Below are positions 1 through 64,000 of a stretch of DNA of 64,000 nt, piece by piece. The DNA lies in NCBI RefSeq assembly GCF_035610345.1, contig NZ_CP141212.1, positions 997,976 to 1,061,975 on the forward strand. Direction: 5' to 3'. Within the stretch, counting starts at the first letter, position 1. Every line of letters starts with the position of its first letter. Source of the stretch: Sinorhizobium meliloti. Lineage in GTDB: Bacteria > Pseudomonadota > Alphaproteobacteria > Rhizobiales > Rhizobiaceae. The position numbers were made by a program, and so were the translations under genes. The notes under the pieces were generated by a model that did no database searches, was not told the origin of the DNA, and worked only from the letters and a program-made list of their open reading frames with translations.

Positions 1-897
1 AATGCGCCGTTGATGACTTTGGTCGGACTCTATGTTCTCGCCTTCGGCATGAAGGCGGCCGCGTTTCCCTTGAACTTCTGGTTGCCTGCTTCCTACCATA
101 CCCCTCGCGTCGTCGTGTCGGCGCTCTTTGCCGGCCTGCTCACCAAGGTCGGTATCTATGCGTTGATCCGGGTGACGGTCATGCTCTTCCCGATCGAAAG
201 GGAGGAATTGAGCTTCGTACTGGCGCTCGTCGGTGCCCTGACGATGATGGTCGGCGTTCTCGGCGCGCTCGCGCAAACGGATTTTCGTCGCCTTCTCGGC
301 TACCTCGTCGTTTCGGGCATCGGTTCGATGCTCGCGGGCATAGCCATCGGCGGACCAGGCGGCATTGGCGGCGCGATCTTCTACGCGCTCCATTCGATGC
401 TGGTGATGACGGGCCTTTATTTCGCCTCCGGGATCGCCATGCGCCTCGGTGCAGACAGCTCGATCGCAACGCTTGCGGGCCTTTACCGCAAGCATGCGGG
501 GTTTGCGGCGCTGACCTTGATGCTGTGCTTCGCCATTTCGGGGCTGCCGCCCTTTTCCGGCTTCTGGCCGAAGGTCATGCTGGTGAAGGCGGCCATCGAT
601 ATCGGCGCCTGGTGGCTTGCCGCCGCGCTCCTTCTCGTCGGCTTCTTCACCATGATTGCGACCGGCCGCCTTTTCCTCCTGGCCTATTGGCGAGATAGCG
701 CAATACCCGAGGCGGCCGCCGGCCCGGCCCCCCTGTCCGCGACGGCCCTCGGTCCGCTTGCAGCACTTACGCTTCTGGCGCTTGCGCTCGGCCTCTATCC
801 CGAACCGCTGCTTGCGATGATCCAGAGCGCCGCAGCCGGTCTTGCAGAGCCGTCCGCTTACCTGAATTCAGTCTTTCCCGCAGGAGGTCCGCAATGA
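1..897 (+). CDS. phaD: Pha/Mrp cation/proton antiporter subunit D (5' truncated by window edge)
   Basis: The reading frame is open to base 1, so the start lies outside the window; about 298 codons of a subunit usually near 500 residues are visible. It is a membrane protein of the proton-pumping NADH dehydrogenase ND4/ND5 type (MrpD/MnhD/PhaD). The conserved lysine-bearing segment LLTKVGIYALIR and the stretches GYLVVSGIGSM and SGLPPFSGFWPK are typical of the family. At least seven hydrophobic segments follow. In rhizobia these multi-subunit systems exchange K+ or Na+ for protons and help in alkaline or salt conditions. It overlaps the next gene by an ATGA stop/start, so it is translationally coupled in a D-E-F-G operon. 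Confidence 0.93.
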   Translation, partial: NAPLMTLVGLYVLAFGMKAAAFPLNFWLPASYHTPRVVVSALFAGLLTKVGIYALIRVTVMLFPIEREELSFVLALVGALTMMVGVLGALAQTDFRRLLGYLVVSGIGSMLAGIAIGGPGGIGGAIFYALHSMLVMTGLYFASGIAMRLGADSSIATLAGLYRKHAGFAALTLMLCFAISGLPPFSGFWPKVMLVKAAIDIGAWWLAAALLLVGFFTMIATGRLFLLAYWRDSAIPEAAAGPAPLSATALGPLAALTLLALALGLYPEPLLAMIQSAAAGLAEPSAYLNSVFPAGGPQ

Positions 898-1370
898 AAT
901 TCCTGCTGACCAACCTGGTCTTTACGCTTATCTGGGGAGCAATCAGCGCCAGCTTCACGCCCGCGAACCTCCTGCTGGGCTTCGCGGCCGGCGCCTTGTC
1001 GCTCTGGTTGATCCGGCGTGAGCTGCGCCCGGTGGCTTACCCGCTGAGACCGTTGCGGCTGCTGTTGCTCGCATTGTTGTTTTTCAAGGAGCTCGCGATT
1101 TCCGCAACGAAGGTCGCGATTCTGGTTCTCCGCTCGAACATGGCGCTGAAGCCTGGCATTTTTGCCTATCCGCTCGCGCTCAGGACTGACTTCGAGATAA
1201 CGCTGCTCGCCAATCTGATCACGCTGACGCCGGGTACGCTGTCGGTGGATGTCTCCGAAGATCGCAAGACCCTCTACGTCCATGCGCTCGATTGCGCCGA
1301 CCCGGGAGCTCTACGGCGAGACATCGCCGGCGGCTTCGAACGTCGAATTCGGGAGGCCTTCGAACGATGA
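894..1370 (+). CDS. phaE: Pha/Mrp antiporter subunit E
   Basis: A 158-residue protein of the MnhE/MrpE/PhaE family. Two or three hydrophobic segments occupy the N-terminal half (about residues 1-40 and 55-85), followed by a conserved cytoplasmic domain containing [14 protein letters not shown], the family hallmark. It is an accessory subunit of the antiporter complex in the inner membrane. The start ATG overlaps the phaD stop, and its own stop overlaps the phaF start, which supports coupled translation and fixes both boundaries. Confidence 0.93.
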
Positions 1371-1753
1371 CGCCCGCTGCAGTCCTGAGCGCGGCCTCCG
1401 GCGTGGCGCTCGTGCTTCTCTCTCTCGCGCTGCTGTTGACGGTGCTGCGCATCATTCGCGGGCCGACGCTTCCGGACCGGGTGCTGGGCCTCGATATGCT
1501 GGTGGCGATTGCGATCGGCCTGATCGCGGTGATCGCCGTGAGAACCGGCTACTATCTCTACATCGATATCGCGATCGCCCTCGGGCTCGTCGGCTTTCTT
1601 GCGACGGTCGCTTTCGCCCGCTTCATCCTGGCGCGCGGTCTCTCGCCGGAGCGCATGACGCCGGGCGCAACTGACCTGGCCCAGGCAAAGCCGTCGTCGA
1701 CGCGCTCGCGCGCGGGACAGGCTGGGCGCCGCAAACGCAAGGGAGCGCGTTGA
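1367..1753 (+). CDS. phaF: Pha/Mrp antiporter subunit F
   Basis: The ATG at 1367 overlaps the phaE stop (ATGA) and is preferred over an in-frame start further upstream. The 128-residue product has three hydrophobic segments and the family signature [15 protein letters not shown]. Subunit F is usually about 90 residues; here a basic tail of roughly 35 residues, rich in Arg, Lys and Ser, is added after the last membrane segment. The tail may be cytoplasmic and lineage-specific; its role is not evident. The stop overlaps the start of phaG. Confidence 0.92.
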
Positions 1754-2103
1754 TGGTTCTGCAAATCATCGCCTACCTCGTTGCGCTGATCATGATTGTC
1801 GGCGCCTGCTTCTCGCTGCTTGCCGCGGTTGGCCTCATCCGCTTCCCCGACCTTTACACCCGCATGCATGCGGCCTCGAAAGCCGGTACCGTCGGTTCGG
1901 GTCTGCTGCTCTTTGCGGCCGGGCTGCATTCGCTCGATGCCGCCGTCTTCGTGCGCGCACTTGCGGGATTTGGCTTCTTCGTGCTGACGGCACCGATCTC
2001 GGCCCATCTATTGGCAAAAGCCGCGCATCAAGCGGGCTACAGGATGACAAAACGATCGGTGATAGATCAGCTTCCCCATAAGGAAGAGCCGCGCGGGCAT
2101 TGA
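1753..2103 (+). CDS. phaG: Pha/Mrp antiporter subunit G
   Basis: A 116-residue protein with three membrane segments and the MnhG/PhaG motif [20 protein letters not shown]. The ATG at 1753 overlaps the phaF stop (TGATG) and follows an AAGGGAG ribosome binding site; a TTG one codon upstream is less likely. It is the last gene of the antiporter operon seen here; no clear terminator hairpin was found directly after it. Confidence 0.92.
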
Positions 2104-2508
2104 CGGGCAGCATTTCTGACTCTGTATTTGAGGACAATTTTGCCGAGCGTGACAATTTTAGCAACTCGGAATAAAGTTGCTGCATGCCGATAAATTTATG
2201 TTTGGACTTTTGGCAGATCAGTGTTAATGCAGTAAATGCAAAGTGTCGTCGTGGAAAATACTTTGAGATGAAATTCCAGCCTGAGTTGTGATGCTTGTCC
2301 GTTGCTTTGAGGTGTCGGCCGCTTTGGCGCCTTGGTGACGGTTCTTCCCTCTCGCAATTCGAGCCTTGATGTTGCGGCAGAACCGCAGTCTCCATTGCGA
2401 GATCGCGGTCGGTTCCGAGGCGGCAAGCGCTGATTGACGGCATTTTGTACATCCTCCCCCTGGAACTCTGTTTCAGGTTTCGTCGCTGGATTCCGATAGG
2501 AGAAAGAA
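2104..2508. promoter_or_regulatory. AT-rich intergenic region upstream of mucR
   Basis: These 405 bases hold no convincing gene. The first half (about 2120-2290) is clearly richer in A and T, with several TA steps, than the coding DNA around it. MucR/Ros proteins are known to bind AT-rich promoter DNA and to repress their own genes, so this is the likely mucR promoter and autoregulatory region. No individual operator can be defined from sequence alone. Confidence 0.5.
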
Positions 2509-2940
2509 ATGACAGAGACTTCGCTCGGTGCGAGCAATGAACTCCTGGTTGAGCTTACGGCGGAGATCGTTGCCGCCTATGTAAGCAACCACGTGGTTCC
2601 GGTTGCCGAGCTGCCGACGCTCATAGCCGACGTGCATTCGGCTCTCAACAACACCACGGCTCCTGCACCGGTGGTCGTCCCGGTGGAAAAGCCGAAGCCC
2701 GCGGTTTCGGTCCGAAAGTCGGTGCAGGACGACCAGATCACATGTCTCGAATGCGGCGGCACCTTCAAGTCGTTGAAGCGGCATCTGATGACGCACCACA
2801 ACCTTTCGCCGGAAGACTACCGAGACAAGTGGGATTTGCCTGCGGATTATCCGATGGTCGCGCCGGCATACGCGGAAGCACGCTCGCGGCTCGCCAAGGA
2901 AATGGGTTTGGGACAGCGTCGGAAGCGCCGCGGCAAGTGA
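2509..2940 (+). CDS. mucR: MucR/Ros family zinc-finger transcriptional regulator
   Basis: A 143-residue protein that closely matches remembered S. meliloti MucR. The N-terminal part (residues 1-60) carries the oligomerisation region; the C-terminal half has the prokaryotic Cys2His2 zinc finger, [19 protein letters not shown], at about residues 79-97, followed by a basic tail ending in QRRKRRGK. MucR is a DNA-binding protein that controls exopolysaccharide choice (succinoglycan against galactoglucan), motility and, in other Alphaproteobacteria, cell-cycle genes together with CtrA. A GGAGAAAG ribosome binding site precedes the ATG. A hairpin terminator follows at 2994-3026. Confidence 0.97.
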
Positions 2941-2993
2941 TCCGGGCGGCCCCACGGGGCCATCGGGAACGCGCAACGCCTGAGTTGTGTCAT

Positions 2994-3026
2994 AAAGGCC
3001 GGCCGGTTCATTCGGGCCGGCTTTTT
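2994..3026 (+). terminator. Rho-independent terminator of mucR
   Basis: A GC-rich hairpin with arms GCCGGCC and GGCCGGC around a short loop, followed by CTTTTT. It lies 54 bases after the mucR stop codon and in the right orientation. Confidence 0.8.
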
Positions 3027-3142
3027 CAGGACGTTTAAGTATTTCATTCAAACACTGACACGCTGCCACCCGTTGAAGCTACGCGCTTCCGGACGAAAAA
3101 CCGTTACACACTTGTCCTGGAAGTGCTCTGACTCTTCACCGG

Positions 3143-3565
3143 TCAGGCAGGCAGGCGTCCTTCGGCTTCGCTCTTGATACGCCGGATCATCGAGCGCAGG
3201 CCGTTCGCGCGTTGCGAGGAAAGGTGTTCGATGAGGCCGATCTTGCCGAAGATGTCGAGAGCGTCGGTTTTGGTAATTTCCGAAGCACGCTTGCCGGAGA
3301 AGATGGCGAGGACGATTGCCACGAGGCCGCGCACGATATGCGCATCCGATTCTCCCTCGAAGGTGAGAAGCGGGTCTTCAGTATCGCCGGTCGCATGGGT
3401 CACGAGCCAGACCTGGCTGGCACAGCCCTGCACCTTGTTCTCGCTCGTCCTCGAGGCTTCCGGCATCTCGGGCAGGTTTTTGCCAAGTTCGATCACATAG
3501 CGGTAGCGATCTTCCCATTCGTCGAGAAATGCAAAGTCGTCGATGATCTGGTCAAGTGAAGTCAT
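3143..3565 (-). CDS. sufE: SufE family Fe-S cluster assembly sulfur acceptor
   Basis: A 140-residue SufE-like protein. SufE accepts sulfur from the cysteine desulfurase SufS and passes it to the SufBCD scaffold in the cytoplasm. The active-site cysteine is at about residue 48 within QGCASQVWL, which matches the family motif. The chosen start begins MTSLDQIIDDF, the usual N-terminus; an upstream in-frame ATG would add 19 residues that do not resemble the family. No suf partners are adjacent, so it is a detached copy. Confidence 0.93.
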   Translation of the reverse strand: MTSLDQIIDDFAFLDEWEDRYRYVIELGKNLPEMPEASRTSENKVQGCASQVWLVTHATGDTEDPLLTFEGESDAHIVRGLVAIVLAIFSGKRASEITKTDALDIFGKIGLIEHLSSQRANGLRSMIRRIKSEAEGRLPA

Positions 3566-3745
3566 GCTATGTCCGGCTTTCGGCGCCCGCTGCGTAGCGC
3601 AGTCCGCGTGAAACTGCTTCAATCGCAGTTCGGGCGCATCGTTTCACCTTCATATAGGAGAGGCGGGCCGCAAAGAGAACAGGCAATCGCGTTTCCCCGC
3701 GCTGCCACGCCCCAACGATCAGTCTTGCCTTCTCCGCGGCAGGGC

Positions 3746-4183
3746 TTACTTCCCGGAAGCCGGACCGGGATCGAGGCGGTGTTCCGGAACCGGCATACGC
3801 TTGAACGCTTGTTCGGCCTTCTCCGTCGCTTCCGCCGAAGGGACACTTTCTGCCGGTGCGACGGTACCGGTCATGACCTTGACGTCGGGAGCGGCGGCGT
3901 CGCCTTCCGCGAACTGGGTGTTGAGAAACTCATAGGCGATGCGAGCGCCTTCGCGGGCGCGATGTCCGAGGGCGACGAAAGTCTCCGCACCCTTCTCGCA
4001 GACGTCCGGCTTCTCTACGCAGATCGCGCTTATATATTGGAAGGCTTCGTTCGCGGCAGAGAATGTGCCGCCGATCTCCATCTTCGGGCCGTGCTCGAGC
4101 TTCTCGCTGCTCGACGGATCGAGAAACGGCAGCAGCACCAGCACCAGCGAGAACCAGAACGTCGCCTTTACGAGAAACCACAT
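3746..4183 (-). CDS. DUF5330 family protein, membrane-anchored
   Basis: A 145-residue protein beginning with a hydrophobic segment (about residues 4-22, FLVKATFWFSLVLVLLPFL) that is likely a signal anchor. The middle has two cysteines (SAICVEKPDVCEKG) that could form a disulfide in the periplasm, then a low-complexity Ala/Glu/Pro tail. It matches the conserved rhizobial family DUF5330. Function is unknown. It is transcribed in the same direction as sufE and away from the downstream histidine kinase. Confidence 0.8.
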   Translation of the reverse strand: MWFLVKATFWFSLVLVLLPFLDPSSSEKLEHGPKMEIGGTFSAANEAFQYISAICVEKPDVCEKGAETFVALGHRAREGARIAYEFLNTQFAEGDAAAPDVKVMTGTVAPAESVPSAEATEKAEQAFKRMPVPEHRLDPGPASGK

Positions 4184-4680
4184 CTTGCGCCATCCTCTTT
4201 TGCCTTCGGCTCCGGCCGTGGTGTTTACGCTTCGAAACTAGCGCGGGAATCACAAGGCCGCTTTTCCAGAAACAACGGTATTTGCTTCAAATTTTATTGA
4301 AATTCAGGGATCAGCATATTCGTGCAGACGCTTTTCCCTGCATTTCAGCGGCCGTCGTTAACGCTCGTGGCTGAGGTCTCGGCCTCAAGCCTCGCGTTCC
4401 CGGCACCGGATAGTGGCGATGCCTGCCCAAATCGTTAACGCGAGCCGAAAAATCCACGAAAATCCGCTGCTTACGCACCGTTAACCACATCTGACGATGC
4501 TCGCTCGGATTGCCTCAAATCGGGAACTTTCGGTCGCCCCGGACGCCTCCGGAGAGCGGCCGTTTATTCTTTCATTAAGTCAGGGGTGCGAGATTCGGGT
4601 CATCACGAGGCGGTCGTCCGCGACGACGCGGAACGGTCCGAAATTGCCTCGCAAGAACGACAAATTCGGCAGGGCAAGGC
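4184..4680. promoter_or_regulatory. Long intergenic region upstream of the DivJ-like kinase
   Basis: 497 bases with no supported gene. It contains three GTTAAC hexamers within 130 bases (4357-4362, 4434-4439, 4480-4485). These resemble half-sites of the CtrA consensus, but none forms a full TTAA-N7-TTAA box. The region probably holds divergent promoters for the DUF5330 gene and the kinase. Confidence 0.4.
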
Positions 4681-6276
4681 GTGAGTTTATTGCGTGACAT
4701 GGCTGGCAGATGGACATCCTTTGTGGATGAAGCGGCCGCACCCTGGCTGCCGCGCGGCGGCCTGGGCCCAGCAATTGCGCGTCACGACTTCAGACGCTTG
4801 CGTGCCGTCGCTGCCGTATCCCTGACCGCGCTGCCGATCGTCCCGCTCGCGCTGACCCTGGCATTGCCCGTATCCGCCGCGCTGCCGGCGGGAGCGGCGC
4901 TTTGGGCCTCGGCGTCCCTGCTGGCCGCGGCTGCAGCCATTGCGAGCGGCCGCGATTTCCCGGCGGCCGGCGAGGTGGAACTCGCGCCTGCACCGGAACT
5001 GCCCGATCTCAATGCGGCATACAATCTCTTTGCGGGTTTGGTGACCGTCCACGATACCCGGGGCCACGTCCTGTCCGTCCACGGCCGCGATGCGAGTGAG
5101 TATCTGAAACTGATGCGCGATCCGCATGGGCGCGGCTTCATCGAGCAGATCCATGTGTCGGATCGCATCGCCTTCCTGAGAGCGATTGATTCGCTGCGCC
5201 TGGACAGCGAGCGCTCTGCCGTGGACATCCGTCTCGAACGGACGTCGACGGATGGCGCTCAATTCGCACATATCTACTGCGAGATGACGCCGATTCGAGA
5301 CGCTGAAGGAAATCTCCTTGCGATTGTCGCCCAGTCTCGCGATGTTTCCGAAGAGGCCCGCTTGCAGGCAGAGGCGGCCGCCAAGGCAGCACATGCCGAG
5401 TCGGCCAACGATGCCAAAACGCGGTTCCTTGCGGCCGTCAGCCATGAATTGCGCACGCCGCTCAATGCCATCCTCGGCTTTTCGGACGTGCTTGCAGGCG
5501 AATATTTCGGCAAGCTCGAAAACGATCGCCAGCGCGAATACGTGTCGCTGATCCATCAATCCGGCACGCATCTTCTCTCGGTCGTCAACACGATGCTCGA
5601 TATCAGCAAGATCGAAGCGGGCCGTTACGAGCTTCTCCTCGAACCGTTCCGTGTCGCCGAGGCGATCGCCGCCTGCGAGGCCATGCTGTCGCACCAGGCG
5701 CGCGAAAAAGGCGTGCGGCTGACGAGCCGCGTCACCCGTTCCGTCGGCGAGATCAATGCGGACCAGCGCGCCTTCCAGCAAATCCTCATCAATCTCATCG
5801 GCAACGCCATCAAGTTTACCGACCGCGGCGGGCTTGTCACGGTGGATGCCGCACTTGAAGGCAACATGCTGAAGCTGACGGTCAGCGACACCGGGATCGG
5901 GATCGCTGCGGACAAGCTGCAAATGCTCGGCCAACCTTTCGTCCAGATTCAGAATGACTATACCCGCCGCTACGAGGGTACCGGACTCGGCCTCTCGCTG
6001 GTCAAGGGACTTGCCGAACTGCATGGCGGCGATTTTGCGATCCGCAGCGCCGAGGGGGAGGGTACCGTTATCGTCGTAACCATTCCCAGCGATGCCGCAG
6101 GTGCGGCAGAAAGGGAGTGCGCGGATGCGCCCGTTACAGTGGAGTTTCCGCCGCGATTGAAGCAGCACGCAGACGGAAAGAGCGAAACCGGAGTGCCGGC
6201 GCTCTCCGAGGCTTTCCACACCGGAGAAATTGACAGGGAAGGGGGACATGGCGCCGCGCAAGCGAAAACAGCCTGA
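4681..6276 (+). CDS. divJ: DivJ-like PAS sensor histidine kinase
   Basis: A 531-residue membrane histidine kinase with a GTG start. Two closely spaced hydrophobic segments (about residues 40-60 and 65-88) are followed by a PAS domain (about 110-215), a short coiled coil, a HisKA domain with the phosphoacceptor histidine in VSHELRTPLNAILGF near residue 255, and a HATPase_c domain with GNAIKF (N box), DTGIG (G1) and GTGLGLSL (G2). The layout and the position close to mucR resemble the divJ locus of Agrobacterium. DivJ phosphorylates the single-domain regulator DivK and so lowers CtrA activity. The name is an inference from architecture and gene order; a general PAS kinase is the alternative. 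Confidence 0.75.
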   Translation: MSLLRDMAGRWTSFVDEAAAPWLPRGGLGPAIARHDFRRLRAVAAVSLTALPIVPLALTLALPVSAALPAGAALWASASLLAAAAAIASGRDFPAAGEVELAPAPELPDLNAAYNLFAGLVTVHDTRGHVLSVHGRDASEYLKLMRDPHGRGFIEQIHVSDRIAFLRAIDSLRLDSERSAVDIRLERTSTDGAQFAHIYCEMTPIRDAEGNLLAIVAQSRDVSEEARLQAEAAAKAAHAESANDAKTRFLAAVSHELRTPLNAILGFSDVLAGEYFGKLENDRQREYVSLIHQSGTHLLSVVNTMLDISKIEAGRYELLLEPFRVAEAIAACEAMLSHQAREKGVRLTSRVTRSVGEINADQRAFQQILINLIGNAIKFTDRGGLVTVDAALEGNMLKLTVSDTGIGIAADKLQMLGQPFVQIQNDYTRRYEGTGLGLSLVKGLAELHGGDFAIRSAEGEGTVIVVTIPSDAAGAAERECADAPVTVEFPPRLKQHADGKSETGVPALSEAFHTGEIDREGGHGAAQAKTA

Positions 6277-7201
6277 GCGCAAGCGGGCGGCGCGGCGCGG
6301 AGCGGGTCTGGCCTTGCGCGGACTCGCTGTCGTCGGCCGTGGTCTGGTGCTCACCGGTCGCCTGATCTCCCGCCATCCGGTGAGCGCCGGCGGGTCGGCG
6401 ATCTTTGCCGTCGTCTTCAGTTTCGTCGCCGCAAACGCCATGTGGTACCAGAACGGTACTCATCCCTCGCCGCTTCTGCGTACCCGCGTGCCCCTCGTCA
6501 GTCCCGAAGTGGCCGAACGCCTTGCGGCTGCCAAAGGCGAGCCGGTCGAGCAGCGCGATGTTACCACCTTCGTCATAGAGCGGGAGGGGAACGCGAAAGC
6601 CGGCGATGCGGCAACGGACGGGCCCAACGAACGGCAGGCGTCGCTTCCGGCGCAGGACTCACCGGATGCGCCCGGCAGCACGGTCTCGACGCTGATTGCG
6701 GACATCCAGAAGGAACTGGCAAGGCTCGGCTTCTACGAAGGAGCGCCGGACGGCCGAAGCGGTCCGAAGACTTCGGCGGCGATCCTCCGCTTCGAAAAGC
6801 AAGCCGGCCGTATGGAGACGGGTGCGCCGAGTGACGATCTGCTTCGGGCGCTGCGCAACGCCGGCGGCTCCCCGCCGGCAGTTGCGACGCCCGCCAACCG
6901 GCCCTATGCCGACCCGAAGACTGTTCCGGCCGAGGCGGATCCGGTCGCCGCTGCCATCCGCAGCGCCGAGAAGGAGAACGCGCTCGGCTCCCGCACGGAG
7001 GTTCCCGTGTCGAGCGAAATGGTGATGAACATCCAGAAGGGGCTGAGCAATCTCGCCTATGCGGATGTCGTCGTCGATGGCGTTGCCGGCGATCAGACAC
7101 GCGCCGCCATCCGCCATTTCGAAAAACACTATCGTCTTCCTCAGACCGGAGAGCCCAACCCCAAGGTTCTCAAGAAGCTTAAGGAAATCGGAGCGCTCTG
7201 A
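6248..7201 (+). CDS. Membrane-anchored peptidoglycan-binding domain protein
   Basis: The ATG at 6248 follows a strong AGGGAAGGGGG ribosome binding site and overlaps the kinase gene by 29 bases, suggesting co-expression. The 317-residue product has a very basic N-terminus (residues 1-30), one membrane segment (about 40-65) and two peptidoglycan-binding_1 repeats: one near residues 150-190 (IQKELARLGFYEGAPDG) and one near 258-310 (IQKGLSNLAYADVVVDG). It is likely an inner-membrane protein with its domains in the periplasm. Pairing with a DivJ-like kinase suggests a link between cell cycle and cell wall, but this is inference. Confidence 0.85.
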   Translation: MAPRKRKQPERKRAARRGAGLALRGLAVVGRGLVLTGRLISRHPVSAGGSAIFAVVFSFVAANAMWYQNGTHPSPLLRTRVPLVSPEVAERLAAAKGEPVEQRDVTTFVIEREGNAKAGDAATDGPNERQASLPAQDSPDAPGSTVSTLIADIQKELARLGFYEGAPDGRSGPKTSAAILRFEKQAGRMETGAPSDDLLRALRNAGGSPPAVATPANRPYADPKTVPAEADPVAAAIRSAEKENALGSRTEVPVSSEMVMNIQKGLSNLAYADVVVDGVAGDQTRAAIRHFEKHYRLPQTGEPNPKVLKKLKEIGAL

Positions 7202-7287
7202 CGGCCAGAGCAAGAGGATCAGTTGCGCACCACTGCCGGTCGACCGCTCCGTTTGCATCTCGCCGGTGGCGCGTGTATCAGCTGTGC

Positions 7288-7623
7288 ATGCGCCTGAAGT
7301 CCCACATTTTCGTCTCCTCGCTTTTGCGGAACGCCTTTGGACGCGGCGGGTATGCGGCTGTGTTGCGCAAGGGAGCGGAGGATGCCGGCGCGATCTTCAT
7401 CCGGCAGCGCGGACGATCGGGCTACGAGACGCTTTATGCGCCGGCGCCGCAGAATTTCTTCGATGAGGAAGGGGATACGTCGCGCCGCTTCGAGGTGCGA
7501 TTGCGAGGCGCCGAGGCCGACGCCGTCGAACGGGCGCTTTCCTCGGAAATCCGCTTCGACCCGGACTGCTGGATCGTAGAGCTGGAACTCGACGACTGCA
7601 GCGATCTGTTCGATCTGGTTTGA
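7288..7623 (+). CDS. DUF1491 family protein
   Basis: A 111-residue cytoplasmic protein of the DUF1491 family, recognised by the N-terminal pattern MRLKSHIFVSSLLRNAFGRGG, the central GAIFIRQRGR and the C-terminal WIVELE segment. The ATG at 7288 gives the usual family start; a GTG at 7273 would add five residues. Function is unknown. It follows the peptidoglycan-binding gene by 86 bases on the same strand. Confidence 0.88.
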   Translation: MRLKSHIFVSSLLRNAFGRGGYAAVLRKGAEDAGAIFIRQRGRSGYETLYAPAPQNFFDEEGDTSRRFEVRLRGAEADAVERALSSEIRFDPDCWIVELELDDCSDLFDLV

Positions 7624-7625
7624 GA

Positions 7626-7740
7626 CCTGTCGAGATTCGGGACACCCGCCGCAGTTTGCTCGCTCTCCTCATTCCTGTGCTTGTCACGGGAATCCAGCCA
7701 GACCAAGTCCTTGGGCTGAAAGAACTCCTCCCGCGCCCGT
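7626..7740. repeat. Partial rhizobial intergenic mosaic repeat (RIME-like)
   Basis: This stretch shares several blocks with the element at 63053-63737: GAGATTCGG followed by CACCCGCCGC, then CTCATTCCTGTGCTTGTCAC, then CCAAGTCCTTGGGCTGAAAGAAC, which is the reverse complement of a block at 63150-63175. It lacks the second inverted end, so it is a truncated copy between two convergent genes. Such palindromic mosaic repeats are known from Rhizobium and Sinorhizobium chromosomes. Confidence 0.75.
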
Positions 7741-7794
7741 AGCAATTTGAGCTGCTGGATGTCGTTGTCCTTTGATCGGCTACGATCAACGGAT

Positions 7795-8826
7795 CTAGAA
7801 CTGGCCGAAGCCTCGCTTTGGTTGGACGGCCTTGCTTTGACGCGCAATCGGTTGCGCGTCGTGCCGGCGCGGGTCCGCGGCTCGATTATCCGCAAGCAGG
7901 CTCTCATGCCGTTCTGGCTTCGGCCCGTTTGCATCGGCGCGAACCCAGGACGCCACCCGTTCGCCGCTCGCCTGCCGGTCGAGACTTCCGATCAGCGCTT
8001 CGGCGCGGGTGCCGCCGCCGATTCTTTCGGAAAGATGGGGATAGAGCGCCTCGAGCACGCGGCTTTCCTCGTCCGCCGGGAAGGCGAGAGCTGCAAGCGT
8101 CGCGGCGAGTTGCTGGCCGGAAACATCGAGCAATATCCGGTCGGTGAGTGCGCGGCTTGCTCCGAGCGCGTCTGCCAGGGCCGTGGAGAAGAGGGTCGCT
8201 TCGCCATTGCGCGCAAAACGGACGAGCAGCGCGCAATGCAGCTCGCTGACGGGTTGGATCGACGAGGTGCCGTTCTTCTCCTGTGATCCGACGCGCGCCA
8301 GCGCCTTGATTTCCGCGCGCAGCTTTTCTTCGCGATCGGCGGCTGCGGCAGCCGGCTGCGGATCGCTCGCCGCCGGGCGACTGGCGCCGTCGTGAAGACG
8401 TGCGGGGAGAGGAGCGGACTGATGATGCTCGACGAGCGCGTCGATCACCGAAGGCGAAAGGCTCTCCCGACGGGCAATGGCGTTCGCATGGCCCGGCCCT
8501 TGCTGGCGAATGATGGAAATGAGCACGCCGTCGGAAATCGCTGTCGCACGGGCGAGGAAGGCGGCGGCGATCGAAATGGGCATGCTGCCGATCAGCAGGG
8601 CCACCGGCTCCGGCACGTGCGGGCATTGGGATAGTGCCGCCGCCGCCTGTCGGCGGGCCTCGTTGCTGGAGCCGAGGAAGAGCGGCTCGAACAGCTCGGC
8701 AAACTGCTTCATGTCGGACCTGCTTGGAATCCGAAGGCTCTCGAAGCCGGTGACGGTCGCCATCAGCACGACGTCCTTCAACCGCCCCGTCTGCGGCCGT
8801 TCCAACTCACGAAACCGGTTTGTCAC
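7795..8826 (-). CDS. DUF2336 family protein
   Basis: A protein of about 343 residues in the DUF2336 family of Alphaproteobacteria. The N-terminal region contains LMATVTGFESLRIPSRSD and QFAELFEPLF, typical of the family, followed by alpha-helical HEAT-like repeats and an Ala-rich low-complexity linker (about residues 165-185). No membrane segment is seen. A GTG at 8826 with an AGGA ribosome binding site seven bases upstream is favoured; an ATG at 8850 would add eight residues. Function is unknown. Its 3' end abuts the mosaic repeat. Confidence 0.85.
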   Translation of the reverse strand: MTNRFRELERPQTGRLKDVVLMATVTGFESLRIPSRSDMKQFAELFEPLFLGSSNEARRQAAAALSQCPHVPEPVALLIGSMPISIAAAFLARATAISDGVLISIIRQQGPGHANAIARRESLSPSVIDALVEHHQSAPLPARLHDGASRPAASDPQPAAAAADREEKLRAEIKALARVGSQEKNGTSSIQPVSELHCALLVRFARNGEATLFSTALADALGASRALTDRILLDVSGQQLAATLAALAFPADEESRVLEALYPHLSERIGGGTRAEALIGSLDRQASGERVASWVRADANGPKPERHESLLADNRAADPRRHDAQPIARQSKAVQPKRGFGQF

Positions 8827-8905
8827 GACATATCCTAAAACGCAAAGCATGACGGCATTCCGATGGCTCGGAACGACACACGTGTCTAAAACTAGATCGA
8901 AATCG

Positions 8906-8920
8906 TTAGCGCAGCATTAA
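8906..8920. promoter_or_regulatory. Near-consensus CtrA-type box
   Basis: TTAG-N7-TTAAC, one mismatch from the CtrA consensus TTAA-N7-TTAAC. It lies 80 bases upstream of the DUF2336 start and about 170 bases upstream of the SH3 gene, in the region shared by the two divergent genes. Confidence 0.4.
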
Positions 8921-9092
8921 CTATGGACGTTGGGGCTTTATTCAGGCTTGCGTCATTCTGGTGACGAGCCGCCCCGGCAGCGGAGGCCGCGTTCCTCAGC
9001 CATAAAAAGTCCACAAGCGCTCCTATTTGATCCGATTGACGGCAAACGCCGGAAGCGAGTCGGGCTGCGGCCTCTCATGTGGGAGTTGATTT

Positions 9093-9743
9093 GTGAAGAA
9101 AATATTCTTGCGGGCAGCGGCTGCCTTTGCGCTGCTGCTCATGCCCGCGGCCGCATCGGCGGCCGAAGGTTTTGCCACTGCCAATGTCAATATGCGCTCG
9201 GGACCGAGTACATATTATCCGGCTGTAACGGTCATTCCGGTCGGCGAATCGGTGGAAATTCACGGCTGCCTGTCGGAAAGCCCCTGGTGCGACGTTTCCT
9301 TCTATGGCGGGCGGGGATGGGTCGCAGGCCGATACGTGCAGGCCGCCTATCGCAGCAGCCGGGTCTATGTGGAGCCGGAATACTACCGTCCGCTCGGCAT
9401 TCCGACGGTCGTTTTCGAGTTCGACAGCTATTGGGATCGGAACTACCGCGGCCGGGATTTCTATCGCCATCGCGACCGCTGGAGGCATGACCGCGATTGG
9501 GATCGCGAGCGTGAACGCGACCGGCCGGAATGGGATCGCCGCCAGGTGCGGGAACGCCGAGACTGGGAGCGTGACCGGGAAAGGGAGCGGCGCGAATGGG
9601 AATCGGAGCGCGGCCGTGACGATGGCCGCTGGCGGCGGGGGATCGAGGGCGCTGAACGGGAACAGTCGCGCCGCGAGCGCCGTTACCACGGGCAGAGGAC
9701 GATCGCGGAATGCGACGGCGGCGATTTCCGCTGCGAAGAGTAG
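9093..9743 (+). CDS. Secreted SH3-domain protein with a charged repetitive tail
   Basis: A 216-residue exported protein starting at GTG 9093 (GGGAG upstream). It has a signal peptide (residues 1-23, ending AASAAEG) and one bacterial SH3 domain (about 25-80: ANVNMRSGPSTYYPAV, then WCDVSFYGGRGWVAGRYV), a fold that commonly binds cell-wall peptides. The second half (about 110-205) is a low-complexity tail made mostly of Arg, Asp, Glu and Trp in DR/ER/DW repeats. The SH3 part suggests a periplasmic envelope role; the tail is likely disordered or helical and highly charged. No close functional relative is recognised. Confidence 0.88.
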   Translation: MKKIFLRAAAAFALLLMPAAASAAEGFATANVNMRSGPSTYYPAVTVIPVGESVEIHGCLSESPWCDVSFYGGRGWVAGRYVQAAYRSSRVYVEPEYYRPLGIPTVVFEFDSYWDRNYRGRDFYRHRDRWRHDRDWDRERERDRPEWDRRQVRERRDWERDRERERREWESERGRDDGRWRRGIEGAEREQSRRERRYHGQRTIAECDGGDFRCEE

Positions 9744-9899
9744 GCGCGGCGATTCGGCCGCTTCACTCCAGGGTGGGCGGCGATCGTCGCCGCCCTTCCT
9801 AGAGCCGCTGTTTCTTGCGTCGTCCTGATGGGAACCAATCCGGCCTCGACGCGTTGAAATCGCGCAAAGGGTGATACCGGAATGGCAAGGAGCGGAGAG

Positions 9900-10184
9900 A
9901 TGGCGGAGAAGAATCTGGCGGCAGTCGGTGCAGAGACGGGTGCCCAAACGCGGGCGTCCGGCGCACAGGCAGAATTGGAATCCCAGGTCCAGGAACTGAA
10001 GGCAGAGATCGCCCGGCTGACGGAGACCGTCTCGGCCATAGGCACCGGAGCCAAGGCGGTCGTGCAGGGGGAAGCGGAACTGATGACGCAGCGCGTCCGG
10101 GAGCGCGTTCGGGAAGAACCGATTTCGACATTGCTGACGGTCGCGGGTGTAGCTTTCCTTTTCGGTTTGATTGCAAGGCGCTGA
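9900..10184 (+). CDS. DUF883/ElaB-YqjD-like membrane-tail protein
   Basis: A 94-residue protein with a helical, probably coiled-coil central part (ELESQVQELKAEIARLTETV), an amphipathic segment ending RERVREEPI, and one C-terminal membrane segment (about residues 74-90) finishing in ARR. This pattern matches the ElaB/YqjD/DUF883 group, which in E. coli are inner-membrane proteins that can bind ribosomes. The ATG at 9900 has an ideal AAGGAG at seven bases; another in-frame ATG at 9882 is possible. Confidence 0.7.
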   Translation: MAEKNLAAVGAETGAQTRASGAQAELESQVQELKAEIARLTETVSAIGTGAKAVVQGEAELMTQRVRERVREEPISTLLTVAGVAFLFGLIARR

Positions 10185-10255
10185 CGGACGGATTGCCGGA
10201 TTTGCAAATCCCCCAGGATTGAGGATTGCGCGAGGTTAATGCGTCATGGTCTGGA

Positions 10256-10272
10256 TTAACAAACGGTTAACC
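10256..10272. promoter_or_regulatory. Full CtrA-type box TTAA-N7-TTAACC
   Basis: TTAACAAACGGTTAACC matches the CtrA consensus TTAA-N7-TTAAC exactly. It lies between the DUF883-like gene and a small basic ORF whose start is 200 bases downstream. In Alphaproteobacteria CtrA binds such boxes to activate or repress cell-cycle genes. No direct evidence of use exists here. Confidence 0.55.
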
Positions 10273-10471
10273 AGGCTGTGGCTCAATCGGCACAAGGCGG
10301 CTATTATCGCCTCGCCTCTTATGCCGAAACGGACGACATCCGGGTGACCGGAAGAAGGAGTGACTGAGAAGGGCGCGTCTGTCCGGGCACCGGAAAATGC
10401 GTCAGCCCGAAAACGGGCAGGGTGAAATCTGTACGGTAGTTCATCCGTCTCGTGAGACTATGGAGACGAGC

Positions 10472-10642
10472 ATGGCAGACGTAATCAGAATGCAGGACCG
10501 GATCGTCAAACGCCCTCGACGGCGTCCTGTCGGGAAGGGCGGCGCCAAGGTGTTGTTCTTCACAGGAATCCGTTACGAAAGGCTGGACGGCCGCGGACCG
10601 CAGCCAACTGCCCCGGCTGGCCGCCAGGCCAAGAAGCAGTAA
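10472..10642 (+). CDS. Small basic protein, 56 residues
   Basis: The ATG at 10472 follows GGAGACGAGC, a good ribosome binding site, and is preferred over in-frame starts at 10397 or 10460. The product is short and basic, with an Arg/Lys cluster (RIVKRPRRRPVGKGG), a hydrophobic patch (AKVLFFTGIRYERL) and a Pro/Gln/Lys tail. No known domain is recognised. The preceding CtrA-type box may drive it. Small size lowers certainty, but the start signal and clear codon bias of the region support a real gene. Confidence 0.6.
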   Translation: MADVIRMQDRIVKRPRRRPVGKGGAKVLFFTGIRYERLDGRGPQPTAPAGRQAKKQ

Positions 10643-10749
10643 ACCCGCGGGCAAAGCGTCGGCAGCGCCCGCCCGGGCGGTGCGCTCGTTCGCCGTCCGA
10701 CTTCGACCACTTCGATTTCAGTTCCCCCAAATCGCCGTTACCTTCGCCT

Positions 10750-11295
10750 CTACCGCTGGAAGGGCTCGCACCTCGACTCCGCAAGGAATGTGCGGACCAG
10801 GTCCTCGAAGCTGTCGAGAGGTGCGAGGGCTCGAAGAACTGCGTAACCTTCCTCGTCCTTCATCTCGATCATGATCGATTGCGCCAGCGCTTCGGGCGGC
10901 GACTTGCGCAGCTCGACGAGCTGGATCGGTGTGGCGACCACGAGATCGAGATCGCCATGGACGGCTGTCTGGTCGTTCATGCTGAAGACCTCGTTCGACC
11001 CGCTGTCGAAGATCGCAAGCGACCAGAAGGGCACGTCGCCGCGCCCGACGAAGCGAGCCGGAGCGTCCGCCACCGAGAAGCTGCAGACGGCCGTACGCAG
11101 GAAGGGGTCGGCGTTGTTCAGGCCTGTCGGCCCCGGTTCGGCGGTCAGCGGAAAGAAGCTGTCCATTTCGAGCAGGCCGAGCACGCGCGTATAGGCATCG
11201 CGGCCGGTGAACTGGGGCAGGGCGAGCACGATCACGATATGAAGAAGCGCCGCTCCGACGAGACCGACGAGAATGGCGAAGATGATGCTACGCAT
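10750..11295 (-). CDS. DUF1254 domain protein
   Basis: A 181-residue protein with one N-terminal membrane segment (about residues 3-27) and a periplasmic DUF1254 domain (NADPFLRTAVCSF, FWSLAIFDSGSNEVFSMND). DUF1254 and DUF1214 usually occur in one polypeptide; here they are separate neighbouring ORFs that overlap by eight bases, each with its own membrane anchor. They probably form a two-component periplasmic complex of unknown function. Confidence 0.85.
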   Translation of the reverse strand: MRSIIFAILVGLVGAALLHIVIVLALPQFTGRDAYTRVLGLLEMDSFFPLTAEPGPTGLNNADPFLRTAVCSFSVADAPARFVGRGDVPFWSLAIFDSGSNEVFSMNDQTAVHGDLDLVVATPIQLVELRKSPPEALAQSIMIEMKDEEGYAVLRALAPLDSFEDLVRTFLAESRCEPFQR

Positions 11296-11875
11296 GCCCG
11301 CACCCGGTTTTTGCGATCTTCGGCATTGCGAGGTCGATCAAGCCGGAGGACCCTGCCGTCGGCGTGTCCAGAAGGGTCAGCACGAGCGCGAAGCTGCCCG
11401 TCCGGGGTATCGCCAGCCAGTTGTCGGGCTGGGCAACCGGGGAAACGTGGATGACGAAGCGGCTGTCCTCGGCGCGCAGGACGGTCCAGGAATTGATTGC
11501 GGAGGGCAGGTCCGGCCCCGGCAACAGCGCGGTCCCGTCGGCCGCCGCCGCATAAAGGGTCCAGAACCGCGCCGGCGGTGTCATACCCGAAATGTCATAG
11601 GAGCAGGCGGCCGAGAGGCGCGCACCGGTATCGTCCGTGAGCGCGGTAAAGGCCAGTCCCTCGGCGCCGCCATAGAGCAATTCGCCTGCCCGGGCGCGGT
11701 GCGCCTTGGCATAGGGATCGGCGGAGACGGTCTGCGCTTCGGGAAAAGCGATCCAGGGACCGATCGCGATCGAGCCGAAACCGACGGTCGCCTTCAGCGC
11801 CCATACGGCCGTCCCGATTCCGCCGCCGAACGCGACGATGAGGGCAAGAGCGACAAGGAGGGGAACTCGAAACAA
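11288..11875 (-). CDS. DUF1214 domain protein
   Basis: A 195-residue protein with an N-terminal membrane segment (about residues 4-28) and a DUF1214 domain: GELLYGGAEGLAF, TPPARFWTLYAAAADG, SWTVLRAEDSRFVIHVSP and NWLAIPRTGSFALVLTLLDTP are typical. It is the upstream partner of the DUF1254 gene, with an eight-base overlap, so the two are probably translationally coupled. Confidence 0.87.
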   Translation of the reverse strand: MFRVPLLVALALIVAFGGGIGTAVWALKATVGFGSIAIGPWIAFPEAQTVSADPYAKAHRARAGELLYGGAEGLAFTALTDDTGARLSAACSYDISGMTPPARFWTLYAAAADGTALLPGPDLPSAINSWTVLRAEDSRFVIHVSPVAQPDNWLAIPRTGSFALVLTLLDTPTAGSSGLIDLAMPKIAKTGCGHA

Positions 11876-11972
11876 GTGGCGGCTCTATCGAATGTTGCGT
11901 CGTTTACCCTGTCGGCGCTCGTAGGGGCGCCGCTCGGCCTGTTCGCCAGAGAACGGATTTCTGACTGCAAAG

Positions 11973-14207
11973 TCAATTGTTTGTCGTGCCGGGCATGGTC
12001 CGTATGTTCACGCCGCGATCCGTCGGCTCGAGCACGGCAACCTTGCCGCCGGGCCTTTCGCGCGCCTTGAGCGGTTGCGCTTTCTCGAATGTGTCGCCGA
12101 TCTTTTTCAAGAGCCGGGTTACGTCCGCGGATAATGACCGCGGCCGCACGAGCGGCGGCAGGGCGTTCTCGTCCGGCTTCGCAGTTTCGGCGACCCGCTC
12201 CTTCGCCGGTTTCGCGGGCGCGATTTCGATGCCCGGAATCGCGCGGTGCTCGATCCCCTGTTCGGCATAGTCCATCAGCCGCTTGAAGGTCATCGCCGGG
12301 AGAGAGCCGCCGGTCATTTCATCGGTGGAGGTATAGTCGTCATTGCCGAACCAGACGGCCGTGGTGTAGTCGCCGGTGAAGCCGACGAACCATGCGTCGC
12401 GATAAGCCTGTGTCGTTCCGGTCTTGCCGCCGGTGACGATCCCGTTGTCGAGGGCTGCGCGCCGCGCCGTGCCGATGACCGGAATCTGCGTCAGGATGCG
12501 GTTCATCGACGAGACCGCCTGTTCGCTCAGAACCCTGCGTGGCGGCGGCGCGTCGCGCCCGAAGTCGTAGAGAATGTCGCCGTCATAGTTGAGAATCTGG
12601 CTGATGCCGTGGCGTTGCGACTGGAACCCGCCCGCCGGAAAGACCGCATAGGCCGTCGCCTGGTCGAGCACGGTCACTTCGGAGGTGCCGAGCGGCATGG
12701 TCTTGTCGGTGCGAACCGGGGTCTCGACGCCCATTCTCCTGGCGGTCTCGGCAATGATTTCGGTACCGAGCTTGTCCTTGGCGAGGCGGACCGGAATAGT
12801 GTTGATCGATCTGGCGAGCGCGTTCATCATCGTTACCCGGCCGGCATATTTACGGCCGTAGTTCTGCGGCGACCAGCCGCGCCAGGTGATTGGCGCGTCC
12901 ACCACGATGGTTTCCGGCGTCATGCCCTTTTCCATCGCGGCAGCGTAGGTATAGACCTTGAAGGACGACCCCGGCTGGCGCAGCGCGCGCGTGGCGCGGT
13001 TGAATTGGCTTTCGCCGTAGTCGCGGCCGCCCACCATCGCCCGCACCGCGCCGCCATGCTCGACCATGACGAGAGCGCCCTGCTTGACCTTGTAGCTCTC
13101 GCCATATTGCCTGAGGCCCGATTCGACCGCTTCCTCGGCTGCTTGCTGCAGCCCCATGTCGATCGTCGTGCGCACGATCAGCGAATGCTGCGCGAAGGGA
13201 GCGGCAATGCGCTGGACCTCTTCGAAGGCCCAGTCGAGGAAGAAATCCGGTGCCTTGACCTGAGCACGATCGACCACCGAGGCTGGGGTCAGGCGGGCGG
13301 CGATCACCTGTCCTTCCGTCATCAGCCCGCCCTGTACGAGATTGCTCAGGACCTCGTTGGCGCGGGCACGCGCCGCCGGCAGGTTCACATGGGGGGCATA
13401 GCGCGCCGGCGCCTTGAAGAGACCGGCGAGCATCGCCGACTCGGCAAGATTGACGTCGGTAATCGCCTTGCCGAAATAGAACTGAGCCGCCGCTGCCGCG
13501 CCGAAGGTGCCGCCGCCCATATAGGCGCGGTCGAGATAGAGGCGGAGGATTTCCTTCTTCGACAGGTTGGATTCGAGCCAGACGGCAAGAAAGGCTTCCT
13601 TGATCTTCCGCTCGATCGTCCTTTCGTTCGAGAGGAAAAGGTTCTTGGCCAGTTGCTGCGTGAGTGTGGAGCCGCCTTGAACGACCCCGCCGGCGCGAGC
13701 GTTCTCGGTCATGGCGCGTGCGAGCCCGAGAAAATCTATGCCCCAATGGTCGAAGAAACGCCTGTCTTCCGTGGCGAGGACCGCCTTTATGAGGTGATCC
13801 GGCAGCTCGTCGATCGGGACGGAGTCCTCGTGGATGATGCCCCGGTGGCCGATCTCGTTGCCGTAGCGGTCAAGAAAGGTGACTGCGAAATCGCTTTGCG
13901 CCCGCCAGTTGCCCTTGGTTTCCTCGAAAGCGGGAAGGGCGAGCGCCAGCATCAGCACCGAGCCCGCCGCGCCGAGGGTCATTCCCTCGCCGAGCACTTC
14001 GAAGAACGCTCTTTTCCAGCCGCGCACGCGAAAACGGCGGAAGAAGATGGTGGTGTCCTCCCACCACTCGCCGAGCCGGAATCCTGCACTCCATACGGTC
14101 GAATCGATCCAGGAATCGATCCGAAGAAAGATGTGTCGCCTTTTCGGCCGGTTGTCCTCTTTCCTCGGTTCCTGCACGGCTTTCATGTCCCGAAGGTTCT
14201 GCCTCAT
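11973..14207 (-). CDS. Class A penicillin-binding protein (bifunctional transglycosylase/transpeptidase)
   Basis: About 744 residues. After a cytoplasmic N-terminus (1-85) and one membrane segment (about 88-108) comes a GT51 glycosyltransferase domain with [12 protein letters not shown] and [14 protein letters not shown], then a transpeptidase domain with the catalytic serine in PGSSFK, the SIN triad (ARSINTIPV) and KTGTT. It polymerises lipid II and cross-links peptidoglycan at the inner membrane. The ATG at 14207 is used; a TTG eight codons upstream is less likely, and an ATG seven codons downstream is possible. The long C-terminal tail is Pro/Lys-rich. Confidence 0.95.
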
Positions 14208-14327
14208 GACGATATTTGCACGGGGCGGCAATCCAATCTACTTGCATATCGCGCAACCCGCCTTAAAAAACCGGCAATTTTCTGCGAAGTTTCAAAGTTG
14301 GCTCGGATTTTACGAAAGTGTGACTTT

Positions 14328-14795
14328 ATGGGCGAAATGCCTTTCTGGAAGACGAAAGGTCTCGAGGAGATGACCGGCGCGGAGTGGGAGAGCCTCTGCG
14401 ATGGTTGCGGGCTCTGCTGTCTCAACAAGCTCGAGGATTGGGACAGTTCCGAGATCGCCTGGACTTCGATCCGCTGCACCCTGCTGGATGGCGAAAGCTG
14501 TCGCTGCAAGGACTATGACAATCGCCAGGCAACCGTCCCGGACTGCATTCAGTTGACGCCGAAAGCGGTGCGCGAAATCAGCTGGCTGCCGCCGACCTGC
14601 GGTTACCGTCTGGTTGCCGAAGGCAGGGATCTCTACTGGTGGCACCCGCTCGTCTCCGGCGATCCGGAGACCGTGCATGCGGCCGGCATATCCGTGCGCG
14701 GACGCACCGTTGCCGAGGACGGCATCGACATCGAAGATTATGAAGATTATCTCGTGACCTGGCCACTGGAGGTCGGCAGGGAACCGGCCGATTAG
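14328..14795 (+). CDS. YcgN-type cysteine-cluster protein (UPF0260)
   Basis: A 155-residue cytoplasmic protein with the Cys cluster CDGCGLCC near residues 25-32 and further cysteines in [16 protein letters not shown], matching the CxxCxxCC (YkgJ/YcgN) family, likely metal or Fe-S binding. The ATG at 14328 gives the standard N-terminus; the frame is open far upstream through the opposite strand of the penicillin-binding protein gene, but that part is a shadow. Exact function is unknown. Confidence 0.9.
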
Positions 14796-14837
14796 GGCAC
14801 GCCTCAGAGTGCTGCAGCGACTTCGCGGACCGTCGCG

Positions 14838-15173
14838 TCAGTGACGGCCGTTTTTGCTGACGAGGCTTCTCGGCGCGACATTGCGCCATGCGGTTTCCAT
14901 GGACTGGCGAACGAGTTCGTCGTCGGCACCGACGAAATAGAAGGATGTCCAGCCGCGTGCGCCCCAGCCGCCGGGAACGGCGGCGCAGACGCCGGGCTCC
15001 ATTTCCAGAAGCATTCGCTGCTGGTCCGGCGTGAACTTGAATACGGCGCGACCGGCTTCCGGCAGGGTCATGAAAATCCGGTTGCCCACACGGAAATCCC
15101 GTGCACCGAAATGGGCATTTTCCTGCGTTCCCGGAAGGCTCAGGGCCAGCTTTTCGATTTCTTCGGACAGCAT
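14838..15173 (-). CDS. MmcQ/YjbR family protein
   Basis: A 111-residue protein with the MmcQ/YjbR fold: LALSLPGTQENAHFG, VGNRIFMTL, FKFTPDQQRMLL and GWTSFYF. Members have a CyaY-like, double-wing fold and were described as DNA-binding; the role is poorly known. The start at 15173 gives the usual N-terminus; a longer in-frame extension to 15575 is not supported. Confidence 0.85.
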   Translation of the reverse strand: MLSEEIEKLALSLPGTQENAHFGARDFRVGNRIFMTLPEAGRAVFKFTPDQQRMLLEMEPGVCAAVPGGWGARGWTSFYFVGADDELVRQSMETAWRNVAPRSLVSKNGRH

Positions 15174-15238
15174 GGAAGGAGAGTAGCACGGAATTGCCGA
15201 TTGGCAAAAATCCGGCGGCGCCGGGCCGCCGGGGCAAT

Positions 15239-15379
15239 TCACTCTGCGGGAGGAACGGTCTTCTGTGCAGCCTCGCCGACCGTGCGCATTTCGCGCCACT
15301 CGTTCTCGAACCGCTCGAGCAGCGATTGCGGGATTCTGGATTGCGGTGATACCGGCGGCTTGTTCGCGAGTGTCTTCAT
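15239..15379 (-). CDS. Small ORF, 46 residues
   Basis: A short ORF with an excellent AGGAGGTCCGG ribosome binding site directly before its ATG. The product begins MKTLANKPPVSPQSR and continues with a helical, charged stretch (LLERFENEWREMRTVGEAAQ). No known domain or membrane segment is seen. It lies 65 bases upstream of the YjbR gene on the same strand, so it may be the first gene of that transcript. Confidence 0.55.
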   Translation of the reverse strand: MKTLANKPPVSPQSRIPQSLLERFENEWREMRTVGEAAQKTVPPAE

Positions 15380-15451
15380 CCGGACCTCCTCTGGGCGAGA
15401 CTATTGGACTGGGCGGACGATTCCACAGGATAAAGACTTTGTAAATCAGCG

Positions 15452-15496
15452 GTTTAAAGCATTTAAACGATTGAAAAAAATTTAAATCGATTAATT
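15452..15496. promoter_or_regulatory. AT-rich palindromic cluster upstream of feuN
   Basis: Three TTTAAA palindromes and a TTAA occur within 45 bases (at about 15452, 15461, 15481 and 15491), in a genome where such AT-rich DNA is rare. The spacing TTAA-N5-TTAA appears twice. It sits between the divergent small ORF and feuN. It could be a binding site for an AT-preferring regulator such as MucR, or simply a strong promoter region. Confidence 0.35.
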
Positions 15497-15723
15497 TCCC
15501 AGCCGATCCACAGAAAGGTGGCAGCAGTCTCGTTGATGCCCACGCCGAGCTGTCCCAAAGACTTGTTCGCCCCACTTCTGCAATCTACGGTCGATTCCCG
15601 TATCAGAGATCAGACAACCGCCGGACGCGAGTCCGCGGATCCACAAGGCCGACATTCATTTGCCATTCAGCCTGTATCGGTTAATGATTCCGGCATAGTG
15701 CTTCCCAAGTCGAAAGTGCGTTC

Positions 15724-15975
15724 ATGTCTTCAGCATTGACCATAGCCGCGCTCGCCGCAGGCCTCGCAGGCTTTTCTCCGCCTGCCGTCAACATGCCTGC
15801 GGTTGTCGTCCGCGTGGCTGGCGATTGCAGCGCGGCCGCCGCGCAGGTGGTTGCCCAGACGGGTGGCGAGCTGCTTTCTGCCCAGCCGACCGGCGATGGG
15901 CAGTGCGTGGTGACGGTGCTCATCCCGGGCAACGGAGGGCGCCCCAAGAAAGTCACGGTGAAAGTGCCTATGTAA
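15724..15975 (+). CDS. feuN: FeuN, small periplasmic inhibitor of FeuQ
   Basis: An 83-residue protein with a short hydrophobic N-terminus acting as signal peptide (about residues 1-20) and a small periplasmic domain with two cysteines (GDCSAAAAQ and GQCVVTVL) that may form a disulfide. It sits 40 bases upstream of feuP on the same strand. In S. meliloti, FeuN is a small periplasmic protein that restrains the sensor kinase FeuQ and is essential for growth because unrestrained FeuQ signalling is harmful. Identification rests on size, position and export signal. Confidence 0.82.
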   Translation: MSSALTIAALAAGLAGFSPPAVNMPAVVVRVAGDCSAAAAQVVAQTGGELLSAQPTGDGQCVVTVLIPGNGGRPKKVTVKVPM

Positions 15976-16015
15976 GCTTTTTCGGGGTACCCGAAGGCAA
16001 GGGAAGTGGACGAGA

Positions 16016-16687
16016 ATGCGCATTCTGATCGTCGAGGACGATACCAATCTGAACAGGCAGCTGGCCGACGCTCTCAAGGAGGCCGGTTATGTCGTCGACC
16101 AGGCTTATGACGGCGAAGAGGGCCACTATCTGGGCGATGCGGAGCCCTATGATGCGGTGATTCTCGATATAGGCCTTCCGGAGATGGACGGCATTACCGT
16201 TCTCGAGAAGTGGCGCGCAGACGGCAAGACCATGCCGGTGCTGATCCTGACCGCCCGCGATCGATGGAGCGACAAGGTCGCAGGCATCGATGCCGGCGCG
16301 GACGATTATGTGGCGAAGCCTTTCCACGTAGAGGAGGTGCTGGCCCGCATCCGTGCGTTGATCCGGCGGGCCGCCGGGCACGCAAGCTCCGAGATCGTCT
16401 GCGGCCCCGTCCGTCTCGACACCAAGGGCTCCAAGGCGACCGTCGCAGGCGTGGCGCTGAAGCTCACATCGCACGAGTTCCGTCTGCTTTCCTACCTCAT
16501 GCATCATATGGGACAGGTGGTTTCCCGCACCGAGCTGGTCGAACACATGTATGATCAGGACTTCGATCGCGATTCCAACACGATCGAGGTTTTCATCGGC
16601 CGGCTCCGCAAGAAGATCGGCAATGATCTGATCGAAACGGTGCGCGGCCTCGGATATCGCATGCAAGCACCCGGCAATGGCCATTAG
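16016..16687 (+). CDS. feuP: FeuP, OmpR-family response regulator
   Basis: A 223-residue regulator with a receiver domain (acidic pocket IVEDD, phospho-acceptor aspartate in DAVILDIGLP near residue 51, conserved Lys in YVAKPFH) and an OmpR/PhoB winged-helix DNA-binding domain (about 125-220). FeuP with FeuQ controls export of periplasmic cyclic beta-glucans (ndvA) under low osmolarity and is needed for symbiosis in S. meliloti. It overlaps the feuQ start by 11 bases. Confidence 0.92.
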   Translation: MRILIVEDDTNLNRQLADALKEAGYVVDQAYDGEEGHYLGDAEPYDAVILDIGLPEMDGITVLEKWRADGKTMPVLILTARDRWSDKVAGIDAGADDYVAKPFHVEEVLARIRALIRRAAGHASSEIVCGPVRLDTKGSKATVAGVALKLTSHEFRLLSYLMHHMGQVVSRTELVEHMYDQDFDRDSNTIEVFIGRLRKKIGNDLIETVRGLGYRMQAPGNGH

Positions 16688-18062
16688 ATCGCTCACGGCG
16701 CGCGTTCTGGCGGTTTCGACCGTCTGGGCCGTCGTTGCCCTCGTGGTGATCGGGGTGGTCATCTCCGCCCTATATCGGCAGGGCTCCGAGCGCGGCTTTC
16801 AGGACCTGCTGCGGGCGCAGCTCTATAACGTCATCAACTCCATCTCTGTCGACGAGAAGGCCGCGCTCTCCGGTAGCCCGCAGCTTGGCGACCTGCGCTT
16901 TTCCCAGCCGCAGACGGGCTGGTATTGGATCGTCGAGCCGATCGGCGAATTCGACACGCCGCCGCTGATATCGACTTCGCTCGGCACGGCGAAACTGCCG
17001 ATCGTCAGCGTCGACGAGGTCCCCTTCGATATCCGCTACGAGCGGTTCTACACCACCACGGATCCGTTCGGAAACGCGGTGGAGGTGGCCGAAACCGAGG
17101 TCGTTCTCGACATTCAGGGCCACGCCGCCCGCTTCCGCGTCGCCGGCAATCGCGATGTCCTCGAGGCCGACATAGATCGCTTCACGCGCAACCTCACGAT
17201 CGCCCTGTCCATTTTCGGTCTCGGCGGCCTTGGCGTTAACGCGCTCACGATCCTGTTCGGCCTGAAGCCGCTCGATCAGGTACGCCGCTCGCTCGAAAAG
17301 ATCCGCACGGGGGAGAGCGAACGGCTGGATGGCGCGTTCCCGCGGGAGATCCAACCCCTTGCCAACGAGGTGAACGCGCTGATCGACAGCAATCGGCGTA
17401 TCGTCGAACGCGCGCGCATGCAGGTCGGCAATCTGGCCCACTCGCTCAAGACGCCGATCGCCGTGCTGCTCAACGAGGCGAGAGTGCTGGAGGTGCCACA
17501 CGGCGAGCTGGTCAGGGCCCAGGCGGACGCCATGCAGACACAGGTGCAGTCCTATCTCAGCCGCGCCAGGATTGCCGCCCAGCGCGGGTCGATTCTGGCG
17601 CGGACCGAAGCCCAGCCGGCACTGGAAAGAATCATGCGGGTGATGCGGCGGCTCAACCCGGACAAGCAATTCAGCCTCTCCATCAATCCGCCCGGACTGG
17701 TGCTGGCAATGGAACAGCAGGACGTCGAGGAAACGGTCGGCAACTTGCTGGAAAACGCCGCCCGTTACGCGCATGATAGGATTTCGCTGAATGTTGAGCC
17801 GGCCCCCGAAGATGCGCGCGAAAGGGAGCCGGGCCGCCAGTGGATCGTGCTCCAGATCGACGACGACGGACCGGGGCTCGACCCCGATCAGATCGCGGTG
17901 GCGATGAAACGCGGCAAGCGGCTCGACGAGAGCAAGCCCGGAACCGGGCTCGGTCTTTCGATCGTAAGCGAGATCGTGGGTGAATATCAGGGAAGCGTGG
18001 AGCTCAGCCGTCGCGATGTGGGAGGGTTGCGCGCCACGCTCGTACTGCCGGCCGCGGTCTGA
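16677..18062 (+). CDS. feuQ: FeuQ, osmosensory sensor histidine kinase
   Basis: A 461-residue kinase with two membrane segments (about residues 12-35 and 176-198) flanking a periplasmic sensor domain, a HAMP-like linker, a HisKA region with the phosphoacceptor histidine in NLAHSLKTPIAVL, and a HATPase domain with LLENAARYA, DDGPGLD and GTGLGLSI. It phosphorylates FeuP; its periplasmic domain is the expected contact for FeuN. Its start lies inside feuP, so the two are coupled. Confidence 0.92.
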   Translation: MAIRSLTARVLAVSTVWAVVALVVIGVVISALYRQGSERGFQDLLRAQLYNVINSISVDEKAALSGSPQLGDLRFSQPQTGWYWIVEPIGEFDTPPLISTSLGTAKLPIVSVDEVPFDIRYERFYTTTDPFGNAVEVAETEVVLDIQGHAARFRVAGNRDVLEADIDRFTRNLTIALSIFGLGGLGVNALTILFGLKPLDQVRRSLEKIRTGESERLDGAFPREIQPLANEVNALIDSNRRIVERARMQVGNLAHSLKTPIAVLLNEARVLEVPHGELVRAQADAMQTQVQSYLSRARIAAQRGSILARTEAQPALERIMRVMRRLNPDKQFSLSINPPGLVLAMEQQDVEETVGNLLENAARYAHDRISLNVEPAPEDAREREPGRQWIVLQIDDDGPGLDPDQIAVAMKRGKRLDESKPGTGLGLSIVSEIVGEYQGSVELSRRDVGGLRATLVLPAAV

Positions 18063-18258
18063 GCGCCGGTCGGAAACGACTGATGCGGGACGATCGTGAT
18101 CCGGCGGTCACACCCGGACCTGAAAATGCCGGCGCTGACGGCAGGCGGTTGCCTCCACCCGCAGGTGGTGCAAAAAGAACTCGACCCGAGCCAGCCGTTT
18201 CGATGGATATTCCCGAGGCGCGACTGGCGACCGGCAAGAGGAATGAGTAGCGCGTATC

Positions 18259-18723
18259 ATGAGGAATTACGCAGAAATGACGCGAGCTTTCGCGTCACGC
18301 GGCAGGATAGCGGTGGTGGCTTCGGGTGTAGCCCTCGCCGGCTGTGGCACGACCTCGTCCGGTCAGGGTGGGGCGGTTGCCGGACTCGGAGCAGCTTCCA
18401 CCCGCGTTGCATCGTCCGCCACCTATATCGAAGCCCTGCAGGGTGGCGTCGTTTCGCGTCTTGGCGGCGTCGAGCTCGGCAAGTCGGATCGGCAGCGGGC
18501 GCTCGAGGCCGAGTATCGCGCCCTCGAAGCCGCGCCGGGCGGGCAGCCCGTCGCCTGGCAAGGGCGGGGCGTCAGCGGCTCGGTCGTCGCTGCCGCACCC
18601 TATCAGGTCGGGTCGCAGAATTGCCGTCAGTACAGCCATACGGTGACCGTCAAGAGCCAACAGACCACGGCACGCGGCGCCGCCTGTCGCAACAGCGATG
18701 GAAGCTGGACGCCGCTCACCTGA
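18259..18723 (+). CDS. Outer-membrane lipoprotein, surface-antigen-like
   Basis: A 154-residue protein with a signal peptide ending in the lipobox LAGC (cysteine near residue 29). The C-terminal part contains SQNCRQYSHTVTV and GAACRNSDGSWTPL, the pattern of the RT0821/Lpp0805-like (17 kDa surface antigen) family. The middle is Ala/Gly-rich. It is likely a lipoprotein inserted in the outer membrane; specific function unknown. Confidence 0.8.
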   Translation: MRNYAEMTRAFASRGRIAVVASGVALAGCGTTSSGQGGAVAGLGAASTRVASSATYIEALQGGVVSRLGGVELGKSDRQRALEAEYRALEAAPGGQPVAWQGRGVSGSVVAAAPYQVGSQNCRQYSHTVTVKSQQTTARGAACRNSDGSWTPLT

Positions 18724-18894
18724 GCGGCACCGCCCTCAAATATCGCGAACCGTGGAAGGTGTTGAATCGCGGGGGCTGCTTTGGGCGAGCGGATTCTCCT
18801 TGCGCGGCGGCATTCTTGCGGCGAAACGCCTCAAATATACGTCATTGCCGGTTTTCGAGTTGGAATGACATGGCCCTCATAGTATTCCCCAAGC

Positions 18895-20040
18895 ATGTTG
18901 TTCTGGATCCTCGTCGCCATTCTGACGGCGGCTGTCGCAGCCGTGCTTCTTCTGCCGCTCATGCGGGCGGCAGAGCCGCTGCCGTCTCGCCATAGTCACG
19001 ACATCGAAGTCTATCGCGATCAGCTCGGCGAGTTGGCGCGGGACCGGGAGGCCGGTCTGATCGGAAGCGAGGAGGCCGAGCTGGCCAGGGCCGAGATCGC
19101 CCGCCGCATGCTGGCCGCCAGTGCCGCGGATCAGGCTGTGGCGGAGCGCACGCCGAAGCGGCTTCTATCCAACCGCCTGGCGCAGGCTTTCATTTTCCTC
19201 TGTCTTCCGGCCGTCGGCCTTTGTCTCTATTTGACGACCGGCAGCCCCGGTGTGCCGGCACAGCCGCTCGCGGCTCGCCTTGCCGATCCCGGCGACGACG
19301 TCAACATCCTGATCGCGAAGGCCGAAAACCACCTGGCTCTCAATCCGCAGGACGGCGCCGGCTGGGACCTGCTGGCGCCGATCTACATGCGCCACGGCCG
19401 CGTGGATGACGCCGTCGCCGCCTACGACCGCGCGATCCGCCTGCTCGGGCCAACCCCGGCAAGAATGGGCGGCTACGCCGAGGCTCTCGTGGCGCAGGCC
19501 GGCGGCCTGGTCACATCCGAGGCGCAGAACGCGCTGCAAAAGGCGCTGGCGCTCGACCCCGACGATCCGCGCTCCGCATTCTACCTCGCGCTCGGCCTGA
19601 AGCAGGAGGGCAAGCACACCGAAGCGCTCGCAGCCTTCCGCAAGCTCGCAGAGAGCTCACCGGCCGATGCGCCCTGGCTGTCTCTGGTGAACCAGCATAT
19701 CGCGGAGCTCGCCGCCGCTCCGGCTGGTCCAGGCCCTGCCGCGCCCGGAAATCCGGCTCCCGGCGATATCGCCGCCGCAGAAGAAATGAATGCCGGCGAC
19801 CGGCAGGCGATGATCCGCGGCATGGTCGACAGCCTGGCAAGCCGCCTGAAAGAGGATCCGGCCAATCTGGAGGGGTGGATGCGCCTGATCCGTTCCTATG
19901 TGGTGCTCGACCAAAGGGACAGGGCGAAAATTGCGTTGCATGACGGGCTGAGGGCCTTCCCGGAAACGGGCGAGCAGGGAAAGCAGTTGCTGGCCTTGGC
20001 CCGGGAACTGGGGATCGACGCGGGCGGAGAGGCTGAATGA
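18895..20040 (+). CDS. cycH: Cytochrome c maturation protein CycH (CcmI)
   Basis: A 381-residue protein with two membrane segments (about residues 1-22 and 94-115) and a periplasmic C-terminal part with tetratricopeptide repeats ([62 protein letters not shown]). CcmI/CycH binds apocytochrome c and brings it to the haem lyase CcmFH. The stop overlaps the cycJ start (ATGA). It is the first gene of cycHJKL. Confidence 0.95.
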
Positions 20041-20489
20041 CACGCAAGCAGAAAAGGTTGGCGATAATCGGCGGCGGCGTGGCATTTCTGACGGCCGCGG
20101 TGCTGCTCGTCATGTTCGCCTTCAGCCAGGCGGTCGCCTATTTCTACGTTCCGGGCGATCTTGCGAAGGCCGGCGTCGAACCGGGGACGCGCATCCGCCT
20201 CGGCGGACTTGTCGAGGCGGGCTCCGTAAAGCGCGGCGAGGGAAGGACCATCACATTCACGGTAACGGATACGCTTGCGACCGTTCCGGTGACCTATACG
20301 GGCATCCTGCCCGACCTCTTCCGCGAGGGCCAGGGCGTGGTGGCCGAGGGAGCCTTCGTCGGAGGCAGCCCGGTTTTCGTTGCGGACACCGTCCTCGCAA
20401 AGCATGATGAGACATACATGCCGAAGGATGTCGCCGACCGCCTCAAAGCGCAGGGCGTCACGCTCGGCGGGGAGGAAAACATCCGATGA
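20037..20489 (+). CDS. cycJ: Periplasmic haem chaperone CycJ (CcmE)
   Basis: A 150-residue membrane-anchored haem chaperone. One N-terminal membrane segment (about residues 8-30) precedes the OB-fold domain; the haem-binding histidine is in [13 protein letters not shown]. CcmE carries haem covalently before transfer to apocytochrome c. It overlaps both cycH and cycK by ATGA, which fixes start and stop. Confidence 0.96.
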
Positions 20490-22468
20490 TCATCGAACTC
20501 GGGCACTATGCACTGGTCCTGGCGCTCGCGACCGCGATCATCCAGGGGGTCTTGCCGGTCCTGGGAGTGCGGCGCGGCGACCCTTCCTTGATGGGCCTGG
20601 CAGCAAACGCGGCGCTCGTCTGCTTCCTGCTGGTGGCATTCTCCTTCGCGGTGCTGACATTCGCCTATGTGACATCGGATTTCTCGGTCAAGAACGTCTG
20701 GGAGAACTCGCATTCCCTCAAGCCGCTGATCTACAAGATCACCGGGGTCTGGGGAAACCATGAAGGCTCGATGCTTCTCTGGCTGCTGATTCTCGTCTTC
20801 TTTTCCGCGATGGTGGCGCTCTTCGGCCGCAACCTGCCGGAGACGTTGAAGGCGAACGTGCTTGCGGTGCAGGCCTGGATCGCGACGGCCTTCGCGCTCT
20901 TCGTCCTGCTGACCTCCAATCCCTTCGCGCGGCTCGTGCCGGCACCGGGCGAGGGCAGGGACCTCAACCCCGTGCTGCAGGATATCGGGCTCGCGATCCA
21001 CCCGCCCTTGCTTTATCTCGGCTATGTCGGCTTTTCCGTATGCTTCTCCTTCGCGGTCGCAGCCCTCATCGAGGGGCGGATCGACGCGGCCTGGGCGCGA
21101 TGGGTGCGGCCGTGGACACTCGCCGCCTGGACCTTTCTTACCGCCGGCATCGCCATGGGCTCCTATTGGGCCTATTACGAGCTGGGCTGGGGCGGCTGGT
21201 GGTTCTGGGATCCGGTCGAAAACGCCTCTTTCATGCCTTGGCTTGCCGGAACGGCACTTCTGCACTCGGCCCTGGTCATGGAGAAGCGAGAGGCGCTGAA
21301 GATCTGGACCGTGCTGCTGGCGATCATGACCTTTTCGCTGTCGCTGCTCGGCACGTTCCTGGTGCGCTCCGGCGTGCTGACATCCGTCCATGCCTTCGCC
21401 ACCGACCCGACCCGCGGCGTCTTCATTCTCGCCATTCTGGTCGTCTTCATCGGCGGTGCGTTTTCGCTCTTTGCCTTCCGTGCCTCCCATCTCAAGGCCG
21501 GGGGAATATTCGCGCCGGTTTCGCGCGAGGGTGCGCTCGTCGTGAACAACCTGATCCTGACGACGGCCACGGCGACGGTGCTGACCGGCACGCTGTATCC
21601 GCTGGTACTCGAAGCGCTCACCGGCGACAAGATTTCGGTCGGCGCGCCGTTCTTCAACATGACGTTCGGTCTGCTGATGCTGCCGCTCATCGCCGTCGTT
21701 CCCTTCGGTCCGCTGCTTGCCTGGAAGCGCGGCGACCTTGCCGGTGCGGCGCAACGTCTGTTTGCGGCTGCCGCCCTGGGCCTGCTCGCCGCTGCGATCT
21801 GCTATTACACGCTACACGGCGGCCCGGTCCTGGCACCCTTCGGCCTCGGCCTCGGCGTGTACCTGATCCTGGGAGCGCTTACCGATCTGGTTCTGCGCTC
21901 CGGTCTCGGCAAAGTGGCGGCGGGCGTCGCCTGGAGACGGCTTTCGGGACTGCCGCGTTCGGCTTTCGGCACGGCGCTCGCCCATATCGGGCTCGGAATC
22001 ACCCTTATCGGGATAGTCACGGTCACGGCTTTCGAAACGGAAACGGTCGTCGAGATGAAGCCCGGCGCGGTGGTCGACGTCGGGCGCTACAGCCTGCGCT
22101 TCGACGGCATGCGTGAAGGTCGCGGGCCGAACTATACCGAGGAGGCCGGCCACTTCACCATCAGCCGAGGCGGGGTCGAGGTTACCGATATCTGGTCGTC
22201 GAAGCGGCTCTATTCCGCGCGCCGCATGCCGACGACGGAAGCCGGAATCCGGACCTTCGGCCTCAGTCAGCTCTATGTTTCGCTGGGCGACGACATGGCG
22301 GATGGCGGCATCGTCGTCCGCATCTGGTGGAAACCGCTGATTCTCTGCATCTGGGGCGGCGCGCTCGTGATGATGGCTGGCGGCATCGTCTCGCTCAGTG
22401 ATCGGCGCCTTCGCGTGGGCGCACCGGCGCGTGCCAGAAAGGCGCTGGCGATGGGAGCTGCGGAATGA
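20486..22468 (+). CDS. cycK: Haem lyase subunit CycK (CcmF)
   Basis: A 660-residue polytopic membrane protein with about 14-15 membrane segments. The tryptophan-rich WWD motif ([20 protein letters not shown]) lies near residues 234-253 and conserved histidines are present ([28 protein letters not shown]). CcmF receives haem from CcmE and, with CcmH, attaches it to apocytochrome c in the periplasm. It is coupled to its neighbours on both sides. Confidence 0.97.
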
Positions 22469-22923
22469 TCAGGCGGCTGCTGCTCGCGCTCTTCCTTCTC
22501 CTTGCCTCGGTCGTTCCGAGCCATGCCGTCAATCCTGACGAGGTGCTCGCAGATCCGGCGCTAGAGGCGCGTGCCCGTGTGATTTCCGCCCAGCTTCGCT
22601 GCATGGTCTGCCAGAACCAGTCGATCGACGACTCCAATGCCGAACTCGCCAAGGATCTGCGGCTGCTCGTGCGCGAGCGGCTGAAGAACGGCGATACGGA
22701 CGAGGCCGTGATCTCCTACGTCGTCTCGCGCTATGGCGAATTCGTTCTTTTGAAACCCCGCTTCGAGGCCAAGACGCTCGTGCTGTGGGGCATGCCCGCC
22801 ATTCTTCTCGTGGCCGGCATCATCACCCTCGTCCTGGCGGGGCGGCGCCGCGCCGCGAGGATTCCCGGCGCACCCCTTTCCGCCGAGGAAAAGGAAGCGC
22901 TGGACAAGCTCCTGCGGCCCTGA
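22465..22923 (+). CDS. cycL: Cytochrome c maturation thiol reductase CycL (CcmH)
   Basis: A 152-residue protein with a signal peptide (residues 1-21), the redox motif [10 protein letters not shown] near residues 45-54 and one C-terminal membrane segment (about 100-123). CcmH keeps apocytochrome c cysteines reduced for haem ligation. It is the last gene of the cycHJKL operon; degP-like starts 270 bases downstream on the same strand. Confidence 0.96.
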
Positions 22924-23193
22924 TCTCGAGCGGGATTCCCGGCTTTGCGGCGCACCACCCGGCGCAGGGACTCCGGCAGCTTGCCGGGCCGAGCGGAACA
23001 TTACCAAAAATTCATCTGCCGGACAGAACTCAGTAAGGTCCAACCCGTTACATCTTTCGACACAGGCTGTTTCCCTAAGGTACAGCCAGACGAGCGGATC
23101 TCCGGCAGTCACGCCGTTGGTCCGGCTCGGAGAAAGGTTTCGAAGCCGCCTGCCCCTGCAGGCGGGCTTCCTGAAAGAGAGAAGGCAAAGCGA

Positions 23194-24744
23194 ATGTCCA
23201 CGATCAAAACTTCCCGGCCCTCCTTGAAGACAGTGCTGAAGACAACGACGGTTGCGGGTGTCGCGGCCGTGCTGCTGACCACCGGCCTCCCGGCAGAGGT
23301 TACCAAGTCCTTCGCCGAAGCCGTCAGCGTGCCCGCTCCGGCTGTTCCGAGCTTCGCGAACGTCGTCGACGCCGTTTCTCCGGCGGTCGTCTCCGTCCGC
23401 GTGCAGGCACGTGAGCGCGTCAGCGACGATGGAAGCAACTTCACCTTCGATTTCGGCGGCCGCGGCTTCGAGGATCTGCCCGAAGACCATCCGCTGCGGC
23501 GCTTCTTCCGCGAATTCGGTCCCGGTGACAACGACCGCGCGGATCGCTGGCGCGACCGTCGCGGCCCCCGCGGCGAGGGTCGTCTCCGTCCGCGGGCGCA
23601 AGGCTCCGGCTTCTTCATCACCGAGGACGGTTACCTCGTCACCAATAATCATGTCGTCTCCGACGGCTCGGCCTTCACCGTCATATTGAACGACGGTACC
23701 GAGCTCGATGCCAAGCTCGTCGGCAAGGACAGCCGGACCGATCTCGCCGTGCTCAAGGTCGACGACAAGCGCAAGTTCACCTATGTCAAGTTCGCCGACG
23801 ACGAAAAGGTCCGCGTCGGCGACTGGGTGGTCGCCGTCGGCAATCCCTTCGGCCTCGGCGGCACGGTGACCGCGGGCATCATCTCCGCCCGGGGACGCGA
23901 TATCGGTTCCGGCCCCTATGACGACTATCTGCAGGTCGATGCAGCGGTGAACCGCGGCAACTCCGGCGGCCCGACCTTCAACCTCGCAGGCGAAGTGGTC
24001 GGCATCAACACGGCCATCTTCTCGCCCTCCGGCGGCAATGTCGGCATCGCCTTCGCGATTCCCGCAACGGTCGCGAAAGACGTCGTCGACTCCTTGATGA
24101 AGGACGGCACGGTTTCGCGCGGCTGGCTGGGTGTCCAGATACAGCCGGTGACGAAGGACATCGCCGAGTCGCTCGGCCTGTCCGAAGCGAATGGCGCCCT
24201 CGTCGTCGAACCCCAGGCAGGCTCGCCGGGTGAAAAGGCGGGCATCAAGAACGGTGACATCGTGACGGCCCTGAATGGCGAACCGGTCAAGGATCCGCGC
24301 GATCTTGCCCGTCGGGTCGCGGCATTGCGCCCCGGCTCCACCGCCGAGGTCACGCTGTGGCGTAGCGGCAAGTCGGAGACGGTCAAGCTCGAAATCGGCA
24401 CGCTGCCGAGCGATTCCAAGGAAACGCCGGCGCCCAGCGAAGCGCAGCCCGATGAAGGTCAGGCAGGCGAGGAGGCGCTGGCAGACCTCGGCCTGACGGT
24501 AACCCCGTCGGACGACGACAGTGGCGTCACGATCACGTCCGTCGATCCGGACTCCGCCGCCAGCGATCGCGGCCTGAAGGAAGGCGAGAAGATCGTCTCC
24601 GTCAACAATCAGGACGTGAAATCGGCGGACGACGTTCTCAAGGTCATAAACAACGCCAAGAAGGATGGACGGACCAAGGCTCTGTTCCAGATCGAGGCTC
24701 AGGAAGGCAGCCGCTTCGTCGCACTCCCCATCGCTCAGGGCTGA
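23194..24744 (+). CDS. degP1: DegP/HtrA-like periplasmic serine protease
   Basis: A 516-residue Do-type protease. The ATG at 23194 follows GAGAAGGCA and starts a basic signal peptide (about 1-45); the open frame further upstream is not protein-like. Catalytic residues are His in VTNNHVVSDG (near 153), Asp in RTDLAVLKVD (near 183) and Ser in RGNSGGPTF (near 256), followed by two PDZ domains (about 300-390 and 425-505). An Arg/Asp-rich loop (DNDRADRWRDRRGPRGEG) precedes the first catalytic region. It degrades misfolded envelope proteins and acts as a chaperone. A hairpin terminator lies downstream. Confidence 0.96.
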   Translation: MSTIKTSRPSLKTVLKTTTVAGVAAVLLTTGLPAEVTKSFAEAVSVPAPAVPSFANVVDAVSPAVVSVRVQARERVSDDGSNFTFDFGGRGFEDLPEDHPLRRFFREFGPGDNDRADRWRDRRGPRGEGRLRPRAQGSGFFITEDGYLVTNNHVVSDGSAFTVILNDGTELDAKLVGKDSRTDLAVLKVDDKRKFTYVKFADDEKVRVGDWVVAVGNPFGLGGTVTAGIISARGRDIGSGPYDDYLQVDAAVNRGNSGGPTFNLAGEVVGINTAIFSPSGGNVGIAFAIPATVAKDVVDSLMKDGTVSRGWLGVQIQPVTKDIAESLGLSEANGALVVEPQAGSPGEKAGIKNGDIVTALNGEPVKDPRDLARRVAALRPGSTAEVTLWRSGKSETVKLEIGTLPSDSKETPAPSEAQPDEGQAGEEALADLGLTVTPSDDDSGVTITSVDPDSAASDRGLKEGEKIVSVNNQDVKSADDVLKVINNAKKDGRTKALFQIEAQEGSRFVALPIAQG

Positions 24745-24795
24745 GACGCCGCAGGAAGGGGCGCGGACTTTCCGAACCCCGCTCCGACTTGGAAG

Positions 24796-24826
24796 GCGCC
24801 GCGACATCGAAAACATGTCGCGGCGC
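24796..24826 (+). terminator. Hairpin after degP1
   Basis: Perfect 12-base arms GCGCCGCGACAT and ATGTCGCGGCGC around a seven-base loop, followed by TTGGTGTTT. The T-run is weak, so read-through to the response regulator gene is possible. Confidence 0.6.
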
Positions 24827-24893
24827 TTGGTGTTTCAAATCCCGTCAGCCGCAGCGGGCTGAAACCGGTTGAGACGAACGGAGGTCCGGGACT

Positions 24894-25595
24894 ATGGTCA
24901 CCCGTATGAAGATTCTGATTGTTGAAGACGATCTGGAGGCCGCTGCCTATCTGGCCAAGGCATTCCGTGAGGCAGGCATCGTCTGCGATCACGCGAGCGA
25001 CGGCGAGGCCGGCCTGTTCATGGCGAGCGAGAATGCCTATGACGTTCTCGTCGTGGACCGCATGCTCCCCCGCCGCGACGGTCTTTCGCTGATCACCGAA
25101 CTCAGGCGCAAGGACATCCACACGCCCGTGCTCATTCTCTCCGCACTCGGGCAGGTGGACGACCGCGTCACCGGTCTGCGTGCCGGCGGCGACGATTACC
25201 TGCCGAAGCCCTACGCCTTCAGCGAGCTCCTCGCGCGTGTCGAGGTGCTCGGCCGCCGAAAGGGCGCACCCGAGCAGGACATGGTCTATCGCGTCGGCGA
25301 TCTCGAACTCGACCGCCTGTCCCATTCAGTCCGGCGGCAGGGCAAGGAGATATCGTTGCAGCCGCGCGAATTCCGGCTGCTCGAATACCTCATGAAAAAT
25401 GCCGGGCAGGTGGTGACGAGAACCATGCTGCTCGAAAACGTGTGGGACTACCACTTCGACCCCCAGACCAATGTTATCGACGTGCACGTCTCGCGCCTGC
25501 GCTCGAAGATCGAGAAGGATTTCGATCCTCCCCTGCTGCGGACGATCCGGGGCGCCGGATACATGATCAAGGACGACCGGACCACGGACACATGA
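24894..25595 (+). CDS. OmpR-family response regulator
   Basis: A 233-residue regulator. The ATG at 24894 has GGAGGT at eight bases; an ATG at 24906 is an alternative. The receiver domain contains IVEDD, the phospho-acceptor aspartate in VLVVDRMLP and YLPKPYAF; the winged-helix domain spans about 135-228. It is coupled to the next kinase gene by an ATGA overlap. The position just after degP1 suggests an envelope-stress role, but the target genes are unknown. Confidence 0.93.
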   Translation: MVTRMKILIVEDDLEAAAYLAKAFREAGIVCDHASDGEAGLFMASENAYDVLVVDRMLPRRDGLSLITELRRKDIHTPVLILSALGQVDDRVTGLRAGGDDYLPKPYAFSELLARVEVLGRRKGAPEQDMVYRVGDLELDRLSHSVRRQGKEISLQPREFRLLEYLMKNAGQVVTRTMLLENVWDYHFDPQTNVIDVHVSRLRSKIEKDFDPPLLRTIRGAGYMIKDDRTTDT

Positions 25596-26989
25596 GCAGG
25601 GTAGGCGTGCTGTTCAGGACGACCGCAGTCCGGCTCTCTGCGCTCTATCTGGTCCTCTTCTCCCTGTGTGCGGCCTTCCTCGTCTTCTACGTGACCGGCA
25701 TGTCGGAGCGCCTCCTGCAGCAACAGACGCGGGAAGCGATCGCCGCCGAAGTGGCGCAGATCGCCGGCGTATACGACCGGGCCGGCATCAACGGGCTGCT
25801 TCGCTCGCTCGAGCGCCGGGCACGTCAGCCGGGAGCCAATCTCTACGTCATTGCGGGTCCGAACGGAGAGATCCTCGCCGGAAACGTGGCCGCGCTGGAG
25901 CCGGGGCTGCTCGATGACGAAGGATGGAAATCCGAGCCGTTCCGTTACCGCCGCTTCACCGACGAGAGCCGCGCCGACAGGCATGTCGCCCTTGCCCAGG
26001 TCCTGATGCTCGACAACGGGTTGAGAGTTCTCGTCGGCCGCGACCTGCAGGAACCCGAAAAATTCCGTGCGCTCGTCCGTCAGGCGCTGATGGTCGCGCT
26101 CGGCATCATGGGGCTCGGTGCGCTGGTGATCTGGTTCGGCATCGGCCGCAACGCCCTGCGCCGAATCGACCGCATGTCGGAGGCGAGCACCAAGATCATG
26201 GCCGGCGACCTCTCGCAACGCTTGCCGACGAGCGGTTCCGGCGACGAGTTCGACCGTCTTTCGGAATCGCTGAACGCGATGCTCGAGCGCATCGAAAAGC
26301 TGAACGAAGGACTGAAACAGGTCTCGGACAACATAGCGCACGATCTCAAGACACCGCTGACGCGCTTGCGCAACAAGGCAGAGGCGGCGCTCGCCGATAC
26401 CGAGGGGGGCAACCAGAGCGGTGCGCTCGAACAGATCATCGCCGAGTCCGATCAGCTGATTCGCACCTTCAACGCGCTTCTGATGATTTCCCGCGTCGAA
26501 GCCGGCTCCGCCGTCGCCGAGATGAACGAGGTCGACCTGGCGCAGATCGTGGCGGATTGCGTCGAACTCTACGAGCCGCTGGCGGAAGACAAGGAAATGC
26601 GCATCGAAGCGGAGGCGGTGGCGGGGGCGGCGATCTCCGGCAACCGCGAACTGATCAGCCAGGCGCTGGGCAACCTGATCGACAATGCGATCAAATATGC
26701 GGAAGGTGCCGAAAATCCGCTGATACGGGTTGAATTGAAGAGGAGCGCTCGTCACGTCGTGTTGACCGTTGCCGACCACGGGCCCGGCGTTCCGGAGAAT
26801 ATGCGCGGGGAGGTCGTCAAGCGTTTCGTTCGCCTGGACGAAAGCCGGTCGAAGCCGGGGACGGGTCTCGGCCTCTCGCTCGTCGAGGCCGTCATGGAGA
26901 TGCACCGCGGCTCGCTGGAACTGTCGGCGACGGAGGAGGACGGTCGGGGCCTGGCGGTTCGCATGGTTTTCCCGGCGATTGCGACCTGA
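25592..26989 (+). CDS. Sensor histidine kinase
   Basis: A 465-residue kinase, cognate to the preceding regulator by ATGA coupling. Two membrane segments (about residues 12-35 and 165-187) bracket a periplasmic sensor domain, then HAMP (about 188-240), HisKA with the phosphoacceptor histidine in NIAHDLKTPLTRLRNKA, and HATPase_c with GNLIDNAIKYA, DHGPGVP and GTGLGLSL. Signal unknown. The overall form is that of EnvZ/QseC-type kinases. Confidence 0.93.
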   Translation: MSRVGVLFRTTAVRLSALYLVLFSLCAAFLVFYVTGMSERLLQQQTREAIAAEVAQIAGVYDRAGINGLLRSLERRARQPGANLYVIAGPNGEILAGNVAALEPGLLDDEGWKSEPFRYRRFTDESRADRHVALAQVLMLDNGLRVLVGRDLQEPEKFRALVRQALMVALGIMGLGALVIWFGIGRNALRRIDRMSEASTKIMAGDLSQRLPTSGSGDEFDRLSESLNAMLERIEKLNEGLKQVSDNIAHDLKTPLTRLRNKAEAALADTEGGNQSGALEQIIAESDQLIRTFNALLMISRVEAGSAVAEMNEVDLAQIVADCVELYEPLAEDKEMRIEAEAVAGAAISGNRELISQALGNLIDNAIKYAEGAENPLIRVELKRSARHVVLTVADHGPGVPENMRGEVVKRFVRLDESRSKPGTGLGLSLVEAVMEMHRGSLELSATEEDGRGLAVRMVFPAIAT

Positions 26990-27024
26990 TAAACCCATGA
27001 CGGGAACCGAAGGGGGGATTGTGC

Positions 27025-29985
27025 ATGGCGGAAGCGATCGAGCGGTCTTTGTCCGATATCGATGTGGTGGCGATTCGCCCGGCGAGCCAGGCGGACGCCA
27101 AAGCCGCCCTTTCCGTACTCAAGGATGCGGCGAAAGGCAGCGAGCAGATTGCCAAGCTCATTGCCTCGGACGCGCCGCTCAAGGATTTTCTCGTTGCCGC
27201 CTTCGCGCTTTCGCCATTCCTGCGGGATACGGCGCGTAGCCACCCGGCGATCCTCGAAGCATTGCTATCCGAGGCGCTGCCGGCGTTTTTGAAGCGCAGG
27301 ATCGAGGCCGCAAGGGCGTCCTGGCGGGGCGATGCACCCGGGGCGGAGCTGCCGGACGCCGAGATCATGACGCGATTGAGACGGGCGAAGCGCGAGGTCG
27401 CCTTCGCCGTCGCGCTTGCGGACCTTTCGCGGCTTTTCGGTGGCCGTGAGACGACACGGTGGCTCAGCGATTTTGCAGAGGCGGCCGTTTCGGCGGCGAT
27501 CGATCATCTGCTGCTCGGCGCGCATGAAAGCGGCAAGTTCGTGTTGAAGGACAGTTCCGCGCCGTCTACCGCCTCCGGCGTCGTCGTGCTTGGAATGGGT
27601 AAGCTCGGCGCCGGCGAGCTCAACTATTCTTCCGATATCGATCTTGTCGTCTTCTACGATCCGCAGTCGGGCATCATCGCCAATCGCGACGATGCTCCGG
27701 AAACCTTCGCCCGGCTGTTGCGGCGCTTGATTCGCATCCTGCAGGAGAGAACCGGCGACGGCTATGTCTTCCGCACGGATCTGCGGCTCAGGCCAGACCC
27801 GGGCTCCACGCCGCTTGCCATCCCGGTCGAGGCGGCAATGCTCTATTACGAGAGCAGGGGGCAGAACTGGGAACGGGCCGCCTTCATCAAGGCGCGGCCG
27901 ATCGCGGGCGATCTGGAGGCGGGCGAACGCTTCCTCAAGGAACTGACGCCCTTCGTCTTCCGCAAGTACCTCGACTATGCGGCAATTGCCGACATTCACT
28001 CGATCAAGCGGCAGATCCATGCCCATAAGGGGCACGGAGAAATCGCCGTGAAGGGACACAACATCAAGCTCGGGCGCGGCGGCATCCGGGAGATCGAGTT
28101 CTTCGTTCAGACCCAGCAGCTGATCGCCGGCGGCCGCACGCCCGCGCTGCGTCTGCGCGAAACGGAAGCGATGCTGCGGATGCTCGCCGAGAGCGGCTGG
28201 ATCGACGCGGCGACGGCCGAGGAGCTTACCGATGCCTATTGGTTCCTGCGCGACGTCGAGCACCGCATCCAGATGGTGCATGACGAGCAAACTCACCTCC
28301 TTCCGGAGACCGAGCCGGAGCTCAGACGGGTCGCCTATATGCTCGGCTTCGAGGATACGGCTTCCTTTTCGAATGCGCTTTCGCGCGTGCTGCGCACAGT
28401 CGAGCGGCGCTATGCGCAGCTTTTCGAGCAGGAGGCGAAGCTATCCACCGAGACCGGAAACCTGGTCTTCACCGGTCAGCAGGACGATCCGGATACGCTC
28501 GAAACGCTGAAGAAGCTCGGTTTCCAGCGGCCGTCCGACATAGCGAATATCATCCGCACCTGGCACTACGGGCGCTATCGGGCAACGCAATCGGTCGAGG
28601 CGCGCGAGCGGCTGACGGAACTGACGCCGGAGCTCCTGCGCGTCTTCGGCGAAAGCAGGCGGGCGGACGAAGCGTTTCTGCGTTTTGACCACTTCCTCTC
28701 CGGTCTGCCCGCGGGGATCCAGCTCTTCTCGCTGCTCGGCAACAATCCCGGCCTCCTGTCGCTGATCGTCAATATCATGTCGTCGGCACCGCGCCTGGCG
28801 GACATCATCGCCGCCAAGCCGCATGTCTTCGACGGCATGCTGGAGCCGGGGCTGCTTGCCGAACTGCCCACCAGGGATTATCTGGCGCCGCGCATCGCGA
28901 CCTTCGTCGGCGCAGGCCGGCACTATGAGGAGGTGCTGGACCGCTTGCGCATCATCGCCGCCGAGCAGCGCTTCCTGATCGGTATCCGCCTGCTCACAGG
29001 CGCGATCACCGGCCTTCAGGCGGGGCGCGCACTCACCGACCTTGCCGATCTGATCATTGCCGCCGCGCTCGATGCGGTTCTGGAGGAGGTCCGGTCGGCG
29101 CATGGACGTTTCCCCGGCGGGCGGGTCGCAATCGTCGGAATGGGCAAGCTCGGCAGTCACGAATTGACCGCCGGCTCCGACATCGACCTCATCCTGCTCT
29201 ACGATTACGACGACGAAGTGCTCGAGTCCGACGGCGCCAAGCCGCTCGATCCGGTGCGTTATTTTACGCGGGTCACGCAGCGGCTGATCGCCGCGCTTTC
29301 CGCCCCGACCGCCGAGGGCATCCTCTACGACGTGGACATGAGGCTGCGACCCTCCGGCAACAAGGGGCCGGTCGCCACCCGCATAACCGCCTTCGCCAAG
29401 TACCAGCGAACGGAAGCCTGGACATGGGAGCATCTGGCGCTGACGCGGGCGCGCTGCATCTGCGGCGACGAGAGCCTCGTCGGCGAAGCGGAGGCGATCT
29501 TTGCCGAGATCCTCACTGAAAAGCGCGACATCGCGAAGATCCGCAAGGACGTCGAGGAGATGCGCGGCCTGATCGACAAGGAGAAGCCGCCGAAGGACAT
29601 CTGGGATTTCAAACTCATTCCCGGCGGATTGGTCGACATCGAGTTCATCGCCCAGTACCTCGCCCTGATCGCGCCGGCGAGGGGAGTGACGTCCCCTCCT
29701 GCCGGCACGCATACGCTCGAGGCGCTGAAGGCGCTCGGCGCCGGGATGATGAATGCGAACGATCTCGATACGGCCGCCGAAGCGCTCGTGCTCTTCACCG
29801 AGCTGTCGCAGCTCGTGCGCCTCTGCATCGACGGCGACTTCGACCCGAAGGAAGCGCCGGCCGGTCTCGTGGATCTCGTCTGCCGTGCCGGAGACTATCC
29901 GGATCTGACGCATCTCGAAGCCGACATTCGCCGTTTCTCGAAGGCCGTGCGCCGGATCTTCCAGGGGGTCGTCGCGGCAGCGTAA
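27025..29985 (+). CDS. glnE: Bifunctional glutamine synthetase adenylyltransferase/deadenylase GlnE
   Basis: A 986-residue enzyme with two nucleotidyltransferase domains: GMGKLGAGELNYSSDIDLV near residue 189 and GMGKLGSHELTAGSDIDLI near residue 704, each followed by a PII-uridylyl-transferase-like helical region. It adds AMP to or removes AMP from glutamine synthetase according to nitrogen state and PII signalling. The ATG at 27025 follows AGGGGGG; a TTG two codons earlier is unlikely. It faces a PleC-like kinase gene, with only 10 bases between the two stop codons. Confidence 0.97.
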   Translation: MAEAIERSLSDIDVVAIRPASQADAKAALSVLKDAAKGSEQIAKLIASDAPLKDFLVAAFALSPFLRDTARSHPAILEALLSEALPAFLKRRIEAARASWRGDAPGAELPDAEIMTRLRRAKREVAFAVALADLSRLFGGRETTRWLSDFAEAAVSAAIDHLLLGAHESGKFVLKDSSAPSTASGVVVLGMGKLGAGELNYSSDIDLVVFYDPQSGIIANRDDAPETFARLLRRLIRILQERTGDGYVFRTDLRLRPDPGSTPLAIPVEAAMLYYESRGQNWERAAFIKARPIAGDLEAGERFLKELTPFVFRKYLDYAAIADIHSIKRQIHAHKGHGEIAVKGHNIKLGRGGIREIEFFVQTQQLIAGGRTPALRLRETEAMLRMLAESGWIDAATAEELTDAYWFLRDVEHRIQMVHDEQTHLLPETEPELRRVAYMLGFEDTASFSNALSRVLRTVERRYAQLFEQEAKLSTETGNLVFTGQQDDPDTLETLKKLGFQRPSDIANIIRTWHYGRYRATQSVEARERLTELTPELLRVFGESRRADEAFLRFDHFLSGLPAGIQLFSLLGNNPGLLSLIVNIMSSAPRLADIIAAKPHVFDGMLEPGLLAELPTRDYLAPRIATFVGAGRHYEEVLDRLRIIAAEQRFLIGIRLLTGAITGLQAGRALTDLADLIIAAALDAVLEEVRSAHGRFPGGRVAIVGMGKLGSHELTAGSDIDLILLYDYDDEVLESDGAKPLDPVRYFTRVTQRLIAALSAPTAEGILYDVDMRLRPSGNKGPVATRITAFAKYQRTEAWTWEHLALTRARCICGDESLVGEAEAIFAEILTEKRDIAKIRKDVEEMRGLIDKEKPPKDIWDFKLIPGGLVDIEFIAQYLALIAPARGVTSPPAGTHTLEALKALGAGMMNANDLDTAAEALVLFTELSQLVRLCIDGDFDPKEAPAGLVDLVCRAGDYPDLTHLEADIRRFSKAVRRIFQGVVAAA

Positions 29986-29995
29986 GCGGACGTAG

Positions 29996-32359
29996 TCAGC
30001 CGCGGTCGGGAATCCTGACCGATATGATGGTGCCGACATTCTCTGCCGAATGGATCTTCATCGTCCCGCCGTGAAGCCGCGTCAGCGAACGGGATATGGC
30101 GAGCCCGAGCCCGGAGCCGCCCTTGCTCTTGGCATATTGGCTCTGCACCTGCTCGAAGGGCTGGCCGATCTTCTGCAACGCGCCCTTGGGAATGCCGATG
30201 CCGGAATCGGCGATCGTCAGCGTGACGGCGCCCCTCACCTTGCGCGCCCGCAAGGAGATGCGGCCGCCTTCATTGGTGAACTTGACCGCATTGGAGAGGA
30301 GATTGAGCAGGACCTGCTTCATCGCCCGGCGGTCGGCGAACATCGTCAGGCCGGAGGATATCTGCTGGACCACGCGGATGTTCTTTCGCTCTGCCGGAAT
30401 CGCCGTGAAACGAAGGGTCTCCTCGATGAGTGGCGCGAGATCGATCCGCTCGCGCGTGATGCGCATATGGCCTGCCTCGATCTTCGACATGTCGAGTATG
30501 TCGTTGATGACGTTGAGCAGATGTTTGCCGCTCTCGAAAATGTCGCGCGAATACTCGTGGTATTTCTCCGAGCCGAGGGGGCCGAACATCTGGTCCTGCA
30601 GGATTTCCGAAAAGCCGAGAATGGCGTTCAGCGGGGTGCGCAGCTCGTGCGACATGTTGGCGAGGAATTCGGACTTTGCCCGGTTCGCGGCCTCGGCGCG
30701 CTCTTTCTCCGCCTGATAGTTCGCGTTGGCGACGGAAAGTTCGGCCTTCTGCTGCTCGAGCGTTACGCGGGAGGCGGACAGATCTCCGATGGTTGCCATC
30801 AGCCGCCGCTCCGATTCGCGCAGGCGAACTTGATGCCGCTTGAGGAGCGTGATGTCCGTGCCCACCGAGACGAGCCCGCCGTCGCGCGTGCGCCGCTCAT
30901 TGATCTGCAGCCAGCGTTCGTCGGCAAGCTGAACCTCGCTCGTCTGCGAGTGATTGCTCCGGTCCGGATCGGCGACGCGCCTTTCGACAACGGGCCTTGC
31001 CGCCGCAGCATGGACGATCGTGCGTTCGGTGCCTGGTACCAGCACGTGGTCGGGCAACTGCCAGGCTTGCTGGTAATGGGTGTTGCACATCACCAGGCGA
31101 TCGTGCTTGTCCCAGAGCACGAAGGCCTCCGAGGTGCACTCGATCGCGTCCGCCAGGCGCTGATCGGCCTCGGCGTAACGCTGCGCAAGCCTGTGTTGCT
31201 CGGTGACGTCCATCGCAATGCCGATCAGATGCGTCCGGCCCGACACGGTGCGGATCACCTGGGCACGCGCTCGAAGCCATACATAGTGGCCATCCGCATG
31301 GCGCATCCGGAACACCTGATCGATCTGGCGCTCGTTGCCTTTCGCGATCGCCCGAGCGACCCGGTATATGCCCCGGTCCTCGACATGCATGAGACGGGCG
31401 GCATCGCCGAACGAAAGCACGCTCGCGTCGCCCGGCATTCCCAGCATCTCGTACATCGAGCGGGACCAGAAGAGGCGCCGGTTGTCGAGATCGAAATCCC
31501 AGAGGCCGCAGCGTCCACGCGAGAGCGCCGTTTCGACGCGCAGGTTCGACTCGGCAAAGACCGCATCGGCATCTCGGGCGCGCTTTGCCTGGATGTAATA
31601 GGCATAGAGGACGACCATCAGGATTGCCGAAACGCCGGCAAACAGCGTGACGTTGAGTGAAATTTCGTCGCGCCAGGCCGCTTCGAATCTGGCGATCGAC
31701 GTTGCCGCCAGAACCGCGCCGCCGGAATCCGGCAATTGCCGGAGAGCGATGAAATGCTCGATGCCGTCGATCGACGCTCTTACGACGCCGGCACCCTCGC
31801 CGTAATATTGCAGCGTCGCGACCTCGGGAGCGATTGCGGAGAGCGTGCGCCCGATGAGATGGACGCCATCCTGCGTCCCGGCAAAGACGCGTCCGTCTCT
31901 GCGGACCGTCAGCAGGAAAATTCCGGCGTCCAGGATTTCGGCAGGCAGAAGTTCGGTGAGCCGGCGTTCGACCTCCCAGCGGCGGCCATCGGCGAAGAGT
32001 TCCGATCCGCCGGTCTGGAAAACACCGGCTGCCGCTGCGGCCGCGAGGCTGACCGTCCGGCGGGAGGAGGCTTCCATGCGGGCATGCTCGTCCATGATGC
32101 CCGACATCCGTGAGATCGCCACGATGAGAAGAAAAGCGATAATGAGGACCGGGATGGACCGCTTGAGCATCGGCTCTGCCATTGCGAGCTTCTGCGAGGC
32201 CGGTTCGGCAAATATCTTTGCCTGCTCGATGAACTCCCGTTCGAGGCTCGAAAAGCCCGGAAACTTGAGTCGCAACCGCCCTTCGGCTGCGCTTCCCCGT
32301 CGCGCGTCCGCCATCTTATCCAATTTGTCGTCCTCGAAAAGCGATCCGCACGCGACCAT
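29996..32359 (-). CDS. pleC: PleC-like cell-cycle histidine kinase/phosphatase
   Basis: About 787 residues. A cytoplasmic N-terminus precedes a membrane segment (about 69-88), a periplasmic sensor domain, a second membrane segment (about 235-257), two PAS domains (about 275-400 and 405-520), a coiled coil, HisKA with the phosphoacceptor histidine at residue 571 in MSHELRTPLNAILGF, and HATPase_c (SNAVKF, DSGIGIP, GSGLGLAI). The HisKA segment EYSRDIFESGKHLL fits the PleC/DivJ/PdhS group. PleC removes phosphate from DivK, opposing DivJ. The position next to glnE matches remembered rhizobial pleC loci. The start is uncertain; an ATG at 32314 is also possible. Confidence 0.82.
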   Translation of the reverse strand: MVACGSLFEDDKLDKMADARRGSAAEGRLRLKFPGFSSLEREFIEQAKIFAEPASQKLAMAEPMLKRSIPVLIIAFLLIVAISRMSGIMDEHARMEASSRRTVSLAAAAAAGVFQTGGSELFADGRRWEVERRLTELLPAEILDAGIFLLTVRRDGRVFAGTQDGVHLIGRTLSAIAPEVATLQYYGEGAGVVRASIDGIEHFIALRQLPDSGGAVLAATSIARFEAAWRDEISLNVTLFAGVSAILMVVLYAYYIQAKRARDADAVFAESNLRVETALSRGRCGLWDFDLDNRRLFWSRSMYEMLGMPGDASVLSFGDAARLMHVEDRGIYRVARAIAKGNERQIDQVFRMRHADGHYVWLRARAQVIRTVSGRTHLIGIAMDVTEQHRLAQRYAEADQRLADAIECTSEAFVLWDKHDRLVMCNTHYQQAWQLPDHVLVPGTERTIVHAAAARPVVERRVADPDRSNHSQTSEVQLADERWLQINERRTRDGGLVSVGTDITLLKRHQVRLRESERRLMATIGDLSASRVTLEQQKAELSVANANYQAEKERAEAANRAKSEFLANMSHELRTPLNAILGFSEILQDQMFGPLGSEKYHEYSRDIFESGKHLLNVINDILDMSKIEAGHMRITRERIDLAPLIEETLRFTAIPAERKNIRVVQQISSGLTMFADRRAMKQVLLNLLSNAVKFTNEGGRISLRARKVRGAVTLTIADSGIGIPKGALQKIGQPFEQVQSQYAKSKGGSGLGLAISRSLTRLHGGTMKIHSAENVGTIISVRIPDRG

Positions 32360-32510
32360 GCCGCAAGGAACGCTTGATTCTTCTCAGTCCGAAACGTCGG
32401 TCCCGTCTTTATCGGTTTCCCGGAAGCGGGCGTTTCAGTGATTCGGCGCGCCGCTCGCCCGAATCTGACTCAATGAATCACAGGGCGATTCGCCTTGTCC
32501 AGAGGTAACG

Positions 32511-32525
32511 GTAAAGATTTGTTAA
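32511..32525. promoter_or_regulatory. Near-consensus CtrA-type box upstream of pleC-like gene
   Basis: GTAA-N7-TTAACC, one mismatch from TTAA-N7-TTAAC, about 150 bases upstream of the kinase start. The right half reads TTAACCAT, the form reported for Sinorhizobium CtrA sites. If used, the kinase gene would be under control of the regulator it influences. Confidence 0.4.
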
Positions 32526-32584
32526 CCATATTTCATCGTTGGGAAATGATAGCCGGACTGCTAGAGCCGACTTCGGGCCAGATC

Positions 32585-32624
32585 CACGACGGTTTTCAGG
32601 TCGATCCGACCTGAAACCGTCGTG
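32585..32624. repeat. Long imperfect palindrome between pleC-like and pepN genes
   Basis: Arms CACGACGGTTTTCAGGTCG and CGACCTGAAACCGTCGTG pair with a single bulged T around a three-base loop. It lies 25 bases after the pepN stop (minus strand). No T-run follows on either strand, so it looks more like a dispersed palindromic repeat or an RNA-stabilising hairpin than a standard terminator. A related block GGTTTCAGGTCGATCC occurs at about 38196-38211. Confidence 0.55.
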
Positions 32625-32648
32625 TTCGGCGGTGTGCCGGTGCTCCGG

Positions 32649-35303
32649 TCAGTGCTTGTCTTTGAGCATGCGGTCGACGATGTCGCTGACATCGGCGGAA
32701 AGATTGGAGGCGCGCGCGATATCCTCGAGCGCGCTGCGGGCGTGGCCGGCCCGGATCTTTTCGAGCGACCGCCAGGAGCGCATCGACGTCAGAATACGCG
32801 CCGCAAGTTGCGGGTTGCGCGCATCGATGTCCAGAATCTGCCGGGCAAGGAAACGATAGCCTTCACCGTCGATGCGGTTGAAGCCGGTGGCATTCGCGAA
32901 GGCGAATGTGCCGACCAGTGAGCGAACGCGGTTCGGATTGCTGGCATTGAAGAGAGGATCCGACATCAGCGCCCGAACGCGGTCGAGCGTCGATGCTCCG
33001 GGAATCGTCGCCTGAATGGCGAACCACTTGTCGATGACCAGCGCGTTGTCGGCAAAGCGCTTCTTGAACGCGGCCAGGGCGTCCGCCGTCTCTTCGGCGC
33101 CCGGAAACCGATGCGCAAGAAGCGTCAGCGCATGGCTGAGGTCGGTCATGTTGTTGGCGGACCGAAACGCATCAGCGGCTTTCTCCGGTTTTCCGTCGGC
33201 ATAGACGAGGTAGGTGAGCCCGGAATTGCGCAGCGCCCGCCGCCCGGCGCTGTCGGCATCGGGACGGAACGGGCCGGACAGGGACATTTCGTTCACCAGT
33301 CGCGCAAAGGTGTCTTTGCCGGCAGTGGCGATGGCGGCCAGAATAGCCTGGCGGCCGGCGTGAATGGCATCCGGGTCGTTGTTGCCGCCGATTTCGCGGC
33401 CTATGTCGGTTTCGCTCGGCAGGGACAGCACTTGCGATCGGAACGCCGGCTCCAGTCGGTCGTCGCCGGCTGCGGCAAGCAGGGCGTCGACGAGCGCATC
33501 GTCACAGGCAACCGCCTGGCCGGTACGCGCTTCCGCTGCCGCCTTGACGAGATTGTCGAGGGCCATCGCGTTCAGCGCCTGCCAGCGTGCGAAGAGGTCG
33601 GTCTCGTGGCGTGCGATCAGCGCCCGGTGCTCGGCGCTTTGCGCCAGGTGCAGATTGACGGGCGCGGAGAAGCCGCGATTGAAGGAGGGGACCGGCTCGG
33701 ATGGCATGCCGGAAAAAGTGATCGTCTGTTTGCGCTCGGTCAGGTGCAGTACGTCGCCGGTGATCTCGGCGCCGGAGACGGCCGAGGGCCTTGCCTCGCT
33801 TCCGTCCGGAAGCAGCAATCCGAAGCGGAGCGGGATATGCATCGGTGCCTTGCTGCTCTGCCCGGGCGTCGGCGGAACGGTCTGCTCCAACGATAGCGTG
33901 TATGTCTGGCTGGAGGCGTCATAGGTGCCCGAAGCGGTGACGAGCGGCGTTCCGGCCTGATGGTACCATAGCGAGAACTGCTTGAGGTCGCGGCCGCTCG
34001 CAGCCTCGAAGCAGGCGACGAAATCCTCGATCGTTACCGCCTGGCCGTCGTGACGCTCGAAGTAGAGGTCCATTCCCCTCTTGAAGTGGTCGCGGCCGAG
34101 GATCGTCGCGATCATCCGCGTGACCTCGGATCCCTTCTCGTAGACCGTCGTCGTGTAGAAATTGTTGATTTCGCGGTATTGCGTCGGGCGCACCGGATGG
34201 GCGAGGGGGCCGGCATCCTCTGGGAACTGCTCGGATTTCAAGTGCCGCACTTCGGCGATCCGCTTCACGGCGCGCGAACGCATGTCGGCGGAAAACTCGT
34301 GGTCGCGATAGACGGTCAGGCCTTCCTTCAGGCAGAGCTGAAACCAGTCGCGGCAGGTGATGCGGTTGCCGGTCCAGTTGTGGAAATATTCGTGGGCGAT
34401 GATCGCCTCGATATTGGCATAGTCCGCATCGGTCGCCGTCTCGGGATCGGCGAGCACGTATTTGTCGTTGAAGATGTTGAGCCCCTTGTTCTCCATGGCG
34501 CCCATGTTGAAATCGGAAACGGCAACGATCATGAAGATGTCGAGATCGTATTCGCGGCCGAAGACTTCCTCATCCCATTTCATCGACCGCTTCAGCGCAT
34601 CCATGGCGTAGGCGGCACGCGGCTCCTTGCCGTGCTCGACATAGATCTTGAGCGCGACGTCGCGGCCGGAAGCGGTGGTGAAGGTGCCCTCGACGACGCC
34701 CAGATCGCCGGCAACGAGCGCGAACAGGTAGCTCGGCTTCGGATGCGGATCGAACCAGGAGGCAAAATGACGGCCGTCGCCCATGTCGGCGCCGCCGAGA
34801 TAGTTGCCGTTCGAAAGCAGGAGCGGTGCGGAAGCCTTGTCCGCGATGATGTTCACGGTATAGACCGCCAGCACGTCGGGGCGATCCGGGAAGTAGGTGA
34901 TGCGGCGGAAGCCTTCGGCTTCGCACTGGGTGCAATAGACGTCGCTCGTGCGGTAGAGGCCCATCAGCTTGGTGTTCGTCTCAGGCGACAAGGCCGTCGT
35001 GACGGTGATCTCGAAGGGCGCCGCTTCCGGCAGGCCACGAATGGTAAGCGTGTCGTCCGTCGCTTCATAGAGCGTGCCGGGAATCGCTTCCTGGTCGAGC
35101 AGCAGGCCGGTCATGGTGAGCTCGTCGCCGTCGAGAACGAGCGGTGCAGAGGGGCTGACGCCTTCGCGGCGATGGAAGATCATGCGCGCCTCGACCTTCG
35201 TTTCCCTCGGGTCGAGTTCGAAAGTCAGGTCCACCCTCTCGAGTACGAAATCGGTCGGCCGGTAGTTTTCCAGATGAACGATCTGGCCAGTGTTTGTCCG
35301 CAT
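32649..35303 (-). CDS. pepN: Aminopeptidase N (M1 family)
   Basis: An 884-residue zinc metallopeptidase of the M1 family. The exopeptidase motif GAMENKGLN lies near residue 265 and the zinc-binding HEYFHNW (HExxH) near 302-308, with the second glutamate in CLKEGLTVYRD. The C-terminal DUF3458 regions (Ig-like and helical) are complete, so length is normal for the E. coli PepN type. It cleaves N-terminal residues from peptides in the cytoplasm. An ATG at 35303 fits the family start. Confidence 0.96.
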   Translation of the reverse strand: MRTNTGQIVHLENYRPTDFVLERVDLTFELDPRETKVEARMIFHRREGVSPSAPLVLDGDELTMTGLLLDQEAIPGTLYEATDDTLTIRGLPEAAPFEITVTTALSPETNTKLMGLYRTSDVYCTQCEAEGFRRITYFPDRPDVLAVYTVNIIADKASAPLLLSNGNYLGGADMGDGRHFASWFDPHPKPSYLFALVAGDLGVVEGTFTTASGRDVALKIYVEHGKEPRAAYAMDALKRSMKWDEEVFGREYDLDIFMIVAVSDFNMGAMENKGLNIFNDKYVLADPETATDADYANIEAIIAHEYFHNWTGNRITCRDWFQLCLKEGLTVYRDHEFSADMRSRAVKRIAEVRHLKSEQFPEDAGPLAHPVRPTQYREINNFYTTTVYEKGSEVTRMIATILGRDHFKRGMDLYFERHDGQAVTIEDFVACFEAASGRDLKQFSLWYHQAGTPLVTASGTYDASSQTYTLSLEQTVPPTPGQSSKAPMHIPLRFGLLLPDGSEARPSAVSGAEITGDVLHLTERKQTITFSGMPSEPVPSFNRGFSAPVNLHLAQSAEHRALIARHETDLFARWQALNAMALDNLVKAAAEARTGQAVACDDALVDALLAAAGDDRLEPAFRSQVLSLPSETDIGREIGGNNDPDAIHAGRQAILAAIATAGKDTFARLVNEMSLSGPFRPDADSAGRRALRNSGLTYLVYADGKPEKAADAFRSANNMTDLSHALTLLAHRFPGAEETADALAAFKKRFADNALVIDKWFAIQATIPGASTLDRVRALMSDPLFNASNPNRVRSLVGTFAFANATGFNRIDGEGYRFLARQILDIDARNPQLAARILTSMRSWRSLEKIRAGHARSALEDIARASNLSADVSDIVDRMLKDKH

Positions 35304-35731
35304 GGTCAGTCCTGCTTACGCCTTCTTGCTCTTTTGATTTGTAGAGGGCGCTCGTGATGGTGAAAAGCCAAGATCCGAGATTTACGCACGAATGTGGTGC
35401 CGGCGACAGTACATCCGGCAGCAAAAACGCAGGGCCACTCCCGCCTCTTATTGACCGAAGGTTTATCGGAGCGGCACTAACAAGAACTAAATCCGTGACG
35501 ATTTTTTCGGGCTTGCTAAATAACCTGCAGACCCATCTTTCTTGGCAACAAGCTTTGCATATGCGGGCGAATTCATCACGAAAAAACCAGCTCCATCACG
35601 AAATTTGATCCAACATGCTGCGCAAGCACGGCTAAGGTGGCGTGGTCCTTTCGCGGCCTTGCCGCCGCGTCCTCCCGTTTCTGTTGGCCTTCCGACCGGT
35701 TCGCCGATGTCAGTTTGAAAAGTTGCGTTTC
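35304..35731. other. Intergenic region between pepN and the DMT transporter
   Basis: 428 bases with divergent promoters expected for pepN (left) and the transporter (right). Moderately AT-rich segments (35320-35345 and 35500-35580) could be promoter DNA. No hairpin, repeat or small gene with a convincing start signal was found. Confidence 0.4.
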
Positions 35732-36670
35732 ATGGATGCGGACGATGTGAGCCCGATGAAGGGGATTGTGCTCAAGGTGCTCTCCGTCGTCGTCTTCGTG
35801 TGCATGTCGACCTGCATCAAGGCTGCGGGCGACAACATCCCCACCGGCCAGATCACCTTCTATCGCTCGGCTTTTGCGATGGTGCCGATCCTTGGATTTC
35901 TGGCATGCCGTGGCGCATTGAGGGACGCGTTCAGGACCAATGATATCACCGGACACCTGGTGCGCGGCTTTGTCGGCATTCTCGCCATGAGTTGCGGCTT
36001 TTACGGCCTCGTCCATCTGCCGCTGCCGGAGGCGATTGCGATCGGCTATGCCATGCCGCTGCTCGCTGTCGCTTTCGCGGCAATTTTTCTGGGCGAGATC
36101 GTGCGGCTCTATCGCTGGTCTGCGGTGTTTGTCGGGCTCGTCGGCGTGTTTATCATCTCCTGGCCGCGGCTTACGCTGTTCAACGAAGGCGGCTTCGGGT
36201 CGGCCGAGGCCAAGGGTGCGGTCGCCGTATTGCTTTCGGCAGCGCTCGGGGCAACGGCGATGGTGCTCGTGCGCAAGCTCGTGCAGAAGGAGCGCACGCA
36301 CACCATCGTCCTCTACTTCTCCCTTTCGGCCGCGGTGTTCTCGCTCGCGACACTGCCTTTCGGCTGGTCCGAGCTTTCCTGGCAGGCCTTCGTTCTCCTG
36401 ACGATCGCCGGCTTTTGCGGCGGCGTCGGGCAGATCCTGCTGACGGAAAGCTACCGCCACGCCGATATGTCGACGATCGCTCCCTTCGAATACACGTCGA
36501 TCGTGCTCGGCATAGTCATCGGCTACTTCCTCTTCGGCGATGTGCCCACCCTGACCATGCTTGCCGGGACGGCGATCGTCGTCGGCGCGGGCATCTTCAT
36601 CATCTACCGGGAGCATCGGCTGGGACTGGAGCGCAAGGGCGCGCGCAAGCACGTGACGCCGCAGGGATAA
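35732..36670 (+). CDS. DMT-superfamily transporter (EamA domains)
   Basis: A 312-residue membrane protein with ten predicted membrane segments and two EamA domains, the arrangement of drug/metabolite exporters such as RhaT/YdcZ-like proteins. Recognisable parts are QITFYRSAFAMVPIL in the first half and FEYTSIVLGIVIGYFLFGD in the second. Start at ATG 35732; an ATG at 35756 is an alternative. Substrate unknown. It converges with the MFS gene, stops 9 bases apart. Confidence 0.9.
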   Translation: MDADDVSPMKGIVLKVLSVVVFVCMSTCIKAAGDNIPTGQITFYRSAFAMVPILGFLACRGALRDAFRTNDITGHLVRGFVGILAMSCGFYGLVHLPLPEAIAIGYAMPLLAVAFAAIFLGEIVRLYRWSAVFVGLVGVFIISWPRLTLFNEGGFGSAEAKGAVAVLLSAALGATAMVLVRKLVQKERTHTIVLYFSLSAAVFSLATLPFGWSELSWQAFVLLTIAGFCGGVGQILLTESYRHADMSTIAPFEYTSIVLGIVIGYFLFGDVPTLTMLAGTAIVVGAGIFIIYREHRLGLERKGARKHVTPQG

Positions 36671-36679
36671 AGGGATGTG

Positions 36680-37969
36680 CTACTCGGCGCGTTGCTCCCA
36701 GGCAGGAACGGTATCGTCCTCGATGAGTTCGCCTGCGTCCTGCTGTGCGAGCGGACCGGTGACGTCGGGACCGGGGGTCGGCAGCACCGTGGTCGCCTGA
36801 AAATCGGTCTTCGCGACGAGGCCGTCATGCTGCTCGCGCTGAAGGATGCGCCACGCGGCATAGCCGCTGTAGAGTGCAAAATACACGGCAAGCGCGATGA
36901 ACAGTGCGACGGGGCCAAACCGGTCCATGACCGGACCGACCATCAGCGGACCGGAGATCGTGCCGAGGCCGTAGGTGATCATCAGCCCGGATGAAATCTC
37001 CACATATTCGTCGGGGCGGGCAAGGTCGTTGGCATGCGCGACGTTCAGCGCGTAGATCGGGAAGAGGACCGTGCCGATGCAGGCGGCGAGTGCATAGAGA
37101 ACCGGGGGACTGCTCGCAATCGAAACGGACATGGCAAGGCACGACACGACGCCGGCGATGCCGCAGGCAACCATGACGATGCGCCGGTCCATCCGGTCCG
37201 AGGCGCGGCCGATCGGGACCTGCGAGATCGCGCTGCCGGCCAGAAGCGACGCGAGTAGTGTCGCTCCCTCGCCGGTCGAAAGGCCGATCTTCTGGGTGAA
37301 GACGCCGCCGAGATTGAGCCACGCGCCCGAGAGCGCACCGGCGAGAAAGCCGCCGACGACGGCGACCGGCGAGCGGCGATAGAGTGCGGGGATATCGAAA
37401 TTTGCCCGTGCCGGGGGGGCCGGCATCGGCGAGGAGGAAAGGGCGGTCGGCAGCAGGGCGAGCGAGAACAGCACGCCGCAAAGGATGAACAGGGAGGTGT
37501 TGCTCGGATCGCCGAGCGGCACCAGGTACTGTCCGCCGATCGTGCCGACCATGCTGGTGATGAGATAGAGCGAGAAGAGCAGGCCGCGATTGTCGTTCGT
37601 CACCCGCTCGTTCAGCCAACTCTCGATGACGAGATAGCTTCCGGCAATCGCAAAGCCCGACACGGCACGGAAGCCGATCCAGGCGCGCCAATCGACGACG
37701 AGCCCGCACATCAGTATCGCGATGGAAAGGAGCGTTATCAGGGCTGTGAAGACGCGGACATGGCCGACGCGCAGGACGAATTTAGGCGTGACGATGCAGG
37801 AAAGGGTGAACCCCAGCGTGTAGCCGGTTGCGAAGATCGAGATGGTGAGGGTCGACCAGCTTTCCGCCACGGAGCGTACAGGGATGACATAGCTCTGCAG
37901 CCCGAAGGCGACCATCATCAGGAAGGTCGAGAGCATCAGGCTGAAAACGGAAGCGAAGTTCGCCAGCAT
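36680..37969 (-). CDS. MFS transporter
   Basis: A 429-residue major facilitator with 12 membrane segments. Family features include GYTLGFTLSCIVTPKFVLRVGHVRVF (segments 2-3 loop) and SQVPIGRASDRMDRR. It resembles the YcaD/MFS_1-like group of bacterial transporters. A cytoplasmic tail of about 45 residues follows the last segment. Substrate unknown. Confidence 0.9.
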   Translation of the reverse strand: MLANFASVFSLMLSTFLMMVAFGLQSYVIPVRSVAESWSTLTISIFATGYTLGFTLSCIVTPKFVLRVGHVRVFTALITLLSIAILMCGLVVDWRAWIGFRAVSGFAIAGSYLVIESWLNERVTNDNRGLLFSLYLITSMVGTIGGQYLVPLGDPSNTSLFILCGVLFSLALLPTALSSSPMPAPPARANFDIPALYRRSPVAVVGGFLAGALSGAWLNLGGVFTQKIGLSTGEGATLLASLLAGSAISQVPIGRASDRMDRRIVMVACGIAGVVSCLAMSVSIASSPPVLYALAACIGTVLFPIYALNVAHANDLARPDEYVEISSGLMITYGLGTISGPLMVGPVMDRFGPVALFIALAVYFALYSGYAAWRILQREQHDGLVAKTDFQATTVLPTPGPDVTGPLAQQDAGELIEDDTVPAWEQRAE

Positions 37970-38229
37970 CGGCGCTCCTGGAGAGGGGATTAAGGAGCGG
38001 CTTCGTTTCGGCTCGGCCGATGAACTTCGTCACTCCGTCAAAACGAATCGAGAGTGGCTGTAACGAAGTTCCGGGGCGCTGTCGATTGCGACAGGGAATG
38101 GCGAAATGGCGCAGCCGGAAAGGCTGGAGCGGGATGAGGAAAGTGTGTGCGGATTTCCGCCCGCATCCGCGTTCCACCAATTGGAATCGATCACGTTGGT
38201 TTCAGGTCGATCCGGGACCCAAACGAGCC

Positions 38230-38385
38230 CTATCTCGGCAGCAACTGGCTCGCCGCGCCGTGATCGGCGCGGCGCCCGTCGCTGGCGATGCTCAGGCGGC
38301 TGTATTCGCGAGACGCGCGGACGGCGGTGCGAATGTCGGAGATCGTGTCGACGAGACCGCGAATGCCGTCGAGCGCCTTGGACAT
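38230..38385 (-). CDS. Small ORF, 51 residues
   Basis: A short ORF with AGGAGAGAACGATC before its ATG, a good ribosome binding site. The product begins MSKALDGIRGLVDTISDIR, an amphipathic helix, and has an Arg-rich middle (RASREYSRL). No membrane segment or known domain. It is followed on the left by a weak palindromic block related to the one at 32585. It lies just downstream of another small ORF on the same strand. Confidence 0.5.
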   Translation of the reverse strand: MSKALDGIRGLVDTISDIRTAVRASREYSRLSIASDGRRADHGAASQLLPR

Positions 38386-38422
38386 GATCGTTCTCTCCTG
38401 CAGTCTTTCCGGCGCAGGGCGT

Positions 38423-38599
38423 TCAGCGCTGGATGAATTCGGCGAAGATCTGAGCCGGGCGGGTCGTCCGCGCGAGACCGATTGCTGTCAGCTGCTCGTT
38501 GGCAGCCGACCCGAAGCTGTTGAACGGCGCGCGCGAGGAGGCACCGGCGTAGCGGAGCGTCTCGAAGCTGCTGTGAATCGGGCGATAGCGGGCAGTCAT
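38423..38599 (-). CDS. Small ORF, 58 residues
   Basis: A short ORF with AAGGATTTGAACC before its ATG. The product, starting MTARYRPIHSSFETLRYAG, contains Ser/Ala/Arg-rich segments and ends QIFAEFIQR. No domain recognised. With the 51-residue ORF 37 bases downstream it may form a two-gene transcript of small proteins; reading-frame length alone is weak evidence, so the call rests on start signals. Confidence 0.5.
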   Translation of the reverse strand: MTARYRPIHSSFETLRYAGASSRAPFNSFGSAANEQLTAIGLARTTRPAQIFAEFIQR

Positions 38600-38737
38600 G
38601 GTTCAAATCCTTATCCATTCCTCCCGTCGTGCTATATTGCGGTGCAGCATGGGTTTTGCAATGCGCTAAAACGCCGCTCAGACATGCGCAAATCGCATGG
38701 CTTTTTTCACACCTTGTTCATAAATCGAGCAGTTGTA

Positions 38738-39601
38738 TCAGCCGAGGCGCGACTTGAACGCCAGCAGGTCCAGCCAGGCAAAGCGCTTGTTGACGGGAGC
38801 GGCGACAAGGTCCTGCGGATGCAAGGTGGCGAGCGTTGGAATGCCGGTGCCGCCAAAGGTGAGCTCCCGCCATTCGCCGCGCAGTTGATGGATCGTTTCG
38901 CCGCCGAAGAAGAAGCGGGCGGTGAAGTTGCCGAGCAGAAGCAACTGCTTGGGTTCGGCCAGCGCGATCTGACGCTCGATGAACGGCCGGCAGATATCCG
39001 CCTCGCGAGCGCTCGGAACGCGGTTTCCCGGTGGCCGCCAGGGCACGGCATTGGCAAGAAGCACGTCCTCGCGCGAGAGGCCGATGCCGGACAGCATCCG
39101 TTCGAGCATCTCGCCGTGCCGCCCCGCAAAAGGGCGGCCGTCGCGGTCGTCATCCGCATAGGGCATCGGACCGATGATCATGACACCCGAAGCAGCACTG
39201 CCTTCGGCAAAGACGAGGTTGCGGGCGCTGTTCCTGAGGTTGCAGCCGGCAAAGGCCTCCATGGCCGTGCGTAGCTCTCCCAGCGATCGCGCGGCATCGG
39301 CGACGAACTGCGCCTCCTTGATGGCCTGCTCGTCCGGTATCGCAACCACCGGAGGGGATGCCGGAGGCGCGGGGCGACGCTCGCGCGAGGGGGCGGCAAG
39401 GGGAGCAGGCTGCTGCGGTTCGACTGCGGTCGCGCTGGTTTGCGGCACGGCGCGGCTTTGCGCGCGCCTGATTCTCATCGCCTCGAATTCAGCGAGCCGA
39501 TCGACCGGTTCGTCTTCGAGGAGCCACTCGACACCCGCCTCCGCATGGAAGGCGAGAAGGGCAGCGAGTTCGGAGCGGGAGAGGTCGTTGGCCGAGATCA
39601 T
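38738..39601 (-). CDS. Uracil-DNA glycosylase-like protein (family 4/5 fold)
   Basis: A 287-residue protein with a variable Ala/Pro-rich N-terminus (1-100) and a C-terminal UDG-superfamily domain: VMIIGPMPYADDDRDGRPFAG (motif A region), VLLANAVPWRPPGNR and the C-terminal TLATLHPQDL (motif B-like). Family 4 enzymes excise uracil from DNA and bind a 4Fe-4S cluster with four cysteines. Here only two cysteines are evident at matching places (AGCNLRN and ADICRPF), so the cluster may be absent. Activity is likely but not certain. Confidence 0.85.
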   Translation of the reverse strand: MISANDLSRSELAALLAFHAEAGVEWLLEDEPVDRLAEFEAMRIRRAQSRAVPQTSATAVEPQQPAPLAAPSRERRPAPPASPPVVAIPDEQAIKEAQFVADAARSLGELRTAMEAFAGCNLRNSARNLVFAEGSAASGVMIIGPMPYADDDRDGRPFAGRHGEMLERMLSGIGLSREDVLLANAVPWRPPGNRVPSAREADICRPFIERQIALAEPKQLLLLGNFTARFFFGGETIHQLRGEWRELTFGGTGIPTLATLHPQDLVAAPVNKRFAWLDLLAFKSRLG

Positions 39602-39673
39602 GGGGCGAATGTAACAGATCGGTGGGCGTGGTCCACTGCACGTTCCTCAAATCTGTGGTGGCAGGGACTGCCT

Positions 39674-40963
39674 TCAGGCCGCCGCTGTCCAGGCCGCGAT
39701 GTCGTCGCGCTCGCCGATAAGCGCCAGGCCATGGGCGATCGACAGGAGCTCGCCGCCGCTCTCGATGCGTTCTTTGCCGAAGCGGTTCTCGAAGAGACGG
39801 CGAATCGCCGGCACGAAGGATGTCCCGCCGGTCAGAAACACCTTGTCGATCCCGTCCGGTGTTGTCGCAGACGTTGAAAGGACCTCGTCAAGCGCCTCCT
39901 CGATGCGGGCAAGGTCAGGCGCAATCCAGGCTTCGAACTCTTCCCGGTGAACGGTACGGCGTGCGCGCTCGCCCAGCGGCGCAAAGGCGAATTCGGTCTC
40001 CTCAGCCTGCGAGAGCCGCATCTTGGTGGCCGAGACCGCCTGATAGAGTGGATAGCCTTCGTCATGCTCGATGAGCTCCACGAAGGACTCCAGCTTTTCC
40101 GGCTCCAGGCTTGCGCGCACCAGTTTTTTCAATTCGGTGAAATCTCTCAAGGTCTTGAAGATAGAAAGCTGATTCCAGCGGCCGAAATTCGCGTAGTAGC
40201 TCGACGGCACCTCAAGCAGCTTGTCGAAGCTCTTGAACAGACTCCCCTTTCCGATGAGCGGCGAGACGATGTTGTCGATAATCCGGAAGTCGAAATGGTC
40301 TCCCGCGATGCCGACGCCGGAATGTCCGATCGGCGTTGCCGTCAGTCGACCGGCCTGGCTCTCGAATCGGATGATCGAGTAGTCGGTGGTGCCGCCGCCG
40401 AAGTCGGCGACGAGCACCGTCGCGTCGCGATCGAGGTTGCGCGCGAAATAGAAGGCGGCCGCGACCGGTTCGTACACGTAATGGACTTCGGGAAAACCCA
40501 TGCGGGTAAGCGCGCGATTATAGCGTTCGAGGGCCAGTTTCTCGTTCGGATTGGCGCCCGCAAACTGCACGGGACGGCCGATGACGACACGCCTGAAGGT
40601 GGATTCCCAGTTACTGCCGGCATAGTCTTTGAGCCGCGTCAGGAAACGCTGCATCAGGTCCTCGAACTCGTAGCGCTTGCCGAAGATCAGCGTGCCCTGG
40701 AAGAGCGCGCTCGCGGCAAAGGTTTTGATCGACTGAAGGAAGCGGCATTCGCCCGGATTGTCGATGAATTCGCGGATTGCCGCCTGTCCTGCTTCGACTT
40801 TCAAGGGCGAGGGACCGGCATCCTTCAGGAAAGAGAGCGCCGTGCGCGTCGTGTCCGATCTCCCGATCGGGCTTTCCACGACGATGGAGCGCGTCGAGGC
40901 GCCGTCGGCCTGCGCCAGTACCGAATTGGTCGTGCCGAAGTCGAGGCCTAGGGCGAATGCCAT
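39674..40963 (-). CDS. Hsp70-family protein (YegD-like)
   Basis: A 429-residue ATPase. The ATG at 40963 starts MAFALGLDFGTTNSV, the phosphate-1 motif; the longer in-frame extension is unlikely. VADFGGGTTDYS (phosphate-2) and FLTGGTSFVPAIRRLFENRFG (adenosine motif) are present. The substrate-binding domain of DnaK is missing, as in E. coli YegD. It is probably an ATP-dependent chaperone-like protein of unknown client. Its start region is divergent from ETF-QO. Confidence 0.92.
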   Translation of the reverse strand: MAFALGLDFGTTNSVLAQADGASTRSIVVESPIGRSDTTRTALSFLKDAGPSPLKVEAGQAAIREFIDNPGECRFLQSIKTFAASALFQGTLIFGKRYEFEDLMQRFLTRLKDYAGSNWESTFRRVVIGRPVQFAGANPNEKLALERYNRALTRMGFPEVHYVYEPVAAAFYFARNLDRDATVLVADFGGGTTDYSIIRFESQAGRLTATPIGHSGVGIAGDHFDFRIIDNIVSPLIGKGSLFKSFDKLLEVPSSYYANFGRWNQLSIFKTLRDFTELKKLVRASLEPEKLESFVELIEHDEGYPLYQAVSATKMRLSQAEETEFAFAPLGERARRTVHREEFEAWIAPDLARIEEALDEVLSTSATTPDGIDKVFLTGGTSFVPAIRRLFENRFGKERIESGGELLSIAHGLALIGERDDIAAWTAAA

Positions 40964-41070
40964 GATCGTCTCCGTCTTGTCGGTGATGCGGCTTGCGGGG
41001 TGGGGCGGGCCTCCTCGCATGCGAGCGCTGCAAAAGCAAGCTGCCCATCGGCCGGATCCGCCCAGATGGA

Positions 41071-41086
41071 TTTACGTTTACGTTCA
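41071..41086. promoter_or_regulatory. MerR/LiuR-like palindromic site between Hsp70-like and ETF-QO genes
   Basis: TTTACGTTTACGTTCA matches 14 of 16 positions of the remembered LiuR-type operator TTTACGTWWACGTAAA. LiuR is a MerR-family repressor of branched-chain amino acid and fatty acid breakdown, a pathway that feeds electrons to ETF-QO. The site is 147 bases upstream of the ETF-QO start. This is a pattern match only. Confidence 0.4.
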
Positions 41087-41232
41087 AGTAACATAGTAAT
41101 CTCATGAACTCATGCGCAAATGCAGAGACAGTCTGTCGCATCCCGGCTCGACAAGGTTTACGGCATTTGTCATGACGGGATGATTTGGCCGGGAACGGAG
41201 CCGGCAGAAGACCGGCAGAACTGGAGAGTGTA

Positions 41233-42897
41233 ATGACCGAGCAACAAGAACTCCCCGAACGCGAGAGCATGGAATTCGACGTCGTGATCGTCGGGGCGGG
41301 ACCGGCTGGTCTTGCGGCGGCGATCCGGCTGAAGCAGGTCAATCCGGAACTCTCGGTCGTGGTTCTGGAGAAGGGCGCCGAAGTGGGCGCGCATATCCTC
41401 TCCGGCGCCGTGGTCGACCCGATCGGCATCGACCGGCTCTTGCCCGGCTGGCGCGACGAATCGGACCACCCGTTCAAGACGGAAGTCACCGACGACCAGT
41501 TCCTCTTTCTCGGCCCCGCCGGCTCGGTCCGCCTTCCCAATTTCCTGATGCCGCCGCTGATGAACAATCACGGCAACTACGTCGTCTCGCTCGGCAATGT
41601 CTGTCGCTGGCTCGCCACCCAGGCGGAAGCGCTCGGCGTCGAAATCTATCCGGGTTTTGCCGCAACCGAGGTCCTCTACAATGACGAGGGCGCGGTGATC
41701 GGCGTTGCCACCGGTGACATGGGCATCGAGCGCAACGGCGAGCCGGGGCCGAACTTCGCCCGCGGCATGGAGCTGCTCGGCAAGTACACCCTTATCGGCG
41801 AGGGCGTGCGCGGCTCGCTCGCCAAGCAGCTGATCGCCAGATACAAGCTCGACGAGGGGCGCGACGTGCCGAAATTCGGCATCGGCCTGAAGGAACTCTG
41901 GGAGGTGAAGCCGGAAAATCATAGGCCCGGCCTCGTGCAGCATTCCTTCGGCTGGCCGCTCGGCATGAAGACCGGCGGCGGATCCTTCCTCTATCACCTC
42001 GAGGACAATCTGGTCGCCGTCGGTTTCGTCGTCCATCTCAACTACAAGAACCCATATCTCTATCCGTTCGAGGAGTTCCAGCGCTTCAAGACGCATCCGG
42101 CGATCCGCGGCACCTTCGAGGGTGGCAAGCGGCTCTCCTACGGCGCACGCGCCATTACCGAGGGCGGCTACCAGTCTGTGCCGAAGCTTTCCTTCCCCGG
42201 CGGGGCTCTGATCGGCTGCTCGGCCGGTTTCGTCAACGTGCCGCGCATCAAGGGCAGCCACAATGCGGTGCTGTCGGGCATTCTCGCGGCGGAGAAACTC
42301 GCCGAGGCGATCGCCCACGGCCGCGCCAATGACGAGCCGATCGAGATCGAGCGCGGCTGGCGCGAGAGCGCCATCGGCCAGGACCTGAAACGGGTCCGCA
42401 ACGTCAAGCCGCTCTGGTCGAAGTTCGGCACCGCGGTCGGCGTGGCGTTCGGCGGTCTGGACATGTGGACCAACCAGCTCTTCGGCTTCTCCTTCTTCGG
42501 CACGCTGAAGCACGGCAAGACCGATGCGCAATCGCTCGAGCCGGCCGCCAAGCACGAGAAGATCGACTATCCGAAGCCGGATGGCGTGCTGACCTTCGAC
42601 CGTCTCTCCTCGGTGTTCCTATCGAACACCAATCACGAGGAGGACCAGCCGGTGCATCTTCAGGTGAAGGATTGGGATCTGCAGAAACGCTCGGAATACG
42701 AGGTCTATGCCGGCCCGTCGTCGCGCTACTGTCCGGCCGGCGTCTATGAATGGGTGGAGAAGGACGGCGAGCCCACCTTCGTCATCAACGCCCAGAACTG
42801 CGTCCACTGCAAGACCTGCGACATCAAGGACCCGAACCAGAACATCAACTGGGTGCCGCCACAAGGGGGCGAAGGGCCGGTCTATCCGAACATGTGA
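41233..42897 (+). CDS. etfQO: Electron transfer flavoprotein-ubiquinone oxidoreductase
   Basis: A 554-residue inner-membrane-associated flavoprotein that passes electrons from ETF to ubiquinone in fatty acid and amino acid oxidation. The FAD-binding motif VVIVGAGPAGLAAAIRL is near residue 18; the 4Fe-4S ligands are in the C-terminal part (SRYCPAGVYEW, then NCVHCKTCDIKDP). The start ATG at 41233 is preferred over a longer in-frame extension. Its last codons and stop lie inside the first copy of a 75-base tandem repeat. Confidence 0.96.
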   Translation: MTEQQELPERESMEFDVVIVGAGPAGLAAAIRLKQVNPELSVVVLEKGAEVGAHILSGAVVDPIGIDRLLPGWRDESDHPFKTEVTDDQFLFLGPAGSVRLPNFLMPPLMNNHGNYVVSLGNVCRWLATQAEALGVEIYPGFAATEVLYNDEGAVIGVATGDMGIERNGEPGPNFARGMELLGKYTLIGEGVRGSLAKQLIARYKLDEGRDVPKFGIGLKELWEVKPENHRPGLVQHSFGWPLGMKTGGGSFLYHLEDNLVAVGFVVHLNYKNPYLYPFEEFQRFKTHPAIRGTFEGGKRLSYGARAITEGGYQSVPKLSFPGGALIGCSAGFVNVPRIKGSHNAVLSGILAAEKLAEAIAHGRANDEPIEIERGWRESAIGQDLKRVRNVKPLWSKFGTAVGVAFGGLDMWTNQLFGFSFFGTLKHGKTDAQSLEPAAKHEKIDYPKPDGVLTFDRLSSVFLSNTNHEEDQPVHLQVKDWDLQKRSEYEVYAGPSSRYCPAGVYEWVEKDGEPTFVINAQNCVHCKTCDIKDPNQNINWVPPQGGEGPVYPNM

Positions 42898-43062
42898 ATG
42901 TTCGGAGAGGCGGGCCCGCACGGACTCCCGTGATGAGAAGCGGGCGAAGGGCCGGTCTATCCGAACATGTGAATGTTCGGAGAGGGAGGCCCGCACGGAC
43001 TCCCGTGATGAGAAGGGGGCGAAGGGCCGGTCTATCCGAACATGTTCGGAGAGGCGGGTCGA
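42865..43062 (+). repeat. 75-bp tandem repeat derived from the ETF-QO 3' end
   Basis: The block beginning GAAGGGCCGGTCTATCCGAA occurs at 42871, 42946 and 43021, an exact 75-base period. The first copy is the end of the coding sequence including its stop; the second and third are downstream. Each of the first two contains the hairpin CCGAACATGTGAATGTTCGG (arms CCGAACAT / ATGTTCGG, loop GTGA, the loop including the stop TGA); the third has the collapsed palindrome CCGAACATGTTCGG. Copies differ at a few bases, so the duplication is not recent. Confidence 0.9.
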
Positions 43063-43096
43063 ACGCCCCTGTCCGAACACGCAATTGCACTTCTGG

Positions 43097-43125
43097 AAAG
43101 GCCGGCGAGCGTTCGCCGGCCTTTT
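43097..43125 (+). terminator. Rho-independent terminator downstream of ETF-QO
   Basis: Perfect arms AAAGGCCGGCGA and TCGCCGGCCTTT around GCGT, followed by a short T-run. It ends the ETF-QO transcript after the tandem repeats, so all repeat copies are transcribed. Confidence 0.85.
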
Positions 43126-43451
43126 CGCATGTCCTTATAAGTCGTCCACCTTCCGACGTGGATGATGGGGGTCGCCGGCAAATGAATTTAAAAAAGGGGG
43201 TTAAACCCATCAATTATTTGTGTAGTTTGACAAACGGCAGGAATGTCAGCCGCTGACGCAAATGGGAAAGTGTTCGCCGGAAAGACACGATAGCAATGTG
43301 GGCGGTACCGGTCCGAACAGGTATCGGTTGACCCGCGAGCTGTCGCGCCCCGGCATCGGATCGGGGCGCGTGCTTGTTCCGTTCACTGTCAGCAGCTGCG
43401 GTGAGGCTGGCAGTCCGCCATAGAGACACCGCCAAAACAGAGGGAGCCGAA
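43126..43451. promoter_or_regulatory. Intergenic region upstream of the betaine-type binding protein gene
   Basis: About 326 bases between the ETF-QO terminator and the ABC binding-protein gene. An AT-rich stretch lies at 43180-43235, a plausible promoter. A hairpin-forming run GGGGGTTAAACCC occurs near 43195. No known riboswitch motif was recognised. Confidence 0.35.
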
Positions 43452-44450
43452 ATGAAGAAACTTCTTGCAACGACATGCCTGGCCGCCGGTCTTTTGGGAC
43501 TCGGCAGCGCGGCATCGGCGGCGGAATGCGGCGATGTGACGATTGCCAACATGAACTGGCAGAGCGCCGAAGTCCTGGCGAGTGTGGACAAGTTCATTCT
43601 GACCGAAGGCTACGGCTGCAGTGCGGAGCTCGTCGTCGGCGACACGGTGCCGACCATCACGTCGATGATCGAGAAGGGCGAGCCGGATATCGCGCCGGAG
43701 GGCTGGGTCGACCTGCTGCCGGACGTGGTGAACCGCGGCCTCGAAGAAGGCAAGCTCGTAGGCGCCGCAGTCGCGCTTTCGGATGGCGCCGTACAGGGCT
43801 GGTGGGTTCCGAAGTACATCGTCGATGCCAACCCGGACATCAAGACGATCGACGACGTCCTGAAGCATAAGGAACTCTTCCCCGATCCGGAGGATCCGAA
43901 CAAGGGCGCGATTTTCAACGGTCCTCAAGGGTGGGGCGGCACGGTCGTGACGACGCAGCTTTACAAGGCCTATGGCGCCGAGGCGGCGGGCTTCACGCTG
44001 GTCGATACCGGCTCGGCGGCCGGCCTCGACGGCTCGATTGCCAAGGCCTATGAGCGCAAGCAGGGTTGGGTCGGCTACTACTGGGCCCCGACAGCGCTGC
44101 TCGGCAAGTACGAGATGGTCAAGCTCGAGCATGGCGTCCCCAACGACATGGCCGAATGGAAGCGCTGCAATACGGTTGCGGATTGCCCGGATCCGAAGAA
44201 GAACGATTGGCCGAAGGACAAGGTCCAGACACTGGTAACCAAGGAATTCGCCGACCGCGCCGGCCCGGCCATGGAGTATCTCAACACCCGCGCCTGGACG
44301 AACGACACGGTCAACAAGCTCATGGCCTGGATGACCGACAATCAGGCGAGCGGCGAGGAAGGCGCGAAGCACTTCCTCGAGGAAAACCCGGACCTCTGGA
44401 CCAAGTGGGTCTCGCCCGAAGTCGCCGAAAAGATCAAGGCTGCCCTCTGA
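43452..44450 (+). CDS. ABC transporter substrate-binding protein, glycine betaine/choline type
   Basis: A 332-residue periplasmic protein with a clear signal peptide (residues 1-23, ending ASAAEC). It belongs to the OpuAC/ProX-like quaternary ammonium family: NMNWQSAEVLASVDKFIL, EGWVDLLPDVVNRGL and the aromatic GWVGYYWAPTALLGKYE resemble ligand-box regions of betaine and choline binders. The ATG at 43452 is chosen because it starts the signal peptide. A strong terminator lies directly after the gene, before the permease gene. Confidence 0.9.
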   Translation: MKKLLATTCLAAGLLGLGSAASAAECGDVTIANMNWQSAEVLASVDKFILTEGYGCSAELVVGDTVPTITSMIEKGEPDIAPEGWVDLLPDVVNRGLEEGKLVGAAVALSDGAVQGWWVPKYIVDANPDIKTIDDVLKHKELFPDPEDPNKGAIFNGPQGWGGTVVTTQLYKAYGAEAAGFTLVDTGSAAGLDGSIAKAYERKQGWVGYYWAPTALLGKYEMVKLEHGVPNDMAEWKRCNTVADCPDPKKNDWPKDKVQTLVTKEFADRAGPAMEYLNTRAWTNDTVNKLMAWMTDNQASGEEGAKHFLEENPDLWTKWVSPEVAEKIKAAL

Positions 44451-44467
44451 TCGACTCGCCTCGAATG

Positions 44468-44497
44468 AACGGCGCGCGTAAAAGCGCGCCGTTTTTT
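44468..44497 (+). terminator. Strong terminator between binding protein and permease genes
   Basis: Arms AACGGCGCGC and GCGCGCCGTT with a six-base loop and a run of six T. It would let the binding protein be made in excess over the permease, or uncouple the two genes. Confidence 0.85.
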
Positions 44498-44670
44498 GTT
44501 TTCTGCTGCGTAGTTTTCGAAGGAAGGCGCAAGATTTCGTTCACCGCATGTCGGTTTGAGAATAAGATTGCGCGGCTTCATCGTTTACACCGCGCGTTAG
44601 CGTTAAGAGGCAGGCGGCAAAGCAATAACAACCATAAGCCGCCCAAAAGAGTGCGAAGGGGAATCGACAC

Positions 44671-45558
44671 ATGGAATGGCTGACCAAATTTCCGCACATG
44701 GACGACGATCGGCTTCGGCAGTTGAAGAAGATAATCGACGAAGGGTTCCGTAGCTTCACACGCGCCTATGGCGACGCGATCGAATCGTTCTTCGACCCGC
44801 TCCAGTTCTTCCTGATCCACGCCGAACGGTTCATGACACGAACGCCCTGGCCGATCATTCTCATACTGATTGCCGTGATCGCCTGGTTTGCCAGCCGCAA
44901 CTGGAAGATCGTTGCCGGCGCCGTCGGTACCCTGCTCCTCATCGGTTATCTCGACATGTGGGACGACACGATGAAGACGATCTCGATGATCTTCGTCTGT
45001 ACGGTCCTGTCGATAGCGATCGGCATACCGATGGGCATCATCATGTCACGTTCCGATCGTTTCCAGAACATCGTCAATCCGGTGCTCGACGTGATGCAGA
45101 CGATGCCGAGCTTCGTCTACCTCATTCCCGTCGTGATGCTTCTCGGCATCGGCAAGGTTCCGGGGCTTATAGCCGTCGTCATCTACGCGATCCCGCCGAT
45201 GATCCGCCTCACCAATCTCGGAATCCGGCTGGTCGACAAGGATGTGCTGGAGGCGGCGGACGCCTTCGGCTCGTCGAACTGGCAGAAGCTGAAGAACGTG
45301 CAGATGCCGCTGGCGCTGCCGACGATCATGGCCGGGATCAACCAGACCATCATGATGGCGCTCGCCATGGTCGTCATTGCTTCGATGATCGGCGTTCAGG
45401 GCCTGGGTCAGCCGGTCTTGAAGGCGATCGCCAACCAGTATTTCACGCTCGGCATCTTCAACGGCCTCGCCATCGTCGGAATCGCCATCATCTTCGACCG
45501 GGTGAGCCAGGCTTACGGGCGCCGGCTCCAGCGCCACCGCGAAATCATTCACGGATAG
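44671..45558 (+). CDS. ABC transporter permease, glycine betaine/proline type (ProW-like)
   Basis: A 295-residue inner-membrane permease. After an N-terminal part of about 60 residues come six membrane segments; the coupling-loop region IRLTNLGIRLVDKDVLEAADAFGSS (the EAA motif, residues about 182-206) and MQTMPSFVYLIPVVMLLGIGKVPG are typical of ProW/OpuAB. AAGGGGAA precedes the ATG. No ATP-binding subunit gene is next to it; the following gene is on the other strand, so the ATPase must come from elsewhere. Confidence 0.92.
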   Translation: MEWLTKFPHMDDDRLRQLKKIIDEGFRSFTRAYGDAIESFFDPLQFFLIHAERFMTRTPWPIILILIAVIAWFASRNWKIVAGAVGTLLLIGYLDMWDDTMKTISMIFVCTVLSIAIGIPMGIIMSRSDRFQNIVNPVLDVMQTMPSFVYLIPVVMLLGIGKVPGLIAVVIYAIPPMIRLTNLGIRLVDKDVLEAADAFGSSNWQKLKNVQMPLALPTIMAGINQTIMMALAMVVIASMIGVQGLGQPVLKAIANQYFTLGIFNGLAIVGIAIIFDRVSQAYGRRLQRHREIIHG

Positions 45559-45574
45559 AAGCACCAAAGATCTT

Positions 45575-45628
45575 CCCCTCCCCAGTCCCTCCCACTTGTG
45601 GCACTTGTGGGGAGGGGTTGGGGAGGGG
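45575..45628. terminator. Imperfect hairpin between convergent genes, also a dispersed repeat type
   Basis: CCCCTCCCC-rich left arm pairs with GTGGGGAGGGGTTGGGGAGGGG on the right around a loop that contains a small GTGGCACTTGTGG repeat. It separates the convergent permease and oxidoreductase genes and may act as a bidirectional terminator. C/T-rich repeats of this type are common in rhizobial intergenic DNA. Confidence 0.55.
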
Positions 45629-45657
45629 CCTTGCAGACGGCCCACATCGCCACCGGA

Positions 45658-46671
45658 TCAGAATCCGGCGAGCACCAGCTTGCCGCGCGTGCGGCCGGTT
45701 TCAATCATCTGATGCGCCTTCCTGAGCGTTGCCGCGTCGATGGGGCCGAGCGTCTCCGTTAAGGTCGTGCGGATCTTGCCGCCATCCACCAGTTCCGCGA
45801 CCCTGTTCAAGAGATTGTGCTGCTCGATCATGTCCGGGGTCCCGAACAGCGGACGCGCAAACATCATTTCCCAGTGGATCGAGACGGATTTGCGCTTGAA
45901 CGGCATGACGTCGAGGACCGCCAGGTCGTCGATCAGCGCAAAGCGCCCCTGCGGCGCGATCAGCTTGACGATCTCGTCGACATGCTTGTCGGTGTTGGTC
46001 GTTGAAAACACGAAGGCCGGCGCGCCGAGGGCGAGCTGCTCTACCTCGGCCGCAAGCGGGCGGCTGTGGTCGAGCACATGATGGGCACCGAGCTTCAAGG
46101 CCCACTCGCGGGTTTCGGCGCGTGAAGCGGTGGCGATGACGGTGACATTGGTCAGAGCGCGCAGCAACTGAATGGCGATCGAGCCGACGCCGCCGGCGCC
46201 CCCGATGATCAGCACCGCGTTCGCTGCTCCCGGTACGGGATCATTGACCCTGAGCCGATCGAAAATCGACTCCCAGGCGGTGATCGCCGTAAGCGGCAAG
46301 GCGCTGGCGGCCGCGAAATCGAGCGAATGCGGTTTCCGCCCGACGATCCGCTCGTCGACGAGGTGAAACTCCGCATTCGTCCCGGGCCGGCCGATGGCGC
46401 CTGCGTAGAACACTTCGTCGCCGGGTTTGAAGAGCGTAACCTTCGGGCCGACCGCCTTGACGACGCCGGCGGCATCCCATCCGAGAACCTTCAGCTGCTC
46501 CGGCTCCGGCTGAACGCCGGCGCGCACCTTGGTATCGACCGGGTTGACGGAAACCGCCTTGACTTCCACCAGGAGATCGCGCTCCCCCGGCGTCGGCACA
46601 GGCAGGTCCACGTCCATCAGCGCGGTCTCGTTGGCGATGGGTTGCGGTGTCTTGTAGGCGACGGCACGCAT
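45658..46671 (-). CDS. Zinc-binding-type alcohol dehydrogenase family protein / NADPH:quinone reductase-like
   Basis: A 337-residue medium-chain dehydrogenase/reductase. The ATG at 46671 follows AAGGAGCATTCC; a longer in-frame extension is not family-like. The Rossmann motif IIGGAGGVGSIAIQLL lies near residue 150. It matches the zinc-binding alcohol dehydrogenase (YogA/QOR-like) group; catalytic zinc cysteines are not evident, so it is probably zinc-independent. It is divergent from an HxlR regulator, which may control it. Confidence 0.9.
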   Translation of the reverse strand: MRAVAYKTPQPIANETALMDVDLPVPTPGERDLLVEVKAVSVNPVDTKVRAGVQPEPEQLKVLGWDAAGVVKAVGPKVTLFKPGDEVFYAGAIGRPGTNAEFHLVDERIVGRKPHSLDFAAASALPLTAITAWESIFDRLRVNDPVPGAANAVLIIGGAGGVGSIAIQLLRALTNVTVIATASRAETREWALKLGAHHVLDHSRPLAAEVEQLALGAPAFVFSTTNTDKHVDEIVKLIAPQGRFALIDDLAVLDVMPFKRKSVSIHWEMMFARPLFGTPDMIEQHNLLNRVAELVDGGKIRTTLTETLGPIDAATLRKAHQMIETGRTRGKLVLAGF

Positions 46672-46719
46672 GGAATGCTCCTTTTTAAATTGAACAGGAG
46701 CTACATGGCCCCTATGCTC

Positions 46720-46739
46720 AATGCACACAAGAATGCACA
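46720..46739. promoter_or_regulatory. Direct repeat in the HxlR/oxidoreductase divergent promoter
   Basis: AATGCACA occurs twice with a 12-base period (46720-46727 and 46732-46739). It lies 32 bases upstream of the HxlR start and 49 bases upstream of the oxidoreductase start. Direct-repeat sites are known for HxlR-type regulators, so this is a candidate operator. Confidence 0.35.
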
Positions 46740-46771
46740 AATTTGGCCTATAGTGTCGAAAAGGATACCGT

Positions 46772-47173
46772 ATGTCCCGGCCGCGCGCGAAGCTGACGAA
46801 CACATTTCCGGGCTGCCCGGTCGAGTCGACCTTGAGTTTCATCGACGGCAAATGGAAGGGCGTCATCCTCTATCACCTGATGAGCGAAGGCGTCCTGCGC
46901 TTCAACGAACTGCGCAGGAGGCTGCCGAGCGTGACGCCGCGTATGCTGACCAGGCAGTTGCGTGAGCTGGAGGAGGCGGCGCTTCTGTCGCGTACGGTCT
47001 TTCCGGTCGTTCCGCCGCGTGTCGACTACGCCTTGACGCCGAGGGGAGAAAGCCTGAAACCGGTGATCATGGCCCTGAAAGCCTGGGGCGACGAGAATGT
47101 CCTCTGCGACGGCGATCGCATGACACTGAAGCCGCTCGAATCCCGCTCGGGGCCAGAACTCAAGCGCGCTTGA
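46772..47173 (+). CDS. HxlR family transcriptional regulator
   Basis: A 133-residue winged-helix regulator. The conserved N-terminal cysteine is in TFPGCPVESTLSFIDGKWK, followed by the family pattern LRFNELRRRLPSVTPRMLTRQLRELE. HxlR/YodB-type proteins often sense electrophiles or quinones through that cysteine. Its divergent neighbour is a quinone-reductase-like enzyme, which fits a redox-sensing pair. Confidence 0.93.
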   Translation: MSRPRAKLTNTFPGCPVESTLSFIDGKWKGVILYHLMSEGVLRFNELRRRLPSVTPRMLTRQLRELEEAALLSRTVFPVVPPRVDYALTPRGESLKPVIMALKAWGDENVLCDGDRMTLKPLESRSGPELKRA

Positions 47174-47311
47174 TCGCTTCGTTGAAACTTCCGTACGCCG
47201 AAGCGGCCGGCGATAAGGCCGCCTGCACTTTTCGTCGCACAGCTCTGGAAACCCCCGCTGCCGCTCTTATCTGAGAAGCTGAACGCACTCGCATGACGGA
47301 GGCAGCAGCCC

Positions 47312-48238
47312 TTGAAAGTCAAAGCCATCTTCAATCGAGATGGGGGAACTTTCCGTACGACGGACATGGATGCCTACAGCAGGAAGGTCGAGGAGGACTT
47401 TCGGGCGGCCGGCCACGAGATCGAGATCGCAGTGGTCGCAGCGGATGAGATGCGGGACGCGTTGGAGACGGCTTGCGGACGGGACGATCTCGACGCGATC
47501 GTCGCCGGCGGCGGCGACGGCACGATTTCGGCGGCGGCAGGCGTGGCCTGGAAAACCGGCATGCCGCTGGGCATCGTTCCCGCCGGGACGATGAATCTCG
47601 TCGCGCGCTCCCTGAAGCTGCCGCTCGATATCTGGAAGGTCCCGGAGGTGCTGGCCAATGGCCGAATCATCGATGCCGACATAGGCAGCGCTGACGGCCG
47701 CGCATTCGTGCATCAGTTCTCGATGGGGCTCCACGCCCGCATGGTGCGCTATCGTCAGTCCTATCGGTTCGCGTCGCGACTCGGGAAGATCAGCGCCAGC
47801 GTACGCGCCGCCATCGGGGTAATCTTCAACCCGCCGGATTTCGAGATCGAATTCGACGCGGACGGGCACCGCGAGCGCCGGCATGTTTCGGCGATTTCCG
47901 TTTCGAACAACCATTTCGGCCACGACACGCTGATGTATGCGGAAGACCTGACAAGCGGCCACCTGGGCTTCTACACGGCGCCGCCGCTAAGCCCTGCGGG
48001 CGTGGCGAAGCTCTCCTTCGACATCCTGCGCGGAAAGTTCAGGAGCAGCACGCTGATCACCGAGATGAGCGCTCTGACGGTCGACCTGCACTTTCCGAAG
48101 GTGGATCGGAAGATCAACTGCGTCATCGACGGCGAGCTTATCCCGATCAGAAGCGGCAAGGTCGCATTGCGCGTTCACCCCGGTGAATTGAAGCTGCTGG
48201 TCGGGTCGCAGGAGAGCAATTTCGGGAACCCCGTGTAG
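47312..48238 (+). CDS. Diacylglycerol/sphingosine kinase-like lipid kinase
   Basis: A 308-residue protein of the DAGK catalytic family (YegS/DgkB-like). The nucleotide-binding motif is IVAGGGDGTISAAAG near residue 65, followed by GIVPAGTMNLVARSL. The start appears to be TTG at 47312. It may phosphorylate a lipid alcohol at the inner membrane. It sits beside a lipid-linked glycosylation cassette on the opposite strand. Confidence 0.88.
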   Translation: MKVKAIFNRDGGTFRTTDMDAYSRKVEEDFRAAGHEIEIAVVAADEMRDALETACGRDDLDAIVAGGGDGTISAAAGVAWKTGMPLGIVPAGTMNLVARSLKLPLDIWKVPEVLANGRIIDADIGSADGRAFVHQFSMGLHARMVRYRQSYRFASRLGKISASVRAAIGVIFNPPDFEIEFDADGHRERRHVSAISVSNNHFGHDTLMYAEDLTSGHLGFYTAPPLSPAGVAKLSFDILRGKFRSSTLITEMSALTVDLHFPKVDRKINCVIDGELIPIRSGKVALRVHPGELKLLVGSQESNFGNPV

Positions 48239-48253
48239 CGGCTTCCCGCGCGT

Positions 48254-49738
48254 CTATTCCGCGACCCAGATATAGCTGAAGCTGTAGCGATCCTCGCCGG
48301 TCCCGTAGAGATAGGGCAGCGCGAGGTGGCGCGGTGCCGCGGCCGCGTCCGGAATGCCAAGTGCGGAGAGAGCGTTCCGCAACAGGTCGGGAACGGGTGC
48401 TTCCGGCTGTGCGTCGTCATGCCAGACCGCGAGAAGGGGCCTTTTCGACATATCGACCGGAAGCGCATTCGAGGGGCTTGGCATCGTGACCTGTGCTCCG
48501 CTGAACTGCATTCGGAGATTTCCCGCGATCTGCTTGTCATTGGCGAGGATAAGCGCCGGCTGGCCTTCTGCCTGTGCCACCGCTTCGGCCAATGCGGCGT
48601 AGGGTATGTTCAGCCTCGAATAGTCACCAAACCACGGCCGCACGACGGCTCGCGCCGACACGAGCACGAGTGCGCCCAGCGCGATGACTAAGACCAGCAG
48701 GAAGAAGCGCCTGAGGCTGTCTGTAAGGTCGATATTCGCCGCCTCGATCTTCAGACAGAGATAAAGCGGAATGAGAACGAGAAAGAGGACCAGCCATTTT
48801 TCGCGCACATGCGTGGCGGCGACGCCGAGTACGACCAGCAGGATCGCGATCAGGCAAATGGCGAGCATCCGCCCGACGATCCTGCTCCACTGGCTTTCCG
48901 CCTGCCAGATCGCGCGGAACTTGCCGCGGAAGACGAGGCCGAATACGAGCAGCGGCACCAGGCTGCCGCCGATGATGGCGGAGCCGAGCGAGTAGACGCC
49001 GTAAAAGGCCTGAAGCAGAAATCCCTCCGCCTCGCGCTCCCGCATCTCGTTCAAGGTCCCACCCGAGGCGAAACCGAAATTCTGCAGCACCCAGTAGGCG
49101 TGGGGCAGAACGATGAGCGTTGCTACCGCAATCGCCGGCAGAATGCGCCAGTCGAGTATCCGCGCCCGCAGCTCCCGTTCCGGCAAAACGGCGACGATCG
49201 CCGCGACCGGCACGAGGACGAAGTTGTACTTCGCCATAAGGCCGATACCCACCGCAACGCCGGTGAGAATATAGGAGAAAAGGCTGGGCCGCTTCAGCGT
49301 CTTCAGGAAACTGTAGAGAAAGAGCGAGACGGCGAAGAGTGCTGCGACCGTGTGGGAAAGATCGCGCTGTGCGAGTAGAAAGATCGGCGGCAGCGTAAGA
49401 ACGCCGAGCATTGCGATCGGGGGCAGACGGCGGTCGGTCAATACCAGCCGTGCCGCAAGGCCGTAGAACAGACAGCAGAGAAATAGGAGCCCGTTCTTGA
49501 GGATGGTCATCGTCGCCAGCGAGGTCCCGATCACCTCTGCCAGTCCATATTGCAGCCAATTGTAGAAGGGCGGCTGCGGTCCGTATCCGAGGGCGAGGAA
49601 CTGAGACAGAAATGCCTGTTCCGCCTCGTCGATTTCCAGTGAGCTCGAGACGAAGACCCGCAGGATGATGCACAGCAGGAAATAGCCGGCGACCGCCAGG
49701 ACGACCGCTCCAGGGCGTCGATTGACCGCTTCAAGCAC
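48254..49738 (-). CDS. GT-C family membrane glycosyltransferase (ArnT/PMT-like)
   Basis: A 494-residue integral membrane enzyme with 11-13 membrane segments. The conserved acidic pair of the first periplasmic loop is in SSLEIDEAEQAF near residues 32-43, and PPFYNWLQ follows, as in GT39/GT83 transferases (ArnT, RgtA-D). Such enzymes move a sugar from a polyprenyl-phosphate carrier to lipid A, LPS core or protein. The GTG start overlaps the stop of the GT2 gene by eight bases. The acceptor is unknown; a galacturonosyl or aminoarabinosyl role is possible. Confidence 0.85.
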   Translation of the reverse strand: MLEAVNRRPGAVVLAVAGYFLLCIILRVFVSSSLEIDEAEQAFLSQFLALGYGPQPPFYNWLQYGLAEVIGTSLATMTILKNGLLFLCCLFYGLAARLVLTDRRLPPIAMLGVLTLPPIFLLAQRDLSHTVAALFAVSLFLYSFLKTLKRPSLFSYILTGVAVGIGLMAKYNFVLVPVAAIVAVLPERELRARILDWRILPAIAVATLIVLPHAYWVLQNFGFASGGTLNEMREREAEGFLLQAFYGVYSLGSAIIGGSLVPLLVFGLVFRGKFRAIWQAESQWSRIVGRMLAICLIAILLVVLGVAATHVREKWLVLFLVLIPLYLCLKIEAANIDLTDSLRRFFLLVLVIALGALVLVSARAVVRPWFGDYSRLNIPYAALAEAVAQAEGQPALILANDKQIAGNLRMQFSGAQVTMPSPSNALPVDMSKRPLLAVWHDDAQPEAPVPDLLRNALSALGIPDAAAAPRHLALPYLYGTGEDRYSFSYIWVAE

Positions 49739-50720
49739 GCGGCTGCTCCCGCTCGAAAGTCTGGCGCACGATGTAACTCGTCATTTCATCGTCGCGGAAA
49801 TAGGCGCGCGCCATCATCTCCGAGAGAATGCCGGTGGTGATCAGTTGGACCGAAGAGAGGAACAGCATCACGCCGACGATCAGCATCGGACGGGTGCCGA
49901 TGTCGTTGCCGAAGATGAACTTGTCTATCGCTAGATAGAGAAGGATCAGCACACTGAGACCGCCGGCAGCCAGGCCGATGGAGCCGAAAAAGTGCCCGGG
50001 CCGCGCCTTGTAGCGCATGAAGAACAAGACCGCGAGCAGATCGAGGATAACCCGGAACGTGCGCGAGATCCCGTACTTCGAGCTGCCGTAATGCCGCGCG
50101 TGATGGGTCACCGGCATCTCGCCGATCCGACTGCTCGGCACGACACCCGCCACCCAGGCCGGAATGAAGCGGTGCATTTCCCCCATCAGCTTCACCTGCT
50201 TGATGATGGAACCGCGGTAGATCTTCAGGCTGCAGCCATAGTCGTGCAATCTCACGCCCGTGATCTTGCCGATCAGAACGTTGGCGCACCAGGATGGGAT
50301 CTTCCTCAGAATCAGTGCATCGCGTCGGTTTTGCCGCCAGCCGACAAGGAGGTCGAGCCCGCGCTCTTCTATCGCCGCGACCATGTTGGGAATGTCCGCC
50401 GGATCGTTCTGAAGGTCGCCGTCAAGCGTCGCGATCAGCCGGCCGGACGCCGCGTCGATCCCCGCCTGCATTGCGGCCGTCTGGCCGAAATTCTTCTGGA
50501 GCTCGATGATCTTCAGTTGCAGGTCGGGGTGTGAAAGCTCCTTGCGCGCGTTCGGCAGGGTTCGGTCCGTGCTGCCGTCGTCGACGAGGATGAGTTCCCA
50601 TGACTTCAGGAACCCGGCCATTGCCGCCCGGATGCGCGTGACGAGCGGTCCGACGCTCTCCTCCTCGTTGAACACCGGCACGACTATGGAGAGCTCGACA
50701 CCCTCCAGGACTTCGGTCAT
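49731..50720 (-). CDS. GT2 polyprenyl-phosphate glycosyltransferase (ArnC/DPM1-like)
   Basis: About 329 residues. The GT2 domain begins SIVVPVFNEEESVGPL and has the DDGSTD and TLDGDLQNDPADI motifs (metal and sugar-nucleotide binding); two C-terminal membrane segments follow (about 225-245 and 260-285). It likely transfers a sugar from a nucleotide donor to undecaprenyl phosphate, supplying the GT-C enzyme encoded downstream. The ATG at 50720 is used; a TTG at 50750 with GGAG nine bases upstream is a real alternative. Confidence 0.9.
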   Translation of the reverse strand: MTEVLEGVELSIVVPVFNEEESVGPLVTRIRAAMAGFLKSWELILVDDGSTDRTLPNARKELSHPDLQLKIIELQKNFGQTAAMQAGIDAASGRLIATLDGDLQNDPADIPNMVAAIEERGLDLLVGWRQNRRDALILRKIPSWCANVLIGKITGVRLHDYGCSLKIYRGSIIKQVKLMGEMHRFIPAWVAGVVPSSRIGEMPVTHHARHYGSSKYGISRTFRVILDLLAVLFFMRYKARPGHFFGSIGLAAGGLSVLILLYLAIDKFIFGNDIGTRPMLIVGVMLFLSSVQLITTGILSEMMARAYFRDDEMTSYIVRQTFEREQPRA

Positions 50721-50845
50721 CGGCTTCACGGGTTCTTCGATGCGATTCAAGAGGGCAGTCTCCGGTGGGCTGGCAGGTTTTCTTGCATATTTCTGAGGTT
50801 ATAACCAATGTCGAATCGCATTGCTGATACAGGAAAACGGTCTCG

Positions 50846-51796
50846 ATGAATACGAACTGGGAGCGCAGCCGGCGGCCGTGGCTCGCGCGCAACCGTCTCG
50901 CACTGATTTCCGCTGCGGCAATCGCGGCTTATGCCGTCTTCGTGGAGTGGGTCTGGGGCTGGCCGGTATTGCTGCGGCAATGGGCCGAAATCGGCGTCGT
51001 GCCGGTGCTCTCGGCGCTAGCGCTTCTCGTCGCCACCTATCTCATCCGTTGCTATCGGATCCACGACTACTTCCCGGGCGAAACCAGGAGCCGGTTTCTG
51101 TCTCTCTTCCGTGTGACCCAGGTTCACAATCTGCTCAACATCATGCTGCCGTTCAGAGCGGGCGAAACGAGCTTTCCCTTGCTCATGCGCAGCGAATTCG
51201 GTGTGCCGCTGGTGCGTGGTACCGCGGCGCTCTTCGTCATGCGGCTTCTGGACCTGCATGCCCTGCTGACCGTCGCTGCGGTGGGTCTGGTGGTGGGGCG
51301 GGGCCCAGGGGCGATCGGCTGGGTTCTCTGGCTTATCGCTTTTCTGTCGCCTCTTGCCTTCTTTCTCATGAAGGAGAAAGCTCTCACCACGGTGCGCCGT
51401 TTCGCGCCGGCGAAGGTCGGTCCGCATCTGGACGAGGTGGAGGCGGGCCTGCCGATCGGCATTCCCGCTTTCCTGCGGGCCTGGGCGATGACGATGCTGA
51501 ACTGGGCGGTAAAGGTCGTCGTTCTCGCCTGGGTGCTCGCGATCATGGGGGTCGCTCCGCTCGCCGCCTCCTTCGGCGGGGCGCTCGGCGGCGAATTGTC
51601 TTCCGTCCTGCCGGTGCACGCGCCGGCGGGTGTGGGAACCTACGCAGCGGCGATCGTCGCCGGTGCGGTTTCCTTCGGAGCGGATCACGCGACGCTCGAG
51701 ACGCTCGGCCGCGCCAGTGTCAATGCCCACCTCATGGTCATCGTGTCGGCGGTGGTCGGCACGCTGCTGTCGCTCCTCCTGCGGCCGAAAGCGTGA
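50846..51796 (+). CDS. YbhN/LPG-synthase-TM-like integral membrane protein (UPF0104)
   Basis: A 316-residue protein with eight or so membrane segments and the lysylphosphatidylglycerol-synthase transmembrane pattern (NIMLPFRAGETSFPLLMR, LPVHAPAGVGTYAA). Related proteins are thought to move or modify lipids across the membrane. It is divergent from the GT2/GT-C pair, so it may be the flippase for the lipid-linked sugar. Confidence 0.87.
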   Translation: MNTNWERSRRPWLARNRLALISAAAIAAYAVFVEWVWGWPVLLRQWAEIGVVPVLSALALLVATYLIRCYRIHDYFPGETRSRFLSLFRVTQVHNLLNIMLPFRAGETSFPLLMRSEFGVPLVRGTAALFVMRLLDLHALLTVAAVGLVVGRGPGAIGWVLWLIAFLSPLAFFLMKEKALTTVRRFAPAKVGPHLDEVEAGLPIGIPAFLRAWAMTMLNWAVKVVVLAWVLAIMGVAPLAASFGGALGGELSSVLPVHAPAGVGTYAAAIVAGAVSFGADHATLETLGRASVNAHLMVIVSAVVGTLLSLLLRPKA

Positions 51797-51824
51797 AACG
51801 CTTCTGAGCGACAGGATGCGGGCT

Positions 51825-53327
51825 CTACTGGAACGAAGTCTCGTAGAAGCTTCTGAGCTTGCGTGAATGGAGCTTCTCGGAAGGCATCGCCGCCAGCTTC
51901 TGCAGGGCCAGGATACCGATTTTCAGGTGCTGGCTCACCTGGGTTCGGTAAAAGGCGCTCGCCATGCCGGGCAGCTTCAGTTCGCCGTGCAACGGCTTGT
52001 CGGACACGCAGAGCAATGTCCCATAGGGAACGCGGAAGCGGAACCCGTTGGCGGCGATGGTAGCCGATTCCATGTCGAGCGCGATGGCTCGGGCCTGCGA
52101 GAGTCGTTTGACCGGCCCGCGCTGGTCGCGCAGTTCCCAGTTGCGGTTGTCGATCGTCGCGACCGTACCCGTGCGCATGATCTGTTTGAGGTCGTAGCCC
52201 TTGTAGCCCGTCACTTCGGCGACGGCGTCCTGCAGGGCAACCTGCACCTCGGCCAGTGCGGGTAAGGGAATCCAGACCGGCAGGTCGTCATCGAGCACGT
52301 GATCCTCGCGCATATAGGCATGCGCCAGCACGTAATCGCCGAGCCGCTGGCTGTTGCGCAGGCCCGCGCAATGGCCGAGCATCAGCCAGACATGCGGCCT
52401 CAACACGGCGATATGGTCGGTGATCGTCTTGGCATTGGATGGGCCGACGCCGATATTGACGAGAGTGATGCCGCCGTGCCCCTTCTTCTTCAGATGATAG
52501 GCGGGCATCTGCGGCAGGCGGGCGAGCGAATAGTCGGCATCCGGCCGGTCGGCACCCGCGGGGGTGGTGATGTTGCCTGGTTCGATGAAGGCGGTGTAAC
52601 CGTTGCCGCCCTCCGCCATCTGCTGGCGCGCCCAGGCGCAGAACTCGTCGACATAGAACTGATAGTTCGTGAAAAGCACGAAGTTCTGGAAGTGCCTGGC
52701 GCTGGTCGCGGTATAGTGGCTGAGGCGCGCGAGCGAATAGTCGATGCGCTGCGCCGTGAAGGGCGCGAGCGGCGACGGCTCTCCCGGACCCGGCTCGTAG
52801 GAGCCGTTGGCGATCTCGTCGTCGGTGGTCGTAAGATCCGGCGCGTCGAAAAGGTCGCGCAGCGGAATGTCGATGCCGTCGGCCGCAGACGCTTCGACAT
52901 GCGCCCCTTCGCCAAAGGCGAAATGGAGGGGGATCGGTGTCGAGGATTCCGACACCGTGACGGCGACGCCGTGGTTGCGCATGAGATGGCCGAGCTGTTC
53001 TTTCAAATAGTGCCGGAACAGTTTGGGCCGGGTGATGGTCGTCGTGTAGACGCCGGGCGCGCTGACATAGCCGAAGGAAAGCCTCGAATCGACGTGTCCG
53101 AAGCTGCTCGTCTCGATGCTGACCTGCGGATAGCAGGCGCGGAAACGAGTGAGGGGCCTGCCGCTTTTCCCGAGACCTTCGAAGGCTTCGCAGAGGAAGC
53201 GAGTGTTGCGTTCGTAGAGCGCTTCCAGACAATCGACGGCCTGGGTCGCATCGTCGAAGAGCTGCGGCTCGAAGGGTTCAGGGGTGGCGACGGAGAGGAC
53301 GGAGTGTGAAGAGATTCGCTTGTTCAT
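51825..53327 (-). CDS. amn: AMP nucleosidase
   Basis: A 500-residue enzyme with an N-terminal AMP nucleosidase domain (YERNTRFLCEAFEG and RACYPQVSIETSS) and a C-terminal phosphorylase-like domain (VNIGVGPSNAKTI, MRTGTVATIDNRNWEL, ALDMESATIAANGF). It splits AMP into adenine and ribose 5-phosphate in the cytoplasm. Length is normal for the family. Confidence 0.95.
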   Translation of the reverse strand: MNKRISSHSVLSVATPEPFEPQLFDDATQAVDCLEALYERNTRFLCEAFEGLGKSGRPLTRFRACYPQVSIETSSFGHVDSRLSFGYVSAPGVYTTTITRPKLFRHYLKEQLGHLMRNHGVAVTVSESSTPIPLHFAFGEGAHVEASAADGIDIPLRDLFDAPDLTTTDDEIANGSYEPGPGEPSPLAPFTAQRIDYSLARLSHYTATSARHFQNFVLFTNYQFYVDEFCAWARQQMAEGGNGYTAFIEPGNITTPAGADRPDADYSLARLPQMPAYHLKKKGHGGITLVNIGVGPSNAKTITDHIAVLRPHVWLMLGHCAGLRNSQRLGDYVLAHAYMREDHVLDDDLPVWIPLPALAEVQVALQDAVAEVTGYKGYDLKQIMRTGTVATIDNRNWELRDQRGPVKRLSQARAIALDMESATIAANGFRFRVPYGTLLCVSDKPLHGELKLPGMASAFYRTQVSQHLKIGILALQKLAAMPSEKLHSRKLRSFYETSFQ

Positions 53328-53406
53328 GTCGCATTATATGCAGCCCCTTTCGACAAGCAAACGACAAGAGTGCTGTTTTTTGTTCTACAGCGCCGCACGT
53401 TGTACG

Positions 53407-53727
53407 TCAGCGAGGCCCTGCGAGAATGATCGCGCTGCCGGCGAGCGCCACGGCGGCGCCCGTCATGTCCCAGTGATCCGGCCGGACGCCTTCGGCAAGC
53501 CAGAGCCAAGAGAGCGACGCGACGATGTAGACGCCGCCATAGGCGGCATAAGTGCGGCCCGCCGCTGCCGTGTCCACCATCGTCAGCAGCCAGGCGAAAA
53601 GCGCAAGCGAAGCCATGCCGGGAATGAGCCACAGGGTGGATTTGCCAAGTCTCAGCCAGGACCAGAAGGCAAAGCATCCGGCGATTTCGGCAAGAGCTGC
53701 GGCAAAATAGATAGCGTATGCGGGCAT
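53407..53727 (-). CDS. YnfA/UPF0060 membrane protein
   Basis: A 106-residue membrane protein with four hydrophobic segments and the family pattern [15 protein letters not shown] and [21 protein letters not shown]. It resembles small multidrug resistance-type exporters; exact substrate unknown. Confidence 0.93.
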
Positions 53728-53803
53728 GGCTTACAGGTCCTCCCGATCAGGAGAGGAGCGCACTTTCAACCGATATGCAAGGACCGAAGGCGGCGTCTCG
53801 AAA

Positions 53804-53977
53804 TCAGCTCATCGCCTGGCGCTGGAGGGTGACGAAAAGAACGAAGCCGGCACCGTTCTTGCCGATGCCGTAGCCGGCGGCTTTGCTGTAAGCGACCGCT
53901 CCGATGGGAGCGATCAGCAGGCCCGCGAGTATCAGGAGCCTGAGCGAGAGAATGGCAGAGGAGACGAGCGCGGCCAT
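53804..53977 (-). CDS. Small membrane protein, 57 residues
   Basis: An ATG at 53977 with GAAGGAAG seven bases upstream. One long hydrophobic segment (about residues 5-30, ILSLRLLILAGLLIAPIGAVAY) and a Gly-rich C-terminal part (KAAGYGIGKNGAGFVLF). An upstream in-frame extension lacks a start signal. It lies 13 bases downstream of another 57-residue ORF, so they probably share a transcript. No function recognised. Confidence 0.6.
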   Translation of the reverse strand: MAALVSSAILSLRLLILAGLLIAPIGAVAYSKAAGYGIGKNGAGFVLFVTLQRQAMS

Positions 53978-53990
53978 TCCACAGCTTCCT

Positions 53991-54164
53991 TCAGAGTTTG
54001 GCTTGGCAGTATTGCGCCGTGTGAGCGGTGCAATCCGTGAGCGAACCGATATAGGTGTTCTGGCGGCGGCGTTCCGTGTCGGCGCCGACTGCGGCGGCAA
54101 GCGTCATCGCGAAGACGACCATGAGCAGGCTGATAATGGTGAGGCGGCGAGCGAGAATGTCCAT
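53991..54164 (-). CDS. Small membrane protein, 57 residues, with two cysteines
   Basis: An ATG at 54164 begins MDILARRLTIISLLMVVFAM, a basic N-terminus and one membrane segment (about residues 8-27) which could be a signal peptide or anchor. The short remaining part (TERRRQNTYIGSLTDC, then QYCQAKL) carries two cysteines that could form a disulfide in the periplasm. It pairs with the downstream 57-residue membrane ORF. Confidence 0.55.
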   Translation of the reverse strand: MDILARRLTIISLLMVVFAMTLAAAVGADTERRRQNTYIGSLTDCTAHTAQYCQAKL

Positions 54165-54307
54165 GGTTCCGTCCGTTGAAGCGAGACACGTTCAAATCGA
54201 TTGATTGTCTTTTCGCACAACCAAACTGAACTCTGGCTGAGACGTCCGTTCATCTGGCGTTCATCTAAGCAGCGCCGGAGATGTGCAGCGGTTTAGGGAG
54301 AACGATC

Positions 54308-54367
54308 ATGCACTTAAACGAATGCGCGTCGGACTGCGGCCTTGCCGTTGAGCCGTCGTGTTCCTAA
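54308..54367 (+). CDS. Candidate 19-residue leader ORF before the GST gene
   Basis: A short ORF with GGGAGAACGATC directly before its ATG, starting MHLNECASDCGL and ending 32 bases before the GST start. It contains three cysteines. It could be a regulatory leader peptide; there is no clear attenuator hairpin. Confidence 0.3.
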   Translation: MHLNECASDCGLAVEPSCS

Positions 54368-54399
54368 GTCTGTCCTTCCGACAAATCAGGAGAGACGCG

Positions 54400-55101
54400 A
54401 TGACCGCTCCGATCGAGCTTTATTACTGGCCCACGCCGAACGGCTGGAAGATCACCATAATGCTGGAGGAGCTCGGCGTTCCCTACGTCGTCAAGTACAT
54501 AAATATCGGCCGGGGCGATCAGTTCCAGCCGGACTTCCTGAAGATCTCGCCGAACAACCGGATGCCGGCGATCGTCGATCCGGACGGTCCGGGCGGCGAG
54601 CCCATCTCCGTATTCGAATCAGGAGCGATCCTGCAGTATCTCGGCCGCAAATACGGCAAGTTCTATCCGTCCGACGAGCGCGCCCGCGTCGAGGTAGAGG
54701 AGTGGCTCTTCTGGCAGGTGGGCGGCCTCGGCCCGATGGCGGGGCAGGCACATCATTTCCGGCAATATGCCCCGGAAAGAATCGCCTACGGCATCGACCG
54801 CTATACCAATGAAGTGAACCGCCTCTACGGCGTGATGAACAAGAGGCTCGCCGACCGGCCGTTCCTCGCCGGCGATTACTCGATCGCAGACATGGCCGCG
54901 ATCGGTTGGGTGATTCCGCACGAGAACCAGGGCCAGGACCTCAACGAATTCCCTAACCTGAAGCGCTGGTTCGACGCCGTACTTGCGCGCCCCGCGGTGA
55001 AGGCGGCCATCGAAGTGGGCAAGGAAGAGCGGGCTCGCCAGAAAAGCCTCGCCGAGGACGAAGAGGCGCAGAAGGTCCTATTCGGCCAGCGCGCCCGCTA
55101 A
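54400..55101 (+). CDS. Glutathione S-transferase, YghU/YfcG type
   Basis: A 233-residue GST. The thioredoxin-like N-terminal domain (residues 1-85) has TPNGWKITIMLEELG and PAIVDPD, ending with the ESG motif FESGAILQYLG; the helical C-terminal domain follows, with GDYSIADMAAIGWV. This is the nu-class (YghU/YfcG) pattern with disulfide-bond reductase activity. The ATG at 54400 with AGGAGAGACGCG upstream is chosen over one 14 codons earlier. Confidence 0.93.
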   Translation: MTAPIELYYWPTPNGWKITIMLEELGVPYVVKYINIGRGDQFQPDFLKISPNNRMPAIVDPDGPGGEPISVFESGAILQYLGRKYGKFYPSDERARVEVEEWLFWQVGGLGPMAGQAHHFRQYAPERIAYGIDRYTNEVNRLYGVMNKRLADRPFLAGDYSIADMAAIGWVIPHENQGQDLNEFPNLKRWFDAVLARPAVKAAIEVGKEERARQKSLAEDEEAQKVLFGQRAR

Positions 55102-55182
55102 TGCGGGGGCGCGGGAGGGGCGAACAATGCCCCTCCATAGGCGTATCTGGTGCAGCGCCGCCCGGGTTCTTGCTGCGGAGGC

Positions 55183-55524
55183 TTAAAGACGCGTCCAGGT
55201 TTGCGATTTGCAAAGCACCTTCAGCACGCAGCCCCGCATCTTCAGCAGATTGCCGTCCACCGATCCCGTACCGCTATAGGTCTTGTCGCTTTCGGGATCG
55301 GTGACCACGCCGCTATAGCTGCCGCCGGTTCCGGACAGCGAACCGACGCGCTTGCCCGCGTGCTTGCCCGTCTTCAGCGTGACGCAGAAGGCTGTGCCGC
55401 AAACCGCGATTTCCGCGGTGGAGCCGCTCGCCGTCTTCCACTTGCCGAGGATCGGTTCGGCAGCGTGGACCGGGGCGGCTGCGGCAAAGCCAAGCGCTGC
55501 TGCGACGAGCAATGTGCGAATCAT
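55183..55524 (-). CDS. DUF2147 secreted protein
   Basis: A 113-residue protein with a signal peptide (residues 1-21, ending APVHAAEP) and a DUF2147 domain (GKWKTASGSTAEIAVCG, and at the end LKMRGCVLKVLCKSQTWTRL). The ATG at 55524 follows GGAGGAAATTGC. Family members are periplasmic proteins of unknown function, beta-rich, with two disulfides likely. Confidence 0.88.
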   Translation of the reverse strand: MIRTLLVAAALGFAAAAPVHAAEPILGKWKTASGSTAEIAVCGTAFCVTLKTGKHAGKRVGSLSGTGGSYSGVVTDPESDKTYSGTGSVDGNLLKMRGCVLKVLCKSQTWTRL

Positions 55525-56115
55525 GCAATTTCCTCCGAAGTCGGCAGGCTCTTCGGTCCTGCCGCGTGCTTGTTCCCTGTGGAGCGCGAACTCCTGCTGC
55601 CGCACGGGCTATCGGGCGGATGAAGATCACTCCGGCACAGACAGTATATTACGCGTACGTAAAGGTAAATATCCGGGCGTTGCCATGCCTTCCAAGGGGC
55701 ATGTTGCGCGCGCGGTGGCGCCGTCCTTGAAAGGGCAGTTGTTCTCATGGTTAGCGTTCAGTTGAAATCCGAACGTGAAATTCTCGTAAAATTCGAGGCG
55801 AATGCGTGCCTTTGCAGGGCCTGCGATGCTTAACGAAAACCCAAGTTTACCAAGTATTTGGACTTTGTTTGCGTCAAATTAAGCATGGATTTTAAGCGGC
55901 CATTGAAGGCCGTCAGGCATATTCACATTCATAAGACGAGCGGCGAAACAAGCCGCCGACCAACCGGAAAGCGACGCTGCAGAAGACGGCGCGATTTCCC
56001 GGAAAGCCCGCCAAGAGGCTCGATGAAACAGGGACCAGGAATACCAGCTGAAGCCGGGCTCGCCCCTACGGGCGGGCCGCTTCGCTCAAACGAAGAAAAG
56101 ACAGGGACAAGAAAA
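55525..56115. other. Intergenic region between DUF2147 and Sel1-like genes
   Basis: 591 bases without a convincing gene. A MerR/LiuR-like palindrome lies at 55648-55663. The stretch 55745-55900 is AT-richer and could hold the promoter of the gene at 56116. An in-frame extension of that gene to 55858 exists, but it is Arg-rich and not protein-like. Confidence 0.35.
55648..55663. promoter_or_regulatory. LiuR-like palindrome upstream of the DUF2147 gene
   Basis: ATTACGCGTACGTAAA matches 13 of 16 positions of the TTTACGTWWACGTAAA pattern also seen, less perfectly, before ETF-QO at 41071. The core TTACG-CGTA-CGTAA is an exact inverted repeat. It is 124 bases upstream of the DUF2147 start. Confidence 0.35.
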
Positions 56116-56382
56116 ATGGCACTCTTTAACATTGAGATCGTTTCGGATGACGCCATCGGCGGCGGCAACCGCGCCGACGTTCTGTGCGAGATGGGCCTCG
56201 CCTATGCGACGGGCCGCGGCAGGCCCGTGGATCTGGTAGCCGCGCACAAGTGGCTGAACATCGCCGCGATCAGGGGCTCGGACCGTGCGGCCGACCTGCG
56301 AGCCGACCTCGCGGCGACGATGAGCAAGGCGGATCTCGCCGCCGCGCTGCGCGCAGCACGCGAATGGATGACGATGCACTGA
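56116..56382 (+). CDS. Sel1-repeat-like small protein
   Basis: An 88-residue protein. The segment CEMGLAYATGRGRPVDLVAAHKWLNIAAIRG has the Sel1 repeat pattern, and a helical tail follows (SKADLAAALRAAREWM). Sel1-like repeats mediate protein contacts. The ATG at 56116 is chosen because the upstream extension looks non-coding; the ribosome binding site (AGGGACAAGAAAA) is weak. Function unknown. Confidence 0.75.
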   Translation: MALFNIEIVSDDAIGGGNRADVLCEMGLAYATGRGRPVDLVAAHKWLNIAAIRGSDRAADLRADLAATMSKADLAAALRAAREWMTMH

Positions 56383-56403
56383 TGCGTGGCGGTTGCCGCC
56401 GGT

Positions 56404-57525
56404 TCAGGTGGCAGCCAAACTCCTGATCACCTCCGGAAGCGCGGCCGCAAGGAGATCGAGTTCGGTTGCGGGCGCAGTGCTGATGCGGATACAGCGGTTC
56501 AGCGGCGCGACCCCGGGCATGCGGATGAAAATGCCATGATCGCCCATCAGCCGATCGACGATCGCCCGCGCATAGGCCGCATCCTTTCCACAGTCGACAG
56601 CCACGAAATTCGTGGCTGAGGGAAGAGGGACGAGGCCGTTGTCGGCAGCGATCCGGCCGATCCTCTCCCGTGAATTCGCGATCTTGCGCGTGACTTCCTT
56701 CAAGTATTCCTTGTCGGCCAGTGCGGCAATCGCTGCCGACACGCTGATTCGGCTCATTCCGAAATGATTGCGGATCTTGTCGAAGGCCTGAGCCGTCCCG
56801 GGCGTCGACAGCGCGTAACCGACGCGGGCCCCGGCCAGTCCGTAGGCCTTCGAAAAGGTGCGCGTGCGTATGACGTTAGGCCTGTCGATCAGGCTCTCGA
56901 TCGAAGGAATTGCCTCCCGCGGCGCCGTTTCACAATAGGCTTCGTCCAGCACGAGGAGTGTCGTTTCCGGCAGAGCGTCCGCAAAGGCGATCACGCGTTC
57001 GGCGGGCCACCAGCTGCCCATCGGATTATCGGGATTGGCGAGATAGACGAGCGCCGCATTCTCGCGCTTCGCGGCGGCGAGCAATCCATCGATATCCTCC
57101 CGATCGCCGGCATAGGGGACCGTGACCAGCCGTCCGCCATGTCCTGCGACATGATAGTTGAAGGTCGGATAGCCGCCGAGAGAGGTCACGACCGGCATGC
57201 CCGGTTCCACGACGAGGCGCACGATCTGCCCGAGCAGGCCGTCGACTCCCTCTCCGATCGCGATATTGGCGGCTGGGACACGAAGATGGCCGGCGAGCGC
57301 CTGCTTCAGATCGTGATTCTCGGGATCGGAATATTTCCAGGTCTCATCGGCCGCCTGACGAATGGCCAGCAACACGGATGGTGCCGGGCCGAACCCGCTC
57401 TCATTGGCGCCGATGCGCGCCGCGACCTCGCGGCCGTGCTGACGCTCGAGCGCCTCAGGGCCAACGAAGGGGACGGTAGCCGGCAGGGATTGGACGAGTG
57501 GCGTGAAGCGTGAGAATGCGGACAT
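56404..57525 (-). CDS. Histidinol-phosphate aminotransferase-like PLP enzyme
   Basis: A 373-residue class I/II aminotransferase. The PLP lysine is in TFSKAYGLAGARVGY near residue 220; NPDNPMGSWW and VLDEAYCE are further cofactor-binding parts, and the C-terminal arginine is in NRCIRISTAP. It resembles HisC and related aromatic aminotransferases. No other his genes are near, so the true substrate may differ from histidinol phosphate. Confidence 0.88.
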   Translation of the reverse strand: MSAFSRFTPLVQSLPATVPFVGPEALERQHGREVAARIGANESGFGPAPSVLLAIRQAADETWKYSDPENHDLKQALAGHLRVPAANIAIGEGVDGLLGQIVRLVVEPGMPVVTSLGGYPTFNYHVAGHGGRLVTVPYAGDREDIDGLLAAAKRENAALVYLANPDNPMGSWWPAERVIAFADALPETTLLVLDEAYCETAPREAIPSIESLIDRPNVIRTRTFSKAYGLAGARVGYALSTPGTAQAFDKIRNHFGMSRISVSAAIAALADKEYLKEVTRKIANSRERIGRIAADNGLVPLPSATNFVAVDCGKDAAYARAIVDRLMGDHGIFIRMPGVAPLNRCIRISTAPATELDLLAAALPEVIRSLAAT

Positions 57526-57786
57526 GTTGGTAAAACGTACTCCGTTCGGAAATGCCGGCGGAACTTATCGCATAAGAAGGCGAAGCGGAATCGATGCGAT
57601 GAAGAATCGGCAGAAGAACAGCCGCCTCGAAGGGGCTTCTCCCAACTCTTACTCCCAGGCAACACGATTTCACCATATCCCGATCGGGTGGTGACCGCGC
57701 CGAAGCGGATGAAAATGGGGTGATTTCCCGAAATTCGACAAAAAAATCTTGCATTGGAAACGCGGTGACACTAGTCAGGCGCTAAC

Positions 57787-57876
57787 GGAGAGGTGGCCGA
57801 GTGGTCGAAGGCGCTCCCCTGCTAAGGGAGTATACCGGAAACGGTATCGAGGGTTCGAATCCCTTCTTCTCCGCCA
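57787..57876 (+). tRNA. tRNA-Ser (GCT anticodon)
   Basis: A 90-base cloverleaf: acceptor GGAGAGG pairing with CTTCTCC (one G-U), D arm GGCCGAGTGGTCGAAGGC, anticodon stem-loop TCCCC-TGCTAA-GGGGA with GCT at 57819-57824 region, a long variable arm (TACCGGAAACGGTA) as in class II tRNAs, T arm GGGTTCGAATCCC and a genomic CCA. The long variable arm and the GCT anticodon (codons AGC/AGT) identify serine. Confidence 0.93.
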
Positions 57877-58057
57877 TTCAGTCCTTGAGTGGGCACTGAG
57901 TGTACGTCACTTCCCGCCGTAAGCGTATGTAGCAGCCGGGACTTCGGTCCCATGATGCGAGCCTCGCCTTCGCCAACCTCGAAGCGTGTTCTGTCTCCTT
58001 CAAACAGGCCAACCGTTTAGTTCGGCCCGATGCGCGCTCCTACGCGCAGCATTGCCG

Positions 58058-58390
58058 TTATTCAGCGGCCTCCCTGATGGTCCCGACGATCCATTCATTC
58101 AGGCTCTTGCCCGCGGCTGCGGCAGCAATGACTGCTGCGGCATGCTCGTCAGGGGTGAGGCGGACATTGAACTTGCCAGAGAACTTCCGGCGAGGCTCAA
58201 TACCCTTTTCCCGGCACATTTCGAGATAGACGGCCAGCGACTTGCGGCCTTCCTCAATCAGATCGTGGACACTCTCGGCATAGAAGTCGGCCCCGCCATT
58301 CAGGGCGACAAACTCGCCGCGCAGCATCTGAATCTCGGGATCGAAAGCGATGACCGCCTTCTCGCCATTGATTTCGACGACATTGTTCAT
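58058..58390 (-). CDS. hicB: HicB family antitoxin
   Basis: A 110-residue protein with an N-terminal HicB-like fold (IAFDPEIQMLRGEFVALNGGADFYAESVHDLIEEG) and a C-terminal ribbon-helix-helix DNA-binding segment (FNVRLTPDEHAAAVIAAAAAGKSLNEWI). It neutralises HicA and usually represses its own operon. The ATG at 58390 overlaps the hicA stop by four bases (ATGA), so the two are coupled with toxin first. Confidence 0.88.
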   Translation of the reverse strand: MNNVVEINGEKAVIAFDPEIQMLRGEFVALNGGADFYAESVHDLIEEGRKSLAVYLEMCREKGIEPRRKFSGKFNVRLTPDEHAAAVIAAAAAGKSLNEWIVGTIREAAE

Positions 58391-58641
58391 GGCTTTACTC
58401 CGTGTTCGTCCAGCCATTTACGGATGCTGGCAACCGCACCTTTATCCGTATCCGGTGAAGGATGCGGGCGATGAAAGACGCGCACTTCGCCGAACAGGAA
58501 CACGCCTGTCCGCGAACCTTCCCGCTCGCTGACCTCCGCCCCGAGGGTTACAAACAGCGCCTCTATGTCGGCCCAGTGGATCGAGCCGTTGACCGGGCGG
58601 GCGAAGATCAGTTCCAGCGTGGCTCTGTCACACTTTTTCAT
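58387..58641 (-). CDS. hicA: HicA family mRNA interferase toxin
   Basis: An 84-residue HicA-like protein: ADIEALFVTLGAEVSEREGSR, VFHRPHPSPDTDKGAVASIRKWLDEHGV. HicA is an RNase with a double-stranded-RNA-binding fold that halts translation when free. The central histidines VFHRPHP are conserved in this subgroup. The ATG at 58641 gives the normal size; a longer in-frame extension upstream is unlikely. A palindromic operator lies directly upstream. Confidence 0.85.
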   Translation of the reverse strand: MKKCDRATLELIFARPVNGSIHWADIEALFVTLGAEVSEREGSRTGVFLFGEVRVFHRPHPSPDTDKGAVASIRKWLDEHGVKP

Positions 58642-58651
58642 GGAGTGCCAA

Positions 58652-58668
58652 GTACCATTTTCTGGTAC
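58652..58668 (-). promoter_or_regulatory. Palindromic operator candidate of hicAB
   Basis: GTACCATTTTCTGGTAC, six-base perfect arms with a five-base spacer, 10-27 bases upstream of the hicA start. Ribbon-helix-helix antitoxins such as HicB bind inverted repeats of this kind over the toxin-antitoxin promoter. Confidence 0.55.
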
Positions 58669-59606
58669 TGTTTTCAGGTTCGATTTCGACCCCGGCGTCG
58701 GGCTATCCGGTATCAGGGCGAGCAGTTCATCAAGCAGGTCGTCCGAGGTCGTACCCGGCCGGCCTGCCGGGGAATGGTCACGGAAAGCCCAGCAATTTCT
58801 CGATCTGACTGGCACCAACCAGCAGAGCCAGCTTGTCGCCCTGCTCAAGTCAGCGCAGCCGATGCAATCATAGAAAGTGTGTTCATAGGAGAGGGCGGAT
58901 TATAGGGCTATAGAGCGAACGTGGTGATCATCACCATCGGTCGCGGCCAGTTTCCCTTCGGGGCACATCTCCGTTGTCGAAAGCGACCGACGATGGCCCC
59001 GGCGCCGGGGATGCGACATGCAGCGCGTGACGGCACTCACCGTCATGGCCAATCAGCTCATTTTTTGAAACACCGGGTAAAGAGTGGAGCCGGCGCAGCC
59101 ATTCCGACTGCGCTCGTGAGTGCTTCTCGATTCGCGAATCCCTGTGCGCTGATTCTTCCGTGAATCGGCCGGGAAGCGGCCCGACTTCGATGCGCGGGCC
59201 CGGGATCGACGCGTCGATGGCTCTCGAAAAGATAGGACTTGGGCAGGGGCTTCGCCCGGTTTCGACCCCCTTTCCGGCCATTTTTTGCCCCTTTCCGACA
59301 CAGATCACAGCCCGACATCCTGCGCTAACCCCTCGTCGCTAAAGGATTTTCTTAACGGTCTGTTAATTTCCTCGGGCCGTCTGGGGCGATTTTGTGTCGT
59401 TTCAGCAACAGGGATCAGGGAAGGGCAGGGCAAAGGAGTCGATCTGGTAAGTTGGTCGTTGCGCGCCCCACCCGGTTTTGTATTTTCAACTCCGGAAGCA
59501 AGGGCGGTTGATCGTCCGACTTCTTGAACATTGGGGATGGGGCAGGGAACGCTGTCCTTCAGCAAAAAACCCAGACCCGTTTTAAACTTTTGACTGGAGG
59601 TCAGAA
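58669..59606. other. Intergenic region between hicAB and the first porin, with a CtrA-type box
   Basis: About 940 bases. Plus-strand codons at 58770-58870 (ending QLVALLKSAQPMQS) look slightly protein-like but have no start signal, so they may be a remnant. The central part (58900-59300) shows nothing recognisable. From about 59340 the sequence is AT-richer and contains the CtrA-type box at 59352-59366 and the porin promoter. Confidence 0.4.
59352..59366. promoter_or_regulatory. Full CtrA-type box upstream of the first porin
   Basis: TTAACGGTCTGTTAA is an exact TTAA-N7-TTAA. It lies 240 bases upstream of the porin start. If functional, porin expression would be tied to the cell cycle. Confidence 0.5.
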
Positions 59607-60635
59607 ATGAACATCAAGAGCCTTCTTCTCGGCTCCGCTGCTGCTCTCGCAGCAGTCTCCGGCGCCCAGGCTGCCGACGCGATCGTCGCTGCCGAGCCGG
59701 AGCCCATGGAATACGTCCGCGTCTGCGACGCTTTCGGCACGGGCTACTTCTACATTCCCGGCACGGAAACCTGCCTCAAGATCAGCGGCTTCATCCGCGT
59801 TCAGGGCGAATTCGGTCGTGACGAAGTCAACGATCGTCAGGGTTGGGGCGATGCAGGTACGTCGGACTGGGACATGTTCTCCCGCGCTTACATCGCGTTC
59901 GACGCGAAGAGCGACACCGAATACGGCACGCTCACCGGCTTCTTCGCCGCTGAATTCAACGCCGACAACGACACCGATGTCGGCGACAGCCTGATCGACG
60001 TCGACGAAGCCTACATCCAGCTCGGCGGCTTCAAGGCCGGCTTCTTCTACAGCTGGTGGGATAAGGGTCTGAACGGCGAAACCGACTCGCTCGGCAACTT
60101 CACTGAGTTCAACTCGCTCGCCTACATCTATGATGGCGGCACCTTCCAGGCCGGTATCTCGGTCGACGAACTCGAAGGTGCGAGCACCAAGCCGAACGGC
60201 GTTGGTATCACCGGTATCGTCTCCGCTACGCTCGGCGGCGTTGCTTTCGACTTGCTCGGCAGCTACGACACCGAATGGGAAGAAGGCGCTGTCCGCGGCT
60301 TGCTCTCCGCAGACCTCGGTCCGGGCACCTTCCAGATCGCCGGCATCTGGGCGTCCAACCCGAACGCTTACTGGGAAGACTCCGAATGGACCGTTGCTGC
60401 GTCTTACCGCTTCAACGCTACCGACAAGTTCCACATCACTCCGGCTGCTCAGTACTGGGGTAGCCTGCAAGACTCGAACACCAGCTTCGGCAACGATGAT
60501 CAGTGGCGCGTTGGTATCACGACCGACTACGACATCACGGAAGGTCTCGCTACCCGCTTCACGATCAACTACACCGATGCGGACAACGACGAAGACTACG
60601 TCAGCGGCTTCCTCCGCCTGCAGCGTGACTTCTAA
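59607..60635 (+). CDS. ropA1: RopA-type outer-membrane porin
   Basis: A 342-residue porin of the alphaproteobacterial porin_2 family (RopA). A signal peptide (1-22, ending GAQAADA) is followed by beta-strand-rich sequence with the family start EYVRVCDAFGTGYFYIPGTETCLKI and the C-terminal FLRLQRDF whose terminal Phe is needed for assembly. TGGAGG precedes the ATG. RopA porins allow diffusion of small solutes and serve as phage receptors in S. meliloti. The paralogue at 61848-62906 is close to identical at its N-terminus. The ropA1/ropA2 assignment follows remembered gene order only. Confidence 0.92.
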   Translation: MNIKSLLLGSAAALAAVSGAQAADAIVAAEPEPMEYVRVCDAFGTGYFYIPGTETCLKISGFIRVQGEFGRDEVNDRQGWGDAGTSDWDMFSRAYIAFDAKSDTEYGTLTGFFAAEFNADNDTDVGDSLIDVDEAYIQLGGFKAGFFYSWWDKGLNGETDSLGNFTEFNSLAYIYDGGTFQAGISVDELEGASTKPNGVGITGIVSATLGGVAFDLLGSYDTEWEEGAVRGLLSADLGPGTFQIAGIWASNPNAYWEDSEWTVAASYRFNATDKFHITPAAQYWGSLQDSNTSFGNDDQWRVGITTDYDITEGLATRFTINYTDADNDEDYVSGFLRLQRDF

Positions 60636-60662
60636 TCTGACCTGACCTCGGTCAGTGGAAGG

Positions 60663-60691
60663 AAAGCCCGGCTCAAAGCCGGGCTTTCTCT
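60663..60691 (+). terminator. Rho-independent terminator of the first porin
   Basis: Arms AAAGCCCGGCT and AGCCGGGCTTT with a CAA loop, followed by TCTCTTTT, 28 bases after the stop. Confidence 0.85.
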
Positions 60692-60741
60692 TTTAGGGAA
60701 TAGCCTTGTGAGTGCCGCGCTACTGCGGCGCGTTCCGCGAT

Positions 60742-61674
60742 TTACTTGAGGTGCCGCTCCAGGACGGGCACGCACATATCGAGGTCGTGGGAGGCGAGAT
60801 GGGCGTAGCGCATCGTCATCTCGAGCGTCTGGTGGCCAAGCCACATCTGAACCCGTCTAAGGTCGATCCCGCCTCTGACCAGGCGTGAGGCGCAGGTATG
60901 CCGCAGGATGTGCGGAACGACGTCTTCTTCGTCACCGAGGCGCGCATCCACCTTTGCAGCGTTCCAGACGGCGCGATACTTCTGCTGATCAATTCTCGAA
61001 AAGGGCCCCGGGGCTCTGTCGGCACATTTCTTCAGGGCGTCCTTTGCCCTCAAGGTGAGCGGGACCGTGCGGCTGCGGCCCGACTTGGTGACCCAGAATG
61101 TCGCCCGGCCCTCATGGATGTCGTTCCATTTGAGAGCGATGGCCTCGCCCAGGCGCGCACCCGTATCCACCAGGAATATCGAGAGATAAAGGTATAGTTC
61201 AGACCGGCTCGCGATCTCCCGGAAGAGCAGTTCCTCCTCGTCTGCCTCCAGAAAGCGCAGGCGCCCCGCCTTCTCCTTCTGGCGCTTGAACTCCGGTAGA
61301 TTGTGTACATCCCCCATCTTGTACGCTTTCCGCAGCAGCTTTCGCAGCGCCGCCATCTTCCGGTTGATGGTCGCGTTGCTGTTGCCGCGCTTTCGCAGCG
61401 CACCGATGAGGCCGTCGAGCATCTCCTGCGAGAAGACGGAGAAACGCTTGCCGAGCAGAATCTCGTCCAGCTCTCCGACGAAGGCCTTCACATTGTATTT
61501 GTGCTTGCCTTCGTCCCACAGGATGTCGGCATAGCGCTGAAGCAATTCGGCGAGCGTGGCTTCCTTCACCACTCCCATGGGACCTTGCCGGCCGAAGCTA
61601 TAATTGACCTCGTATCCGGACCCCATTCCAGGGAATCCAAGGTCACTCGCTCGTTTTTCAGCGTCCGACGTCAC
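60742..61674 (-). CDS. Tyrosine recombinase / phage-type integrase
   Basis: A 310-residue recombinase with an N-terminal SAM-like core-binding domain (about 25-115) and a C-terminal catalytic domain with the family residues: Arg in DTGARLGEAIALKW, His-x2-Arg in HILRHTCASRL, His in WLGHQTLEMT and the nucleophile Tyr in MRYAHLASHD. GTG start at 61674 with GGGAGG upstream. No excisionase or other phage gene is nearby and no att duplication was seen, so it may be a remnant or an XerC/D-like orphan. It lies between two porin genes that point towards each other. Confidence 0.9.
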   Translation of the reverse strand: MTSDAEKRASDLGFPGMGSGYEVNYSFGRQGPMGVVKEATLAELLQRYADILWDEGKHKYNVKAFVGELDEILLGKRFSVFSQEMLDGLIGALRKRGNSNATINRKMAALRKLLRKAYKMGDVHNLPEFKRQKEKAGRLRFLEADEEELLFREIASRSELYLYLSIFLVDTGARLGEAIALKWNDIHEGRATFWVTKSGRSRTVPLTLRAKDALKKCADRAPGPFSRIDQQKYRAVWNAAKVDARLGDEEDVVPHILRHTCASRLVRGGIDLRRVQMWLGHQTLEMTMRYAHLASHDLDMCVPVLERHLK

Positions 61675-61847
61675 GTTTGCCGTTTCCTCCCCATTCTCCG
61701 TGAACGAGCCAAGAAACCACTGACCATCAAGTCAGTGCTTATAGTCAAACAATCTCAACGCCTTGGCGGCGCACATTCGTTGCAGAACAGCAACAGCCCG
61801 CAACTCAATGTTGGGTTGCGGGCTTTTTTGAACCTGACTAGGTCAGA
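61675..61847. ncRNA. Candidate small RNA ending in a plus-strand terminator
   Basis: The 173 bases between the integrase start and the second porin stop contain a strong hairpin (AGCCCGCAAC at 61795-61804 and GTTGCGGGCT at 61815-61824) followed on the plus strand by TTTTTT. No plus-strand gene precedes it, so it may terminate a small plus-strand transcript starting around 61690-61740. It also could serve as a weaker terminator for the minus-strand porin. Confidence 0.35.
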
Positions 61848-62906
61848 TTAGAAGTCCCGCTGCAGGCGGAGGAAGCCGCTGACAGCGTCGGGCTTGTTGC
61901 TTGCATCCGTGTAGTTGATGGCAAAGCGCGAGGCGAGACCATCGGTGATCTTGTAGTCGGCAGTGACACCGACGCGCCACTGTTCTTCGCTCGAGTCGAA
62001 GCCACCAGCACCGTTGTTCAGAGCGTCCCAGTATTGTGCGCCCGGGGTGATTGCGAGCTTTTCGGAAGCGTTGAAGCGGTACGACGCAGCAACGGTCCAC
62101 TCCGAGTCAGCCCAGTAAGCGTTCGGGTCGGATGCCCAGATGCCGGCGATCTGGAATGTACCCGGACCGGCATCGGCCGAAAGCAGTGCGCGGATCGCGC
62201 CTTCTTCGTACTCGGTGTCGTAGCCGCCGAGCAAGTCGAAGCTTACACCACCGACCGAAGCGGAAACGATACCTTCAACACCGATGCCGTTAGGCTTGGT
62301 CGAGGTGCCTTCAAGTTCATCGATCGCAACACCAGCCTGGAACGTCCCGCCGTCATACATGTAGGCGATCGAGTTGAATTCCGTGTTCTCGCCGATCGAG
62401 TCGGTTTCGCCGTTCAGACCCTTATCCCACCAGCTGTAGAAGAAGCCGGCCTTGAAGCCGCCGAGCTGGATGTAGGCTTCGTCGACGTCGATGAAGCTGT
62501 CGCCTTCGTCGGTGTCGTTGTCGGCGTTGAACTCAGCGGCGAAGAAGCCGGTGAGCGTGCCGTATTCGGTGTCGCTCTTCGAGTCGAACGCGATGTAAGC
62601 GCGGGAGAACATGTCCCAATCGGAAGTGCCGCCAACATAGTCTTTCCGCGGCTTGTCAAGCGTACCCCAGTCCGAACGGTCGTTAACTTCGTCGCGGCCG
62701 AATTCGCCCTGAACGCGGATGAAGCCGCTGATCTTGAGGCAGGTTTCCGTGCCGGGGATGTAGAAGTAGCCCGTGCCGAAAGCGTCGCAGACGCGGACGT
62801 ATTCCATGGGCTCCGGCTCGGCAGCGACGATCGCGTCGGCAGCCTGGGCGCCGGAGACTGCTGCGAGAGCAGCAGAGGAGCCGAGAAGAAGGCTCTTGAT
62901 GTTCAT
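61848..62906 (-). CDS. ropA2: RopA-type outer-membrane porin, second copy
   Basis: A 352-residue porin, paralogue of the gene at 59607-60635. The first 55 residues differ at one position (SSAALAA in place of SAAALAA), the C-terminus is again FLRLQRDF. An insertion of about nine residues (LDKPRKDYVGG region, residues 84-92) in an early extracellular loop and scattered changes in the last third distinguish it. The ATG at 62906 follows GGAGGTCAGAA. Convergent with the other copy, with the recombinase gene in between. Confidence 0.92.
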   Translation of the reverse strand: MNIKSLLLGSSAALAAVSGAQAADAIVAAEPEPMEYVRVCDAFGTGYFYIPGTETCLKISGFIRVQGEFGRDEVNDRSDWGTLDKPRKDYVGGTSDWDMFSRAYIAFDSKSDTEYGTLTGFFAAEFNADNDTDEGDSFIDVDEAYIQLGGFKAGFFYSWWDKGLNGETDSIGENTEFNSIAYMYDGGTFQAGVAIDELEGTSTKPNGIGVEGIVSASVGGVSFDLLGGYDTEYEEGAIRALLSADAGPGTFQIAGIWASDPNAYWADSEWTVAASYRFNASEKLAITPGAQYWDALNNGAGGFDSSEEQWRVGVTADYKITDGLASRFAINYTDASNKPDAVSGFLRLQRDF

Positions 62907-63278
62907 TTCTGACCTCCAGTCAGTCGTGGGAAAGAAATCCTATGATTGGGCGGTCCGGCGAGGACAGCACTGCCACCGTCTTTCCTTCAATTTGGGAGAA
63001 GGTGAGGGGAGGCGCGTCGCGTTCAAATAGAACTTCATGCCACGCGCTTTCGGGCCTGTTGAGATTCGGCCACCCGCCGCCGCTTGTTCGATCGCCTCAT
63101 CCCTGTGCCCGTCACAGGGATGAGAGCAGCGCCGCGTCTGCGGCGCGGGAAGCGTTCTTTCAGCCCAAGGACTTGGCCTGGCTGGATTCCTGTGACAAGC
63201 ACAGTAATGAGGGACCGGGATGTGCGGCTACTACAACTTCCGTTGCGAATATGCGAGGGAACGGTCAACCTGTCACGC

Positions 63279-63405
63279 AATGAAGGTTACGTCTACATTC
63301 TCGCGTCCAAACGAAGCGGGACGTGGTATACGGGCGTGACTTGGGCCCTCCGCGCCGCCTCGCTATCTTCACGGTTTATGAAACGCGCCGAGGACCGCAC
63401 CCTCT
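63279..63405 (+). pseudogene. GIY-YIG endonuclease remnant, copy 1 (frameshifted)
   Basis: The frame encodes NEGYVYILASKRSGTWYTGVT, the start of a UPF0213/GIY-YIG nuclease domain, with no in-frame start codon. A one-base deletion relative to copy 2 just after GGCGTGAC shifts the frame, so it is not functional. About 35 residues of homologous sequence remain. Confidence 0.7.
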
Positions 63406-63530
63406 CCACCTCATTCCTGTGCTTGTTACAGGAATCCAGCAGCGCCGCGTCTGCGGCGCGGAAGAGCCTTTCCAGCCCAAGGACTGGTAGGGCTGTATTC
63501 CTGTGACAAGCGTAGGAATGAGGGACCGAG

Positions 63531-63692
63531 ATGGAAGGTTACGTCTACATTCTCGCATCGAAGCGAAGCGGTACGCTGTACGCGGGCGTGACCCGGAACC
63601 TGCCGTGCCGCCTCGCTATCTTCACGGTTTATGAAACGCGCCGAGAGGTCGCACCCTCTCTACCTCATCCCTGTGACGAGCACAAGGGATGA
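63531..63692 (+). pseudogene. GIY-YIG endonuclease remnant, copy 2 (truncated)
   Basis: An ORF of 53 codons starting MEGYVYILASKRSGTLYAGV keeps the GIY-YIG N-terminal signature and an arginine, then after RLAIFTVYETRREV runs into repeat sequence and stops. The catalytic glutamate and the remainder of the usual 90-100 residue domain are missing, so it is a broken gene inside the mosaic element. Confidence 0.7.
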
Positions 63693-63761
63693 GGCGATCA
63701 AACAAGCGGCGGCGCATGGCCTGACTCTCAACAGGCCTTGGTTTGTCTGCGCGCAGTGGCG

Positions 63762-64000
63762 TCAGCTATAGGGTGAATAGCACTGGCGCCGCGGACCGTT
63801 ATAGGGCTGGAATGTATTGTCCCAGGCTCTATACGAGCGATAGCGCGAGTAGCACCATTCCACATGTGCATTGCCGCCGCCGTAATACCTCGGAGCCGCA
63901 TATCTCGGTTGGCTCAACACGCCACCGACGATCGCGCCGGCGGCCAGGCCGCCAAAGAAAGCTCCGAGATCATCATCGTCGTCGCGGTAGTAGCGGCGAT
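63762..64000 (-). CDS. BA14K family protein (5' truncated by window edge)
   Basis: The visible C-terminal 78 codons contain a hydrophobic Gly-rich segment ([18 protein letters not shown]) and the BA14K signature [19 protein letters not shown] followed by QCYSPYS. BA14K proteins are small lectin-like immunoreactive proteins of Rhizobiales, secreted or membrane-associated. The start is beyond base 64000. Confidence 0.85.

Follow-up and report, generated by a model that had tools for sequence, protein, structure and literature searches.

A probable site-specific inversion switch between alternative porins in Sinorhizobium meliloti and other Rhizobiaceae

In fimS, a short promoter segment is bounded by inverted sites, its orientation sets expression, and the tyrosine recombinases FimB and FimE are encoded nearby. 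In Salmonella Hin/fljBA, Dichelobacter nodosus omp1, and Campylobacter fetus sap, one promoter serves alternative surface-protein genes whose conserved 5' ends are the exchange points; Hin is a serine recombinase. Brucella carries omp2a and omp2b, an inverted pair of related porins for which gene conversion has been reported, and we know of no recombinase switch there. Among the major outer-membrane proteins of rhizobia are the RopA-type porins. Published work describes a tyrosine-recombinase invertible promoter at upaE of UPEC (PMC6083910), as well as invertible promoters in Bacteroides that vary outer-membrane proteins or capsules, with one case linked to phage persistence (PMC4747536, PMC8375218). 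Passages of a further paper state that a set of phages infecting S. meliloti uses RopA1 as receptor, and report an Agrobacterium clone in which ropA1-ropA2 recombination was accompanied by adsorption loss (PMC10132094).

The porin locus described here lies in a 64,000-nt stretch of S. meliloti DNA (the window). Like fimS and upaE, it has a tyrosine recombinase encoded near a putatively invertible segment with inverted sites. However, its site overlaps a ribosome-binding site, the proposed choice is between two porins rather than on and off, a tRNA gene is often present in the segment, and the recombinase comes after one of the porins. Its likeness to Hin/fljBA, omp1, and sap would be the alternation of surface-protein genes behind one promoter, with conserved 5' ends as exchange points, but it differs from them in enzyme, sites, protein family, and hosts, and the porin switch would have two topologies. 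The resemblance to Brucella omp2a/omp2b is that of two related porins in inverted order, and that to Bacteroides is DNA inversion of surface structures, in unrelated hosts and proteins. Searches of PMC literature, which covers few subscription papers, turned up no description of such a switch in these bacteria. The features of the locus are as follows, where ON denotes the porin preceded by a conserved leader and off the one preceded by unrelated DNA:

57787-57876, + strand: tRNA-Ser(GCT), outside the recombination sites in this window
59120-59587, + strand: conserved leader in front of the ON porin (presumed promoter and 5' UTR), aligning with strain Ak57
59588-59606, + strand: putative recombination site 1, dyad TTTTGAC-TGGAG-GTCAGAA, overlapping the porin A Shine-Dalgarno
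59607-60635, + strand: porin A, 342 aa, Porin_2 E 1e-110, RopA type, in the ON position
60742-61674, - strand: tyrosine recombinase, 310 aa, GTG start, Phage_integrase E 8e-28
61795-61824, no strand assigned: hairpin or terminator-like stem in the gap between recombinase and porin B, the best among the terminator-like stems found
61848-62906, - strand: porin B, 352 aa, Porin_2 E 2e-106, in the off position, on the recombinase strand
62907-62925, - strand: putative recombination site 2, dyad GACTGAC-TGGAG-GTCAGAA, inverted relative to site 1

The initial annotation had described two porins in opposite orientation with a tyrosine recombinase between them, and the Porin_2 and Phage_integrase matches across 59607-62906 bear this out. 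The porin stop codons are 1.2 kb apart, and the two genes form three pairs of inverted arms: 59591-59848 and 62665-62922 (258 nt, 96%), 59856-60459 and 62027-62630 (604 nt, 85%), and 60494-60643 and 61840-61989 (150 nt, 81%). The motif TTCTAATCTGACCT reported at both porin 3' ends is indeed present, as it is in many relatives. A candidate RNA had also been placed between the genes; this region gave no Rfam match at the gathering threshold and contains terminator-like stems instead. The product of 60742-61674 is a tyrosine recombinase (Phage_integrase, PF00589), and its residues R174, K197, H255, R258, H281, and Y290, which we take to be the catalytic R-K-H-R-H/W-Y set, are invariant across 15 aligned sequences. 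It is not assigned to XerC, XerD, or XerA, having missed the NCBIfam equivalog cut-offs for XerC (87.9 bits versus 335.15) and XerD (87.3 versus 329.6) and the XerA cut-off (94.4 bits versus 220). Relatives of this recombinase were found in 124 of 394 genomes of the family.

Each porin begins with a dyad, TTCTGAC-TGGAG-GTCAGAA, that overlaps its Shine-Dalgarno. At up to three mismatches, sites 1 and 2 are the sole matches to this 19-nt dyad in the window (0.01 expected) and again the sole copies, inverted, in the 6.6-Mb genome. The dyad at both porin starts had been overlooked in the initial annotation. Most core letters are fixed by the pattern used to collect sites, so their conservation is by construction; porin starts were listed separately by a profile search that did not use this pattern. 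Among the OFF copies of relatives, sequence information is near 0 upstream and rises at the dyad, whose arms covary: arm positions 2 and 3 are paired in 72% and 73% of copies, versus 50% and 49% after shuffling, a level reached by 0 of 500 shuffles. Conservation of the site does not by itself demonstrate that it functions, since leader and core are conserved equally in 17 of 17 recombinase-less porins examined, drawn from the 20 such genomes of the Sinorhizobium group.

The leader distinguishes the two porins. Its copy at 59120-59587 aligns with that of Ak57 at 90.6%, running up to and into the porin. Although the ON class was defined by the leader motif CCCAGACCC, whose letters are therefore conserved by construction, the consensus of 121 ON copies is conserved far outside it, where the OFF copies carry information near 0. 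No consensus sigma-70 promoter was found in the leader; at the level of sequence, what might tie orientation to transcription is a single conserved leader per porin pair. Exactly two sites were present in 140 of the 175 loci examined (121 distinct among the 140), and the other 35 were excluded from the state counts. By our first pattern, 138 of these 140 loci had exactly one leader, and in the remaining two (L213 and L225) a variant leader is present at one side but not the other. An intact off porin was present in 114 of 119 loci, with 3 short and 2 truncated at contig ends; the ON porin was intact equally often, with 1 short and 4 truncated at contig ends.

Beyond Sinorhizobium, most loci have divergent porins, the leader being placed between the two sites, and 80 of 104 such relatives have a tRNA-Ser(GCT) within the invertible segment. 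A single orientation in all strains, which the initial annotation had named as evidence against inversion, does not hold between species: one porin is ON in 70 of the 104 distinct divergent loci and the other in 34, and S. meliloti Ak57, whose complete record was set against those of other species (about 93% identity in the dapA-smpB flank to the two loci used), carries the porin-recombinase-porin block inverted, with the dyads as end points. The locus resembles known invertible promoter switches in that inverted sites flank the segment and both orientations occur in nature, between species; opposite states inside one clone or species were not seen. For opposite-state pairs, site-to-site segments align in reverse complement in five genera (g51, g73, g67, g75, and g50). 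With 80 bp trimmed off both segment ends and recombinase identity of at least 0.85, same-state pairs aligned 97 forward, 16 reverse, and 3 tied, and opposite-state pairs 29 reverse, 8 forward, and 4 tied. In all 24 pairs that break the rule, both orientations score at least 172 bits, so these segments look internally rearranged; below 0.85 identity, 343 of 3301 pairs break it. Draft assemblies can misorient DNA between inverted repeats of about 200 nt; long contigs nonetheless disagree too. Five close strains (G000, G014, K101, C101, and M103) share a single state, as do all 15 distinct convergent two-site loci, so that switching may be infrequent there or under strong selection.

These comparisons across the locus family support the inversion that the initial annotation had suggested, but not its exchange of porin 3' halves. 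The inversions seen extend from one dyad to the other, immediately upstream of both start codons, which argues against TTCTAATCTGACCT as the exchange point and means that what swaps is which whole porin sits behind the leader. Porin bodies mostly retain their role: in 86 of 104 cases, the nearest body at 80% identity or more in another genome occupies the same position, ON or off; the remaining 18 leave room for occasional exchange.

We favor, with a probability of roughly 80%, a two-state, site-specific switch that alternates porins and is also able to move porin cassettes. A dedicated tyrosine recombinase, probably the one encoded at this locus, would act on the two inverted dyads overlapping the Shine-Dalgarno of both porin genes, and site-to-site recombination would invert the intervening DNA, joining the single leader to either porin while the other stays silent, presumably without transcription. 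In most relatives the leader itself, between two divergent porins, would invert; in Sinorhizobium, including this window, the leader would stay fixed outside while the porin-recombinase-porin block inverts. Inversion would be expected to occur within clones. The same site reaction could also move porin-recombinase modules.

The inversions might instead be driven by RecA-type homologous recombination at the inverted porin 5' ends, with the recombinase as incidental cargo. Within loci these ends are 93-99% identical over about 180 nt, and their third positions are 90-96% identical versus 53-71% between distant loci; they look homogenised, so homologous exchange or conversion does take place there. 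Yet inverted sites accompany the recombinase. In the Sinorhizobium group, all 13 recombinase-positive genomes have one site per strand (G007 with a recombinase fragment only), as opposed to 0 of 20 negatives with an inverted pair (19 have one site, 1 none). Among the genomes listed with two nearby sites, 28 of 28 positives are inverted and 10 of 10 negatives tandem. In the whole sample, where negative means a recombinase E above 1e-80, 24 negatives carry sites on both strands. In 11 of them the sites are on separate contigs or widely spaced; the other 13 have inverted pairs no more than 5 kb apart, with a weaker recombinase relative lying between the two sites in 6, recombinase pieces alongside in 3, and no recombinase in 4. 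In those 6 genomes the sites are 3.5-4.5 kb apart and the recombinase between them is 44-47% identical. The four pairs with no detectable adjoining recombinase (G060, G158, G239, and G292; sites 0.7-0.9 kb apart) fit the RecA-type explanation and may reflect either enzyme loss or inversion-capable pairs without the enzyme. We accordingly reject a strict family-wide rule that inverted pairs occur only with a recombinase, and the link between recombinase and inversion is an association with these four exceptions. Module ends on other replicons are site hybrids at the dyad without surrounding homology, which also speaks against it, and we consider this explanation quite unlikely.

Those modules suggest a further alternative, a mobile cassette of porin and recombinase that targets porin starts for insertion, with inversion a rare side effect of no regulatory role. 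Lone modules were met in four different settings (pSymA-type replicons of S. meliloti and S. medicae, E. adhaerens p1 and pA, and E. canadensis pT173e), so that, as for a mobile cassette, the same module recurs at unrelated sites with att-like hybrid ends; the module at the Ak57 porin locus is 98.8% identical to that of pSymA R28. Mobility alone, however, would not account for a main-locus recombinase kept in both topologies (39 of 109 genera), for two-site loci with exactly one leader, or for an off porin that is usually intact. The vacant target it predicts was also absent (0 of 33 genomes at up to one mismatch, and no clean empty site in other comparisons), leaving this account unlikely. 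That assemblers simply picked orientations arbitrarily between inverted repeats is very improbable: several draft contigs do end close to the porin repeat, but ON states track phylogeny more than chance predicts (at least 15 changes on the recombinase tree versus 24-33, mean 28.9, in shuffles), both states appear on multi-megabase contigs, such as L100 (5.0 Mb) and L090 (5.2 Mb) of one genus, and the inverted Ak57 record is complete.

The site-specific switch may have a broader role, a proposal to which we give even odds: an old, family-wide, programmed porin switch of the Rhizobiaceae that is also a capture device. The ribosome-binding site of the major porin would serve as the recombinase site, two resident porins would alternate behind one leader in two topologies, and incoming porin-recombinase modules would be inserted there, as in Ak57, so that the resident leader would drive immediate expression of the foreign porin. 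When the recombinase-linked porin is ON, which is the less common state, read-through into the recombinase gene may favor reversal of that state. The benefit would presumably come from phage or other surface selection, and porin switching could alter phage resistance, as the initial annotation had supposed. The ON/off state can be read in any long-read genome, so the switch is directly testable. If true, it would explain why so many genera keep an intact second, apparently leaderless porin; phage resistance and surface variation would become reversible, and the reading of rhizobial porin mutants and phage-receptor work would be affected.

The inverted porin pair around a tyrosine recombinase that the initial annotation had described was borne out, with two Porin_2 genes convergent on the recombinase gene:

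57787-57876, tRNA-Ser(GCT) gene
59607-60635 (+), Porin_2 gene (porin A)
60742-61674 (-), tyrosine recombinase gene
61848-62906 (-), Porin_2 gene (porin B)

A porin A query returned only two matches in the window genome at E ≤ 0.001, porin A itself and porin B. Both genes start at a dyad with the consensus TTCTGAC-TGGAG-GTCAGAA, which contains the Shine-Dalgarno sequence GGAGG. At up to three mismatches, the 6.6-Mb genome holds two copies of this dyad, inverted to each other, and no match to a reversed control pattern. No similarity between the two porins is visible 5′ of the dyad, where a long conserved leader precedes porin A and variable DNA precedes porin B. The leader consensus includes a possible TTGaac-N16-TAtttT pair, degenerate in the window; a promoter scan found none. 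Among other short repeats adjoining porin B is a coding-like one in two copies (63282-63349 and 63534-63601, reading EGYVYILASKRSGT..), which in our estimation resembles a GIY-YIG nuclease start.

Recombination between the inverted sites would place one or other of the two porins behind the single leader, and such a switch would work like known promoter-inversion switches. We call the leader-linked porin ON and the other OFF; the recombinase-distal porin is ON in the P1-ON state and the recombinase-linked porin in the R-ON state. The survey covered 175 loci (L numbers; G numbers are genomes), made up of 95 annotated regions (13 from the Sinorhizobium group, 80 of 118 other family matches, and two plasmid-collection records) and 80 named loci, with genomes partly overlapping. 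Exactly two sites were present in 140 loci, 118 divergent and 22 convergent; the other 35 were excluded from state counts for contig ends or missing or extra sites, including S. meliloti Ak57 (three) and L184 (four). A first pattern detected a single leader in 138 of the 140, and the remaining two carried a variant leader on one side only. Removing identical recombinases left 121 distinct two-site loci: the divergent ones comprised 70 P1-ON and 34 R-ON, with 2 unassigned by the first leader pattern, while the recombinase-distal porin was ON in all 15 convergent ones. The OFF porin was intact in 114/119 loci and its body differed from that of the ON copy (median identity within a locus 0.68, range 0.33-1.0, 99 divergent loci), as expected of alternatives used now and then.

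Orientation relative to LTG-dapA-smpB (and hisC where seen) was alike in the 16 Sinorhizobium-group chromosomal loci, Ak57 aside. Ak57 carries the porin-recombinase-porin block in inverted orientation (L024 8336-11648 aligns to the Ak57 locus, L019, 12117-8759, at 91%), and an additional porin-recombinase module lies behind the leader. Among divergent loci, species in opposite states had site-to-site segments inverted relative to each other in genus groups g51 (L100 versus six others), g73 (L113/L127), g67 (L092/L144), and g75 (L155 versus three); in g50, the L114 segment was inverted relative to L108 and L116, and pairs with L106 and L107 were mixed. Aminobacter anthyllidis (L189) is P1-ON and four other Aminobacter loci (L190, L196, L203, L210) are R-ON, and Mesorhizobium-named records include both P1-ON (L194, L223, L242, L246) and R-ON loci (L224, L233, L236, L238, L241, L248, L250, L253, L255).

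Segments trimmed by 80 bp per end were compared in pairs, which are not independent. Orientation and state agreed in 126 of the 157 pairs with ≥0.85 recombinase identity (24 contradicted, 7 tied), in 306 versus 50 at 0.75-0.85, and in 2657 versus 293 below 0.75. The 24 contradicting pairs look internally rearranged, since each scores at least 172 bits in both directions. A FastTree recombinase tree requires at least 15 state changes, compared with 24-33 in 200 shuffles: the switch moves, yet its state shows memory. The closest opposite-state pair shares 94.2% recombinase identity, and no pair of opposite states within one species was found among the loci surveyed. In C101 and M103 (L017, L018), two strains very close to the window strain, one gene of the porin pair differs in length by one base from its K101 counterpart, through either a genuine frameshift or an error in sequencing.

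Six residues, presumably the catalytic residues of a tyrosine recombinase, are invariant across 15 aligned recombinase sequences, but the window recombinase scores far under the XerC/XerD cut-offs. The window protein is identical in an S. meliloti 4H41 record and 99.7% identical to the copies in Sinorhizobium sp. K101, C101, and M103. The gene occurs in 13/33 Sinorhizobium-group genomes (E ≤ 1e-30). Of these, G007 (L034 9818-10737) retains no more than a fragment, which adjoins a truncated porin in a decaying locus. Relatives occur in at least 124/394 family genomes (E ≤ 1e-80; 39/109 genera), a lower bound given six further genomes with 44-47% relatives just above the E limit, and in 10/397 genomes of the order (E ≤ 1e-60), nine of which belong to the same family. 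Among the best 80 of 343 named records are Sinorhizobium, Rhizobium, Neorhizobium, Agrobacterium, Ciceribacter, Peteryoungia, Aminobacter, Mesorhizobium, Nitratireductor, Phyllobacterium, and environmental Brucella/Ochrobactrum. In 94 of the 95 annotated regions the recombinase is immediately preceded, on its own strand, by a Porin_2 ORF or fragment; the exception, L119, ends 566 bp upstream of the recombinase.

Sites on both strands usually accompany the recombinase. In the Sinorhizobium group, 13/13 recombinase-positive genomes had one site per strand versus 0/20 negative ones (19 single-site; one, 70% complete, without a site). Among the matches listed, two nearby sites were inverted in 28/28 recombinase-positive and tandem in 10/10 recombinase-negative genomes. 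The tandem sites lie 1.3-1.7 kb apart (G220, G323, G393, G249, G379, G302, G201, G260, G128, G123) and may represent a porin pair that is frozen or prone to deletion. In the full family table, 24 recombinase-negatives (no match at E ≤ 1e-80) carry sites on both strands, 11 with sites on different contigs or far apart and 13 with two inverted sites no more than 5 kb from each other. A 44-47% recombinase relative sits between the sites in six of the 13 (G051, G116, G152, G166, G194, G411), recombinase pieces are found next to the pair in three (G241, G399, G403), and there is no recombinase at the pair in four (G060, G158, G239, G292). Two of the six carry two copies: in G194 and G411, a single inverted pair, its sites 4.3-4.5 kb apart, encloses two oppositely oriented recombinase genes. 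Because inverted pairs exist with no recombinase beside them, the association is strong, not strict.

Positions 2 and 3 of the dyad arms are paired in 72% and 73% of OFF copies versus 50% and 49% with loci shuffled, a level reached in 0/500 shuffles, uncorrected for relatedness. Leader and core are equally conserved in 17 recombinase-less porins examined, which counts against the recombinase as the cause. Porin 5′ ends are homogenised over ~180 nt, so exchange extends beyond the dyad and homologous recombination is a possible contributor. We place the probability of a two-state porin switch worked by the recombinase at about 0.8, slightly lowered by the four inverted pairs that lack a recombinase.

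Porin-recombinase modules also occur on other replicons. Those for which the sequence retrieved shows no second site are carried by pSymA-type replicons of S. meliloti and S. medicae, E. adhaerens p1 and pA, and E. canadensis pT173e. Their left end reads GATTTTGTC then TGGAGGTCAGAA (GATTTTGAC replacing GATTTTGTC in L258), and their right end, where seen (L020, L021, L257, L258, L261), reads TTCTGAC then TAGCAGTCA; the ends are hybrids of the porin dyad with another sequence. The vacant site they imply was found 0 times in 33 genomes (≤1 mismatch), and no clean empty locus for lone modules came up. The module behind the Ak57 leader shares 98.8% identity with that of pSymA R28. Ak57 (L019 6442-10933) carries two modules in tandem, facing a third porin, the first near-identical to a pSymA module.

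According to excerpts of PMC10132094, RopA1 is recognised by S. meliloti phages, and ropA1 had recombined with ropA2 in an Agrobacterium clone that resists phage OLIVR5; a title cited there terms RopA1 essential. These reports fit a single expressed porin, and are no proof of one. The PMC literature searched yielded no description of a Rhizobiaceae-wide recombinase-porin switch that uses a ribosome-binding site as recombination site and comes in two topologies. The parts, porins and a tyrosine recombinase, are ordinary; their arrangement is found widely, in both orientations, and follows a one-leader rule.

The window tRNA-Ser(GCT) has itself as sole identical match in its own genome (next best 81%), and the gene may be unique there. 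In 80/104 divergent relatives (e.g. L100, L103, L107, L113, L127) this tRNA lies within the invertible segment, pointing toward the ON porin in 5/80 and away in 75/80. In those 80 relatives, the segment-borne tRNA-Ser(GCT) would flip together with the leader.
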